A DNA stretch of 64,000 nucleotides from the NCBI GenBank assembly GCA_021209875.1, contig JAGYVD010000001.1:4154001-4218000 (forward strand). The letters run 5' to 3'. Source of the DNA: Rosellinia necatrix. Its lineage: Eukaryota > Ascomycota > Sordariomycetes > Xylariales > Xylariaceae. The first letter of the stretch is position 1, and each line of letters begins with the position of its first letter. Of this stretch, positions 1 to 64,000 are shown piece by piece. Below the pieces are notes generated by a model. The model had not been told where the DNA came from, did no database searches, and saw nothing but the letters and a program-made list of their open reading frames with translations. Position numbers and translations under genes: made by a program.

Positions 1-660
1 ACTAAATGTCATCCAGGTCGATGGGTCCAATCCGTTTTGTTGCTCTGACCCCGAGTAGGCACTTTAATCCCCCCTTATATAGTGATAATAACAACACCAC
101 GAAATGAATAATCGAGGAATTCCCATGAGCAAAAGAGGAGGGAGAGAAAAAAAAAGGCAAGGCCGATCACGGTTGACCCGGTGGCCACTAGGTTTGCTAA
201 CAGTTAAATAGAAGCAATCCAAGGAGGAGTGGTGTTTTATCTAATCGGCTCACGATTGTCGACGAGAAAAAGAAAGGAGAAGAAGACGGAAATTCATCAA
301 GTGCACAGAACGTTCGAGGGATTCTGGAGGAAGGGCGGGAAATGGCAAGGTGCAGTAGTTTGTACTGGCGCGAGGTTACCAAGACAGCTAGAGACAGCTA
401 AAGACAGCGCGCGAGATACCATGGAGGCGTGGGCCAATCTTCAATTGACGGGGTCCTGGCTTGATAGGACGAGGACAGACGAGTGGGCGCCCGGGAAATG
501 GGGTCGGTACGGGCGCTCGGGTCAGAGCTCGGGTCTTGGGGAAATGGAATGGAGTATACCAGCAGGTACCTAGCTAGTGGATTTGGGTCATCATGTCCTG
601 CTGGACTACCACTGTGTCTACCGATGGTACCTGGACAGATACCTAGGTCGGTACTTACAC

Positions 661-723
661 ACACCACTATACACCACAGGCATACACCACTATACACCAC
701 AGGTATACACCACTCTGCACCAC
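661..723. repeat. 23-bp tandem repeat, about 2.7 copies
   Basis: The unit, acaccactatacaccac followed by aggcat or aggtat, occurs twice in full and once in part. It lies in the gene-poor left end of the window. Confidence 0.8.
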
Positions 724-3700
724 TAAGCACCGCTAAGCTGCGCGATGCAGCACCTTCGTATGTACCTGCTGCCACACTGGGACATGCTACCGACATTCTG
801 GTCGCGGGGTCTATGTTATGGTGCCTGCTAACGCCCGTGTCACTTGACAGGCGAATGGGATACCCAGTGTGGGTGGTACTTTGTCTTGTGGCATCCAGAA
901 GAGGGTCCATTGCTGCGCTAGCAGGTTTTGACTTGGTAGTGGGGTGGAGAGCGACAACCTGGGAGTCTGCTAGGAGTGTTCTGTGCGACCGTACCGAAGA
1001 CTGTACCAGCGATTGGTGGCGGGTGTAGTGGCGTAGGTAGCATGAGTGACCCAGCGCCCGACCTCTTGGTGCACCAAGTTGCTCGATGCGACCGGGATTC
1101 CCTGGACAAATAGGCAGGAGAAAACATGTCAACGCCAAGATCGAACTAAACTCGGCTAAGTAAAGGGCACCAGGCAGTTTGTCCAGATGGACTGGCTGCT
1201 CCGCTGTTATAAAACGACTACAATAACATCTCGATGGAGGTCAAAGGAACTTGTGCATTTGTTTGATGTACAGTATTGAATTGTCTTAGCTTCCCCTCTT
1301 GTTTTTAGCACACCGACGATAAGCTTTATAAAGAAGATTTCCTGTGTAAATAAAAACGTGGTATAGTGTGCTAAGTGTCAGGAGTAGGTAGATGTAAATA
1401 CCATTCTGGTAATCGTACGCGCCGAGGGATGAGTATCACCAGATTTAGTTAGCATCACAAACTCACCCTTGAATCAACTGACTTTGAACTGACTACCTGG
1501 GTAGGTACCTACGGTAGGTCGGCTCTAATATGCCTAGGGGTTTTGGCAGTGCACCTAGTGGTCACGATAACCAACCTGCCTACCTGGCAGTGATGACTTT
1601 GAAACGGGTTACCTTAGGTACCTACTGTATTGTCGCCAAATAACCTTTAGGATGGGGTATGTACGAAGCATGGAACTATTAGCTACCTAGGTAGTAGTAG
1701 TAGTAGTAGTATAGACACCCCTAGGTAGGTAGGCAGTGTATATATGGCATCAGCTCAGTACCTACCTCAGATCAGTCGGTACCTACCTAAGGTAAGTAGT
1801 AGGTAAGTAGCTGTTTCGAGATGATAGATCAATTGTGCCCAGGGACGCAAACTTTATTTGCACACTGCGCGATTCTGCAGCTCCCTTTGGTAGGGTACTA
1901 GGTAGGTAAAGGTCTGCACGAGCCGCACCATAGTATGGTTCACCAATAGCGAGATTGCTCGCGTTTGCTTGCCATACCACCACACCCCACCAATCATCAC
2001 CCGGTGCATGTATGGAGGAAAACTGCATATACTACCTACCGCTGCAGCACTACCTGACTATATTCTGCACGCCCAAACATCTGGGAAGCCAATCGTCCAT
2101 CCTCGAATGCCCCCTCCTCTGGTTTAGTATTGCCCAAGGTCTCGAGAGTTGGTGGCGGACAGGTACCAAGCGGGAATAAGCCACTAATGCAATGTTATAT
2201 CCCTTGATCCTAACTGCGTCTGATGTTATCTATCTCGACATTCCATATAGCTAACGGATATATATACACACACCTCCCTATATCGACAACTAGTATATAG
2301 AGAGAGCCTATCCCGCCGCATTTAGATTCCCTTACTGAGATGCGAAGTAAGAAAGAATCAGGTATGCACATCGAAAAGCAGCACGGGAGGCTGTGTTGAT
2401 TTCTCACGGGTTGGTTTAGTAGGCTTGTCGTGGGTTGATTCTGTCCTTCCTAGTACGTTTAGTGTACGCCAGAGACCTAATCTACTAGTCGAAATGTTCT
2501 GCTTTGTTTGATACCCGAACCATCCCTAACCTACTAAGCAGGCAGCAACCTGGAATTTTCCATGATTAAAAGTGTAACCACGAGGATTGGTGGAATAGGT
2601 CTGCAGTAAGTAGAGTATAAGACATAGCCTACCATGCTATACTCTTCAGAGAAGACCATGAACGGTAGGTATACCCTCCAACAATGGGTTACCAGCGCAC
2701 ACTATGATAATATATAGGTTCATTGGAAGTGCTAGAATATCTTGGCGGGTTGTAACACATGTTGATAGCATTCCCAAAGAGAGAATGATCTATGAACAGG
2801 TGTTGCCCAAACTACCTACGTAGCTACGTGCCACGAGAGCCACCACTGTTTCAAGCATCAAACATGAAAATGTAGTGAAGAAAAAAATTTAATTTTTTTT
2901 TTTTTTTTCATGCCGTCATCCGTCTTAGCTCACTCAACCCTTACTTAGGATATACCTACTTACATGGCAGGCGGATTAGGGAGATAGGGTAGGTACTAGG
3001 CTATGTTTTAGGGGTTGGATTCTGCCTAGAATAGTTATATACAGTGTTTTGTGGTATCACCACGGTACTGCAGAGTATGTGCAGCTTCCGTTTACGCATT
3101 AGTATGGGCTGCAGAACGCGTATGATAGATACCTCTAGCCTCTATTATACACTAGCAAGTGACACGGAACAACATATACTGTACAGAATGCGAACTGCTT
3201 ACTAACAGAATTGGTATTTAGTATGCTACCTAGATTAGGTCGATAAACCTCGACTAACTTATCTTGTAGGGAAGGATTTTGTAATCCTAGCACAATTCCA
3301 TACGTGTGTATGTAACTCTCTATCTAAACACCGAAAGAGGCTGTACTAAGGGTAATAAATATGGACAGTGTGGTCACAGTATGTACGATATGCCGTATGT
3401 AACACAGTACTTACCTAAGTAGGTAGGGTATATTATCTGCGCCATACTTAATTTGTACAAATAGGTACCACAGATTGGATGGCCGAAAACGTACTGTGCA
3501 AAGCATTTGCTAACTTAGTGGCAGTTGCTAAATATATAGATATATATATATGACGACTACAGCATCGTGTCTACACTACTTGTGGCACTTTTAATGAATA
3601 TGTCCACCGTACTAAGAGAAACGCCCATATGACAGTGAAGGGTTCGATCTTCAGAGAATATCTATTATTTTAGGACAGATAGGCGTTGACGTAGTGCAGG

Positions 3701-3827
3701 TATGTACAGTAGATATGTACGTAGGTAATAAACCTGCTCTGCATCGAGGAACGCTCGTGGCTGTACGAGCAGTAGTGTAGTGCTCTACACTACTTATACT
3801 GTCGGAGATACCCACCTGGGTGGGTAT

Positions 3828-3847
3828 GTACCTACCTAGGTAGGTAC
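3828..3847. repeat. 20-nt perfect palindrome, CCTAGG repeat family
   Basis: This is a perfect palindrome centred on CCTAGG and flanked by ACCT/AGGT units. The 18-nt core, without the outermost base pair, recurs exactly at 21636-21653 and 44083-44100. Many partial copies lie between genes throughout the window. Confidence 0.85.
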
Positions 3848-6800
3848 TTGTAAGCAGTACCCTCCCTGCCGATCCAGTCCCCGCTTCGGAGCCCCAGGAG
3901 TGGGTCTCGGTGGGCTGCAGTAGACAGCCCGGAAAGTCAAAGTGAGGAAGCCGCGGGTGGAAAGGGATAATTTCGAGAAGCTGCTAGATCAACCTACTTG
4001 AGTGTGTGATAATTAATGTCTCTCTTTCTCAACAACGGCCGAGATGACGACGGGTGAACTATCTATGCCTCCCATGACTCTCGTCTTTTCGAGAGGCCAC
4101 GCTGGTGCAGTACTCAGGCGCACAGCCGCGGCTTGAGCGACGGCAATATTTCAGCTGACGGTGCTAATCACAGTCGCCACTTGCACTAATAGCTTAGCTA
4201 CCACTAACCTAGCTTGCAGTGCTTGTAGTGCAATATGGAGCGTGCTGGAGTCCAGCAGCGAAGAAGATGGAGCCGGGGTCGGGGCTGGCCCTACTGGCTA
4301 GCAAGCAGTCCGCCCGTTGGTTCCAATGATTGATGAGCTGGGCGCATGAAACCAGCTCAATAACGCAGCCCGCGCGCGCTCTGACAGGCCCAGCCGTCGC
4401 ACTTTATCCGCTCCATCGGGATCCAGCGAATTGGACGCTCGTGCCGTTGGGACGGAGAGGAGGACAAGAACGAGTCCGCTCCAGTTCTCCCAGCAGTCTG
4501 GAACCCATGATCCCTGGCCGTTTTTGCCTCTGCCTCGTGGCAGTAAACCTGTCCGTGGTACCCGAGGACGGATCATTCGTGCCATGTGTGTGAGGTGTGT
4601 GAAGCTACGAGTAGCACCGGAAAGCCGAGCTCAGATAACTAGTGTGTAGTGTATATCCCCATCTTCCAATCCATCTTCCAATCCCACAATGCCGTCCTTA
4701 TCCTCCCCATCTATCTAGGTATATAATTATCATGTTCCAACCGATCCGCACCGCAGGAAAAACCGGCACACTCGCAGCAGCAGTAGCAGCAGCAACAGCA
4801 ACAGCAGTCGCATACCCCAACATACCCACTCAATCTGCCGGAAGTCCCAGCATCGCGGCACTTCGTTGAGAGGTGTTCTGGTTGGCGGATACGCGACCGT
4901 TTACTATTGGGTGCTGAAAATGCTGGAAATGCTGATCCGTCCTCACCGCTTCGACGCCTCCGTGTCCCTATTTGCCTTGGTTGCTTTTATCGCATGTCGG
5001 AACTAGACTGGCCCGAAACAGCCCTATTTCTTATTGTACTTTTTTAACACAAACAAATGTGACGTGTCAAGCCGCCTTAGTTGCCATTGACGTTTAACGC
5101 TTATCTTAGAACAAAAAACACGTGTTTGGCTTTCGGAATAACTCGAACTAGGTTGCTAAAACGTGGTCTGATTGATGAACTAATTAACACAGTTAGGCCG
5201 TTTGATGCTGTCACCTAGTCTATACTACTATATACACAAGTAGGTGGGCAGAGCTTCGGGATTGTCGGCCATACATTACGAAGCGGGGGTTAGTGATGGG
5301 GTGGGCAGAGGCGCCACCAGTATATTTTCTGTCACACCGGCAAAGGGAAGGAGTTTCCTCTTGTGTACAAATGGTGTGCATGATGAAAGGTTTGGCCTCT
5401 ATTACCAACTTCGCCACGCACACCACCTACTTACCGGCCCCTCGGGTCACCAGTTTATGCACTTTTGTGGCCCATACAATGCAAAGAAGCTTATTGCTAG
5501 TCAGCTTCATGCCTAAAAACTATAGGTAACCAAATCCCTAAACTCAACGCTCAGGTAACCTTGTAGCCTCGGCTGACCGGCCAGCCTGACAGGTTTAATA
5601 TCCAAGTACATACATACATTACATAGCCTGACTCGCGAAACCAACCTACCTAGCGATCATCGTGTTTTGGATTAGGTATGTCTTAACGATGAAGCGACAG
5701 CCCTGTCGCCAAAAGTTACCTTTGCAAGCAGCATAGTGTACATACCATGTACTCCACAGCATGGGCCATGACCATCGGGAGAGCCCCATGGTTCGATGTC
5801 ATACATGCAACAAAGCCCACGAGTTCCCCTTCAAGGCCCGTGTGGGCAAATCCTTGGATTCGCCCGATTTCCATCGAAAGATATCTGTTAATTAGTTCTT
5901 ACTGCATGGATAGATCCCCGGGAACCGGCATATGATGACCTGACGAAATGGTTGGTGGGTGGTACAATAAGTGGTGGGAGCAGGGGGACGTGCTGGAATT
6001 TCTGATGACGACTTCGATCAATCGGGTCCACGATCCGTATACCCCTGCAAACCCTTCAAAGAGATGACCCTGTGTGCTCTCATTCGTACAAAGTACGCGT
6101 CCTCATTTCCTGTTTTCTTTCTACGCTGGGTTAAGTCCGAATCTTGCTTAACGAGAGAAAGAGATAACCGAGGACCCAGGGGTCTGGGGAGGCCAAAGCT
6201 TATCAAAGCAAGCCGAGACCCAAGGCTAATTATGCCATCTTCTATTGGCATAATGCAACCTAGCTCGGTGAGATGAATCGCTTGGTTGAGAACTACGGTA
6301 AGGCTGCCTAACTTAGATAGCCTAGTATGAGATTGTCCTCGACCTTTCCTGTCGCATACATAGCCAACCGGGCAAGGTGACTCGTTTGTGAAAACGCGGA
6401 AGAGGACAAGCTTGGCGTATTCTATTCTCTCTAGGACGACGGCCCGATACCTAAATAATCTAGATAATGGAGTCAATCTCTTCAACAATCCTTTTTCATT
6501 TCGGACCGGCAATTCCTGATATTCGGCGTTGGTGGTTCCTCCCATACTGTACGCCTAAGGATGTATGTATCGGCCTCAGCTCTTCGTCTGGCACACTACG
6601 CTCTTGCGCCGTCGCGCGTTCTCCTCTAAGAAACCCACACAACCGTGGAGGCTTTTTGTGTCGAGGCCTACACTGCGGAGATAGCCGTGGGACGGAACGG
6701 CACGCCTGCCATCTCTGTGGACAATCGTGCGCCGTCCCATCAGCTTATGCCTATTTCGCCCTGCGGGTTTGACTCTAAATCACATACGGCTCCGTGCACG

Positions 6801-8874
6801 TGGCTGGGTAAGTGTTTGAAAAGGGAAAGAGGTGGTCTTGTCAGACCGAGAAAAGCTTTTTGTCGACCAGGCCAGCGTTAGCGGTGAACATAGGGGATTC
6901 AGCCATCGCTAGGTAGCTATAAACTGGACTTGCCAGACCGAATACCGAATCTGGATTAATTCCGCTTCGGGAGCATATTCACCTTCGAACACGGATCACA
7001 TCGAGACTGGGTTCCGCGGCCATCCGTGTCGTGGATTAGTCAGTCCCATTGGACGCGCCGGGGACAAATGAGGCTTATTTGTCTCACGAGAACCAGAAAA
7101 CCCATCTGTAGGTTATCTGATCCTATCGTGGGTAGGTGAGCGAACGATTTGAACTATACGCCTTGGCGTGTGACGAGTGAGATGAGAGAGGTTGAGTTTC
7201 TCGACCTTTTCTCTTCACGCCATTTGGTTGGCCGACTGATCAGCGAGAGGCGGCCAGGAAACAAGGTCATTCTTAGCTAGCTGAACCAGTCGGTCGAGGT
7301 GCCGTCCGACGACCTACACTACCAGAGGACTCGCCGGCGGTTGCCGTCGAAGGGTCTATACACAGGTCCCAAGAGTTGGTCTCAATAACTAGATATAGTT
7401 ACGTCGTATTCTAATATTCCAGCTGGGCGCGAAGGACGTGCTTGAGCTTCCGGCGAGGGCAGCAGGCTATAGGGTGAGAAGGTGTCGGGTTAGCCTCCAC
7501 AGCACCATCAGGTTGGAAGACTTAGCTTAGCTCTCTCAGGCAATCACATCGATTTCGAGTTGGAGTGGCGCAAACACCCAATGTCTCACGCGCGCGCCAT
7601 GCTAGTATATGTCTCAGGCACCTTTTGAAGTCACATGTGCACACCAATTCATCCACTCTTTGCAGACTCGCCCTTATCGACTAACTAGGTATCTAACGCC
7701 TTCACGACAGTAAAGAAACATGCCTGAGCGTTGGACGCTTTCCAGCTCGGTGGCTGACTCAACCCCGGCGAACATCGAGCTAGTCAGGGAGGGCTAAAGC
7801 GCCACGAATCCTATCTCCTAACCACATCGCCAATCCCTGGTCTGTCGAGGTGTGGTGAGGTGAGGTGATTTCTGTCTTGGGCATATCGATACCTCAATTA
7901 TCAACCGGGATCATGATATTTAAGGAGGGTTGCTCTTCTTCATCGAACAAAAGTCCCATGGGAGACGATGCCTAGACGGGACTTTTTACCATACCCCCGT
8001 TGGCACCGCGATGTTTCGATGCTCGGGGGGCAGGCAGGGTCCCATATCGCGAGACATGACTGGGTAGAACAGGGAAAAGGTGAGAAAGATAACGGCTAGG
8101 GCGCCCTACATATTAACCATGGAAGCTATTGATGCCTTCGATACGAGCCGGATCATTTTTGAAACTAACGCACGGCTGATAGAGTTTTGACAGACAGACT
8201 AAGAGGGAGTCTAGCGGTAGCTCGACGCCACAAGATGCTATCGCACACGAAGGTGCGCGGGCGACGTTGGGGCATTTGGATGTGTTAGGGTAGTATTTTC
8301 AATATCTGTCGGCCGAGTCGATAGAACGACGGCGAGATCAAAGGCGGTGTACCCGCACTATAGGGAATGATGTCGATGTAAACCGCCAACTCGATCCAAG
8401 TCGCGGACGTAGGCCACGATCCAGCCCTCCCGGCCCCTTTCCCTGCTTCTAAACTCTAATTTATATGATATGTCATAACTCCAACTACCTTACTTACATA
8501 TCCCGTGCTAAGGTCAAACACCGACCGTTGAGTTGAAAGATAGCAATATGCCCTAGCGCCTTGGAGCCGGGGTCGGAGGGGGTTCTCCATCGCCGAGAGA
8601 AAACCGACCCTCATTGTCGGCCAGTATCGGCTGGGTCAATGACTCCCACGAGCCACAATTACTCCGGCAACATGGTTTACGTGTGCGTTTGCATGCTTGT
8701 CGCCTTATCATGGGCCAAAAAGAAGACAAATAAAAGGTTATTGTATGTAACCTGCGTCCGCTTTTCCAAAACAGTTCTGACCTTGCCCGCTCATCGAACT
8801 TGAGTGTTGCCTGACACTGACACCATTTAAGAATCTAAGACATTTGAGAGATCGTCGCAAGAAAAAAAAAAAGC

Positions 8875-10232
8875 ATGCCCAACATCGCTGTAGTCGGGTA
8901 CGTGAGGCATTTCAGCCGTGGTGTTATTAAATACGAGAGCTGACATTGGGCCGCAGGGCTGGCGTGTCCGGATTGACCTGTGCCTACCTGCTATCGAAGC
9001 AGAAGGACAATGTCATTACTGTTATAGCCAAGCATATGCCTGGTGACTATGACATAGAATATGCCTCCCCGATAGCAGGCGCCAACGTGTTACCGTAAGA
9101 GGAATGTCGGTGGCCATATCCGGAAATTGCAGCTGACAAGGAGCAGGATGTCGAGCGAGAAGAACAGCAGCTATGAGCGCCGATCGTGGGCAGAGTTGAG
9201 GAAGCTGGCCGTAGAGGTCCCCGAGGCCGGGATTCATTTACAGAGTAAGGAAATAGACCACGACGCCCAGATAAGAGAAAAGAAAAGAAAAGCAGGAAAT
9301 TTGACTGGGACTGATATATGTGCGCAGAATCACGAGTCTACCGGCGCGAGAAAGACCTCGACAAGCTGAGACAAGGTGGCTATAGCTTCGATGGGCTGTT
9401 CCTCGAGAACCCCTGGTATCAGTCCCTGTTCGACGACTACAGAGAGCTGTCCCAAGGGGAGCTACCCCCGGGTATGGCGTCGGGCTGTGAATTCACGTCG
9501 GTGTAGGTTCATTGAAGCCCAACCCTACCCAACCCCTTATTTTATGACGTATCACTAACGAGGTGCAAAAAAAAAAAAAATAGGTGCATCAACGTGATGA
9601 TCTACCTACCCTGGCTGATCGGCCAGTGCCGGAAGAACGGGGTGGTCCTGCGACGAGGGCAGCTGGGCCACATCGCCGAGGCATCGGGCATGAGCCACAC
9701 GGGGGGCGCGGTCAGCGTGGTGGTCAACGCGACGGGCCTGATGGCGTCGCGGCTCGGCGGCGTGATGGACGGGCGGGTGGTGCCGATCCGCGGGCAGGTG
9801 GTGGTGGTGCGGAACGAGGCGCCGTACATGCTGACCAAGTCCGGGACGGACGACGCCGAGGACGAGGTGTGCTACGTGATGACGCGCGCGGCCGGCGGCG
9901 GCACCGTCCTCGGCGGCACGTATGCCAAGGGCCGGTGGGAGAGCCAGCCCGACCCCAACCAGGCGCTGCGCATCATGCGCCGCGCCGTCGAGATGATGCC
10001 CGAGCTCGTCCGCCCCCCGGGCCGCGGCGTCGACGGCCTCGACGTCGTGCGCCACGCCGTCGGCCTCCGCCCCTACCGCGAGGGCGGCGCCCGCGTCGAG
10101 AAGGAGAAGATCGGCGATACCTGGGTCGTCCACAACTACGGCCACGGCGGCTGGGGGTACCAGGGGTCGTACGGGTGTGCGCAGGACGTTGTGGCCCTCG
10201 TGGACGAGGTCTTGAATCGGCCCAAATTATAG
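8875..10232 (+). CDS. D-amino-acid oxidase (FAD-dependent, probably peroxisomal)
   Basis: The protein should oxidatively deaminate neutral or basic D-amino acids to 2-oxo acids, ammonia and hydrogen peroxide. I infer five exons with introns at 8898-8956, 9095-9146, 9245-9327 and 9503-9583; the join gives 360 residues, the usual size for the family. Residues 1-13 form the FAD-binding beta strand and GxGxxG loop (GAGVSG at 8-13). SVCINVMIYLPWL at about 144-156 is typical of fungal members. The Arg of GLRPYR (about 305-310) is the expected substrate-carboxylate ligand. The C-terminal family signature HNYGHGGWG sits at 328-336. The protein ends in PKL, a plausible weak PTS1 peroxisomal signal. 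The start codon is fixed by the glycine-rich loop immediately after it. The second intron's acceptor was chosen because it restores the conserved LPMS join; another AG nearby is possible. Confidence 0.93.
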
Positions 10233-10732
10233 AGGGATTGGGGCATTCGGATTCTTCTCCTTCGGAGAGAGAGAGAGAGAGAGAGATAACAAATTCGCGC
10301 AGATTTTCATCACTGCTGCTTTGTTTACGACATCATGAACTCGTTGGTTTTTCAAGTTTCTAAAATGAGCGACATTAGCAGAATCTACCCGTCCTGATAT
10401 GATATATCGTAGAAACCTTCCCCCAATGGTGTCCCCTAACCTATATGGTAGATATAGTTATGGGTTAGGTAGATACGCAGGTTAGGATGATACCTACTTC
10501 AGTACTTGGATGGGTTAGGGAAGTCATGATATCGTATTCAATAAAGGGCATATATGTATTTAATGGATAACCGACGCTTATCGATATGAACTAACATGCC
10601 TACCTAGGTGAGCTACTATACAGCTCCACGTTGTTGTCACGGCACAGCTTCCTTTAGCCTGGCTGGTCTAGCCCATCGCCCATCGCTTATTGTGCAGACG
10701 ACGACCTCGCGGACGGTAGCGACTACAACACA
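10233..10732. other. intergenic, no gene seen
   Basis: This is the downstream region of the D-amino-acid oxidase and the upstream region of ALG3. A GA microsatellite lies at 10265-10286, within the presumed 3' UTR. Several TAGGTA-type repeats are present. No coding signal was found. Confidence 0.6.
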
Positions 10733-12217
10733 ATGGCCGACAACGGATCCGGGCTGGTCACGAAAGCGGTCCGACTAGTGTTCGATGTCGCTAACGGCCA
10801 CAATCGCACGTTGTCTTGGCTCATACCGCCATGTCTCTTCCTTTTAGACGCACTGCTATGCGCCGTTGTGATATGGAAAGTCCCATGTAAGAGCCTTGAA
10901 GGGTGACCGTGTGATTATGCCCCTTTATGGCATTCTCTAGCCTTCCATGGCCCAGCCACTAACCATGTTCGTGCTTGTAGACACCGAAATCGACTGGAAG
11001 GCGTACATGGAACAAGTCGAGCAATATGTCGCAGGCGAACGCGATTATACCGTCATCAAAGGCGGGACTGGCCCTCTTGTGTATCCGGCAGCACACGTCT
11101 ACATATATACCGCCCTCTATTATATAACTGATAAGGGGAAGGATATATTTCTGGCGCAGCAGTTATTCGCTGTCTTATATATGGCAACATTGGCCGTGGT
11201 GATGGCTTGCTACTGGAAAGCCAAAGTACGTGGCAATATATGTATCTACGAGCCCTGGCGCTGCGCATGGTGACTGACTGGCTGGCTGGCTGACTGACTA
11301 ACTTGGTGGTGTTGTAGGTACCACCATATGTGTTCCCATTGTTGATCCTCTCGAAGCGCCTCCACAGCGTATTTGTTCTCCGCTGCTTCAACGACTGCTT
11401 CGCTGTCTTTTTCCTTTGGCTCACCATCTATCTATTCCAAAGACGGATCTGGACGCTAGGCACTTTCGCATATACCCTTGGCCTAGGCGTTAAGATGTCA
11501 TTGCTGTTAGTTTTGCCAGCGGTCGGGGTGATTCTCCTTCTAGGTAGAGGGTTCACTGGCAGCCTGCAATTGGCCGCTATCATCGCTCAGATCCAGTTCA
11601 CTTTGGCCGTCCCCTTCCTTCACGCAAACCCCCAAGGGTACTTATCTCGAGCATTTGAACTCTCTCGCCAATTTTTCTTCAAATGGACCGTCAATTGGCG
11701 TTTCGTTGGCGAAGACATTTTTCTTAGCCGGCCTTTCGCGCTGAGTCTGCTAACATTGCATGCCTCGGTTCTTCTATGGTTCATTGTGAACAAGTGGCTG
11801 AAAACAACAGGCAAGTCTTGGCCAGCAATTGTCGCGCCGATCCTTCAACTCCGCTCCCCATTTAAGCCCCAGGAGGAGGCTCGAATATCCACGCAAATCA
11901 CGCCAGAATATGTGATGATCACCATGCTCTCGGCCAATGTCATCGGACTCCTCTTCGCACGCTCGTTGCATTACCAATTTTACTCCTACCTCGCCTGGTC
12001 TACCCCATATCTTCTGTGGCGTAGCGGCGCTCACCCTCTCGTCCAATACGGTCTCTGGGGGCTTCAAGAATGGGCATGGAACGTCTTCCCCAGCACGAAT
12101 GCCAGTTCCGGGGTCGTTGTAGGCGTCTTGGCTACTACGGTAGCACTGGTGGCGGCTGGCACAGAGCAAGCACGCACCCTATCCGGTCACCCTTCCGGCG
12201 AGAAGAGGTCGGCATGA
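10733..12217 (+). CDS. ALG3: Dol-P-Man:Man5GlcNAc2-PP-dolichol alpha-1,3-mannosyltransferase
   Basis: ALG3 (GT58) adds the first dolichol-phosphate-mannose-dependent mannose to the lipid-linked oligosaccharide on the luminal side of the ER. Three exons (introns 10887-10980 and 11226-11317) join to 432 residues, the normal length. After an N-terminal helix, residues about 53-60 read TEIDWKAY, followed by [19 protein letters not shown], the conserved luminal loop of the family. At least eight further hydrophobic segments follow. [18 protein letters not shown] and [18 protein letters not shown] are strongly conserved in fungal Alg3. The start at 10733 gives the only N-terminus that reaches the conserved loop in frame. 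The gene converges on the eIF1A-like gene, with only 29 nt between the two stop codons. Confidence 0.95.
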
Positions 12218-12246
12218 TTTATCTGCGATGGCGTTGATTTTCTATC

Positions 12247-12705
12247 TTAGGCTTCCTCTTCCGAATCTGATGGCGGCATCTTGCCGACGGTTGACTCTTC
12301 ATCCTCATCCTCATCATAAGGTGTTTTAGCAAATTCTTTCGGCCTGTGCTTTCTGTCAGCCCCGTGTAAACCGTGACATCAGATCAAACTGTACCAATAG
12401 CTCCGTTTACGCCATTCCTTCTCCTCGCGGACCACGTTTACGATCTCGCCCTCCACCCTGCCCTTTTTCTCATCAGGAGGGGCCAAATCCACCAACACAT
12501 AGCCAGCCCTCTTGATCCATATCGTGCTGCGGAAACGAGCGGCAAGCTCGACTAGAATGGTTTGCTGGTTAGGCAATAAGCAGCTATAGAGGCTATTCCC
12601 TTCTGCCTTGATGACCCTGGCAACATGCTGAGCAGGCGTCAACTCGTCAGGCGGGGTTGTAGATTCCTCGGCAGCTGCCCGAACGTCACGTTTGGGGCGA
12701 CCCAT
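12247..12705 (-). CDS. eIF1A-like S1-domain protein (EIF1AD family)
   Basis: This is a small RNA-binding protein with an S1-like/eIF1A-type OB fold, similar to EIF1AD of animals. The cellular role is poorly defined. The start at 12705 gives MGRPKRDVRAAAEE. The OB domain spans about residues 24-95: HVARVIKAEGNSLYSCLLP, then LVELAARFRSTIWIKRAGYVLVDL in the usual order of the family, then EIVNVV. One intron (12394-12344) was placed so that the reading frame continues as YWPKEFAK into a very acidic tail (YDEDEDEES, then SDSEEEA), giving 135 residues. Acceptor sites nearer the donor create a stop or the wrong frame, so this join is fairly secure. The 3' end converges on ALG3. Confidence 0.85.
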
Positions 12706-13634
12706 CTTGCTATGTAATGATTGCTCGGGTTCCCGGTGTATTATTGATTGTTGTTTGTGTTATGTGATGTATTGTGATATGTTGAAGGGTTGAGGTTCCA
12801 TGCCGTACCAACCAACCCCGGAACCAAGGCACAGCATTCTCCTGCATTCTCCTCTACCTAAGTATGTACTAACTCGGTGGACAATAAAGTGGGGTGTCGT
12901 GCCGCGGTTTCCCCGATCCAATGTCATCAATGCAGGCAGGTACGAAGCAAATACCAACTAAGCAAGCACTTATCCAACCCGACACGCATGATGAGCAGAA
13001 GGCGAGACAATGACGTCTGGTATCATGGGTATGGGTATGCTGGTGCCCAAGTGATTGCCCCGATATCCCAATGGATTTATTGCATCTAGATAAATTTGAT
13101 TCCCCAAATTTGCCATTCGGAGATTAAATAACGAACCTCTTATTCGCCCACCCACTCCTATAGGCTTGTTGTGTCTAGTGTACTCCACGAGGGGATATAA
13201 TAGAGGTTATATGTTGGTGACTGGACCTAGTTAACCGATTCTACCCGTTGATTATAACCATATCACGTCAATGTAGGTAGCTAGCATTTAATCAGTAGGT
13301 ACTTACCCAAGTAGGCACATACATACATATATACATACATACATATATACATACATACATTCCTCCTACCCGCCTGCCTGCTAAGCGCCTCTCTCCAGGA
13401 CCTCGGTAGGGTACCTCATAGATGAGGGGGTGGGGCACCAGAAGAACGGCGGGCTTGGTTGCACAGCATATTTCACTACCTGAACTAGGCATAGTGTAGC
13501 GGACTGCCTTCCGGTTGGCCCGAGCTTCTCCGACATTGACTTTCGACTCTTCCCGCTCGAGGCAGTTGTGGAAGCACTCGCAGCCCGCGATCCAGTCCAA
13601 GACCCGAGCTTGATCTCTCGACTTCAAGCCGTCA
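12706..13634. other. intergenic region upstream of eIF1A-like and SHE9 genes
   Basis: This is a divergent promoter region. It contains a CATA/TACA microsatellite at about 13317-13361. ORFs that overlap it have no recognisable content. Confidence 0.6.
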
Positions 13635-15191
13635 ATGTCGACACCCCGGGCGATAAGACACCTATTTGGGGTCGGCTCGAGGCTAATTGTCGACCAATTT
13701 ATCCCGAGGCCGGCAGGGCTAGCAGGGGCGGCACCGAAGAAGCTCTTCAGCAGCGCTTCGCCTCCGGCCTCCAGACGGCCGTCGCCGATCTCGATATGCT
13801 GGAGTTGTCGGCACGATTGTGCGCCGAGGCGGCAGCGGATACGGTTCTCATCCTCGGCCCCGAAGCCTCCCCATGATGGCGGCAAAGGCGAATACGAGTC
13901 ACGAACGTCCACCTCGTCCCCGTCCCTGTCTTCGTCCTCGTCCTCGTCCTCGTCCCCGTCCTCCTCTCCGTCCTCCTTCTCCGCGCCCCCTCACCCTTCG
14001 GCAGCCTTCAATACTACCAACACCGCCGATGCCTGCCGCCAGGAGGCCTCAAAAGGTCCATCCAAGACAGGGAACAACAAGGATGGATCGCCTCCGCGGC
14101 CGCCGATCTCCCCGCCGGACCCCGACCTCCCCTCGGCGCAGAATTCCCGCCGCTCGGCCCTCAATAAATCCCTCTCTGCCTTCATGGACCGGGCGCAAAC
14201 CACATTGTTCTCCGCATCGCAACGCATCAACGACCTGACAGGCTACTCCTCAATCGAATCTCTCAAGGCTCAGATCTCGACCCTCGAATCCCGACTCGAC
14301 GCCGCACAGTCCCACCTCACGGTTTCGCGCGCTGCCTACAAGAGCGCCGTGTCCGGCCGCGCTGCCATTCAGCGTGAGGTCACCACCCTCCTAGCCCGCC
14401 AGAAGACCTGGACCCCCCTCGACTTCGAGCGCTTCACGACGCTATATAGGCAGGACTACGAGCTCGAGGCGTCCGTCGGGGAGCGAGCTGTCGAACTCGA
14501 ACAGGCCGAGCGCGATACCGAGCGCCTGGGCCGCGAGCTCAGCGCCGCCATCCTTGCCCGCTACCACGAAGAGCAAATATGGAGTGACAAAATCCGTCGT
14601 ATGAGTACCTGGGGCACCTGGGGCCTCATGGGAGTGAACATCCTCTTGTTCTTGGTCCTGCAGTTCGGCGCCGAGCCGTGGAGGCGGCAGCGCCTCGTCC
14701 GCGGGTTCGAGCAGAAGGTGCGCGAGGCGCTTGCTGACGAGCGGGTCACCAGGGAAGAATCCAAGCGCATCGCCGCCGAAGCTGCCGCTGTCGAAGCTGC
14801 TGCTGCTGCCGCCGCTGCCGAGGCTGCCGCCGCCGCCGCCGTTGCACGTAATATTTCGATGATGAATGATCAGGCGAGGGCGGCCCGCGGCGAGGGCGGG
14901 GGAGAATTGGGGATCACGGCGGCACCCGATGTCGCCCTTCCGGAATCTGATATAATATCGCCTCGGTCCTCGTCGTCACGGAAAAGATCACCGATCTATA
15001 ATCTGCCCTGGACGGCATGGCGTGAGGCGCTCGGCGACTTAGACTATTGGCGCTCAACCTATGATGATCTGATCAGCGACCGAAAGGTCGCCCTTCGCAT
15101 GCGGGATGTATCGCTGATTGCCGTCGAGGGCGCCATAACGGGCGCCATCCTCGCATGGACTGTAGCCGCCTTCCTGTTCCGTCGTGCGTGA
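13635..15191 (+). CDS. SHE9: She9/Mdm33-type mitochondrial inner-membrane protein
   Basis: She9 (Mdm33 in yeast) is an inner-membrane protein with coiled coils in the matrix, needed for normal mitochondrial shape and implicated in inner-membrane fission. This single-exon ORF encodes 518 residues. The first ~85 residues are Arg/Ser/Pro-rich with almost no acid, fitting a mitochondrial presequence. A low-complexity Ser/Pro segment follows. The family core begins near residue 175 (LNKSLSAFMDRAQTTL, then INDLTGYSSIESLK) and continues as long helices with coiled-coil character to about 310. The conserved stretch containing MSTWGTWGLMGVNI forms the first membrane segment (about 325-345). An Ala-rich helix and a disordered linker precede the second segment near the C-terminus (AVEGAITGAILAWTVAAFLF). 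The start could lie downstream, but the presequence argues for 13635. Confidence 0.9.
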   Translation: MSTPRAIRHLFGVGSRLIVDQFIPRPAGLAGAAPKKLFSSASPPASRRPSPISICWSCRHDCAPRRQRIRFSSSAPKPPHDGGKGEYESRTSTSSPSLSSSSSSSSSPSSSPSSFSAPPHPSAAFNTTNTADACRQEASKGPSKTGNNKDGSPPRPPISPPDPDLPSAQNSRRSALNKSLSAFMDRAQTTLFSASQRINDLTGYSSIESLKAQISTLESRLDAAQSHLTVSRAAYKSAVSGRAAIQREVTTLLARQKTWTPLDFERFTTLYRQDYELEASVGERAVELEQAERDTERLGRELSAAILARYHEEQIWSDKIRRMSTWGTWGLMGVNILLFLVLQFGAEPWRRQRLVRGFEQKVREALADERVTREESKRIAAEAAAVEAAAAAAAAEAAAAAAVARNISMMNDQARAARGEGGGELGITAAPDVALPESDIISPRSSSSRKRSPIYNLPWTAWREALGDLDYWRSTYDDLISDRKVALRMRDVSLIAVEGAITGAILAWTVAAFLFRRA

Positions 15192-16489
15192 GTCCGTACC
15201 CCCATGTAGAGTAAAAATAAAAATAAAACAGTCGGATGGGCTCCCCCGAAAAGGCCAGCCGAAACCAAACCAAAACCACGAGCACCCTCCCGCATAAAAA
15301 CCAGAATAGACAGACGTGTTGGAGGAAGCGCATCCCTCCCGGCCACGGGTTGGACCACGTCAGTTTGCATTAAAAGAGGAAAAGCTGGCCGCGAATGTAT
15401 ACTTTTGCTATGTTTGTTTCTTCTTAAAAGCTAGCGTAGTAGGCCCGGCCGGCTGGCGGATATAGCCGATTGATATGATATTGTACGAATACCGCTTTCC
15501 CGCCCGGGCGGAGCGTACCATCTCATTAGCAGACCAAAACCATCTCCCGGAGTTCCGGCAATTGCTGTATCATATATATATATTTTATCCACTAGCAGTA
15601 TTTTCGGTGGTATATTCCGCTAGGCCTTGGGTTGAGTTGAGTCGAGGACTGGAAATAAAAAACTCTCTCACCCTCTCATCTATATAACCTCCTCATTAAT
15701 ATATATATAACTACGCAATAAACCATGTCATAAAGTAACGGAACTAACTAGCGAGCTATGGACACAGGTTACCCAGGGATATCTAGTATCTTTTCAAGTC
15801 TTCATAGTTTCGAACTACGAATTATATACGTGGTCACTTTTGCCTGCATTCATTCAAAGGTAGATTCCGACGTATGCACCAACACAACGAGACAACACGT
15901 ATTGAGCCACAATCTAAGGGGATGTCCAGCGCACAATCAGCGCTCAGGGATCCCAATTGGTTTACACGCTCGTTGATACGAACGCAAAGCTAAGAGCAAA
16001 TTTTCTGCTTCATCTCTCCAGGTATCTTCGCAAGACTTCATACCCAGGAATGCAATGTGTCTTACATAGTATCGAAACCCCGCATCATTAGCATCGCCCA
16101 CACACACCCCTACCATCAGATATGAACACAGGTTTTGCCCAAGCAACACCTACGAGGAGGGAAAGTTAAATCCCCTCGTTACCAGCCCTTGTAGCTTCTT
16201 AACCAACTCGTACCTAGGGCGAACGTTGACGCGAGATATTCCCAGCATGTTTCGGTCGCTTGCTCGCCTCCGTGTCGTAGGGTTTCAGAAAAACGTCAAG
16301 CGCCTTTTGCTATATTAGATTGTAGATTTGTCTGCAGGTGAGGCGACCTAATCTGCAGTCTCTGGCTAGCCTCGGCTACATCTGGATATCGTCCTATCTC
16401 ACTCCTGGCTCTAATTCTATCCTAAGGCCCGCCGGGGTTGATCCGAAAGCTTTTATCACTCGTTCCCTCTTACCAAACGAAATTCGGGC
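15192..16489. other. intergenic, converging 3' regions of SHE9 and PKC1
   Basis: No gene was recognised. The region is AT-rich with TA runs near 15570-15590 and 15697-15710. It probably contains the two 3' UTRs. Confidence 0.55.
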
Positions 16490-20338
<3,849 letters not shown>

Positions 20339-20572
20339 GCGCGGGACCGGGGTGGGAGATAGGTTGCGTTCCTTGGTCGGGATACTAAGATGCGTATCAA
20401 AAGGCCCACACGGATGAAGCGATAGCGGAACCGGGGAGTAGGCTTTGCGAGGTTACAAGGCGATGTTTGGGGGGGGGAGCGCCTATGCGGCGATGGTGAT
20501 GGCGAATGGGTCTTCGTTTCTTGTTGTGTCGCGATGTCGGGTTCGGCACATCTCCCTCGATAGACCGACAAA

Positions 20573-20648
20573 ACACACACCCACACACGCGCGCGCGCAC
20601 GCTCACACACACACACACACTCTCTCTCTCTCTCTCTTTCTCTTTCTC
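20573..20648. repeat. CA then TC dinucleotide microsatellite
   Basis: An alternating CA-rich tract (with CG steps) runs directly into a TC tract. It lies 235-310 nt upstream of the PKC1 start codon, in the presumed 5' UTR or promoter. On the PKC1 strand it reads GA then TG. Confidence 0.85.
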
Positions 20649-20983
20649 TCCTAAAGCACCCCGCACCACAACAATAACAACAACAATAACAACAGCGGGA
20701 ACAACAGCAACTAGGAAAACAACGTCGACGGCAACACGGCAACGCGCATACGCACAGCAACACGCATACGCATACGCACGAAAACACACAAACACACCAA
20801 CCACCTAACCTGTAGCTTGCCCGCCAGAAGCTAGAGGATAGTGGATAATGGCAATAAACCAAGAACGGAGGAGAGTCGGGCGGCCGACGCAGGCATCAAA
20901 CAGAAATGCTGGGCAGCGAACCAGGAGGGGTGGTTGGGCTGAGGCTGATGCGCAGATGCAACGACTACAGAGATTGTGTAAAT

Positions 20984-21115
20984 AGGTAAGTAGGTTAGGT
21001 AGGTAGGTAGGTAGGTAGGTAGGCGGAGGTAGGTTCGGGTAGGTAAGTAAGTAAGTAGGTAGTAGGTAGGTTATCTACTTAGTAAGTAGGTTGACTGGCA
21101 GGTAGGTAGCAAGAT
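20984..21115. repeat. TAGG microsatellite with degenerate flanks
   Basis: About seven tandem TAGG units lie near 20997-21024, with degenerate AAGTAGGT copies up to about 21110. It belongs to the simple-repeat family seen between most genes here. Confidence 0.75.
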
Positions 21116-24100
21116 GTGGGTTGAATGGAGACCTGAATGGGGATACTACTACATGTCGTCAGTGTGTCATTTTGTCAGTGTCTTCCAGGCGCTGTCCCTC
21201 CGTTCCAAGCTTGTCTTCTCCTCTTTTATCCTAAGTCAGTACCTAGGTAAGTAGGTAGGTAGGTACCTACCCTATGTTGTTTCCTTTCAGGGGCCAAACA
21301 GCGAAGAGACAACCCCTCACGTACCTAGTATTGTAGGGTGGTAGGTATCCAATCTACCTTGGGTAGGCTTATCACCAGTGTCAGGTTGTCTTTCAGTCTG
21401 CAGGCTTTATGGCGGGGTTTTTTTGTGTTTTGTAGCGGGCAGCTCGCCCAACCAAGCCCACTTTTGCCCGCTGCCTTAATCAGATTTCCCATCTAAACTG
21501 AGATATGATAGGCCGGTAGAAGGAGGGGTAGGTGGGTTAAGGTGGCTCGTGCATCAAATACCCAGGTAGGTAACAGAATTTGATGGAGGCAACCAACAAT
21601 CTTCTACCATGTTTGTGTTTGCATGCCTACCTGTTTACCTACCTAGGTAGGTACCTATCTAAGTACCTAAGGTATTTAGTAGGTATGTAGATAAGTTACC
21701 TCCAGACCAAGTACCTACAGGCTATCCTACATCCATTCGGTGCCTTAGATAACTAGGTATACAGATAGGTAGATAGATGGGTAAGCAGTGCCTAGGTATG
21801 TACTTGTATCTCAATCTCAGCTGCCTCTAACGGGTAAGGAGGTTGGAAGTGCAATAAGCGCTGCCACTTATCATGAACTTTTAAGTATCTTTTAAGTATG
21901 CGCCTACTTGTACTACCTACCTATCTAGCAGGTCATTAGGTTATTATAATTAGATAAACATGAGGATGCAACTAGTACTGTGTAGTGGATTTGAGTTTTA
22001 CCGATGGCCTTTATTTCTAGATTTCTTTTATGTCTCTCCCTTTCCCCCCTCTCTTTCAAACAGAATACCTAGGTTTTGTTCTGGGGAATACATACCCCGC
22101 GATGCCTCCACCCACAGGTAGGCATAATCAGCTATATCCAGCCGTCAACGCATTCGTCCCTGAACCGCAGCTTTCTATACAATACATTGGTTGGGTAGGC
22201 AGTGTTGCGCATAAACAAACACGCCCCAGGTATTTCAGGGTTGATTGAGGAATAGATGCACGCTGCCACGCGCCAAGAAAGCATAGCACAACTTATTTAC
22301 ATGTAACCACTAACTTTAGGTAGGTTCCAATACGTGCATGTCGGCGTGCCATGTAAGTTCCCCGGGACACCTACATGTAGCATGGACATGCGACCGGGAA
22401 GGGCACCGCTTAAGCATTGCTTTTGGCATGGCTTTTTTGGCATGGCTTTTTGGCATGGATTTAGCATACACAAGGAATGACGTAAGTGTAGCTTGGAGGA
22501 TGGATGTGTGTGTGGGCAATACAGTATAAATAAGTATAAGTATAAACAAGTGCAAACCGAGCATTCTTCTTGCCCCATCAACCAGGAATTTCACACACAA
22601 CTTCCCTACATCAGATGTTCTGCATGCCTATTTATCTATTTATACACACTTCTATGGCGTATATTTTTAGACTCACAAGGCCCCTAAAAATGTCTGAAAC
22701 CCCAATCACGAAAGCCTAGAAAAAGACAGCTGCGAAAGCTCTCCATATTGAATGGCAGATTCTCAACACATGGGGCAGACACCCCGGAATCGCACCGCTC
22801 GTGCCCCTTTCTGGGTTTCCTCGGCAATAAGAACTAGGCGTCGTTGATAGATGCCTGGGATTCATAACCAACGGTATATATCTTTCGGAACCAAGACTTG
22901 GGAACCTCCAGACATATGTCGACACTCATAACGCAGGATTATGCCCATCCCAGCGTAGTAAAATGTGTAAGCAAGTGACTGAAGTGACCTATATGCACAC
23001 AAGAAGGGCGTGAAACATTCGGGTCTACGACTGGAAAACATCTTTATGGGCCAGGACATCTGACAATGATTAAATGCTGCTCGTTGCTTACTTTATTCCA
23101 CACAAACCGCCGGTTCCTATTACAATCAACGCTTTCCCACTGTAGTCCTGGTACTTACTACGTGGTTTGTACCCTACTTGGTGGACACACACAAGTTGCC
23201 CTCGAACGAATATAGTCCACACTCATACCAGACCTAGTGACTAAGTAGGCATATAGGTGGAGTTTGGGCACCGGCATTAGGACACAACAAGTAAGATTCA
23301 GCGAGGTGTTCGGAAGCATATCCGGATACCTCCTAGGCGTAATCCATCGCGAATCTTTAGGTCGGATAATGATGATTGCGGACAATAGTGAACTAGGAAA
23401 TCATAACCTAAGCCATCCTCATGGGAGCCACATTACCTAGAGTTTGAGGCCGTTTCTTTAAACCGGAACGATGTCGGCCTTTTGTCACCTCTGAGTCCTA
23501 ACTGGGGGGTAACTGAACAGACTGGGACTAGGTTGCACTGTCGCATATGAGACAACTTTTACCTGATATGGGGGCCTCACCCAGTAGATTTTCAACGATG
23601 CTCTTGAGTCTAAGCCGTCGGGATGCGCGTGGTGAGCGTAACACACGTTGCGTCCATGGTGACATCCGGGCCTCCCAGCTACGTCTCACCTATAGAACAA
23701 CTCGAACCTGATCACGAAATCAAGTGAATGCAGTGCTACTCAGATTGTTGCTCGGGATTCCCTATTTCCGTGCGTGCTGAGTCCTGGGAAAAGGTGCGAG
23801 ACCGGAAGGCGCTGGATCCGAATGGAGGCGAAGTTTTCTCTTCCCCGATGTAAGCCGTTATCTTACCATCATTCCACCATCAGAAACGCATACTCGCAAA
23901 GCCCACTTCGAAGACCTACTCCCTTTGAAGTGACCTGTAGCCCTGTGATAAAGCACTTCAAACGCATTAAGCGCGAGGTGAACCGTAGAAGCCACCTGGG
24001 ACCTGGGAAACCAGCACAAGAAAAGCCGAGGGATCTGGATCAGGCGTGTTCACGTCGAGGCGTTCTAGAGCATGAGAGGTGAATTAGACGCTCGGAATAA

Positions 24101-24364
24101 GAGGCGATAGCAAATATAAGGGTATCATGTGGCTATTATTAATCGCTCATGCTAAAACGTAGCGGGTATTATTTTTCTTCTCGTCGCAAAATCTTCGATA
24201 CGCTGTAAAACACTCACGCTTTCCCAATAATACAAAGCATCCGAGTCCCCTTGCCGATGCCGTCGCCAAAAGCCGGGTTGAAAAGTAGCCACCAGTTCTC
24301 TGCTAGGTCCTTTCTCATTATCGCCTCACGTCGGTGGCTCCGCTCTGTGCCGGCATAGTCCTTC

Positions 24365-25489
24365 TCATGGCGCTTGCGTCGAAGGCCCTGCGGAAGGCCC
24401 GTAGAACCCGGCTATATCCTGACTGACCGCCGGCGCCGGCGCGGGCGCGGGAGGTGCGTAAAACCCGGCGAGGTTCTGGCCGGCCGGCGCGACCTGCTTC
24501 TCGTTCGAGACGACGGCGGCCCCCGCCGGCTGTGGCTGTGGCTGCATGGCGACCGGATACGGGTAGTACTGCATCGGCTGGATCGGCTGGGCGCCGGCGG
24601 CCTGCTGGGGGTAATACATGCCCTGCGGCGGAGGGGGCGCGTTCAGGGCGGGCACCGGGACGACGAAGGCCGCGGGCTTCAGGACGTTGCGCTTGTGGGT
24701 GTCGATGCAGGCCAGCACGAAGAGCACGAAGTGGTTGATCAGCCACAGCGCGAAGATGGCGAGCGTGGCGCGGAGGACCGGGAGGACGTTCCACCGGAAG
24801 TAGTCGTAGGGCTGGTACTCGCTGCAGTAGGAGTAGCCGTAGTACCGGTAGTCGCTGTCGTAGCCGCCCTCCTCGCAGCTCTGGAGCGAGTACGACGCCT
24901 GGCTGTAGACGGTGACGGTCAGGAGGATGGCGAAGGCGCCGGCCAGCCAGAAGATCAGGTGTAGGCCCACGTGCGCGCCGGGATGGATGCCTCTCTGGAC
25001 CTCCTTGCGCAAACGGACGCAGTACGTGATGAGCTCCGCCGTATTCCACAGGATCGAGGCCACGACGATGGCATAGGCGTACAGAGACACATTCGCGACC
25101 GACCCGCCCTGGCTCAAGAGTATGCTCGTGAGCGCAATGATGATGATGCCCCAGACCGAAGACAGGGCAGTGAGACCAAGCCGGGTCGCAATATAAGCCG
25201 AGGATTGTTTCGGCAGCGGTCGGACGGGAGTGGCGTAGGTGAACTGCGGATTTAGCTGTCCGGGGTACGGGACATACGGCTGTTGATGTTGGCTGTAGAA
25301 GGGCTGTGGAAGAGTCTGGGGATGCGAAGGCGTTGGGCGTTGTGGTAGTGGCGGTGCTGGTTCGGTATCATTGGCGTTGTTGGTCTGGCCTGGCTCGCTC
25401 ACTTGCTGCGCAGCAGGGTCGCGACTTATACTCGAGATCTCATCAGCTTGCCCTCCCACCGCCCCCGGATTCTGCTCTGAGGATGCCAT
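24365..25489 (-). CDS. four-helix membrane protein (MARVEL-like topology), function unknown
   Basis: I do not recognise a specific family. From the Met at 25489 the protein has 374 residues (an upstream in-frame Met at 25594 is possible but adds an Arg-rich segment without the preferred context). Residues 1-95 are Pro/Gln-rich and disordered. Four hydrophobic helices lie at about 102-126, 134-158, 173-196 and 236-261. The loop between helices three and four is Tyr-rich with Cys near 204 and 222 that could form a disulphide. A Pro/Gln/Ala-rich cytosolic tail follows, with two copies of an AGFY motif (about 342 and 364). Both ends being low complexity around a four-helix core resembles fungal MARVEL-domain plasma-membrane proteins, but this is topology only. 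Coding GC is much higher than in its flanks. Confidence 0.8.
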   Translation of the reverse strand: MASSEQNPGAVGGQADEISSISRDPAAQQVSEPGQTNNANDTEPAPPLPQRPTPSHPQTLPQPFYSQHQQPYVPYPGQLNPQFTYATPVRPLPKQSSAYIATRLGLTALSSVWGIIIIALTSILLSQGGSVANVSLYAYAIVVASILWNTAELITYCVRLRKEVQRGIHPGAHVGLHLIFWLAGAFAILLTVTVYSQASYSLQSCEEGGYDSDYRYYGYSYCSEYQPYDYFRWNVLPVLRATLAIFALWLINHFVLFVLACIDTHKRNVLKPAAFVVPVPALNAPPPPQGMYYPQQAAGAQPIQPMQYYPYPVAMQPQPQPAGAAVVSNEKQVAPAGQNLAGFYAPPAPAPAPAVSQDIAGFYGPSAGPSTQAP

Positions 25490-28400
25490 GGTGATATGTA
25501 GAATCCTATTGCCAACCGCGAGCCCTCGTTTACGATTATTCCGCGGTGCGCCGAAGCAGGCAGGGGAATGGAATCTCCGAGGTCTATAAATCAAGTGGTA
25601 CTAGTCGACTAGGAAGAAATAAAGAGTGTAACTAATAAACGAGCGTAGTAATTCCGAAATAACGAGGGACAACGTGATAGTTTTGATCACGATTAGTTAC
25701 ATAAGGTTGATAAAATTAAAATTAAAATGCCCCCGACAACCGACGGGAGAGGTGGGTTTAAAAGAGTGAGCGGTCGAGGTCGAAAAGCTGGGGAACAATA
25801 TCACAGCCTGTTAACCTGATCTATGATCCCCTGCCTAAAAATAAGACAACGCCAAGCTCTGCACGAGTCGCTGTAGCCTGTATTGCCAAGGATTTACACT
25901 AGACTAGGTAATCGGTCCAGAACGGTTGACGCTACCTTACCTAATTACACTATATTCATTAGCCTAGGCAGCCGAATATGGTGCTGCGTTTAGATTCTGA
26001 GTTCTCAAAAAAGCTTGTGAGACTGGCCGGCGTAGTCCAATCGCCCGCTTCGTACTGGTATTACTGCTACGATAGCCCTCAAAATCTCGTGGCATAGGAT
26101 TATTTTCTCCCACCCTCGTAATTCCAGCGCTCTATATCATCTAGATAGACAAGCATGCACATAGACCGTGGCTTTAGCCCCCCGTCTTCGCCCCGTCCTG
26201 TGATGCAGCAGGGACCAACAACGAAATTAATCTGTTCATGCCCGCTTTTCTCATTGGATATCGACTGAGCAGGGTTTGTGTGCAGCCCTTGAGACAGTAG
26301 TTATTATCGCCATGTTTCTCTGCACCTAACAGCTCTTCGAGACCAATTAAGTAAATTCTTTTCAAACGGTAAAGAGAGCGTAGAGTGGAACTACGAATAA
26401 GGACAGCAATGGCTATGAGCGGCGATGGCGCCATCCAGTGTCTTTTAGCTCGGTCTAGTGTCTCCTGGTCGTGAGCGGCACGAGGAAACGGTCTACACGA
26501 GATCCACGTTGGCGACCCGCCTACAAGGTTACCTACGTATCGGCGAACAGGATTGTAGCTCCTATTCCCCCCCCCCCTCTGAATTAAAAACCACCAGGGG
26601 AAAAGACTTCCAGGTAATCGCATAGCCTCAGTGTTCGTGTATTAGTGTCAAGAGAGCCATAAACTGGCGTTTTTATCCTTTCGGCGGGTAACTACATAAT
26701 TATACCAACTAATATTAGAATGTCCTGGTTCCTCGACTATAGATAAACTGTGTCAGGTTCATATAGGCGAATTTCCTATGTATAACTACTCCACTAAGAG
26801 GAAATATTGTCTAGGCACTATAGTCGTATTATGAACACTACACTTATGAGTTTCAGGAGTCGCAGTTTCCCGATCTTGATGCTCTGACAGGCGATTCGGT
26901 CCTATATTGACTGAGTTTATGTTTCATGAAGAATCTGGATCCTTTTAATCATTGGCTATTAGCGTGAAAGACGAAATCATTACATAATGGCGACTCTTTT
27001 CCCTCATTGAAACCGGCCTTAAATGCCCCCATGGTTGTTCTGTCTGGCCGTATTAGCCCAAGAGGATTCAATATTGCCTGGGCCACTATTAGATGTTGCT
27101 TAAGTCTAGCCTATTAATTTTTGGTGGCTATTATGTTGCTACCTCTTTGGCAGCCCTCCTTTAGCAGCGTGTGAGAACGAACCTTATTGTATGTATCAAT
27201 CCCCAATAGCATAAAGCCCCCCCAGAATACAGGGGGTTAGAATGTGCTGTCTCTTCATGTACCGGGTAGAAAGCTTAGGCACTCCAACAGCTTTATCTCG
27301 TCTTGAGCAATTATCAGATGTGAGTTATTCCGCGGGCTGATCAACGTTTGGGGGACCAGATTGTCCATATTTCGACGTTGAAGCAAAAAACCCATGATTA
27401 TAAAGTCAATGGATTCATTGCACCTACGACATTATCGATTCTATTAGAGGTAACCTCTAGGTCGGTCTCTATCGCACGGGCACTTTCATATTGCTCTTCC
27501 GTCATTACGGTTAGTCGTATTTCTTTTCTTGTTCTGCTCACAGATTTCGCCAATAGTCACTTGACGTTCCCCAGGAGCAAGGCATTCGTCTGAAACACAC
27601 ATATGAGACGCAAGCCACCCTAGTGGTGTTTCTTCATACGCTTTAGGTAGATCGGGGTTGATATCGTTTATCATAGCTCTATAAGATCTTGATCGCAACA
27701 GGACGCCTGCGTCAACATCAGACCTGCCGTTGGCCATAGGGTCCCAAATTCTCACGAAGCCGCTTCCGCCTGTTCAACTACCGTTTAAAATGTTGAAGTC
27801 CCATTTTAAAATTCATAAGATCTAGTGTGTATCTGGTAAACGTGGCGTAAGAGCGGACGCCTTTAATAATTCTAATTGCTCTCTAGGCAACGACAATCAT
27901 GCTAGCTGTGACTGAGACGAGAAACACGATGAGGTTTTCGTAAATGACAGTACAATGGCATATCCAGATTTCAATCAATTTGAGAGAAATACTGTAGAAA
28001 ATTGATCGAGCCGGTTGGGCTGTAGAAGTCCAGCTTGCACAACATGTGGTGAGACGCTCGCGGCCAAGGACTAATATTTGTGTATGTAAGTACTTCATAT
28101 GTAAGTGCACACCAATACTATTTATAGAATAAAGTGAGACCTTTATAACTGGCGGGGTTACCTTGCTAATTGGGTTTCACTGAGCTCATTCATTGACTTC
28201 GTCGGCATCTGCCCTTAGCTAGGATTGAGGGCATCCTGACGCCGCGAAGGGCGCGATTAATTAGGACATTCAGTAAAAGGATGTTGCAAGAGCGCGGTTC
28301 TTCAGGAGCTATCTATTCAACAGAGGGGATCTTAGCAGTTATGAAGCTCAGCAATGGAGGGGCAGCCAACCATTGGACTCCGGCCCGGGGCATCCCTGTA

Positions 28401-28561
28401 ATGAGGACATCTTGGCTTGAATCATCTGCCCATCTAATTAGTTAACTGTTGGGTCGTAATATGCAGGCGCGCAGCCTGCAGCAACGCGTTTCAACGCGTA
28501 AAATGATGAATCCTGATTCCAAACTTCCCGCTGTCATGCAACGAACAACATCATCGTCGTG
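25490..28561. other. gene-poor, partly AT-rich intergenic region
   Basis: No gene was recognised. The part from about 26640 to 28450 is visibly poorer in GC than the rest, and no ORF there looks coding. It could be an old, decayed repeat, but I see no element ends or repeat unit. Confidence 0.5.
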
Positions 28562-30030
28562 ATGAACATGGCTAAAAAGTATTATGGTGTCCGCAAGGGC
28601 CGTGTTTGCGGCGTGTACACAGATTGGGCACGTTACAAGGAACAGGTAGAGAAATGCGCCAACGAATCCCGCGGCTTTGACACGCGCGATGAGGCCGAGT
28701 TCTACGTCGCGACGGGTCGAACGCGCGGCGGAAGCGATGGCGATGCGCTCTTCGCCCAGTGGAAACGCCGTGCCCGGCAACAACCCAGCCCCCCGCCGAG
28801 CGTCGTCGTCAAGAGCGAGCAGAGGCAGCCGCCGCAGATCAAGGTCGAGGCGGCCTTCGACGCGTCGCAGTCGTACTTCTCCCAGGTGCCAGACTTCAGG
28901 CCCGACGACAAGGCGGACTTCGACGACGAGTTCGGCCGCTTTGCGTCGTCGCAGAACATAGAGCGCGGCTCCCAGGCCTGGCGGCGCACGCGCACGGATG
29001 CCATTCGCCGTAAGTCGTATCTCTCACTGGAGGGGCAGGGATGTTGGGACTCAAGCAGGCACTTGCTCACACCCCGTCGTCCAATGCAGATGAGATGGTA
29101 TTTCATTATTCCCATGAAGACGTAAAAAGAGAGATTAAAGGAGAGGACACGGACGATCGAAGCCTGCCCATGGAGAGGCAGTGCGAGATGACGAAGCTTC
29201 AAGTCTTCCAGAACATGTGCCGAGAGGTCGGGCTCGAGCCCCTTAACACTGCCGATGGCTGCGCCGCGAACCTCAAGAGCGTGCTGGTGAACATCATCGA
29301 CTACATCGATGCGAAGAGGGTCGGCCGGCCCGTCAGGGTTTGGGGGCCACACGAATTCGAAGAGTTCAGGCGATACACATTGAGCGACGAGAAGCGAATC
29401 GACCTCCCGACGGCCAGGGCGAACGGTGGGTTTCTCATACCGCTATTGCAGGTCCTCAGGTCCGAGAACGCGGCCAATTTATACCGCGAGAATAGGTACC
29501 GTGCGGAAACGGCCCGAGAGCGTCATGCCCGCCGCGCGTGGAGACGTGGTTCTGGTCGTAATGCCAAACGATCTCTCTCGATGGTCAAAGAGGAGGCACG
29601 CACGCCGCCTGAGAGTCCGTGGCGAGAGCGCGACCTCGTCTCACCCGCCCGCTGGCCGGAATCCGACCGTTCCTCATCACCTCAACCTTTCAAGGAATCT
29701 GACTACTCCTCGTCGCCTCAATCTATTAAAAGATCTAACTACTCCTCATCACCTCAACCTGTCAAGGAATCCGACTACTCTTCGTCGTCACCTCAACCTG
29801 TCAAGGAACCCGACTATTCTCCGTCACCTCAACCTATCAAGGAGGAGATGGCCGAGACGGACCCGTGGGACACTGAGAGTATCGGATCTTCGGTGATTGA
29901 GATCCTAGATAACATTATTCAAACGGGAACCAAGAGGGTTTTCATCGATCTGACACAGGGGGACGAGGACGAAGACATCACACAAGACGGAGTCACTTTA
30001 TCAAACCCCTATAAACGGGCCCGGTTGTAA
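28562..30030 (+). CDS. RNase H1 N-domain (viroplasmin-like) protein with SUMO-interacting motif
   Basis: The N-terminus (about residues 3-50: MAKKYYGVRKGRVCGVY, then TDWARYKEQVEKC, ESRGFDTRDEAEFYV) matches the small RNA/DNA-hybrid-binding domain found at the start of RNase H1 and in caulimovirus viroplasmin. No RNase H catalytic domain follows. One intron (29010-29089) joins two exons to 462 residues. The middle contains a predicted helical region (LQVFQNMCREVGLEPL, then NLKSVLVNIIDYIDAKRVG). Residues about 343-402 hold five 12-residue repeats of SSSPQPVKESDY type. Near the C-terminus VFIDLT (433-438) followed by QGDEDED is a textbook SUMO-interacting motif. The start may be the Met two codons downstream (28568), which has better context. 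A role in nucleic-acid binding with SUMO recognition is inference. Confidence 0.8.
29671..29850 (+). repeat. 36-bp coding tandem repeat, five units
   Basis: Units encode SSSPQPVKESDY-like peptides with substitutions (SIKRSNY, VKEPDY) and one extra Ser codon. They lie inside the viroplasmin-like gene, in a disordered linker rich in possible phosphorylation sites. Confidence 0.8.
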
Positions 30031-30410
30031 ACAAAGATAGATAGCAACTACGAAGTAGGTAGCAGGTGATTTTCTATCTATCCAACTATCAACAAACGGG
30101 TTATAGAGATACCCCAGCGTCAATCCACGCACCACAACGTACATCCGATACATATAAGTTAAGTTGGCTGATGATATGCATAATCATAATTATCAATAAG
30201 TCTGCCAAGATGAAGCTCACTCCTCACTCCACGAGACCCGGTCGACGTGTCTTAGTAGTTTCACATGAAGTCTTGAATCCATATCCGTTTCTATCTATCA
30301 AGGTTGCTCACCTTATTATAAAGTTATATACATTTATTTTTAATCTCCCCCTACCACGGTGCCCAATGAAGGCATCGTTTAGCCGACCCGGCATCCGATT
30401 TTTTTTTTTT
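30031..30410. other. convergent intergenic region
   Basis: This is the 3' region of the viroplasmin-like gene and of the UstYa-family gene. No further gene was seen. A run of 12 T lies at about 30399-30410, directly before the UstYa stop codon on this strand. Confidence 0.6.
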
Positions 30411-31455
30411 TCACGCCTCCGCCTTCGCCTGGCACTCCGCAGGCAGGTCGGCCAACCTGAGCACGCGGACGCCGTCGACCTCGCCGTCGCCCTTGGGATC
30501 GACGTCCGCGAGGCCGGGGGGCATCTGCCTCTGCCTGGCGCCGGGGGGTTTCTCGAGGGCCTTCCAGCGCTCGATGACGTCGCCGACTTGCTTCTCGCGC
30601 TGCCAGCGGGCGACGGCGTCGAAGTCGCGGCACTGCTTGGCGACGGCGAAGTCCGGGAAGGGGTCGGGCTGGCCCTCGCGCCAGTTGAAGGTGACGACGT
30701 CGACGTCGGCGTGGCACATGAGGTTCTCCAGGAGCGTGCCGAGGCAGTGGTTCAGGTGCATGCCGAACTGCAGCGGCGGCGCCAGCCCGTACCGCCGCCC
30801 CCAGTAGTAGTTGTAGTTGGTCACGAGCCCCTGCCGCAGCATGTTGAGGCAGTGGATCTGGTGGAAGACGTCGATCTGCCCCAGGTACCCGTCGCCCCAC
30901 GACTCCGACCACCACGACTCCGGCGCGCGGATGGCCAGGGACGGGTCCTTGCCCAGCCCGCGCACCTCGTCCCCCGAGATGCTGATCAGGTTGACCCGCG
31001 TGATCCGGTCCCAGGCCTCGTCCACGGCCGGGGAGGGGGGCAGGCGGTAGATGTCCCGCGGGTCGGTGGCGTTTGGTATCAGCGGGATGTGGAGGTCCCG
31101 CAGACTTCTGGCTATGTCTAGCTGATCGAGCACAGGCGCTGAAAAGGTCAGCATGGTCGAGCTTTCTATATCATGTCCGGCGTTTGGGCTTGAGCAAGCA
31201 CTCACAGTAGGCGCTGGTCCACTTCAGTAAATGGTTCCCGTGCTTGAAATATGCGAAACAAAGCGTAGCAGTTAGTATATTCGACACGAGGAGAGCGACG
31301 ACCCCTGAAACCCATGGGCACAATTGCTGAGTTCGCTTCTTTGGTCTGTTATAGGGTGCATCTCGAGAGTGTTCGGAGAGAAGACTCTCGTTCTGGCTGA
31401 GGGCGTCATCGCTGGAAAGCGAGCCGCGAACCTTCTCCGTCACGGCCTCGAGCAT
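30411..31455 (-). CDS. UstYa-family (DUF3328) oxidase, likely RiPP maturation enzyme
   Basis: UstYa-family proteins are fungal secretory-pathway oxidases that carry out oxidative cyclisation or other oxidation of RiPP core peptides (ustiloxin, phomopsin and asperipin pathways). One intron (31205-31139) joins two exons to 325 residues. A short cytosolic N-terminus is followed by a membrane anchor at about 47-70 (WVSGVVALLVSNILTATLCF). The lumenal part carries the two diagnostic HxxHC motifs: HQIHC at about 176-180 and HLNHC at about 211-215, the latter followed by LGTLLENLMCHADV. The join WTSAYSPVLDQLD fits the family. I chose the Met at 31455 for its better context; the Met at 31479 adds eight residues. 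It lies head-to-head with the repeat precursor gene 800 nt away, which strongly suggests that the peptide is its substrate. Confidence 0.92.
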
Positions 31456-32254
31456 GGTGTTTTTCGACTGCTCTATCATCCAACCCCACCATGAGACGAG
31501 ATACCACGAGACGAGATGATGATAACGTTCCGCCGGTGGAATTTTCGAGTCAAAGCACAAGTATATGCGCATATAGAAGTAGCACGGCAAAGACCCGAAG
31601 CTGGCCATGCGGCCCGGTCTCAATCATGCCACTTGCGTATGATCCTTCATTCAGAGCATCATCCGTACGATCCAGAGATAGACTATACTATCTACGGATC
31701 AGGAAAGTCCCACACGGCTTCCCAGCATGGAAGCCAAGCATCTAACGCGCGGGGTCGGATACTAGGGTTCGTGTTGATTGGCAAACCGACGTAGATAGGA
31801 TCGTGATTGTCCGGGAGGAGCGGTCAAGAGCGGGTAACTCGCGCCTATCAACGCGGAGGGGATCCGCGGTGTCTAGGCGATATTAATCACGACATCGTCA
31901 ACATCCGACGTCGACAAGACGCCGCCCCAGTTGGTCCTTGGGGCTTCGTGGGATCGTCCCGCTATAATTGGTCGAGGGTACGCCGTAAAATCGGAAGACG
32001 CTGACGTCGATGCACGTATGAGGCGTTGGGCGCGGAGGGCTAGGCTGCGGGGAGAGATCATAGGGGGGCTATGAAGCGTGAAGCCCGGAGCCGAGGGAAC
32101 GACGCTCTCCAGAGCATATATGTAGTATAAAAGACCAACTGTGATCACTTGAAGCACTGGTTGAACTCATGGGCTACACTCTCCGAGCAGACAGACCCCC
32201 AGTGTTTACACCATAATCACTTCCAAGATCGCTCCATTGGCACTCTCAACCATC
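31456..32254. promoter_or_regulatory. divergent promoter between UstYa gene and RiPP precursor
   Basis: The 800-nt gap between two divergent start codons is the only promoter space for both genes. A TATA-like element lies 122 nt before the precursor ATG. GACGTCGA occurs twice (31907 and 32003), the second as TGACGTCGA, resembling a CRE/bZIP half or full site. No ORF here looks coding. Co-regulation is inferred from the arrangement. Confidence 0.55.
32126..32133 (+). promoter_or_regulatory. TATA-like box of precursor gene
   Basis: TATAAAAG lies 122 nt upstream of the precursor start codon, at a plausible distance for a fungal core promoter. It is the best match in the divergent intergenic region. 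Confidence 0.5.
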
Positions 32255-32808
32255 ATGCAACTCCCTTTTATCACAGCGCTACTTGGCGCCTCTCTGGTTT
32301 GCGCGGCCCCTACGGGCTCAGGTATAAATTCAGGACACCAACGGAGCAAAGAGATCATCAGTGCTAATGTTGAGATACAGTCAAGAAGAGTGAAGATGTA
32401 GCCGCTTCGAGGCAAGCCGACCAAGCTCCTGCGCCCTGGCCTCTCTACGTAGCCAAGGATGCAAAGAGAAGCGAGGAGGCCCCCGCGCCCTGGCCATTAT
32501 ACGTAGCCAAAGACGCGAAGAGAAGCGAGGGGGCTGCTTCCCCCTGGCCGCTCTATGTAGCCAAAGACTCGAAGCGGAGCGAGGAGGCCGCCGCGGCGCC
32601 TTGGCCCCTCTATGTAGCCAAGGATGCGAAGAGGAGCGAAGAGGCGGCCCAGCCATGGCCGCTGTATGCGGCCAAAGACGCGAAGAGAAGCGAGGAAGCT
32701 CCCGCGGCGCCCTGGCCTCTGTACGTGGCTAAGGATGCGAAGCGAAGCGAGGAGGCCGCTGCCCCCTGGCCCCTATACGTGGCGAAAGACGGCGGTGCTG
32801 CCGAGTAG
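32255..32808 (+). CDS. secreted repeat precursor of a dikaritin-type RiPP
   Basis: This is a candidate peptide precursor, not an enzyme. One 59-nt intron (32322-32380, branch CTAAT) joins two exons to 164 residues. Residues 1-18 form a signal peptide (MQLPFITALLGASLVCAA). The rest is seven repeats whose core reads PWPLYVAKD; only the fifth differs, with Ala in place of Val. Cores start at 32434, 32488, 32542, 32599, 32653, 32710 and 32764. Between them lie six Lys-Arg sites (AKR or SKR) for Kex2 cleavage, each followed by SE(E/G) and a linker of variable Ala/Pro/Ser/Gln content. The last core is followed by GGAAE and stop. This is the architecture of UstA/PhomA-type precursors. The Tyr and Trp in each core are the likely sites of oxidation by the neighbouring UstYa protein. 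The chemical product is unknown. An alternative is a simple Kex2-processed secreted repeat peptide without modification. Confidence 0.9.
32434..32790 (+). repeat. seven tandem core repeats of 54-57 bp
   Basis: Spacing between successive cores is 54, 54, 57, 54, 57 and 54 bp. Third-position changes are frequent in the core codons but the encoded core is nearly invariant. The linkers vary in length and residues. This pattern suggests selection on the core peptide. Confidence 0.9.
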
Positions 32809-33255
32809 TGAATAGCTAGGTAGCGAGCGGTGCGTAGCCCTGTGAGCACAATTGGACCGACTACTTCGTCTAGGCTACCAAGACTGCTTGCCCCAATAAA
32901 GTTATATATCTGTGCGTAGGAGAGACCACCCGTGATTTCCCGCTGATCTTGGCTTTAATGACGAGGACCCGAATAGGGCCGCACGCCTCCGGTTGACGTG
33001 ATTTCTTAATATATAATAAAGACGCCCAAACCAGGGGAAAGTTCAAGCTCGCGTTGAGGACTCGATTGATGACAAAAGGCTGAAATTTGATATTTATGAA
33101 TACAAGTCTCCTAGTGTTTATAGCCATCACCGGGCTCTGTCTAATGCTCTAGTATACCCATTATATCTGTAGATTCTAAATCCATCTACCATATTAGCCC
33201 ACGCCCTAAAACATGCGACAATATAACCTGTTAGTTAATAGAAAACGTAACACCC
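32809..33255. other. convergent intergenic region
   Basis: This lies between the precursor stop and the b5-reductase stop and probably holds both 3' UTRs. No gene was seen. Confidence 0.6.
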
Positions 33256-34766
33256 TTAAAAGCAGAAGATCTGATCACCCATCTTCGACATGGCGCCCGG
33301 CTTCTCGAAGCCCAGCTCGACGAGGGCCTTCTTCGCCGCATTGACCATCCCCGGCGGTCCGCACAGCATGATCTTCGAGTCCGCCGCGGCCGCGGGGAAG
33401 CGCTCCGCCATGGTATCCTTCGTTACGTGCCCTACGCCCCCTTGCCAATCCGCCGCGGGGGGGTTATCCAGCATGTAGTAGAGCTTGAGGTTGTCGGGGT
33501 ACTTCCTCGCGAAGTCCTCGAGCTCCGTGCGGAGCAGTATGTCCTCCTCCGTCCGGTTGGCGTAGATCAGGTTGATCTCGGTAGTGTCCCGCTGGTCCTC
33601 GCAGATGGCGCGGATCAGCTGGTACATGGGCGTGATCCCCGACCCGCCCGCCAGCATGCCGATCCGCTTGCAGTGGCCGCGCCGGTAGCGCATGGCCCCC
33701 TTGGGCCCGCGGAATTTCACCTCGTCGCCGATTTCCAGGTTCGCCAGGTAGCCGCCCGTCAGCTTGCCGTCCGGATAGCACTTGATGATCAGTTCGAGCG
33801 TGCCTCGGTCGGCGTTGTTGGAGACGGGCGTGTAGGATCGGGTGACTGCTTGGCCGTCGACGGTGGCCGTGATGGCGACGTGCTGCCCGATGGGTAGGCC
33901 AAGGACCGTCCCAGGCGCAGGTAGCTCAAACGCCAGACGATATGTATTTGGCGCGACCAGATCCTTCCCGACCAAGGGTAAAGTTTGGAATGTGGTTGGA
34001 TGCAGCCACCCGCCTTGGCTTAGGAGTTCCGGCTTGGCGCTTTTCGGTAGTTTGACGTGCGAGGGATAGTCCAGGAAGCTGGGATGGGAGTGCAGAAGCC
34101 TAAGGAGTCTCCGGGATAGGACGGTGCTGGCGATGCCAAATGCGGCCGAAGCGATGAGGAAGCCCTCTAAGAACCCGAGACCTTGTGTCCTCCGGGGCAT
34201 CAGGGGCTTTGGCAAGGAAGCGAGCAGTCCCCGTTGGCTGGCGACTTGGTATAATCCCACAGTGCCCAAGGCGGCAACAACTGTCGCCGCACTGAAACGC
34301 GCCACGGTCTTGACGGAGCCCCGAGTGTTGTCGGGCGTGCGTGCTGTGACCCCGATGGATAATCGAACCGTGGACGTTGCCTTCCTGCCGCCGCCGCCCC
34401 GTAATTTGCCGACACGATATGAGGCCATTATTTCCGAAGCATCTTCGGAGTGGCCGGCATTGTCAAACTCTTCTGACGCATCCTTGCCGGCCACATCTAC
34501 GAGTACCTCAGCACCGCCAGGGTGGTCTTGGAGGTAGTCGGTGACATCGTACACTAAAGGGGGGGGGGCGGTAGGGGTAGAGAAGTCAGCGCCGTGTTCA
34601 GGTTGGCTTGCATGATAGGTATGATGATATAAATGGGTGGATATATAAATGGTTGGATATAAATGGGTGGCTTCTTACCTTGACCGTGAATGATCATCCA
34701 CGTATCGTCTGGTGTATTATGGGCGGCGACTTCTTTGGCCGTATATTCGATATCGTCGACAGCCAT
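33256..34766 (-). CDS. cytochrome b5 / NADH-cytochrome b5 reductase fusion
   Basis: The protein passes electrons from NAD(P)H through FAD to a heme and then to acceptors such as desaturases or P450s. Two exons (intron 34678-34554, with a C-rich tract before the acceptor) join to 461 residues. The N-terminal cytochrome b5 domain (about 5-75) has both heme His ligands, in HPGG (H40) and NAGHSEDA (H64). A Gly/Arg-rich linker and hydrophobic segments at about 118-135 and 157-175 follow. The reductase part has RSYTPVSN (268-275, FAD), GGYLANLEIGDEVKFRGPKG (flavin), GGSGITPM (332-339) and CGPPGM (427-432) for NADH, ending in the typical GDQIFCF. It lies between the precursor and the P450 and could supply electrons to the P450. 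It may equally be a housekeeping enzyme. Confidence 0.93.
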
Positions 34767-36309
34767 TCCGTATTTCGTCTGTGGATGTATATCAATTATA
34801 TTTATGATGATATTATGTAAAAATGCATTGGATTGAACCACATGGGTGACTTGGTCGTGAGAGACATGACGGTACTGCCTTTTAAATGAGCTGCGAGCTC
34901 GAGCTCGTGCTCGTGCTCGCGTCTTGTTTGACGCGGACCATTATGCCTTACAAATTGCGACGACATGGCGAGGAGCGTTATCATCGTGCCGAGTTCATGA
35001 CGTCTTTGGCTCATTTAGTGAGATGCCGAGGCTTGCGAGCAGTTTGGTACTCTGGCGGGTCAAAAAAACCGGGCTCGGATTCTTTCTAGTTTTTTTTTAA
35101 GGCGAGATAAACTCGATCGCCTGAGCGGGTCTTGTGGGTCTATTAATCTATCCTCGAGCTGACAGAGATATGCATGTCTTTCTGCAACTAACTAGGAATT
35201 TTTTCGCCTGAAATTATCCGGAATAGCTAGTACGTATGTACTTACTATTAGGTAGGTATGCACTTACTATGTTAAGTACATGCTTCCAATGCGATGGTGG
35301 ATAACCCGACGTAGCATACGTAGCTCTCCAAAGGGCCTACGACTTACACTGACATAGTACACTACACTGCGTGGATTGTGGGCCTGCTAGGCTACCCAGG
35401 CTATCCAGGCTACCTACACAGGCTGTTGAAAACACTATAACTTCGATCCCATAGGGCTGAATAGTATGTCCCGTCATCCTACCTATTTCTCATCGCGTCG
35501 GCAGTAGAGCCAGTCTGATCACGCTCCGCACGGAAGAATAGCACAGAGAGAAAGAGCTATGGCGTACGATGAGAATCTGACTCGGATCCGTATAAGTTTG
35601 GCTGTGTAAATACTTAGGTACCTAGTTTATCTTCGAGGAGTTTCCAGGCTCTGACGCAGATAAACGTGCCGCGGTTCAATTTAATATGATATACGCCAAG
35701 GAAACCAAACGCACGATTTTATGCAGTGTTGTCCAATCATAGGCTGAGAAATTATCGTCCAAAATAAAAGGGGGGAAGGCGAGGAGCCAAAAAAGGATAG
35801 GCACTACGTGTATTCGGCTTAGGGGGTGTTTTATGATCTGCCGAGGCCGCAGGGGACGGGCGGGCGCGCTATCCACCCGGTCGGGCCGCCTGGGCATCTT
35901 GCGAGTGGTTCACCATCTCCTTCCGGAAAACTTGCCTCGGCAGGCTCTTGCATTTATCATCGTACTATGATATTCCACTATGATATTCCACTATGATATT
36001 CCACTACGATATCCGCTATGAAACCCGGTACGAAACCCGGTACGAAACCCGCAATGAATCCCGCTCTGGTATCGTCGGTGCAATATCCCAAGTGCGATAG
36101 AGCGAAAAGGGACGATCGGGTCGACAGAGCTCCGACAAGGTCGCCGCGGACGTCCATAATGAGCCAGATAAATATCATCGTGTCCGTGTCTCTTGCTTCG
36201 AGCAACTGGCCAACATAACAGAGTATCTACTTCTCGAGTAACCAACCTCCTTGAGTAACCTGCTTGAGTGCTTAAGTGGATAGTCTCCCTAATATCACAC
36301 AACCTCGCC
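34767..36309. other. intergenic region with two tandem arrays
   Basis: This is the divergent upstream region of the b5-reductase and P450 genes. It contains AT-rich simple sequence and two adjacent tandem arrays near 35965-36065. No gene was recognised. Confidence 0.6.
35965..36065. repeat. adjacent 13-bp and 12-bp tandem arrays
   Basis: Four copies of a 13-bp unit (CTATGATATTCCA; 35965-36016, last copy degenerate) run directly into four copies of a 12-bp unit (ACGAAACCCGGT; 36018-36065). They end 245 nt before the P450 start codon. Confidence 0.85.
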
Positions 36310-38023
36310 ATGTCGACAAAACAGTTCTATCTTCTGGGCGAGAGCCCGGACGCTGCCAGGGATATTGAGATTCCCTCGCAGATCGACCTCGAGGGTCTTC
36401 GGCTTCTCATCGCATCCCATTTTGCCATTGTCGAACCGCAAGGTATGCATACTATCATACCACACAATCCCTCCCAGGTAAACTAATATACGGTCTTAAG
36501 GGGTTGGCTTTACAGCCCAAGACGCCTCTTTCACAACCGTGGCCGACGTGCTCTCGTCAGAAACACCCGTGGCTATCAGTATCGACGGAAAGGCTGTTCG
36601 CGAGGTCCCCGGCCCAAGGGGTTTGCCTTACGTGGGCAACTACTTCGAGGTCTACCCTGACCACCTTGGTAACCACCAGCGCCTGTTTGATACTTACGGT
36701 CCTCTTATCAAGACGACCAATTTTGGCAGTGCTGTGTATTCCACCAATGACCCCAAACTCTCCAACATTGTCTTCTCCGAAAGCGACTTTTTCACCAAGA
36801 GCATGATCAAAGGCCACCCGCTTCATCCTATCAAGAACAAGGAGGCCGGCGTCTTTCTCGGCGACACGGATACTGAGGAGTGGCGAACCGCTCACAAATT
36901 CCTCCCCCCGGCCTTAGGACCTAAGGCTGTGCGGCATTATGCCCCGACGATGCAGAAGACGGTCGAGGACAGCTTCAAGGTCTTTGACGAGCTAGACGAG
37001 AAAGAAGAGGCATGGAATGTCTATCCTTACATGCTCAAGCTCGGATCCCAGGCGGTGGGGAAGCTGGTGCTGGGAATGGACTTCGAGCACTTCACCGCCA
37101 TTGACGCCCCGCCACACGAGATGGTCATGATGATTGCCGAATCTCTCGAGCTCAACAAGAAGATATCATCAATGGGTAGCTGGTATGCCAAGCTTCCATT
37201 CGGCGATCCTAAAAGGCTTGGTGATATACAACACCGGATCGAAAAACTGCTCACTGAATCCGTTGAAAGAGCGGCCAAGGGTTCGGAAGACCTTGAGCTT
37301 CAAGAAGCTGCCCTGAAGGCCGAGAACATGGTGGACTATATCATCCGAGCGGTCGACAGCAAGGGCAACAAGCTGCCTAGGGACAGAATGCTCGAGCCAC
37401 TCGTCGTCGCAACTGGCGCCGGCTTCACCACAACTTCCAGCCTATTATCCTGGCTCATCTACGGCCTAGTGACGTACCCAGGGATGCAGGAGCGCCTGCT
37501 ACAAGAGCTCGTCGACAACGGCATCGACGAAAACACGCAGATGGACGCCGACCTGATAGGCAAACTGACGTTCCTCGACAAGTACGTCAAGGAGACGCAG
37601 CGCCGACACAACCCATCCTACCAGCCAGCGCGGGCCTCCAAGGTCGACATGATCCTGCCCGGGGGCTACAAGCTCCCGAGGGACTCGGTCGTGATCCCCG
37701 CCATCCACCACACCCACAACAACACGGCGCTGTGGGACAACCCGGCGCGCTTCGACCCCGACCGCTGGGACACCGACAAGGTGAAGAACCGGCCCAACGG
37801 CTCCTACATCCCCTTCGCGGCCGGGCCCCGCATGTGCATCGGCTTCAACTTCGCGCTCATGGAGGTCAAGACGTTCCTGCCGAAGCTCATCTACCGGTAC
37901 GACTTCACCTCGGCGAAGGACGGCCCCGTCGAGTACGATCCGATGTTTCAGCTGATCCGGCCGAACAACTTGTTCGTCCGGGCAGAACGCAGGGTGAAGT
38001 GGCCCCCGAGGACAAACGCGTAA
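36310..38023 (+). CDS. cytochrome P450 monooxygenase with N-terminal extension
   Basis: Two exons (intron 36443-36500, branch ACTAAT 9-14 nt before the AG) join to 551 residues. The splice giving EPQGVGFTAQDASFTT was preferred to a later AG. The heme loop FAAGPRMCIGFNF places the Cys ligand at 490. KETQRR supplies the ExxR motif, and FDPDRW the PERF-like motif. The I-helix reads ATGAGFTTTSSLLSW rather than the common AGxDTT, so the acid before the conserved Thr is missing. The first ~75 residues precede the usual Pro-rich PGPRGLPYVGN start of the catalytic domain and lack a clear membrane anchor, which is unusual for a fungal microsomal P450. The substrate is unknown. Its place near the UstYa/precursor pair makes a tailoring role possible but unproven. 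Confidence 0.9.
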
Positions 38024-39316
38024 AGCATTAGGGGTTTTTTTTTTTTTTTCGTTACTCTTTTGGCATGTAAAATAGCTCCGGGGGCTGGCGTTTTGGTTAG
38101 AATATTAGACTGGGTAGACTATCAGCATAGGCAACGAATCAAATGACTAATTCATAATATGAATTTTCTTTTCTTTTCTTTTCTCTTCTTTTTCAAAAAA
38201 CTTCGTGTGACACATGTTAGAGACATTTCATCATAGTACTTCTGAATGTACTCGAGACTCGGTTACGGAGAAAACTTAGCTTCACACTTCCGTACAAGGT
38301 TTACGGTCCCTAGCCAAATAAGTAACCTTTGAGCGAGAACGGAATGAACAGATAACGTTGAGAATGACGACTCATGGCTTACGGATCCTCACACCCCGAA
38401 GGTATAACAAAAAGCAGGTATGTTTAAACTCTCTCGGATATGAATAGTGTCGGTGATCCGAGGTGTTTGATTTTTACGAGTTTTCGCGGGCTTCGTTGCT
38501 CGTATAGGCAGATCCCTCGTCTCAAGCAAAGCTGGCGTCTCACATCGTAAGGACAGATCTTCATGACCTACCTTTATGCTTCTCCTCCAAAGAGGAATGC
38601 CCTGTGCTGCTGCTAACAGGTTCGTGGAACTATTAAAAAAAGAAAAAAAAAATACTTACAAATAAAGTATATAAGCATAAGATCCACCGTAACTATACCT
38701 AAGGAGTCAAAAACCTTAGATATGGAATACTATACAGTCTCGCACTTTAGAACTTTCCTGAATCATTGTTGTTAGGTCTAGCACAGATGTGTGGGGTTTC
38801 CGCGCGTCAAACGTGACAGTATGATTTTGAAACGCCGACATGGGGCATGAATGCTGCCGCCGTGACCCTGCCTCACCTCATGTTACTGATACACACATCA
38901 TAGTGTGTGGAACAATGTAGTAGAAAATGCGAATGACTCTTAGTGCAAACTGATTGGAAACCCAGTGTCATGAATGGGATGGTAATTTACAATGCTAACA
39001 ATAAGACTGCATGCCCAGCCAAGTGAAGATAGCTGTGCTTTTCAGTACCCCTATTTCCTGATCATGGGCTGCCCAGCCGGATCCGAGGAGCAAACCATTT
39101 CCTAAGGAAAACAATAGTACACTTGAACCACCGTCCGGAGTAGCAGTAAGAACCCTTTGCCCTTCCCATGCATAAACCCGCCGACCAAGGGGCGTCATAC
39201 GTTCGTTTCCCCAGATATTCATGAGAACAGAGACCTCCCACTTTGACCAAATCTCATCGCTGTCGCCTACGCCTCCACCCGCGGAAGCCTCCGCATTTCA
39301 GCGGCGCATTAGACAC
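38024..39316. other. convergent intergenic region, no gene seen
   Basis: This holds the 3' regions of the P450 and DEF1. Simple T-rich and TTTTC runs occur at about 38035-38050 and 38166-38195, and an A-rich run at about 38634-38651. No coding signal was found. Confidence 0.6.
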
Positions 39317-42300
39317 CTAGTGGTAATTACCGCCCCATCCACCCTGATGACCTTGTCGGCCGCCATAGTAGCTTCCGAAACCTTGATTGCCGTAACCAGC
39401 ATATGGGGTATTTCCATGGCCCTGGCTACTGGAGGCCCCGAGGCCGTAACCACTGCCTGCAGTTTGGCCGCCGTGGAGGCCTTGGGTCAAATGGCTTGGG
39501 TATCCTCCGTAGCCGCCCATGCTTTGTTGGTTGGATTGCGGAGGTGGCAGGCCGGATGCAGCGGGGGTAGCGTTGGTCGTAGAACCGGGGCGTGCTGCGG
39601 CGGCAAGGGAAGGGCTGGGACCACCTCCGGTCTTTGAATCCCCGTAAGGCTTCAGATCGTCATTGCCACTACCAGGTGTCGCAGTAGGTGCATTTGCTGC
39701 GTTGAACGCCTGGCCACCTTGGGACGGGAAGCCGGTGCCTCGTCCGTAAGAATCGTGAACACCTCCAAACCCACTGGCACTGCCGAGCGCACCCGGAGCA
39801 CCTGATTGTTGTGCAGTGCCACTGCGACCGAAGTCGTTGATACCGGAAGTCAAGCCGGTCTCACGGCTACCGACAGATGATTGCCCAAAGCCGGCAGTGC
39901 CTGCCGTGGATGCATGATCGAAGGGAGCTTGAGGGGACATGCCATACTGATGGCCCTGGCCGTAGATACCGCCCTTACCATAAGGAGCACCAGCATATCC
40001 GCCTTGGCCGTACCCGGTGTACGGCTGGTTTATGTATTGAGCATAGTAAGGACTTGTGTAGTAGGGATGTTGATAGGGGTAAGAAGGCTGTTGCTGATGA
40101 ATGTTAGATTGAGGCTGAGTGGCCTGGCCAGAAGCCTGCTGCTGATTCTGGCCTACAGGGTTCGGCGTGTTGTGTCCGCTATTGTGGGCGTCGGTAGATG
40201 CGGCACCTGGGTAGCGTGACTGCTGGGCCCCGCTCTGGGGGTATTGGCTCAGGTTATCACTTTGGGAGGCATTATAAGCGCCAAATTGGCGACTTGTGGC
40301 ATTCGGCTCGCCGTGATTCTGGCCACCTTGCTGTTGACCATACCCATAATACGCACCGTACGAGTTCCGGCTTTGTTGGTCGGCTGTATAGTAGGACGAA
40401 TAATCATTTGGTCCGGAAGTAAAGGCACCGCTGGTTTGCGGCCCCGGAGCCTGGGTTGTGGTGGCTGGGAAGCCGTCATAGCTTGCTGTAGTTGCTGGCT
40501 GTTGGGTAAAAGTGTCGTAGGGCTTTTGGGGAAAGCCAGCAGCAGCCTCATGGGTGCTGGGCTGAGGGAATCGGCCATAAGCCGGATTACTGGATGGCAC
40601 TTGTGGTGCTATAGAACGATCAGTTGTGCCTACTAGCCTAGGGTATGGGGGACGTACGTTGAGCAGTTGAAGATGCCGGGCCAGTAGGTGGCGCTACAGG
40701 AGTTGCTGATACATGGTTAGTTGATCATTCCGGATCAAGTATAAGAATGGGAGGGAAATACCAGCTGCGGGAGCCTGAGGCGGAGCCTGAGAAATAGCAG
40801 GCTTCTGGACAGAGGGGAATGAATCTGGGACGGATGCGGGTTGCGAGATAGGAGGGAGGGAGGCTCGAGGCGCCGCCGGCGACTCGGCAGGAGGCTGAGT
40901 TCGGGTCTCCGGATCCTCACGATCACCATCGATATCCTCTTCGCCGCCGTTGAGGTTGAAAGCACCAAACTGGACCGCAGCACGGTCAACCTCCCGATTC
41001 CCGGGCATACGAACCGCCTCCTCTTGTTCAAGTAGACGTCGCTGGTAGCTGGGCATACGGGGTGCCGGTCGCTCTGTCGCCTTCAATGCAGTAGTGGCAT
41101 AACCGCTAGCGCTTGGTCGGGTGGCTTGATGCTGGGCCTGCGATGCGGAGAGGGGTGTCACTGCAGCGCTAGGTGGTGCGGGTTGGCGAGTATCCCAAGA
41201 ATCGGCCGCGGTGCTGGCCGCGGTCGCGGTCGCTGGGGGATGCGACTCGTCAGGGAGAAGATCCAGATTCACCTTGGTGAGATCATCTTCAGGCGGGGGT
41301 AGAGCAACTTCGGGTTCAACGATTTTGGCTGTTTCTGTGGGAACTGGTGGTTCAACAGGCGCCTCAACAGGTGTCGGCGTCTCTTCAACTTGAGGCTCCG
41401 GCTCGGGCTCTGGGACAAGGGGCTCAGCGGGAGGGAGAGATTCGAGGACTTCGGCAGGTCTAGGCGCGGGAGCTTCTTTTGGCTTAGGTGTAGGCTTTGG
41501 GGCGGTCGACTGTCTAAGCATGCTTGCCCAAGTCTTCGGAGCAGGCTGAGTAGTGGTCGGCTTAGGAGCTAGTTCAGGGATAGAGACAGGAGCAGGGGTG
41601 GCATTATCGGTAGTATCGGTGGCAGTGGAAGTCGGGTTAGTCCATTCGGCTGACTGTGATTCCTCGGGAGCGACAGCGCCGCCCCATGCGGAGGCTTCCT
41701 CGGTTGGAACTGATAGCTGGGTATCCTTGGCACGGTGGCCATTCGTAGTCGCGTGAGCAGCACCTCGGCCGCGGCCGCCTCCGCGGGCTCTCTCATTGCC
41801 GCGAGCGCGTCCACGGCTACCATCCGAGCGACCACCACGCACAGGCCTGCTGTTCCCGGATGATTCAGTGGGCCCAGTCGAAGGAGCATCGGATTTGGTC
41901 TTGGGTCGTGGGGCGGGTTTCTTCGTCTTAGGGACTTCACCCCATTGGGAGATTGTACCTGGGTTGGGCTGCATGTTAGCACAGCCAGCAAGACGATAGG
42001 AAATTATGACTCTGGTAAGATAAGGGTGGGATCAGGGATAAGGGCATGATAGCAAACTGACGAAGGGGTTTGAAAGGGACTTGAAAGGGGGGGGAAGGAG
42101 AAAGAGGAGGGAGGGGGGGGAAAGGAGACAGACGCACCCTCAGCAATTCGGGTAGCTGTAAGCTCGACATCGCCATCGGTTTCCTTCAGAGCGTAAAGAA
42201 TATCGGCATCAGACCAATCTGCGAACAGTTCCTTGATCAATCCAAGCTTTTCGCCGTACTGCTTTCTTAGCTGGACAATGTCGCCATCGTCATCGAATGC

Positions 42301-42441
42301 AGCGGGCTCTGCGGCGGCAGACTTGTCACCGTTAGCTCGTCGTGCACTCGTGTTGCGACCGCCGAAGCCTCCTCTGCCACCTCGACCGCCGCCCCTGCCC
42401 CGGGTGGTTGAGTTCTGGGTTCTGGATTGTACCTCAGCCAT
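39317..42441 (-). CDS. DEF1: RNA polymerase II degradation factor Def1
   Basis: Def1 promotes ubiquitylation and removal of stalled RNA polymerase II and also acts in telomere and stress biology. Four exons (introns 42137-41959, 40761-40706 and 40657-40609) join to 946 residues. Residues 10-30 are an Arg/Gly stretch. The CUE-like ubiquitin-binding domain lies at about 54-101 (VQLRKQYGEKLGLIKELF, then DWSDADILYALKETDGDVE). The middle is Pro/Glu/Ala-rich and disordered, with conserved GTISQWGEVPK just after the first splice and RRLLEQEEAVRMPGN later. The C-terminal 430 residues are Gln/Tyr/Gly/Ser-rich and prion-like, with many SYP and YYGYGQQQ segments. The 48-nt third exon is inferred from phase and splice signals only. 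In yeast the Q-rich tail keeps Def1 cytoplasmic until proteasomal processing. Confidence 0.88.
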
Positions 42442-44585
42442 TTCTTATGGTTGAAGTTGTGAATATATGGATGGGTGAAGCCCCTCGAAAGAAGGGATAC
42501 GATGGTTGGTAGTAGTCAAATCGGAAGTACCAATACACACACACGCGGGACCAGAGCGGGATTCACACGGGCGAGTTGCGGCTCGATGGCGTCGGTGCGA
42601 CAAGGCCAATGGAATATAATCTGGGGATTGCAATGGGAATCGTTAGCAGCTGGCCCAGGGCGGACGGGGACAGAGGACGAGGACGAGGAGGGAGCTCGAC
42701 TGGGTCAAGGCTGAGGGTGAGGCCGGCTGGAGCCCCAGGATTGGATTTCTTTCTACTGACTTTTCCGAGGACGTGGCGTGACGGGTGGTGTATGACTGCA
42801 GGATCAACCAATTGTCTGCTGACAACGGGAATCACACGCTTTCAGAAGAGATGGGGGAGTCCTCGGCGACGCGGCGCAACGATTAACGGTGATGGTAAAG
42901 TGTTCTGCTTTTTTTTTCGTGTTATTGTGGTGAAGGTGGTGGAGAGGAATGATGGTGGCGAGGTCAACCAACCATCAGCGAAGATGCACACCAGCAAGAA
43001 TCTCGTAGTTAGTGTCTGTCAAGGCTTTGCTGCAAGCGGTACGAAAGAGGAATGGGGTGAGTCGCTCTTGAGGCTGTGGGTTCAGGCAGGGAGGGCTGGG
43101 GGCAGTACCGTGGAGGTACTTAAGTACTTGGGCAAGTAAGCATGTACCACTTGGCCAGGGGGGCCAAAACGAAGATCTGGGGCTGGCAGGGACTGACGGA
43201 CAGCTCCTGACGGTCCAGTGTTTGGCCAGATGCGCTAGCGAGTAATGACCCACTTCTCGGTATTCCTTCAACAGGTTCCAGGTTGCCTCGGAATCGTGAT
43301 TAGCTTTCTTAGGTTCGACCAACTAGTGTACCTAATCGTCCTGTCACATGTACCCGCGTATGTAGTGAATCCGCCTGGTGCCGCAAAGGTATTTATTGCC
43401 CACTGTACTTGAGCATTGAGGGAGGTGTTTGTGTGTACTACGTAAGTGGTAAATACCTGCTTACCCTGGGTACTTAGGCAGGGACCTAACATACCTACGA
43501 AGTACCGAAAGTAAAATGGTGAGGGTAGGACAGGTACCTCGGGGCGCTTGCTCTGTGCAATGGTAAAATGATTGATTTGGTTGAGTCAATGCTTCTCGCC
43601 CAAGTGCCAATGGCTCAAGCCACAGAATAAAGTAGGCAACTATAGCCAAGAGAGACAACAAATAATTCAACGATGATCAAACATCCACAGAAGTATCCTG
43701 ACAACTATCAACTATCAATAGGGTAGGTGCACCGTGAAGGTATATTATTAGTAAATAGACCATGCCTAGGTACTTAGTACATAATTGATTGAGTACCTAA
43801 GGCAGCTCTATCCATACAAGTACCCAAGGTAAATGTACCTCTACCTAAGTACCCAGTAGGTAGGTAGGGCTCCGTATAATACTACCTAGTAAGTAGGTAG
43901 TTGTTATATTACCCCGTACAACCAAATGTTGACCTTTTTTTCCAGGTCGCTACATACTCAGGCAGCATGCTCAAGTCTGTGGTAACGAAGATACAGTGAT
44001 TGGCAGTATAGCACTTCGTTACTAAGAATTACTACCATCGCAACTCACTTCATGGTTGCCATTTCGGGAAACCTTATGTAATTACCTACCTAGGTAGGTA
44101 TCCTAGCTTATGTTGCTAGGTACCCACCTGACACCTAGCTAAATATTAGGCCTCTGTTATGGGTAGTTACGATTTATTGGTTAAGTCACGTGCCCCTGCT
44201 CGACCGTTACACCGGATTCTCCGATTCTCCACGCCGAGAACAGTAGGCAGATAAGTAGGTACCCCTTCCGGGTCCGGCCAGGTCAATTCCACCATCGAAC
44301 GATGGCCTAGGTCGTCATCTTCGCTGTCTGTCTGCATGCCAACCAAGTTGGGCTGTGATTATCCTATGTCGTGCCAAACCCACCACCGACTGCCGGGCCG
44401 ATAGCGACAGTTTAATCGAGCATCGTGTACTAGCCGCCTTCGAGACATCCACGCAACTCCGACATACATACATACAAACATACATACATATACATACATA
44501 TACATACATACCTGCGACATCGCGGCAGCATAGCGAAGCTCTCGATTTCGTCATCCCCGCATCGCACCCGATCTTCCGGTTCGCC
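42442..44585. other. intergenic region upstream of DEF1
   Basis: This is the 5' region of DEF1 (minus) and of the gene at 44586 (plus). CCTAGG-family repeats are dense between 43300 and 44260, including an 18-nt palindrome at 44083-44100. A TACA/CATA microsatellite lies at about 44463-44512, just before the next gene. A 187-codon ORF at 42576-43139 has no recognisable content. Confidence 0.55.
44463..44512. repeat. TACA/CATA microsatellite
   Basis: Tandem CATA units with a few interruptions lie 75-120 nt before the start codon at 44586. They are probably in the 5' UTR or core promoter. Confidence 0.8.
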
Positions 44586-45848
44586 ATGGTCGTCCGAACG
44601 CCGGCCCTGGGCTCGATGAGGAGAGGATTATTACACCAGCCCTTGCCGCTCAATCGTCGCGAGTCTCAGCAACTCCTTGAATCGATCACCAGCTCCTTCC
44701 GTAAGAACCTAGACCGAGAACATCCGTGGGGGGCGGATGAGACATCGACCGATACCTCGGCGAGCTCGACGAGCTTGACATCGGATTCGGCCGAACCGCC
44801 GCCATGTGAACCGCCATGTGAACTGCGATGTGGATTCCCCCCTCGTCCCGTGGACCGACATCTGCGCGCCATCCTCACCAACCCCCTCTTCGCCCAACCG
44901 CGCGATGACACGTCCACGCCCGCCATTCGCAACAAGGCCTACGGTGTCTTTGACATGGCCGTGTCGAGAGGTCTGATGACCCCTCGCCGCGCTGTCGGCT
45001 TTTTGGCCACTGTCCGATCACAGCTCGTCGCCGAATCTCCCAACAATATCCGCCAACGAATGGGAGCGTCGGGCGCAGGGCTTCGCGTCTTGCAATGGTT
45101 GCGTGCATTGGGACTAGAAAAAGACCTTAACTTCCTCGGCAACCACTCCTTCGTGAAGCTCATGGTAGCATTCTTATATGCTGAAGGCCTTCAAGACGTT
45201 GCGTGGAGTTGGTTGGCCCAGCTAGCTGCCCGGGCTGCCGAGCTAGAGTTCGAGAATAATCCAGACAGGGCCAATGCCATGACATTGTCCAAACTCACGT
45301 CCGCCATAATACGTGAAAATAGCGAGTCTGACTCATCCCCAGTCAGTCTAGACGGGTCATTTGTGGCACTAGAAAGAGCAAGCAGCATGTTACCTCGCGG
45401 AAACCGGGTTGGTAGGGCTGCTGTTAAGAATGCATGGGCTGGCCTCTCATGGGCATCAACCGTCAATGCCCTTGAACGTCCCAAACCGTCCGTTGAACGC
45501 TTTGAGAGATTTGTCGATATTGGGAGGCCTCTAAATCTTCCGCTTGACCTCGCGCACTTGGATCTGCATCATCCGACGGCCCCAACTCACTCCGCCGCCG
45601 TCGAGTACCTCCGCCTGCGGCAGGAAATCGCAAACGACATATCGGATATGAAACCACATATCCGACAACGAGTCCTGTGTCTGGTATTAGATGCTGCCGA
45701 GAAGCTGACTCGCACTCGTCAATCTGCCGAAGCACCTTGGGTGGAGCGAATGAGGATCGCCATTTGCGAGAAACTCAACCTTGACATTTTGAATATTCGA
45801 ATAGAGGATTCTCTAAACTCCGTTACCCCGCTTCGCAAGAGTCTCTAA
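44586..45848 (+). CDS. conserved-looking protein of unknown function, possibly mitochondrial
   Basis: I do not recognise the family. From the Met at 44586 (MVVRTPALGSMRRGLLHQPL) the protein has 420 residues. The open frame extends 77 codons upstream but that part runs through the TACA microsatellite and looks non-coding. The first ~50 residues are basic with few acids (LLHQPLPLNRRESQQLL, then SITSSFRKN), which fits a mitochondrial presequence. A Ser/Thr/Pro-rich linker is followed by an all-helical region (AIRNKAYGVFDMAVSRGLM, then FLGNHSFVKLMVAFLYAEGL). Helical pairs of this kind recall PPR/TPR-like solenoids but no repeat is clear. No membrane segment is evident. The C-terminal part contains HIRQRVLCLVLDAAEKL. 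Confidence 0.75.
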   Translation: MVVRTPALGSMRRGLLHQPLPLNRRESQQLLESITSSFRKNLDREHPWGADETSTDTSASSTSLTSDSAEPPPCEPPCELRCGFPPRPVDRHLRAILTNPLFAQPRDDTSTPAIRNKAYGVFDMAVSRGLMTPRRAVGFLATVRSQLVAESPNNIRQRMGASGAGLRVLQWLRALGLEKDLNFLGNHSFVKLMVAFLYAEGLQDVAWSWLAQLAARAAELEFENNPDRANAMTLSKLTSAIIRENSESDSSPVSLDGSFVALERASSMLPRGNRVGRAAVKNAWAGLSWASTVNALERPKPSVERFERFVDIGRPLNLPLDLAHLDLHHPTAPTHSAAVEYLRLRQEIANDISDMKPHIRQRVLCLVLDAAEKLTRTRQSAEAPWVERMRIAICEKLNLDILNIRIEDSLNSVTPLRKSL

Positions 45849-46281
45849 TGACGGTTACGTTCCTCGGCGTTTGGGCGGTTTGGTATGACATTGTGTTTAT
45901 GATATCCACATTGGGTTGGCGTTTTTGGGTCGGGAAGAGATCTACCTATGTACGGTTTTGACAGTTATAACACAGAACCATGAGTTCAAATATAGCGGAT
46001 TCGGCCGTAGATATCCGTTACACCGCCAATCTTCACCTCTATCTAGTAGTAGCTACGTGCCGTGGCTTCGGTATTTGAGACAGGGGGCCATGACAAAAGT
46101 ATATATAAGTCACGCAAAATCCGGGTAGGTATTTATGTCCTTTTCCAATACCCCTATTATTCAGTATATCTTGGGGCTCAGTCTTGTAAATGTACACGAT
46201 TCTGGACTGTCGTACCTGGTAATTCTTACCACCGAAACAAATAATTCCTCCATCCAAAAGGGAACGGAATTCGACTACATT
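45849..46281. other. convergent intergenic region
   Basis: This holds the 3' regions of the gene at 44586 and of the kelch gene. No gene was seen. Confidence 0.6.
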
Positions 46282-46963
46282 TCATTCCTCCATTCCGTTC
46301 ACAACGCGCAAGGCCCGCCTCGGCCCAAGCACGACACTAAAGAAATTGGGCTCGCGGCCGTCGAGGAAGGCATCCGCCGACCCACCACTCCGCGTGCTCC
46401 TCGTCGCGCTGCTCTTCGACCTGTCGATATCACCCGCCGTCGTCGCCCCTCCCCCACCGGCAGCAAAGCTATCGTAGCTCAGACGCCACGGTCGTCTCTC
46501 CTCGCTTCGCCGAGGCCTCCCGGCACGCGCGGACCCGGATCCGGAGCCGGAGCCCAGGCTCGGCTCGTCGCCATCGCCGCCAGTCATGAATCCGGGCTCA
46601 CCGGGCCGCAATTGTCCGACCCACGCGAAGCGCTCCCCTCCATCTTCATTCCTCCCGCCGCTGCCGGGGGTGGTCGGGTATTTCTTGCGCAACTTCTCGC
46701 CGCCCATCGCCGCCGCCGCCGCCGCTGCTCCTGCCATCACGCCGCCGCCGCCGTCGTCGTTTTCGAAGTCGCTCTCGCCGTAGTCATTGGCGATGTCCAT
46801 GTGCCTCCTGTACGCGCGCACCTGGCGGCGCCACAGCCAGGCGCAGAACCCCAGGTAGAAGGCGGACAGGCCCGCCAGCCCGGCGACGACGCCCGCGGCT
46901 ATGGTGCCGCTCTCATCCCCGCCCCCGCCGCCACGGCCCGGGTTCGTCACGGTGGCGGTAGGT

Positions 46964-46997
<34 letters not shown>

Positions 46998-49102
46998 CAG
47001 CCGTCGCGGTGACGGTGAAGACCGGGGCGCGCCCGTCCGGAACGGGCCGGCCGTCGCGGGGCCCGAGGCGGGCTGCGTGGCCGTCGCGCCGCCGCCCGAC
47101 GACCCGCCGACCACGGACTGCACCGCGTCCGGGACCCGGTACCCGCGGCTGCCCGCGAGGACCGTGTTGCCGGCGTCCTCCGCGTCGGGCGCGTGGCCCC
47201 CGCGGCGAACGACGGCCGCCACGCGAGCTCCGACGCGTCGAGGACGTAGACGCCGGGCGCCTCGCACGCGGCCCCGCCCGCGGCGCCGTAGCCGCCGACG
47301 ACGACGATCTGCCCGTCGCGCGCCGCGCACGAGTGCCCGCGCGCGCGGCCGGCGCGGCCCCGCGGCCTCGACCCGCACCCACGTGAACGACGGGACCGTC
47401 AGGATCCACACGTCGGCGTACTGCTCCTGGCGCCCGACGGGGAGCAGGTCCTGACCGCCGTACATGTAGACGTTGAAGGAGCTGGCGTCGGGCGCCGAGA
47501 AGACGACGGCGCAGGCGTTGACGCGCGCGCGGGGCATCGAACCGCTGCCGCCGCCGCCGCCGCCGGAGGAGGAGGAGGAGGAGGAGGAGGAGGTCACCTG
47601 GTGATACCAGCGGCTGCTCGCGATGTCGTAGACGTCGATGGTGGTCATGGACGCGAAGGCGTCGGTCGTGTCGTTGCCGCCGACGGCGCCGCCGCCGAGG
47701 CCCAGCAGGACCCCGCTCGGGCCCCAGCCGGGGACGTACACGAGGGTGGCGTCCGCGCGCTCCGCGAAGCCGTCCCCCCCTTGGTCACCGGCCCACGTGA
47801 TGTTACGATACGCGCCTCCGGGCCGCGGCGCGCCGGACTGGCCGAGCGAGTCCACCTGCGCGTTCGCGTAGCCCGGGTGGGTGAACTCGAGCAGGCTCTT
47901 CAGGTACACCCGGGCCACCTGGTCCGACCACCCCGGCGTCGTCGCCCAGTCCAGGTGCCCGCCGAAGTACCAGCTCAGGCCCAGCTCGGGCACCGACACG
48001 CCGGCGCCCTCGGCCGCCCGCTGCACGGCCGCGCCCCCCGCGTCGGAGTACCGGCCGGCGGACGTCCGGGGGTCCTGCAGCTCTGTCCAGGAGGTCGACG
48101 CTATGTCGTACATCCAGGTCGAGACGGGCGGCGGGTTGGTTGACGGGAAGTCGAACTCGCCCCCGTATAGATATAGGTGGTCGAAGTCGTTCCAGAGATA
48201 TCCTAGGGATACGGCTGGCGGGCCCGAGGGCTCGGGCATCCCGCTTATAGCGGGAGAGCTAGTGTCCCACGACTTTGTTAAATCGATCGTAACAAAACTA
48301 TCGCCTACTCATCGTTAGCAGGGAAGATCAGCGTTTAGCTTGGATTGCACATACTCCATGTGTTGTCTGTCTGATCAGCAGACATCTTAACCCGGCCCCC
48401 GTAATAATAAAGTGTCCCGTTTAGCACAGCACCTACGATAATTAGCATTTGATTGTTTCCTATGCACTGTCTTTGACAATGAAGCTTACTTTGCCCGGCC
48501 CACCTCTTGCACACATCTGTTGGGCTATTTGCGCGGTCTTCTACCGAAGATCTAATGATGGGCTCCCGAATCACACCCGCATCCACGCCGCCGAGTTCAA
48601 CCTTGTGACGACCCCCTCTATAACCTATAGTGGGGATAGCTACCGCAATTATCAAGGCGATCAGGGTGAATCTGTGTATCCTTGACATTGCCGCGGGCGG
48701 TGTAGTTGCGGCTGATTTGATGGTCGGTCGTCGCTCCGGGATTAGCTTCGAAAGCCATCGAGACTTTCCCCGCGTTGATTCCCCTCCGATGGAATTCTGG
48801 CGACCCTGTGCCTGGAGAATTGGCTCCGACGCTCGCCTAGCAGTCTCTCTAGATTTGTTTTCTTCATACTCCTGCCCACCAACTGGATACCTAATGTCCT
48901 GTCCACCGTCCTCCTCCAGCCCGGTTTCACGAAACACCGACTTCCGTCCTTTGCGGATTTTGCTAGTCATAGGAAACGGCACGAATTTCGAGCCCTCTTC
49001 TATCCTGTCGGAAGTAAGTTGGGAATTAAAGGGCGGTCGTTCGATACTTGGGTGTTGTCCGCCTGGATCTGGAGCGCTGTGTCGAGCTTGCGAGGACGTC
49101 AT
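46282..49102 (-). pseudogene. kelch-repeat membrane protein, frame broken in GC-rich stretch
   Basis: The 5' exon (49102-48355) encodes a cytosolic N-terminus, a hydrophobic segment (RFTLIALIIAVAIPTIGY) and the first part of a Cys-containing ectodomain. An intron at 48354-48308 restores the frame NTWIGDSFVTIDLTKSW. The next exon encodes kelch blades of a beta-propeller (HLYLYGGEFDF, FNVYMYGGQDLL, WYHQVTSS). A run of Ser then Gly lies near 47590-47535. From about 47350 the frame is lost. A further blade (DGQIVVVGGYGAAGG) is readable one base over (near 47325-47280). The original frame returns near 47205 with APDAEDAGNTVLAGSRGY. A third frame, from about 47025, carries FTVTATADGGG, the membrane helix VVAGLAGLSAFYLGFCAWL and a disordered tail ending at 46282. 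All parts look coding, so this is either sequence error in GC-rich DNA or a very young pseudogene. Function unknown; fungal relatives are single-span membrane proteins with a kelch ectodomain. Confidence 0.72.
47534..47595 (-). repeat. Ser/Gly homopolymer-coding tract (GAG and CGC runs)
   Basis: On the plus strand this is a CCGCCG run followed by a GAGGAG run. In the kelch gene they encode poly-Gly after poly-Ser. Such runs are prone to length changes and sequencing error. Confidence 0.8.
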
Positions 49103-50297
49103 AATGAAAGGGTGTGGTGATTATATAGCCATACGTAGCTGTCATTCTTCGTCTAGGTTATTGGACCGCCACGCCGTTGCACGTATTGCGGGGAGAAATC
49201 CGACATGGGAAATACGAGGCCACAGCGTCCTTTAAGATCCATATGCTCAGCAGGGGGGGTGTCAATTAGTCGCCACCTAGTCGTGGTGGTTTCATGACAT
49301 ATATAGGTAATTCTCCCTGTTTACTACTACCAAACTACTACCAAATCAACGGCCGAGCCCGCAATACTAGCTAGGATCTCCAGTCAATAATGCGAGGATT
49401 CGTCTAACAGCTTTAATAATGATTCAAGCTATGGTGATTTGGTGCAGTGTCGAGTCGTGGACCTGCCCCGTCCAATCATTTCCAGCTCGGTGAGGATACC
49501 CGACTCGACTGCATCATCAAATCTCCTTCCCTTATAACCTACGTTACGTTACCTCGAAATCCTCCCGCTATGAACCGTGCTGCGAATTCAAGATGGGCAA
49601 TCGAGATTACCCCAGATAGACACCCCAGAGAAACCCAAGAAAAAAAGCCCTTTACTCCTTGTCGACTCTTTCGGTGCTCCATTGCCGTTTTGGGATGATT
49701 ATCCGAAATCTCGGGATTTAATTGGTTCATATAATGGCGGTGCTATTGCAGAATGACGACGATAAACCATCATTCTGGGTTTTCACCCACTAGGTACCTA
49801 ACCTACCTACCTACCTACCTACCTACCTAATCTATAGTGGCAGGGCGATCAGAACATCTCACCGGAGCTTATGCCCCAACCAATTATACCACGCATCAGT
49901 CACTACCGTGTAGACAGCACGCTGTCTGGCACGCCCAGCCCTTGTGCAGCTGGTGTCTATCTATATTGGGGTTCATAACTCCTTGAATATGACGTATTCG
50001 AGCAATCCTCCCAGGTATCACCGCGTACATGGACACCCAAAGATGCATGCGTAAAACAAATGTGAATGGTTATCTATCTAGAGTTAGATACATTAATGTG
50101 ATCGATCTAATGCAAACGTCCCCATAATAGAGCGATTCACTTGTTCCATATCCGTTTCAGCGGTTGGTGAATGTGCATGCTCTAACCAAATTATCGAACG
50201 GCACTAACCGGACCAACACATTGAATTAGGTTGCAAGTCTTTCGTCTTTCATGTCTACTACCCCTTCTATCCCCCGCTTCGCATGGGTAATGCGGTA
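49103..50297. other. intergenic region, no gene seen
   Basis: This is the upstream region of the kelch gene and the 3' side of the dehydrogenase. An ACCT microsatellite with seven units lies at 49801-49828. A small ORF at 49447-49698 has no supporting feature. Confidence 0.55.
49801..49828. repeat. ACCT microsatellite, seven units
   Basis: Seven perfect tandem ACCT units belong to the same simple-repeat family as the TAGG tract near 21 kb. Confidence 0.9.
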
Positions 50298-51411
50298 TTA
50301 TGAAACCGGATATTTGGGCTTCGATGTTGTCACAAACCCGGCGACGTTCGCCCTGCAGGCCCGACTGTAGTTATCAAATGTTTCCTCTGCGTACCAAGCC
50401 AGATGAGGCGTCGTCACCAAGTTGAGGTGCGCCGTGTCCTCCGTGAGCAAGACGCAGTTCGTCGGCTCGGCCGGCTCCCGGGAATAGACGTCCGTGGCCG
50501 CGCCCGCGATCCTCCCCTCCTTCAGCGCGGCGACGAGGGCCTTCTCGTCCACGATGCCGCCCCGCGACACGTTGATGAGCAGGCCGTAGCGCTTCATCTG
50601 GCCGAGCTCGGCGTCGGAGATGAGGTTGAGCGTCTCCGGCGAGCGCGGGAGGCAGACGACCAGGACCGAGCAGTCGCGAATCACCGTCTCGAACGGGGCG
50701 CGGCCTTCCGGCGCCAGAGCGCCCTTGCGCCCGGCCACGACGGTCTTCATGCCCAGGGACCTGGCCGCCGCCTCGACATTCCGGCCGATCGCGCCGTACC
50801 CGATGATCCCGACGAGCTCGTCGCGGCACGTCCTCGGCGGTTTGCCGTCGGGCCCGTCCATGGTGCTTTGCTGTGTCCCCTTGAACGCCCAGTCGCCGCG
50901 GCGTGTGAGTAGGTGTGTCTGCACAATGGAGCGGCGCGTCGCGAAATACAGCGAGAGCACATGCTCGGTGACCGTCGTGACGTTGCAATGCGGAGAGTTG
51001 CCCACGATGATCCCCCGTGCTCGACAAGCCGCCAAATCCACCGTGTCTGTGCCAGAGGCAATGATAGAAATCACTACCCAAGCTCTATGGTTAGTCATTA
51101 GAGTGCCCACCCGGGTGGAATGATACTGCAATGAAAACGGTGGACGGGACAGGGGAGGGTCGGGCATTAACCATACTCTTCAGGCGCGGGGTTGCCTCCG
51201 CGCTCAAGACCTCCGCCGTCAACGGCAGAATCGTCATAATCACAATGTCTGCATCTCGGATCCTCTCGGCTATTTGGTCCGGCCTCGTTCGCTCGTAGTT
51301 CCGGAATTCACAAGTATGAGGCGCCGGGAGGGTGAAATCGGGCAGCGGGCAGAAGAACGTCTCCAACGCGACGACGACCCAATGGGTCTGTGATTGGGCC
51401 ATTTGCCGCAC
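50298..51411 (-). CDS. D-isomer-specific 2-hydroxyacid dehydrogenase
   Basis: The protein belongs to the NAD(P)-dependent D-2-hydroxyacid dehydrogenase family, which reduces 2-oxo acids such as glyoxylate or hydroxypyruvate. Two exons (intron 51176-51083) join to 339 residues, normal for the family. The coenzyme loop GYGAIG lies at 173-178. The catalytic triad is visible: R252 in NVSRGGIVDE, E281 in YSREP and H305 in TPHLAWY, the last followed by AEET. IASGTDTVDLAACRARGI (about 86-103) is the usual substrate-side motif. The start could be the Met at 51402 (MAQSQTHW). The exact substrate cannot be told from sequence. The acceptor was chosen to give LKTWVVISIIASG; one other nearby AG gives an early stop. 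Confidence 0.9.
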
Positions 51412-52115
51412 CGACTAGTTACTGAACGGGCAACGGGCGACACAGGATTTCGCACGTGGGTAGTTCTGTTTCTTTAAGGATCAAGGGCAGGATTTATTGA
51501 AATATATTTGTGTTCCGGTACCGGTGTTGTACTTGTCATGAAAGGGCGTGGACGGAATATCTCCACACGTTGTCCATCACCACTTGAACGAGCCTCTATT
51601 TGTTGATTACCTCATATTGCCGTGCTACAACCAACTCTCAATATCTCTATATGTACTACCTCGATTCTGCCCGGGAATTCCACGAACAATACAATACCAT
51701 ACCATGCACCTTTGCACCTGTCACCCATGAATAACTCACTAGTCCCACGACCAAGATTCCTTATCCACACATCTAGCTAGCTAGCTGATATTGCATGTAT
51801 AATAATTATGCTATAACTAACTAGTTAATCTTTATATTTTACCACAAGGGACCACCACGTGGACTAAAACCAATTGTTCCTCTTAAACCTACATTATTTT
51901 TCGCTGTTATACAGATCGCTTGCCAGCCATATAGTTTAATGACACGTCCAATATGAAATCATATTGCCGAGCCGCTTATTTAAGCTTCCAAGACAGGTAA
52001 ATATGTTCCAAGCACAAATAAGAACAGGCTCCTAATCACTGCCTAGCTGTTTTGGATAGATACTATGAACCTAACTAGGTATGGCGTATAGAGAAAAAGA
52101 TTTGAAAAATATGAG
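51412..52115. other. intergenic region, no gene seen
   Basis: AT-rich spacer between the dehydrogenase promoter and the tRNA cluster. No coding signal was found. Confidence 0.6.
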
Positions 52116-52120
52116 AAAAA
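52116..52120 (-). terminator. RNA polymerase III terminator of tRNA-Pro
   Basis: A TTTTT run on the minus strand lies 3 nt after the discriminator base of tRNA-Pro. A second T5 run (52105-52109) follows as back-up. Confidence 0.75.
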
Positions 52121-52123
52121 GAA

Positions 52124-52214
52124 GGGTCTGGCCGGGGATTGAACCCGGGACCTCTCGCAAGCATTGCTATAGGGTGAGCCCTAAGCGAGAATCATACCAC
52201 TAGACCACCAGACC
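52124..52214 (-). tRNA. tRNA-Pro(AGG) with 19-nt anticodon-loop intron
   Basis: On the minus strand the gene begins GGTCTGG and ends CCAGACC plus discriminator C, giving a perfect acceptor stem. The D arm is GTCTAGTGGTATGAT. The anticodon stem CTCGC pairs with GCGAG. The loop reads TT-AGG-G, followed by a 19-nt intron (CTCACCCTATAGCAATGCT) at the canonical 37/38 site. The T arm is CCGGG-TTCAATC-CCCGG. The mature tRNA would be 72 nt. Confidence 0.93.
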
Positions 52215-52253
52215 TGCTAAACCAGCACATGTTTTCACAAGTGTGATTTGCGA

Positions 52254-52334
52254 CGACAACGACAGGACTCGAACCTGTGACCCCGAAGGGATATGATTTC
52301 TAGTCATACGCTTTAACCACTCAGCCACGTTGCC
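52254..52334 (-). tRNA. tRNA-Ser(AGA)
   Basis: A class II tRNA: acceptor GGCAACG pairs with CGTTGTC (one G-U), discriminator G. The D arm is GGCTGAGTGGTTAAAGC, the anticodon arm TATGA-CTAGAAA-TCATA with anticodon AGA, and the long variable arm contains TCCCTTCGGGG. The T arm is ACAGG-TTCGAGT-CCTGT. No intron. It lies 39 nt upstream of tRNA-Pro in the direction of transcription. Confidence 0.93.
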
Positions 52335-52713
52335 CGTATTAGATGGATTGTTGATTTAGCCGACGGAAACTGGGTTAATGAACAGCTGGATTGGAGGTAA
52401 CTAGCATGTTAGGGCTGTAGGAATAAATGCGCTACTGTGGAGACACGGATCGTATCCTGTTCAGCTAGCGCCTATCTACACTAGTGTAGAAATGCGAGTG
52501 ATAGCTAGCCAGAAACAGTAACAGCCACAAATATTCAGATCACTAAACAATTCTCTAACGTAGCACCAAAAGAGCAGAGATAGGAATGTCGAGAGGAAAA
52601 GCAAATCATATTTGTTACAGTACCCTTCTTATCATATCCCTGGCCGTACAACTAAAGAGGGTGGGGATTATTGTTATTAATAGAAAAGGAAGTAAACCCC
52701 CAAAAAACTAAAG
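52335..52713. other. spacer between tRNA genes
   Basis: AT-rich spacer upstream of tRNA-Ser. No gene was seen. Confidence 0.5.
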
Positions 52714-52718
52714 AAAAA
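52702..52718 (-). terminator. RNA polymerase III terminator of tRNA-Lys
   Basis: Two T runs on the minus strand (T5 at 52718-52714 and T6 at 52707-52702) lie 43 nt or more after the tRNA-Lys 3' end. They are the first strong T runs downstream. Confidence 0.6.
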
Positions 52719-52760
52719 GTGGTTGTTACTCCCATCGAACTTGGGATGCATCAGGAATTG

Positions 52761-52892
52761 AGCCCGATGCGGGGGTCGAACCTTGATCATAGGGTTAATA
52801 CGCAATGATTATATGTATATGAGCTGAATATGCTACTCACCCGCAACCTTGAGATTAAGAGTCTCACGCTCTACCGATTGAGCTAACCGGGC
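52761..52892 (-). tRNA. tRNA-Lys(CTT) interrupted in the T arm by 59 nt
   Basis: The 5' part is a normal tRNA-Lys: acceptor GCCCGGT, D arm GCTCAATCGGTAGAGC, anticodon arm TGAGA-CTCTTAA-TCTCA with anticodon CTT, variable loop AAGGT and the 5' strand of the T stem (GCGGG). The sequence then continues for 59 nt (52840-52782) before the T loop and 3' half (TTCGACC-CCCGC-ATCGGGC, discriminator T). Removing exactly those 59 nt gives a canonical 73-nt tRNA with all stems paired. The intact B-box-like sequence GGTTCGACCCC straddles the 3' border of the insert. There is no intron at the usual 37/38 site. No TTTT occurs inside the insert, so RNA polymerase III could read through. Confidence 0.85.
52782..52840 (-). 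other. 59-nt intron-like insert in T arm of tRNA-Lys
   Basis: On the tRNA strand the insert starts GTGAGTAGC, contains TTAAC 14-18 nt before its end and finishes ATCAAG. These look like the donor, branch site and acceptor of a fungal spliceosomal intron, and the length is typical. The borders can slide by one G. Whether it is spliced at all is not visible from DNA. Confidence 0.75.
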
Positions 52893-53648
52893 GTGATTGC
52901 ACGCTAGTGTTGATCGACCTCGTCTTTGTCCGACACTTAGTGTAGTGTTCCCGGGAAAGGTACCACGCGCGGAGGAATCAATCGATTCTACGTGGCCCAT
53001 GCTACGAGCGAGAGGGGCCGATTCCGAGGGCAGCACATGTGCGCCAGTGCCGAAAGGAAGTGCTGTGATGACGATGTAGAAGTCTAATGAACGGAATGGA
53101 AGCAGCTTCGGAATGGGTAGGTAGAATTCCCGGACAGGGGAACAGGGGGAACCTAAAATACCTACTCCCAAATAATAGCATACATTGGTCGTGTTGGCAT
53201 GACGAAGTATGGACACATCAGATAACCAAGAAATCAACACGCCTAACCTATAAGAACAGGGAGTTGAGCGGTATAATAGAGTCACTTGCGGCCCAACCTT
53301 GGGCTCTTTGAAACACATCGAGGGGAGAATACAAACTACCAACCAAAAACTATTATATCTCGGTTCAATTGCGGTTGTACCATAGTAGGCTATGTGATTT
53401 TGTGTTTCTGCGATTGTGTCATCACGTCTCGGTTGTCATCCGCTCCCCCGTCGTTAGAGCCACGGTAGACGTCCAATGAGGAACGCCAATGTAAATAGAT
53501 ATATCGCATTATAAATCAACACGTAGATCAGAGGTAGATAAAAATACGATATCAATTTCCACTAAATCATGTTGTCCGAACTCCCACGCCCATATGCCCA
53601 GCGTACCAGGCATCCCCCAGTCCCTCATCTGGTCACACAATGCCCCCT
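52893..53648. other. intergenic region, no gene seen
   Basis: Upstream of tRNA-Lys and downstream of the glutathione S-transferase. Overlapping ORFs on both strands have no recognisable content. Confidence 0.55.
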
Positions 53649-54560
53649 TTAACCGCTACCGAACGAAACGCTAGTCTCGCACATCTCCAATTCGCCGTAG
53701 TACTTCTTATGCTCCGGAACATTAGCAAAGGCTTCAACGTAGGCAACTAGATTTGGAAGCTCTTTGCGCAAATCGGCGCCGATCAAGTGCTTGAAGGCCC
53801 AGTAGCAAAAGCTGGTCACCATGAAGTCGGCCAGCGTCAATCGGTCACCGACAAGGTACTTCTTTCCCCCCTTTAAGGAGACCTCAAGGTACCTAGCATT
53901 CCGTTCCAAGCCTTCCATGGCACTGTTGAACCGATTCTCGTCCATGGCGTAGGCTTTCACTAAATTCGTGGCGTATCAGTACTGGGTTATCTGAAAGTCG
54001 AAAGCCTTAAATGCAGCAGCATCCTATATAGATGACGGCGAGGCACTGTTACTTACTGACAACCATAGCAATCGGAACAATCGCGTTGTTGGCCAACTCG
54101 AACTCCGCAAAAGATGCCCATTGTGTAATGAGGGCCTGAGTTTTAGCATCTGTGAAACGAATAATTTAGCTCCACTCATCAGTATAGTATATTAACAGTG
54201 ATTGTACCTTTGCCGAGCAGTTGGTCAGCTTTTGGGCCGGACTTCGCAATGTAGGTAGCGATAGCAACACTTTCGGTCAGGGTGAAGCCATCGGCGCCTT
54301 CAAAGGCTGGCACCTTTCCCAGTGCGAATTTCGACAAGAATTCAGGAGACCTGTTTGTCTCGCGCATAGTGAAGGGTGGGATTTCGATCTCTAGGCCATT
54401 TAGATCGGCAATGATTAGCGCCTATGCTGCATTGTCAGTGTATTGCTAGTTCATATAGCGGATGAATGGTTTGTGGTAGGAATAAGATAGACAATGAAAA
54501 TCTTACACGATGGACGCGGATGTTGTCAGGATAAGTGTAAATCTTGCCGAAGGAAGCCAT
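53649..54560 (-). CDS. glutathione S-transferase, EF1B-gamma-like class
   Basis: The protein has the thioredoxin-like N domain and helical C domain of GSTs, most like the GST part of elongation factor 1B-gamma, but stops after the GST domain, so it is a stand-alone enzyme rather than EF1B-gamma. Four exons (introns 54506-54422, 54207-54150 and 54056-53960) join to 223 residues. The N domain (1-83) contains MASFGKIYTYPDNIRVHRAL, the cis-Pro region GKVPAFEG and the glutathione-binding TESVAIATYI. The C domain has FLVxD-like YLVGDRLTLADFMVTS at about residues 161-176, the N-capping and folding motif of GSTs, then AFANVPEHKKYYGE. The first exon is only 18 codons. The substrate is unknown; roles in detoxification or glutathione-dependent isomerisation are possible. 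Confidence 0.92.
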
Positions 54561-56183
54561 CTTGAGAGTGTTCCGTGATGCTATCGGAGCAGTTGTGGTA
54601 GTGGCGATTATAGGTAGAATTCACTTGAGAGCAAGGTGAGTGTTGTGATGTGGGACTCCTATGTTGCAATCGAGATGGGCACGAACTGGATGACAAAAAG
54701 GGAGCTCTAGAAGAGGATTGCTAGCCTTTTAAAGTGTTTACGGCGAGCAACGGAACAAGATGTTGTCGATATTCCATTTGTCAGCTCTGCCCATCGTACC
54801 AGACCGCTATCCATATGTGCTTGCCGTATAGTTACTCGGGTGTTACCCCTTTGATTGCTTTCCGCTACCTATCGATGAGTTGCTCAGGGTCGCTCTAGGC
54901 TAAGGAGCTACAAACCTACCAAAGTACTACCCAAGGTAGGTACTATTGTAGTGACCAGTTCCCGTATGGGACAAGCGGGACTACCCTCCCGTGTATTGTG
55001 GACCGGAAGTTAGGTAGGTAGTTATGATCGGGTACCGCGCTGTGAGGAAGGTTTGTCATGCGACGGGAAGGATGGTTGGTATGGCGGCAGGTAAGACTGG
55101 GACGTCAAGCCTACGTACCGTAGGTGCCTCTTGCACACTCCACCTTCGGTTCGGTCTTCTTTCTATCACCATGCATATCCTTAGTAATTGGATGTAATTC
55201 AGGGCCTCCGTGCTGTTCACCGCCGCGTATGAACTGTCCAGCCCAACTGGGGGCATCTCTGCCTGCCCTGCAACCCCATACCCTGCTTGGTTGGGGCGCT
55301 TTTATTCAAGGGTTGCAAAGACGAGGCTGAACAGAGCCGCGGACGGCCAAGGATTCCTCTCCGGCATTGACTATACTTTCGAGATAAAGTCTCGACGAGT
55401 CGTGCCTGCAGTACGATCGGGCATGTTGCTACCATTCCGCTCGGCCTATTATGAGAAGAAGGCAATTGATCCGTTCGGTTAGGTGCAAGTAGATACCTGT
55501 GCCTTGCACTAATTTTTCTAGTGTATGTTGGCACGGTGCTCCCAAACGAGGGTGTCGTAGTCGGCGCTTAGGACGCTTCGGCTGGGTGTGTGGTGATAAC
55601 TGCGTTTCTGTATTTGTAAGCCGCGTGGTGAAGACGGATAGTTTGTTCCCAAAACCCCGTCTCCGGGAAGGTCTGGGGTGCATTCGAGGAGCGCGCTTGT
55701 TTGGAAGCTGCTATGCCTATTACAAATCGGGCTTAGATATGGGTATCAGGGTGCTGGGGTGTGGCCTGTATGTGCATAACCGCATATCTTATATCAATGT
55801 CCAACAGCGCAGTGATCTAGTTGTTTTAGAAAGACTCTATTTACTTCCCATTCCCCCTCCCGGTGCACATAAATTAGGAGTGCCCAAACTCTCATCCTGG
55901 CTTTCACGCTAGCCACTTTGGGGCTAGCTCAATTTAGTTGCCCCAATACGTACCTAGGTTGTATAAGTGTTGTAAGAGGTCGGAAAAGGGAACTAAAGGT
56001 TGCTAAGGGGTAATTAACCCCATATCAGATCCGCCTGTTTCGGGCGGGATCCCGCCATCGGGTCTTGTTCTCCACTCTAGATATAGTGCGGCCCTAGCTA
56101 CGGTACTGGAAACAGGCCTTATACGTTTTGTAGCTATTACCACATATAGACCAAAGAGGACCAGACCAGACCGGCGATTGAAA
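54561..56183. other. intergenic region, no gene seen
   Basis: This is the upstream region of the GST and of the DsbA-like gene. ORFs of up to 137 codons on both strands (near 55217-55912) overlap each other and have no recognisable domain. Confidence 0.55.
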
Positions 56184-56959
56184 ATGACTGTGATCGAGAT
56201 TGATATCGTGTCCGACTTTGTGTGCGCAGTACGTGCCTGCTACCTCACTATTCCTAGCTGGGTGAACCAGCTAGACTTCATTACTGGGCCGAGGGTAGTT
56301 ATTGACAATGGTATTATTAGTGGTGCTACATCGGCAAGAGAAGGCTCGAGGGTGCCATTGCCTTATACCAGAAAGTTTACCCCGGGGGAAAACACGACGT
56401 GTTCAAGCTAAATTGGCGGCCATATTATTTGGGCTACAATACGTTCGGCCACAGCGTCGAGAAGAGCGAGCTTGCGAAAACCAAGCTGGCAGACTGGAGC
56501 GAGGAGAAGAAAGCGGCCGCCACGAAACGTGTAGACCAAGCCGGACGCGCTGTCGGAATCCATTTCAAACACGGCGGACTGATCGGGCCCCACACACGAG
56601 ATGCGCATCGCCTAGTTTATCTAAGCCGGGGCAAGGCGCCGGAGACCACAAATACCCTAGTCGACGGGATATTCGAGGCCTACCACGAGCAGGAGAAGGA
56701 TATCTCGTCCCTCGATGTGCTGCGCGAGATTGCGCTGGGTGCAGGATTAGAGGCGGCCGAGGTGGATATGTGGTTGAGCTCCGATAATGCTGCTGCTAGC
56801 AGCGTCGATGAAGAGGCGAGGGCGTTCCGCGAGAAAGTAGCAGGTTCTGGTGTCCCATCCTACTTCGTTCAGGGCCTCGATTCCCTTGAAGGTGCTCAGG
56901 ATGCAGACGACTTGATGGAGGCATTTATCAAGGTGAAGGAAACGAAACAGGGCGATTGA
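56184..56959 (+). CDS. DsbA/FrnE-like thioredoxin-fold oxidoreductase
   Basis: The protein resembles the DsbA-like FrnE group of dithiol-disulphide isomerases and the related 2-hydroxychromene-2-carboxylate isomerases. A 92-nt intron (56229-56320) separates a 15-codon first exon from the rest; the join gives 227 residues. After the first strand (TVIEIDIVSDFVC) comes the active-site motif CAWC at residues 14-17, where most relatives have CPWC, followed by YIGKRRLEGAI. The mid part is helical (KSELAKTKLADWSEEKKAA). GSGVPSYFVQG near residue 193 contains the conserved cis-Pro loop (VPS) facing the active site. The intron falls inside the CxxC motif codons, so the first exon is easy to miss. It is probably cytosolic as no signal peptide is seen. 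Confidence 0.9.
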
Positions 56960-57731
56960 GAGTCGCGGCATCGTCCATTCACCCACCCACACATCTATGA
57001 CTATTATGCTGTGAGAAAAGGACGTCCTGAAGCTGGATCCGATATTATTGTGGCATTCAAAAACCTCATCACGAGCCTACTGTGCTTTTCGTTGGGCGAT
57101 TTCTATTCTTGACGTTGGTACCCAAGGTTGCCTTACGGTACCTACCTGCTACGTAGATGTGCACTTGTCCTCTGTACGTACCAGGTAGGAGGCACCTCTG
57201 TGTAGGTAGGACGGCAGCTGTTAGAAATCATACTACAAGGATAATTAAAGCTAGAAAGCCCCGCTATACTGCCTAATTGGGATTAGCCCGCCAATTTGAT
57301 AAAGTCCCTGCGCGTTTCCTTTTGCAGCATTACCCAATAAAAACAACCAGATTTGGAGAACAACATGAACCGTGAAGCTGTCCACGTCGCGCGACAAGTC
57401 GTCATAGCCACCCATTTCTTTCCTTTTTTCCGTCTTTAGCACGCCGGGATACAGCTGTATCGTCACAATTGCAACCAAATCTTCCTGTTCGTCCGTCGCA
57501 AGCCATTTTTATAGCGCGTACCCTTTTTCCTAAGCACTCTGCGTCCATCTGCTCTTCAGCCGTGGTATGGTAATCGTTGGCGTATGCCTGTCTCTCGCGT
57601 GCGCAGCATGCATGTCGCATCTAGCAGGATCATGTCCTTGAAATTACCCGCCTGATCTACCACTGTCTTTCCCTATCACTACCAAACACGAGGCGGTGCC
57701 TTCCGCAGCCGAGCGCGACTTGCATTACGAG
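56960..57731. other. intergenic region, no gene seen
   Basis: This is the upstream region of the large gene at 57732. CCTAGG-type repeats occur near 57140-57210. No coding signal was found. Confidence 0.55.
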
Positions 57732-60700
57732 ATGACGGATCGCAGCCCGCCTGAGACCGGCGTCGTCCTTACCGCGAAATCGAACCGTCGAAAGATAAAC
57801 GCCCAGCCCTTTGGCAATCGTCATCCTTCGGGGAAGGGGCTGGGTGGTACCGAGTCCAAGGAAAATAGCACCACATCTGACACGAACGGAGCCGTGCGGG
57901 CCATACCTCGACCGACACCCCCAAGCATTTACGGACACCGCCAAACCGGCTCCCTTGTCGAACGTCGAGTCACGAGCTCCCCAAGCCCAAGCCCGAGTCC
58001 AAGCATTAGAGCAGATCGGAGCACGACTAGTCTAGGCAACCATAGACATTCGCTAAACACGCGCATACCGCGGCCGGCCGCCGCTGGCCCTGTCCATACC
58101 AGCACCCCCCGCCGCGATATATCGAAACACCAGAATCCGCTCCCGGCCCAGAATCCCGAACACTCTTCCCCTATGCGTGAGCCGATGAGCGTGAGCGCGG
58201 CCTTCAAGCGCGCCAAGGAGCAGGCCGCCGCAGAAGAAGCTACCGATTCCGATAACACCATTGATTTGCAGTACGCTTTCAATAAGGCTGACGACGAGTT
58301 CAATGCGGTCCGAGGCATCGATGGCTCCCCTAGTCCGGCCCCACGACCTTTCCGCCGCGAATTTAAAAGCGCCATTCCGTCAAGGAAAGGAGGAAGTCCG
58401 AACACTAGCGACCTCGCCAAGCAGCTTCAGCGCTTCGACCGCAACCATCAACTGGCAGGCGGCAACGGAGCTCTCAATGGGCTGTTTGCTAAGAATCGCC
58501 CTAGCCCTATGGTTTCAGGAATTGGTCGCATCTTAGCCAACGACATTGTTGATAGCGCCCCTGGTGATAATGCCAAGCAGAAATTACCGGATACACAGGG
58601 TCCTGGCGTAAGGAAGCCAGAGACAACGGAAGGAGATGCAGCCTTGGGGGAGAGAGTGCCGGCAATAGGCGCCTATTCGAGTGGGATCAGTGCAGATATA
58701 CCTGTACCTTCAATTGAGTACGAATCTGCCAGCGACGATCAGCTTTCCCCTAACTTCCAACCAATTGGTTTATCGCCGGAAAAGAACATGAACTGGCATC
58801 TCGATGCAGACTTTACAGCTGAAGACCTCCAATTTTCCCAAAGTCCTCGCATTGCGACTGGGAGATCAAGGTCTAATTCGGGTCGCCAGACAGATATGCC
58901 AGAATCTCATCCGATCAACGATAGACTAAGCCAGATCCAAGAAAGAGAGGCCAAAGCAGCGGGAACGAGCTTCCCTGAGGATGCCCCAATTGTTATACAG
59001 ACGAACGCTAAGCTGCAGGAGATTAAGGCTCGAGAAATAGAGGCTTCATCTAAACGGGCAGTAGCTTCGAGCCGTCTTGACGAAATCAGGATTAGGAACG
59101 CAGAACTTCACTCCAAATCGCCTGAAACAGGCAAGAATCAATACGAGAACCGAGCGGTCCGTCTCAATACAGAACGACAAAATGCTGCCAAGAATAACTC
59201 GAACTCGGAATATCGGGGCGAACCAGTTCGCGATACTCCGATTGTAGTCTTTAAGAAGACAAGTGATAAGATAAATGGCGTTGGTGACCGGGACAGAATG
59301 CAGGATAACGAGGGCAAAAGCGAGAATTTTGCTAGGAACGATTCCCACGACTTACTTCGTCGTCTCGCGCGAGCGACCAGCTCAAGCCCCGGAGAGGATT
59401 CGAAGGGGACGGAGCAGGACAAAGAGGCCCCCACCACCAAGACCGATATCAACCAGCCTTCCGAGTCCTGGAAGCCCAACCGTTCGCTCTTACGTCAAGA
59501 AGGAGGGGCCCGCAGCCTGGAGGTTAAGAACCTCAGGGACAGGCCTACGGTCGAGTTCGCTGATTTGACAAGGATACCCTCTAGCGACTCTGTCGGGGGC
59601 AAACGAGCAAGCGTGCCTGCTTCAGAGGTTGATCCTACAGATCGTATTGCGGCTGAGCTTAATCTTTTTGCCCCTTTGGACAACTACTCCGAGAAAGGCT
59701 CCATCAGGGCCCCATCACCCGTGTCATCCGAACCCGTGGATGGGCAAACCCCTCGACCACCAAAGATAGACCCATTGACACAGCCGACCCCTCGGGTCAC
59801 CGGTGCTTATGTTGATACACCTGCTACGGTGCGCGTTAAAAAAGAAGATGGAGGCATGAAACCTGACTTAGAAGAACCTGTTGCGCCAGAAGGGGCCCAA
59901 ACGACACAAGATCGAAACTCGAGCTTGTCTCCTACAAAACGTATTAAGAACCCGTATACGACTGATCCAGCGAGACCTACGAAACGTCCAGGACCAAGGT
60001 CCTCCTCGGCGCCAACAGCAGCTCGCCGTTCTAGATCTTCATCTAGACGACGGCGACCATTGATCAATACTGCTAATCCCCCTACCGTCAGGGAAGATAT
60101 AGTTTCCATCTTAAGAGCCAATAACATCGATGACTCGACGTTGGAAAATCTAGATTCAATCCTTGCTGATCATGATGTTGATGAGGAGCTCAAACAAATA
60201 GTTGACAATGCTGTTCTGCATGCTGAAAACAATCCCGATGTAAAAGTTTCCGAGATGTCAGATCACGAGCGAGAGCTCGAAACGTACGATAGAATGAGAA
60301 AATCGCTCCAGACAGGGCTACTCGGAATTCGCTCTGCTAAGAAGGGCATCGAACGCCTAGAAGATAAGGTTACTCACCATGGTGACAAAAACGTGAAGCC
60401 TCGCCCAGGAACCGCATCCGACGCAAAGCCTATCCCTCAGCCGTCTCTATCGCCAGGGGAGACCGCACCAATCTTCATTTCAGTACCAAGGCTATATCGC
60501 AGGACCCCGGCATTCAAGCTTACCAAATTCGGCATCATCACAATCTGCGGTCTCCTATGGTATATCTTGGAGTGTATATTTTGTTTCCTGTATGCTGGCC
60601 CGGACTATATATGCACGCCGAGTGTCCCTTGCGACTGGTCGCCCAATGAGCCTTATTTCCCATACACGATGCCATTCATGTTAGATGAGTGGGCCACAGG

Positions 60701-61007
60701 AGGCAAAGGGAGGGCGCTCGCCTTCCGAATGGGCGAGGAGCTCGGTGACATGTTGGCCGAGATTTCTGACTGGGCAACAAACACTGACTTTACACAACTT
60801 GATGAACTTTACATGGATGTATGGCAACGCAAACGCCACAAGCGCCGACTGCGAAAGCGCAGAGCGAACCAGAAATGGACAGAACCGCTGGGCTACAAAG
60901 CGCATTTTCCGGAATGGCAGGCCACAGGGACAGTAGGAGAGCTGACCGAAGAATTTGGGCTTGATGGAGAGTATGAGACTATGGACGCCGACGAAATACT
61001 TCGGTAA
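57732..61007 (+). CDS. large disordered protein with C-terminal membrane segment, unknown function
   Basis: I do not recognise a named family. From the ATG at 57732 (MTDRSPPETG) the single exon gives 1091 residues; the open frame continues 12 codons upstream without a Met. Residues 1-850 are mostly disordered, Ser/Pro/Arg/Asp-rich and with helical charged stretches such as NDRLSQIQEREAKAAG and LQEIKAREIEASSKRA. A more ordered part at about 785-890 (REDIVSILRANNIDDSTL, then LDSILADHDVDEELKQIVD) is followed by one hydrophobic helix at about 930-955 (KFGIITICGLLWYILECIF). The region beyond it has Cys in a short loop (CTPSVPCDWSPNEPYF) and a basic stretch KRHKRRLRKRRANQK. A single membrane segment near the C-terminus with a large N-terminal domain recalls tail-anchored nuclear-envelope or spindle-pole proteins, but this is a guess. 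Confidence 0.8.
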   Translation: MTDRSPPETGVVLTAKSNRRKINAQPFGNRHPSGKGLGGTESKENSTTSDTNGAVRAIPRPTPPSIYGHRQTGSLVERRVTSSPSPSPSPSIRADRSTTSLGNHRHSLNTRIPRPAAAGPVHTSTPRRDISKHQNPLPAQNPEHSSPMREPMSVSAAFKRAKEQAAAEEATDSDNTIDLQYAFNKADDEFNAVRGIDGSPSPAPRPFRREFKSAIPSRKGGSPNTSDLAKQLQRFDRNHQLAGGNGALNGLFAKNRPSPMVSGIGRILANDIVDSAPGDNAKQKLPDTQGPGVRKPETTEGDAALGERVPAIGAYSSGISADIPVPSIEYESASDDQLSPNFQPIGLSPEKNMNWHLDADFTAEDLQFSQSPRIATGRSRSNSGRQTDMPESHPINDRLSQIQEREAKAAGTSFPEDAPIVIQTNAKLQEIKAREIEASSKRAVASSRLDEIRIRNAELHSKSPETGKNQYENRAVRLNTERQNAAKNNSNSEYRGEPVRDTPIVVFKKTSDKINGVGDRDRMQDNEGKSENFARNDSHDLLRRLARATSSSPGEDSKGTEQDKEAPTTKTDINQPSESWKPNRSLLRQEGGARSLEVKNLRDRPTVEFADLTRIPSSDSVGGKRASVPASEVDPTDRIAAELNLFAPLDNYSEKGSIRAPSPVSSEPVDGQTPRPPKIDPLTQPTPRVTGAYVDTPATVRVKKEDGGMKPDLEEPVAPEGAQTTQDRNSSLSPTKRIKNPYTTDPARPTKRPGPRSSSAPTAARRSRSSSRRRRPLINTANPPTVREDIVSILRANNIDDSTLENLDSILADHDVDEELKQIVDNAVLHAENNPDVKVSEMSDHERELETYDRMRKSLQTGLLGIRSAKKGIERLEDKVTHHGDKNVKPRPGTASDAKPIPQPSLSPGETAPIFISVPRLYRRTPAFKLTKFGIITICGLLWYILECIFCFLYAGPDYICTPSVPCDWSPNEPYFPYTMPFMLDEWATGGKGRALAFRMGEELGDMLAEISDWATNTDFTQLDELYMDVWQRKRHKRRLRKRRANQKWTEPLGYKAHFPEWQATGTVGELTEEFGLDGEYETMDADEILR

Positions 61008-62243
61008 GCGGACCCGGTACATTTCTTCATCCTATCGCGATCCCATAGGCTCAAGCAACGATCGGTTTCATGGCTCTGCAGCCAGTACTGGTGATTTGAA
61101 ACACATGGTCTTATTTGGCCTCAAAGAATAGGCTACAGTGGCGTTCGGGGCCGTTTATTAGCATTTACAGACGATGGCAAGCGATGGCGAAATCATAGGC
61201 GTTGACGGCTCTACCAATAGCTCCCGCAGACCACTCTACTTAGGTAGTAGGTAGCTAGGTACACATTGAATCAAATATTATAATATTAAACTGATTACTG
61301 AGCACCATCCTCTACTGACCTGTCCTTTGGCTAGTCGCCTTCCGCAAGGGTTAGACGGCGATTGCCAAGGCTCCTGAAATATAAATATTGTCTCAAGTAG
61401 CAAGTACCCACCTATAGTTATATGCAATGTCATGGTTCAATAAGTTGTGCACGGGTCAGTGAGTCGGGTTGGCCGTCTAAGTTTTAAGTAGGTACTTTAG
61501 GTACTTACCTTTGGTATGCCAGGTTTGTTCTCGGACCCGACACACGACTAACTGACGTCGACGACTTTCCGAAAGTTCATTTACACGGACAGACACGGAT
61601 GCCCCACCTGGGAGATCCCATCCACCGATGACGAAATGGCTCCGATCTGGTGCTCCAACTACCGGCGCCGTAAACCCCAGTTATTTCCCAAATAGGCAAT
61701 GGGATGTCTCATACCCGAGATATTCGAGACTCTTACTACCTTGGTTCAGGATCTAGTAGGACAAACGAGACGCCTTTGGCTCCTGTTTGCCAGTCGGGTT
61801 GCAATGACGACAGGTCTTTGATGTCACAATTGACTTTCAACCTTCTCTCCCCCTTGCCTTGCGTTCAAGTTTTTTTTTTTTAACCTACTAGACAGTAGGT
61901 TCTTTATCCCGAATAGACAGGTAGGTACCTAGAGACGAGCCACTGCCTGGGCGTGCTACTTCTGCGCAATGCGGGTATGAACCTTAATACTGCAGGTACC
62001 TACCTACCTACTTACCTATGATGTTATCTGATATGACATAACACTAGGTAGGTAGCACCCGTGGACGCTACCTACTCGTAACAAGGAATCTAAACGAATA
62101 CATAACATACACGAGGAACCCCGTCAGTGCCCGTCTAGCATTCTACAAGCATCCCTATGTATTGAAGGTAGCTTCACACATCATCAATCAATCAATACAA
62201 GCCATCCCCCAACCGTATACCACATATTCCAACATCCACGGCC
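61008..62243. other. intergenic region, no gene seen
   Basis: Spacer between two genes on the same strand with CCTAGG-family repeats near 61240-61260, 61490-61510 and 61995-62060 and a T10 run near 61871-61880. No coding signal was found. Confidence 0.6.
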
Positions 62244-63896
62244 ATGACGTCGCTGACAGACATGAACGCCCCGGGCGCCTATCCCGTCACGCCCTTAAAT
62301 GAGGAGCCGCCGCAAGAGGCACGCCGTAACAAGCTGCACAAACGACAGGATCCCCGTGGCTGGAACGGCAGCGCAGAACAGAATGCACACTCTGGCAGCC
62401 ATAACTGGGCTGGCTCTGGCACTTATGTAGTTGGGACGCCCTTTGCCCGTGGTCCAGATCCTACTTTATCCTCACGTCAAGACTCATCACGCCAACCACT
62501 GTTGCATAAGGAGACGCCGCGCAGCCTCACCCACGATGGAAAGCGCAGTTACCGCAGCACTGGTAGTTCCGCCGCGCACATCGACGATTCACCCTTCAGT
62601 CATAGTAACGACTCTCACGAACCGGGCCTCATGACTGGGGCTTATAGCCGGGTAGGGACTCGTGATAGCGCTTTTGCACAGGAAGGAAACTACACCCATA
62701 ATGCTATGCCCGATTCACAGTCGCTTTATGACAAGGATTCGAACAGACGTGACGACGCGACGCAAACCGACATGCCAGAAAACATCCCCGTCAGCCCAAA
62801 GTCTACACATGCTAGCAACAATACTCTGGCCAAAAACAATGCAGATCATAATACCAACGCCGAGAGCGGATCGTGCGGGGGCCCTAAAACCAAACACCAC
62901 GAAGCTTACTGGGGTGATATTCCTTTCGGCGTTGGCATTTACAATGGGGTCACCGGGCATGGTAGTAAGGAATCAACTACTCGCCAAAAGCCTCGCTACG
63001 GTCAATACGACACCGCAATAAGCTCTGGCATCTACAATGGCGTAACCGGGCATGGAAGTAAGGAGCCGATGAGCCCTAAGTCGTCAAAACGAGATCGGGA
63101 CGCCACCACGAACAATGACACTTCCCAGCAGCACGCGTTTCTCATCAACAATAATGCTAACATCGCCGCTAAGATGAGCGATGCTAATCAGCAAGAGCGA
63201 AACCCCCACTCTAAAGGGGTGCTTGCTGGTGCTGGTGCCACTGCGGTCGGCGGTTACGCTGCTCACAAGCATTCGAAGAAAGACATAAATAAAGATGTGA
63301 GGGCCACGAACGAAAAACCAACAGACGAGAGAGCGAGCGGATTGCGCCAAAGGAATCTTGATGCTCCCTTGCAGCCTTACGATTTTAAGGGCGATGGAAC
63401 CGAACTCACTCATAGAAGAGAGGAGCAGAGCGTTCCGTACACGCCCATCGCTGCCGGTCCTATGGAGTATAATAACGAAGGCCAGACGTTAGAGGAGCAC
63501 CCTCTTAGCCCGGGGGCATGGAATATTGGACGGAGTTCTAACCTCGGACGTGATCTCGCTGCCGGAGCCGCCGCCGCCGCCGGGGTCTATGGTACGCATG
63601 TATACGCTAACCGCGACAGGGCCGAGGAGCACCGATCGGTCTCGGGGGATAGGGTGCCATTATCCACTGCATCCTACGGTACCGCCCGCAAACCAACTCG
63701 GAACGATGCGAAAGGCATCGCCCGCGTCACCAAAACGACGGGAAGTTGCTCGTCGGATTCGTCACATGGGGGACAATACAACGTTTTGCCTTCCGGTACG
63801 CCTTCCGGTATGAACCTGGAGCAATTCGAGTCTTCGAAGAAGCACCACCAGCAAGGACAATCGTCCACATCCCTTGATGACTCCACGTGGCTATAA
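62244..63896 (+). CDS. repeat-containing protein with glycine/alanine-rich hydrophobic patches, unknown function
   Basis: I do not recognise a named family. The single exon gives 550 residues. The protein is hydrophilic and rich in Ser, Asn, Thr and His. A 13-residue motif GIYNGVTGHGSKE occurs twice exactly (about residues 232-244 and 261-273). Two short Gly/Ala-rich stretches, LAGAGATAVGGYAAHKHSKK (about 328-347) and LAAGAAAAAGVYGTHVYANR, have the small-residue spacing of glycine-zipper segments and each is followed by a basic stretch. No signal peptide or full membrane helix is visible. The first codon at 62244 lies in good context (ggccATGA). Similar proteins occur in filamentous ascomycetes, but their role is unknown to me. 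Confidence 0.78.
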   Translation: MTSLTDMNAPGAYPVTPLNEEPPQEARRNKLHKRQDPRGWNGSAEQNAHSGSHNWAGSGTYVVGTPFARGPDPTLSSRQDSSRQPLLHKETPRSLTHDGKRSYRSTGSSAAHIDDSPFSHSNDSHEPGLMTGAYSRVGTRDSAFAQEGNYTHNAMPDSQSLYDKDSNRRDDATQTDMPENIPVSPKSTHASNNTLAKNNADHNTNAESGSCGGPKTKHHEAYWGDIPFGVGIYNGVTGHGSKESTTRQKPRYGQYDTAISSGIYNGVTGHGSKEPMSPKSSKRDRDATTNNDTSQQHAFLINNNANIAAKMSDANQQERNPHSKGVLAGAGATAVGGYAAHKHSKKDINKDVRATNEKPTDERASGLRQRNLDAPLQPYDFKGDGTELTHRREEQSVPYTPIAAGPMEYNNEGQTLEEHPLSPGAWNIGRSSNLGRDLAAGAAAAAGVYGTHVYANRDRAEEHRSVSGDRVPLSTASYGTARKPTRNDAKGIARVTKTTGSCSSDSSHGGQYNVLPSGTPSGMNLEQFESSKKHHQQGQSSTSLDDSTWL

Positions 63897-64000
63897 TTAA
63901 AGGTCACGAATTCGATGTACTAATTGTGTGAAGGAGAATGACGGTTCCGAGTAGGAGACGTTTTATTGGTAATTTGGGAAGAAAACGAGAGAGTTAATTC

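Follow-up and report, generated by a model that had tools for sequence, protein, structure and literature searches.

We propose that positions 30411..32808 of the analysed window (a 64,000-nucleotide stretch of Rosellinia necatrix DNA) hold a ustiloxin-type (dikaritin) RiPP locus, in which repeated core peptides would be released by Kex2 and oxidised by the adjoining UstYa protein; judged from the sequence, we give this reading a probability of roughly 0.8. The outer coordinates are the stop-codon ends of two divergent genes, a UstYa (DUF3328) oxidase gene and a Kex2-repeat precursor gene, whose ATG codons lie 799 bp apart across an intergenic region (31456..32254) that could serve as a shared promoter. 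Ustiloxin-type RiPPs are recognised by a DUF3328 oxidase close to a Kex2-repeat precursor (PMC7329392; PMC12048977; these papers, like PMC6514808, PMC8403587, PMC10796067 and PMC12435403 below, are cited from the portions of their text available to us). Such a precursor gene beside a DUF3328 gene, with a Tyr in the core, is what we find, and the dikaritin-type reading made in the first-pass annotation is supported by this pairing. In PMC7329392 (2020), a DUF3328 gene is among the 15 nearest genes of 1,758/7,878 repeat precursors, and DUF3328 genes peak at the position adjoining the repeat-precursor genes; the locus is of a known, catalogued kind, and the pairing is more ordinary than that annotation implied.

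The precursor gene (32255..32808, plus strand) encodes 164 residues in two exons, a splice model backed by homologues in three Xylariaceae. Its 59-nt intron (32322..32380, plus strand, GT...AG) was absent from the earlier description, and once the exons are joined the N-terminus aligns with those of the three homologues. The seven PWPLY(V/A)AKD cores and six Lys-Arg sites described previously are present in the spliced gene model; six cores carry V and one A, a KK adds a further dibasic site near the N-terminus, and the cores are separated by acidic/alanine linkers of 9 or 10 residues. With seven cores and six KR, the protein has the repeat structure of Kex2-processed repeat proteins (KEPs), at least three tandem repeats of at least eight residues between dibasic sites. 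Residues 5-16 are hydrophobic by hydropathy and the N-termini of the four precursors are alike; on these grounds we assign a putative signal peptide. The cores are under purifying selection: across the seven repeats, pS is 0.84 and pN 0.02 (Nei-Gojobori-style counts, uncorrected), meaning that the DNA has diverged over time while the peptide was kept constant. The processing signal looks constrained too: over the first seven residues of the linker, the proportions are 0.65 for synonymous and 0.04 for amino-acid-changing differences.

The core is also kept between species. A database search with the precursor (E <=10, 7,217 candidates) found proteins of Xylaria digitata, Ustulina deusta and Xylaria longipes, and a profile built from the four precursors, scored against the 7,987 best-sharing candidates, found nothing beyond these three Xylariaceae proteins. 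They contain 3, 4 and 4 complete cores respectively, so that the core is kept in 18 of the 19 units across the four precursors. The units were gathered with the pattern PWP....KD, which leaves L and Y free; L and Y are nonetheless constant in all 18 complete cores. The exception, outside the 18 and without Tyr, is the first of the four X. digitata units, which lacks most of its core and keeps its KR.

The oxidase gene (30411..31455, minus strand) encodes 325 residues in two exons, a splice model supported by Pfam and motifs, and removal of its 67-nt intron (31139..31205, minus strand) gives a joined protein that agrees with an R. necatrix orthologue (96% identical over 90% of the query). The exon-2 frame matches Pfam PF11807 (E 1.6e-48; 165.9 bits, cut-off 25), and the two HxxHC motifs reported before are confirmed as HQIHC at 176-180 and HLNHC at 211-215. 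A hydrophobic N-terminal helix at residues about 45-70 (hydropathy) completes the signature of the UstYa/DUF3328 family, HxxHC(x)nHxxHC behind an N-terminal membrane helix. In an alignment of 45 of the 86 relatives found, a selection made by hand to be diverse, both motifs keep H, H and C without exception, and W126, Q177, R185, C225 and C253 are likewise invariant. In the structure predicted for the R. necatrix orthologue (mean pLDDT 76.8, pTM 0.64), residues 45-71 form a membrane-type helix and the motifs lie on helices 173-187 and 206-226; these modelled helices are in line with the description of the DUF3328 protein CctR, a membrane-bound, O2-using, two-copper enzyme in which HxxHC(x)nHxxHC binds copper (PMC12435403). 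Solved structures gave no match to the UstYa by sequence, nor did a fold search with the model at E <=0.001 (best 1.8), and for this reason we take only secondary structure from it.

The 86 relatives were found at E 1e-20 or better. Those 69-81% identical to the window protein are named Xylariaceae/Xylariales proteins plus three further sequences. A protein of Talaromyces atroroseus, from a distant order, follows at 60%, the next match by score being at 49%; its sequence makes horizontal transfer possible. Proteins of the lichen fungi Lobaria immixta and Toensbergia leucococca are 48 and 49% identical, and most remaining relatives fall below 49%, apart from a few short matches of up to 54%. 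Both genes are on record for U. deusta and for X. longipes, from different assemblies judging by locus names, and X. digitata has no UstYa under its own name among the 86 matches. Together, these sequences point to a compact candidate RiPP family common to several Xylariaceae.

Could the precursor instead yield a linear peptide that is secreted without modification, as a signal, a pheromone-like or a host-directed molecule, the UstYa being a mere neighbour or making a small change such as a hydroxylation? We consider this unlikely. Linkers rich in E and A after KR, such as those seen here, occur in precursors trimmed by dipeptidases and would suit a linear peptide. So would the 6,120/7,878 Kex2-repeat proteins that have no DUF3328 gene nearby (PMC7329392) and the activity of CctR, which is a hydroxylase and not a cyclase (PMC12435403). 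Against this, mating-factor precursors are nearly never found near DUF3328 genes (0/227 yeast-type and 3/216 other pheromone genes; PMC7329392), and the core has, by eye, neither the Cys pair nor the pheromone motifs of PMC6339444. An alpha-pheromone precursor in particular is rejected on this core, with no Cys and none of those motifs, and on the linker, since the Ste13 signature (X-Ala/X-Pro after KR/RR) occurs, by eye, at 1/15 sites in the four precursors.

Possible partners of the pair lie on the precursor's side of the locus. A cytochrome b5 + cytochrome b5 reductase fusion (33259..34674, minus strand; Pfam, open frame) has two hydrophobic segments between its domains (hydropathy), and among the matches listed there is no second site in the genome that matches both the b5 and the reductase parts. 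CctR needs electrons, and an accessory donor has been postulated for copper DUF3328 oxidases (PMC12435403); it is possible that the fusion is this electron donor and a putative cluster member, or it may be an ordinary gene. A b5 reductase as standard partner of UstYa was considered and rejected: by coordinates, each of the seven other family matches is more than 10 kb away from any of the 13 remaining UstYa loci, the nearest being about 25 kb from one, on contig C4. Further out, a cytochrome P450 gene (36500..38020, plus strand; Pfam 7.6e-64, haem motif FAAGPRMCIG) is another putative cluster member; ranked by E-value, the match that follows it in the genome is 23% identical. On the other flank, beyond the UstYa gene, a gene with a ribonuclease H1 N-terminal domain occupies 28517-29122. 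A frame at 29650-29860, past the UstYa 3' end, contains imperfect SSPQPxKExDY repeats; it is probably part of this same gene. A scan of 50 window frames recognised no transporter, peptidase or zinc-cluster regulator family, with the proviso that small or multi-exon genes may escape it.

Seen from the UstYa gene, the P450 and the reductase are both beyond the precursor, and DUF3328 enzymes also occur in a non-ribosomal pathway (PMC12435403). It is therefore conceivable that UstYa, b5 reductase and P450 are parts of a different pathway, with the precursor between them by chance, which we regard as improbable for several reasons: (i), the same 50 frames contain no recognised PKS, NRPS or other core biosynthetic enzyme; (ii), a random gene would fall within 5 kb of one of the 14 UstYa loci of this genome (28 matches, grouped by hand) with a probability of about 0.003; (iii), the pairing of UstYa and precursor recurs in the genome. 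We scanned the 9.9 kb surrounding every other UstYa locus (13), seven control stretches of contig C1 and the window itself. The criterion was three or more similar pieces, 8-100 residues long, bounded by dibasic sites. Besides recovering the window precursor, the scan found a Kex2-type repeat precursor at 3/13 other UstYa loci and 0/7 control stretches, a contrast that is weak taken alone; at 10/13 there is no repeat precursor in the 9.9 kb scanned. If the 5.25 Kex2-repeat genes per ascomycete genome (PMC7329392) were evenly spread, 0.014 would be expected in 13 stretches (P ~4e-7), bearing in mind that our scan criteria differ from those behind the 5.25.

The three additional precursors have quite different cores. 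The first (L015; G000:C8:4725000-4734900, 4973-5521) lies between two UstYa matches, has a hydrophobic start and repeats (S/A/G)ES(D/E)(I/V)DVADAF, with 10 pieces grouped and about eleven ESDIDVADAF-type units; its core has neither Tyr nor Trp, and so a UstYa neighbour is no proof of a Tyr bond. The second (L019; G000:C2:399000-408900, 2406-2987) is a precursor-like frame divergent from a UstYa match, with DAITFRYPIF-type units in three pieces between dibasic sites (four with looser settings). The third (L020; G000:C3:1772100-1782000, 3208-3630) is on the strand opposite a UstYa match and divergent from it, a layout like that of the window pair, and its seven grouped pieces repeat KDND(D/E)IWLW, a core with Trp and no Tyr. 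These UstYa-precursor neighbourhoods offer a within-species comparison for the PWPLY locus.

Elsewhere in the genome, around G000:C7:3389172-3389270 on the minus strand (L010), there is a weak match to the PWPLY precursor (E 0.006), with two recognisable core pieces and each of the strand's three frames interrupted by stop codons; no UstYa match is listed in its vicinity. This is a probable broken second copy, and the precursor family may be gaining and losing copies. That the window locus is itself silent or decaying, with no product in this strain, would fit the broken copy and the damaged X. digitata unit, yet appears very improbable for a gene without visible disabling change whose seven cores look kept by selection.

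How would the oxidised-core peptide be made? We hypothesize that the precursor enters the secretory pathway and that Kex2 cleaves it after each KR in the Golgi, which would give up to seven peptides containing PWPLYVAKD. The UstYa would be membrane-anchored, its two HxxHC motifs presumably holding a lumen-facing two-copper centre, and would oxidise the core, most likely through a ring closed from the Tyr phenol (or the Trp) to the carbon of a neighbouring conserved residue. Among the 18 complete cores, the residue after Tyr is V in 16, A in one and I in one, and the next is A in 17 and V in one, so that the cores read YVA, YAA, YVV or YIA and not YxI. As the residue two after Tyr is Ala (17/18) or Val (1/18) and not Ile, the bond must differ from that of ustiloxin and phomopsin. 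Candidate partners in the sequence are the invariant W, P and L that precede Tyr, or the K that follows it. In plant cyclopeptide alkaloids, a Tyr-O-to-Pro bond occurs in Pro-X-Tyr units, which makes P-L-Y one candidate for the bond. More specifically, the UstYa might form a bond new for its family (Trp-Tyr across WPLY, or Tyr bonded to the Pro or Leu ahead of it) with the b5/b5-reductase fusion as electron donor, a combined proposal that we hold to be a long shot. In a core where Trp and Tyr are both constant and the bond known from ustiloxin is excluded by sequence, the structure of the product, if a product exists, would reveal which residues can be joined by a single UstYa, and the adjoining b5 reductase allows a direct test of the electron source for copper DUF3328 oxidases.

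The first-pass annotation also called the locus a candidate undescribed one. Within the paper text covered by our string and topic searches, the PWPLY core is in no fungal paper, the matches to this string concerning, by title, hepatitis C virus, vaccine peptides or serology; "undescribed" is to be read as provisional on that scope. PMC10796067 reports 48 antiSMASH clusters for R. necatrix strain R18, and the term "RiPP" is absent from the available main text of that paper, as it is from a Xylaria genome paper (PMC13293291). RiPP clusters are nevertheless described from a related family: in the Hypoxylaceae, ustiloxin-like clusters of Hypomontagnella, Hypoxylon rubiginosum and H. pulicicidum were found by the similarity of their precursors to known ones (PMC8403587). 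The type P-3 repeat precursors resemble the PWPLY precursor in architecture and in having a Trp/Pro core near DUF3328 genes, but in the text available they come from Fonsecaea, Cladophialophora, Galerina, Psilocybe and Coprinellus and not from Xylariaceae (PMC7329392).

Among characterised systems, the ustiloxin B (ust) and phomopsin (phom) loci share with the window Tyr-core repeats separated by Kex2 sites and a DUF3328 oxidase, and their signal peptide would have its counterpart in the hydrophobic N-terminus here. There, however, a tyrosinase is needed and Tyr is joined to the Ile two residues on, in YAIG and YVIP (PMC7329392). A relative of ustiloxin or phomopsin is rejected here on a core without YxI and on the lack of a tyrosinase match on contig C1 (0 of the 22 genome matches listed). 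Asperipin-2a (apr) of Aspergillus flavus is closer: its four-gene cluster combines one UstYa homologue (AprY) with a repeated core and, in the accounts available, has no tyrosinase, just as none matched on C1 (PMC6514808; PMC7329392). It differs in its core, FYYTGY, and in having a transporter and an isoflavone-reductase-like enzyme, neither of which was recognised here. In asperipin-2a, Tyr side chains are joined to beta-carbons with one UstYa-type enzyme in the pathway (PMC6514808), and it is the best template for the chemistry of a PWPLY product.
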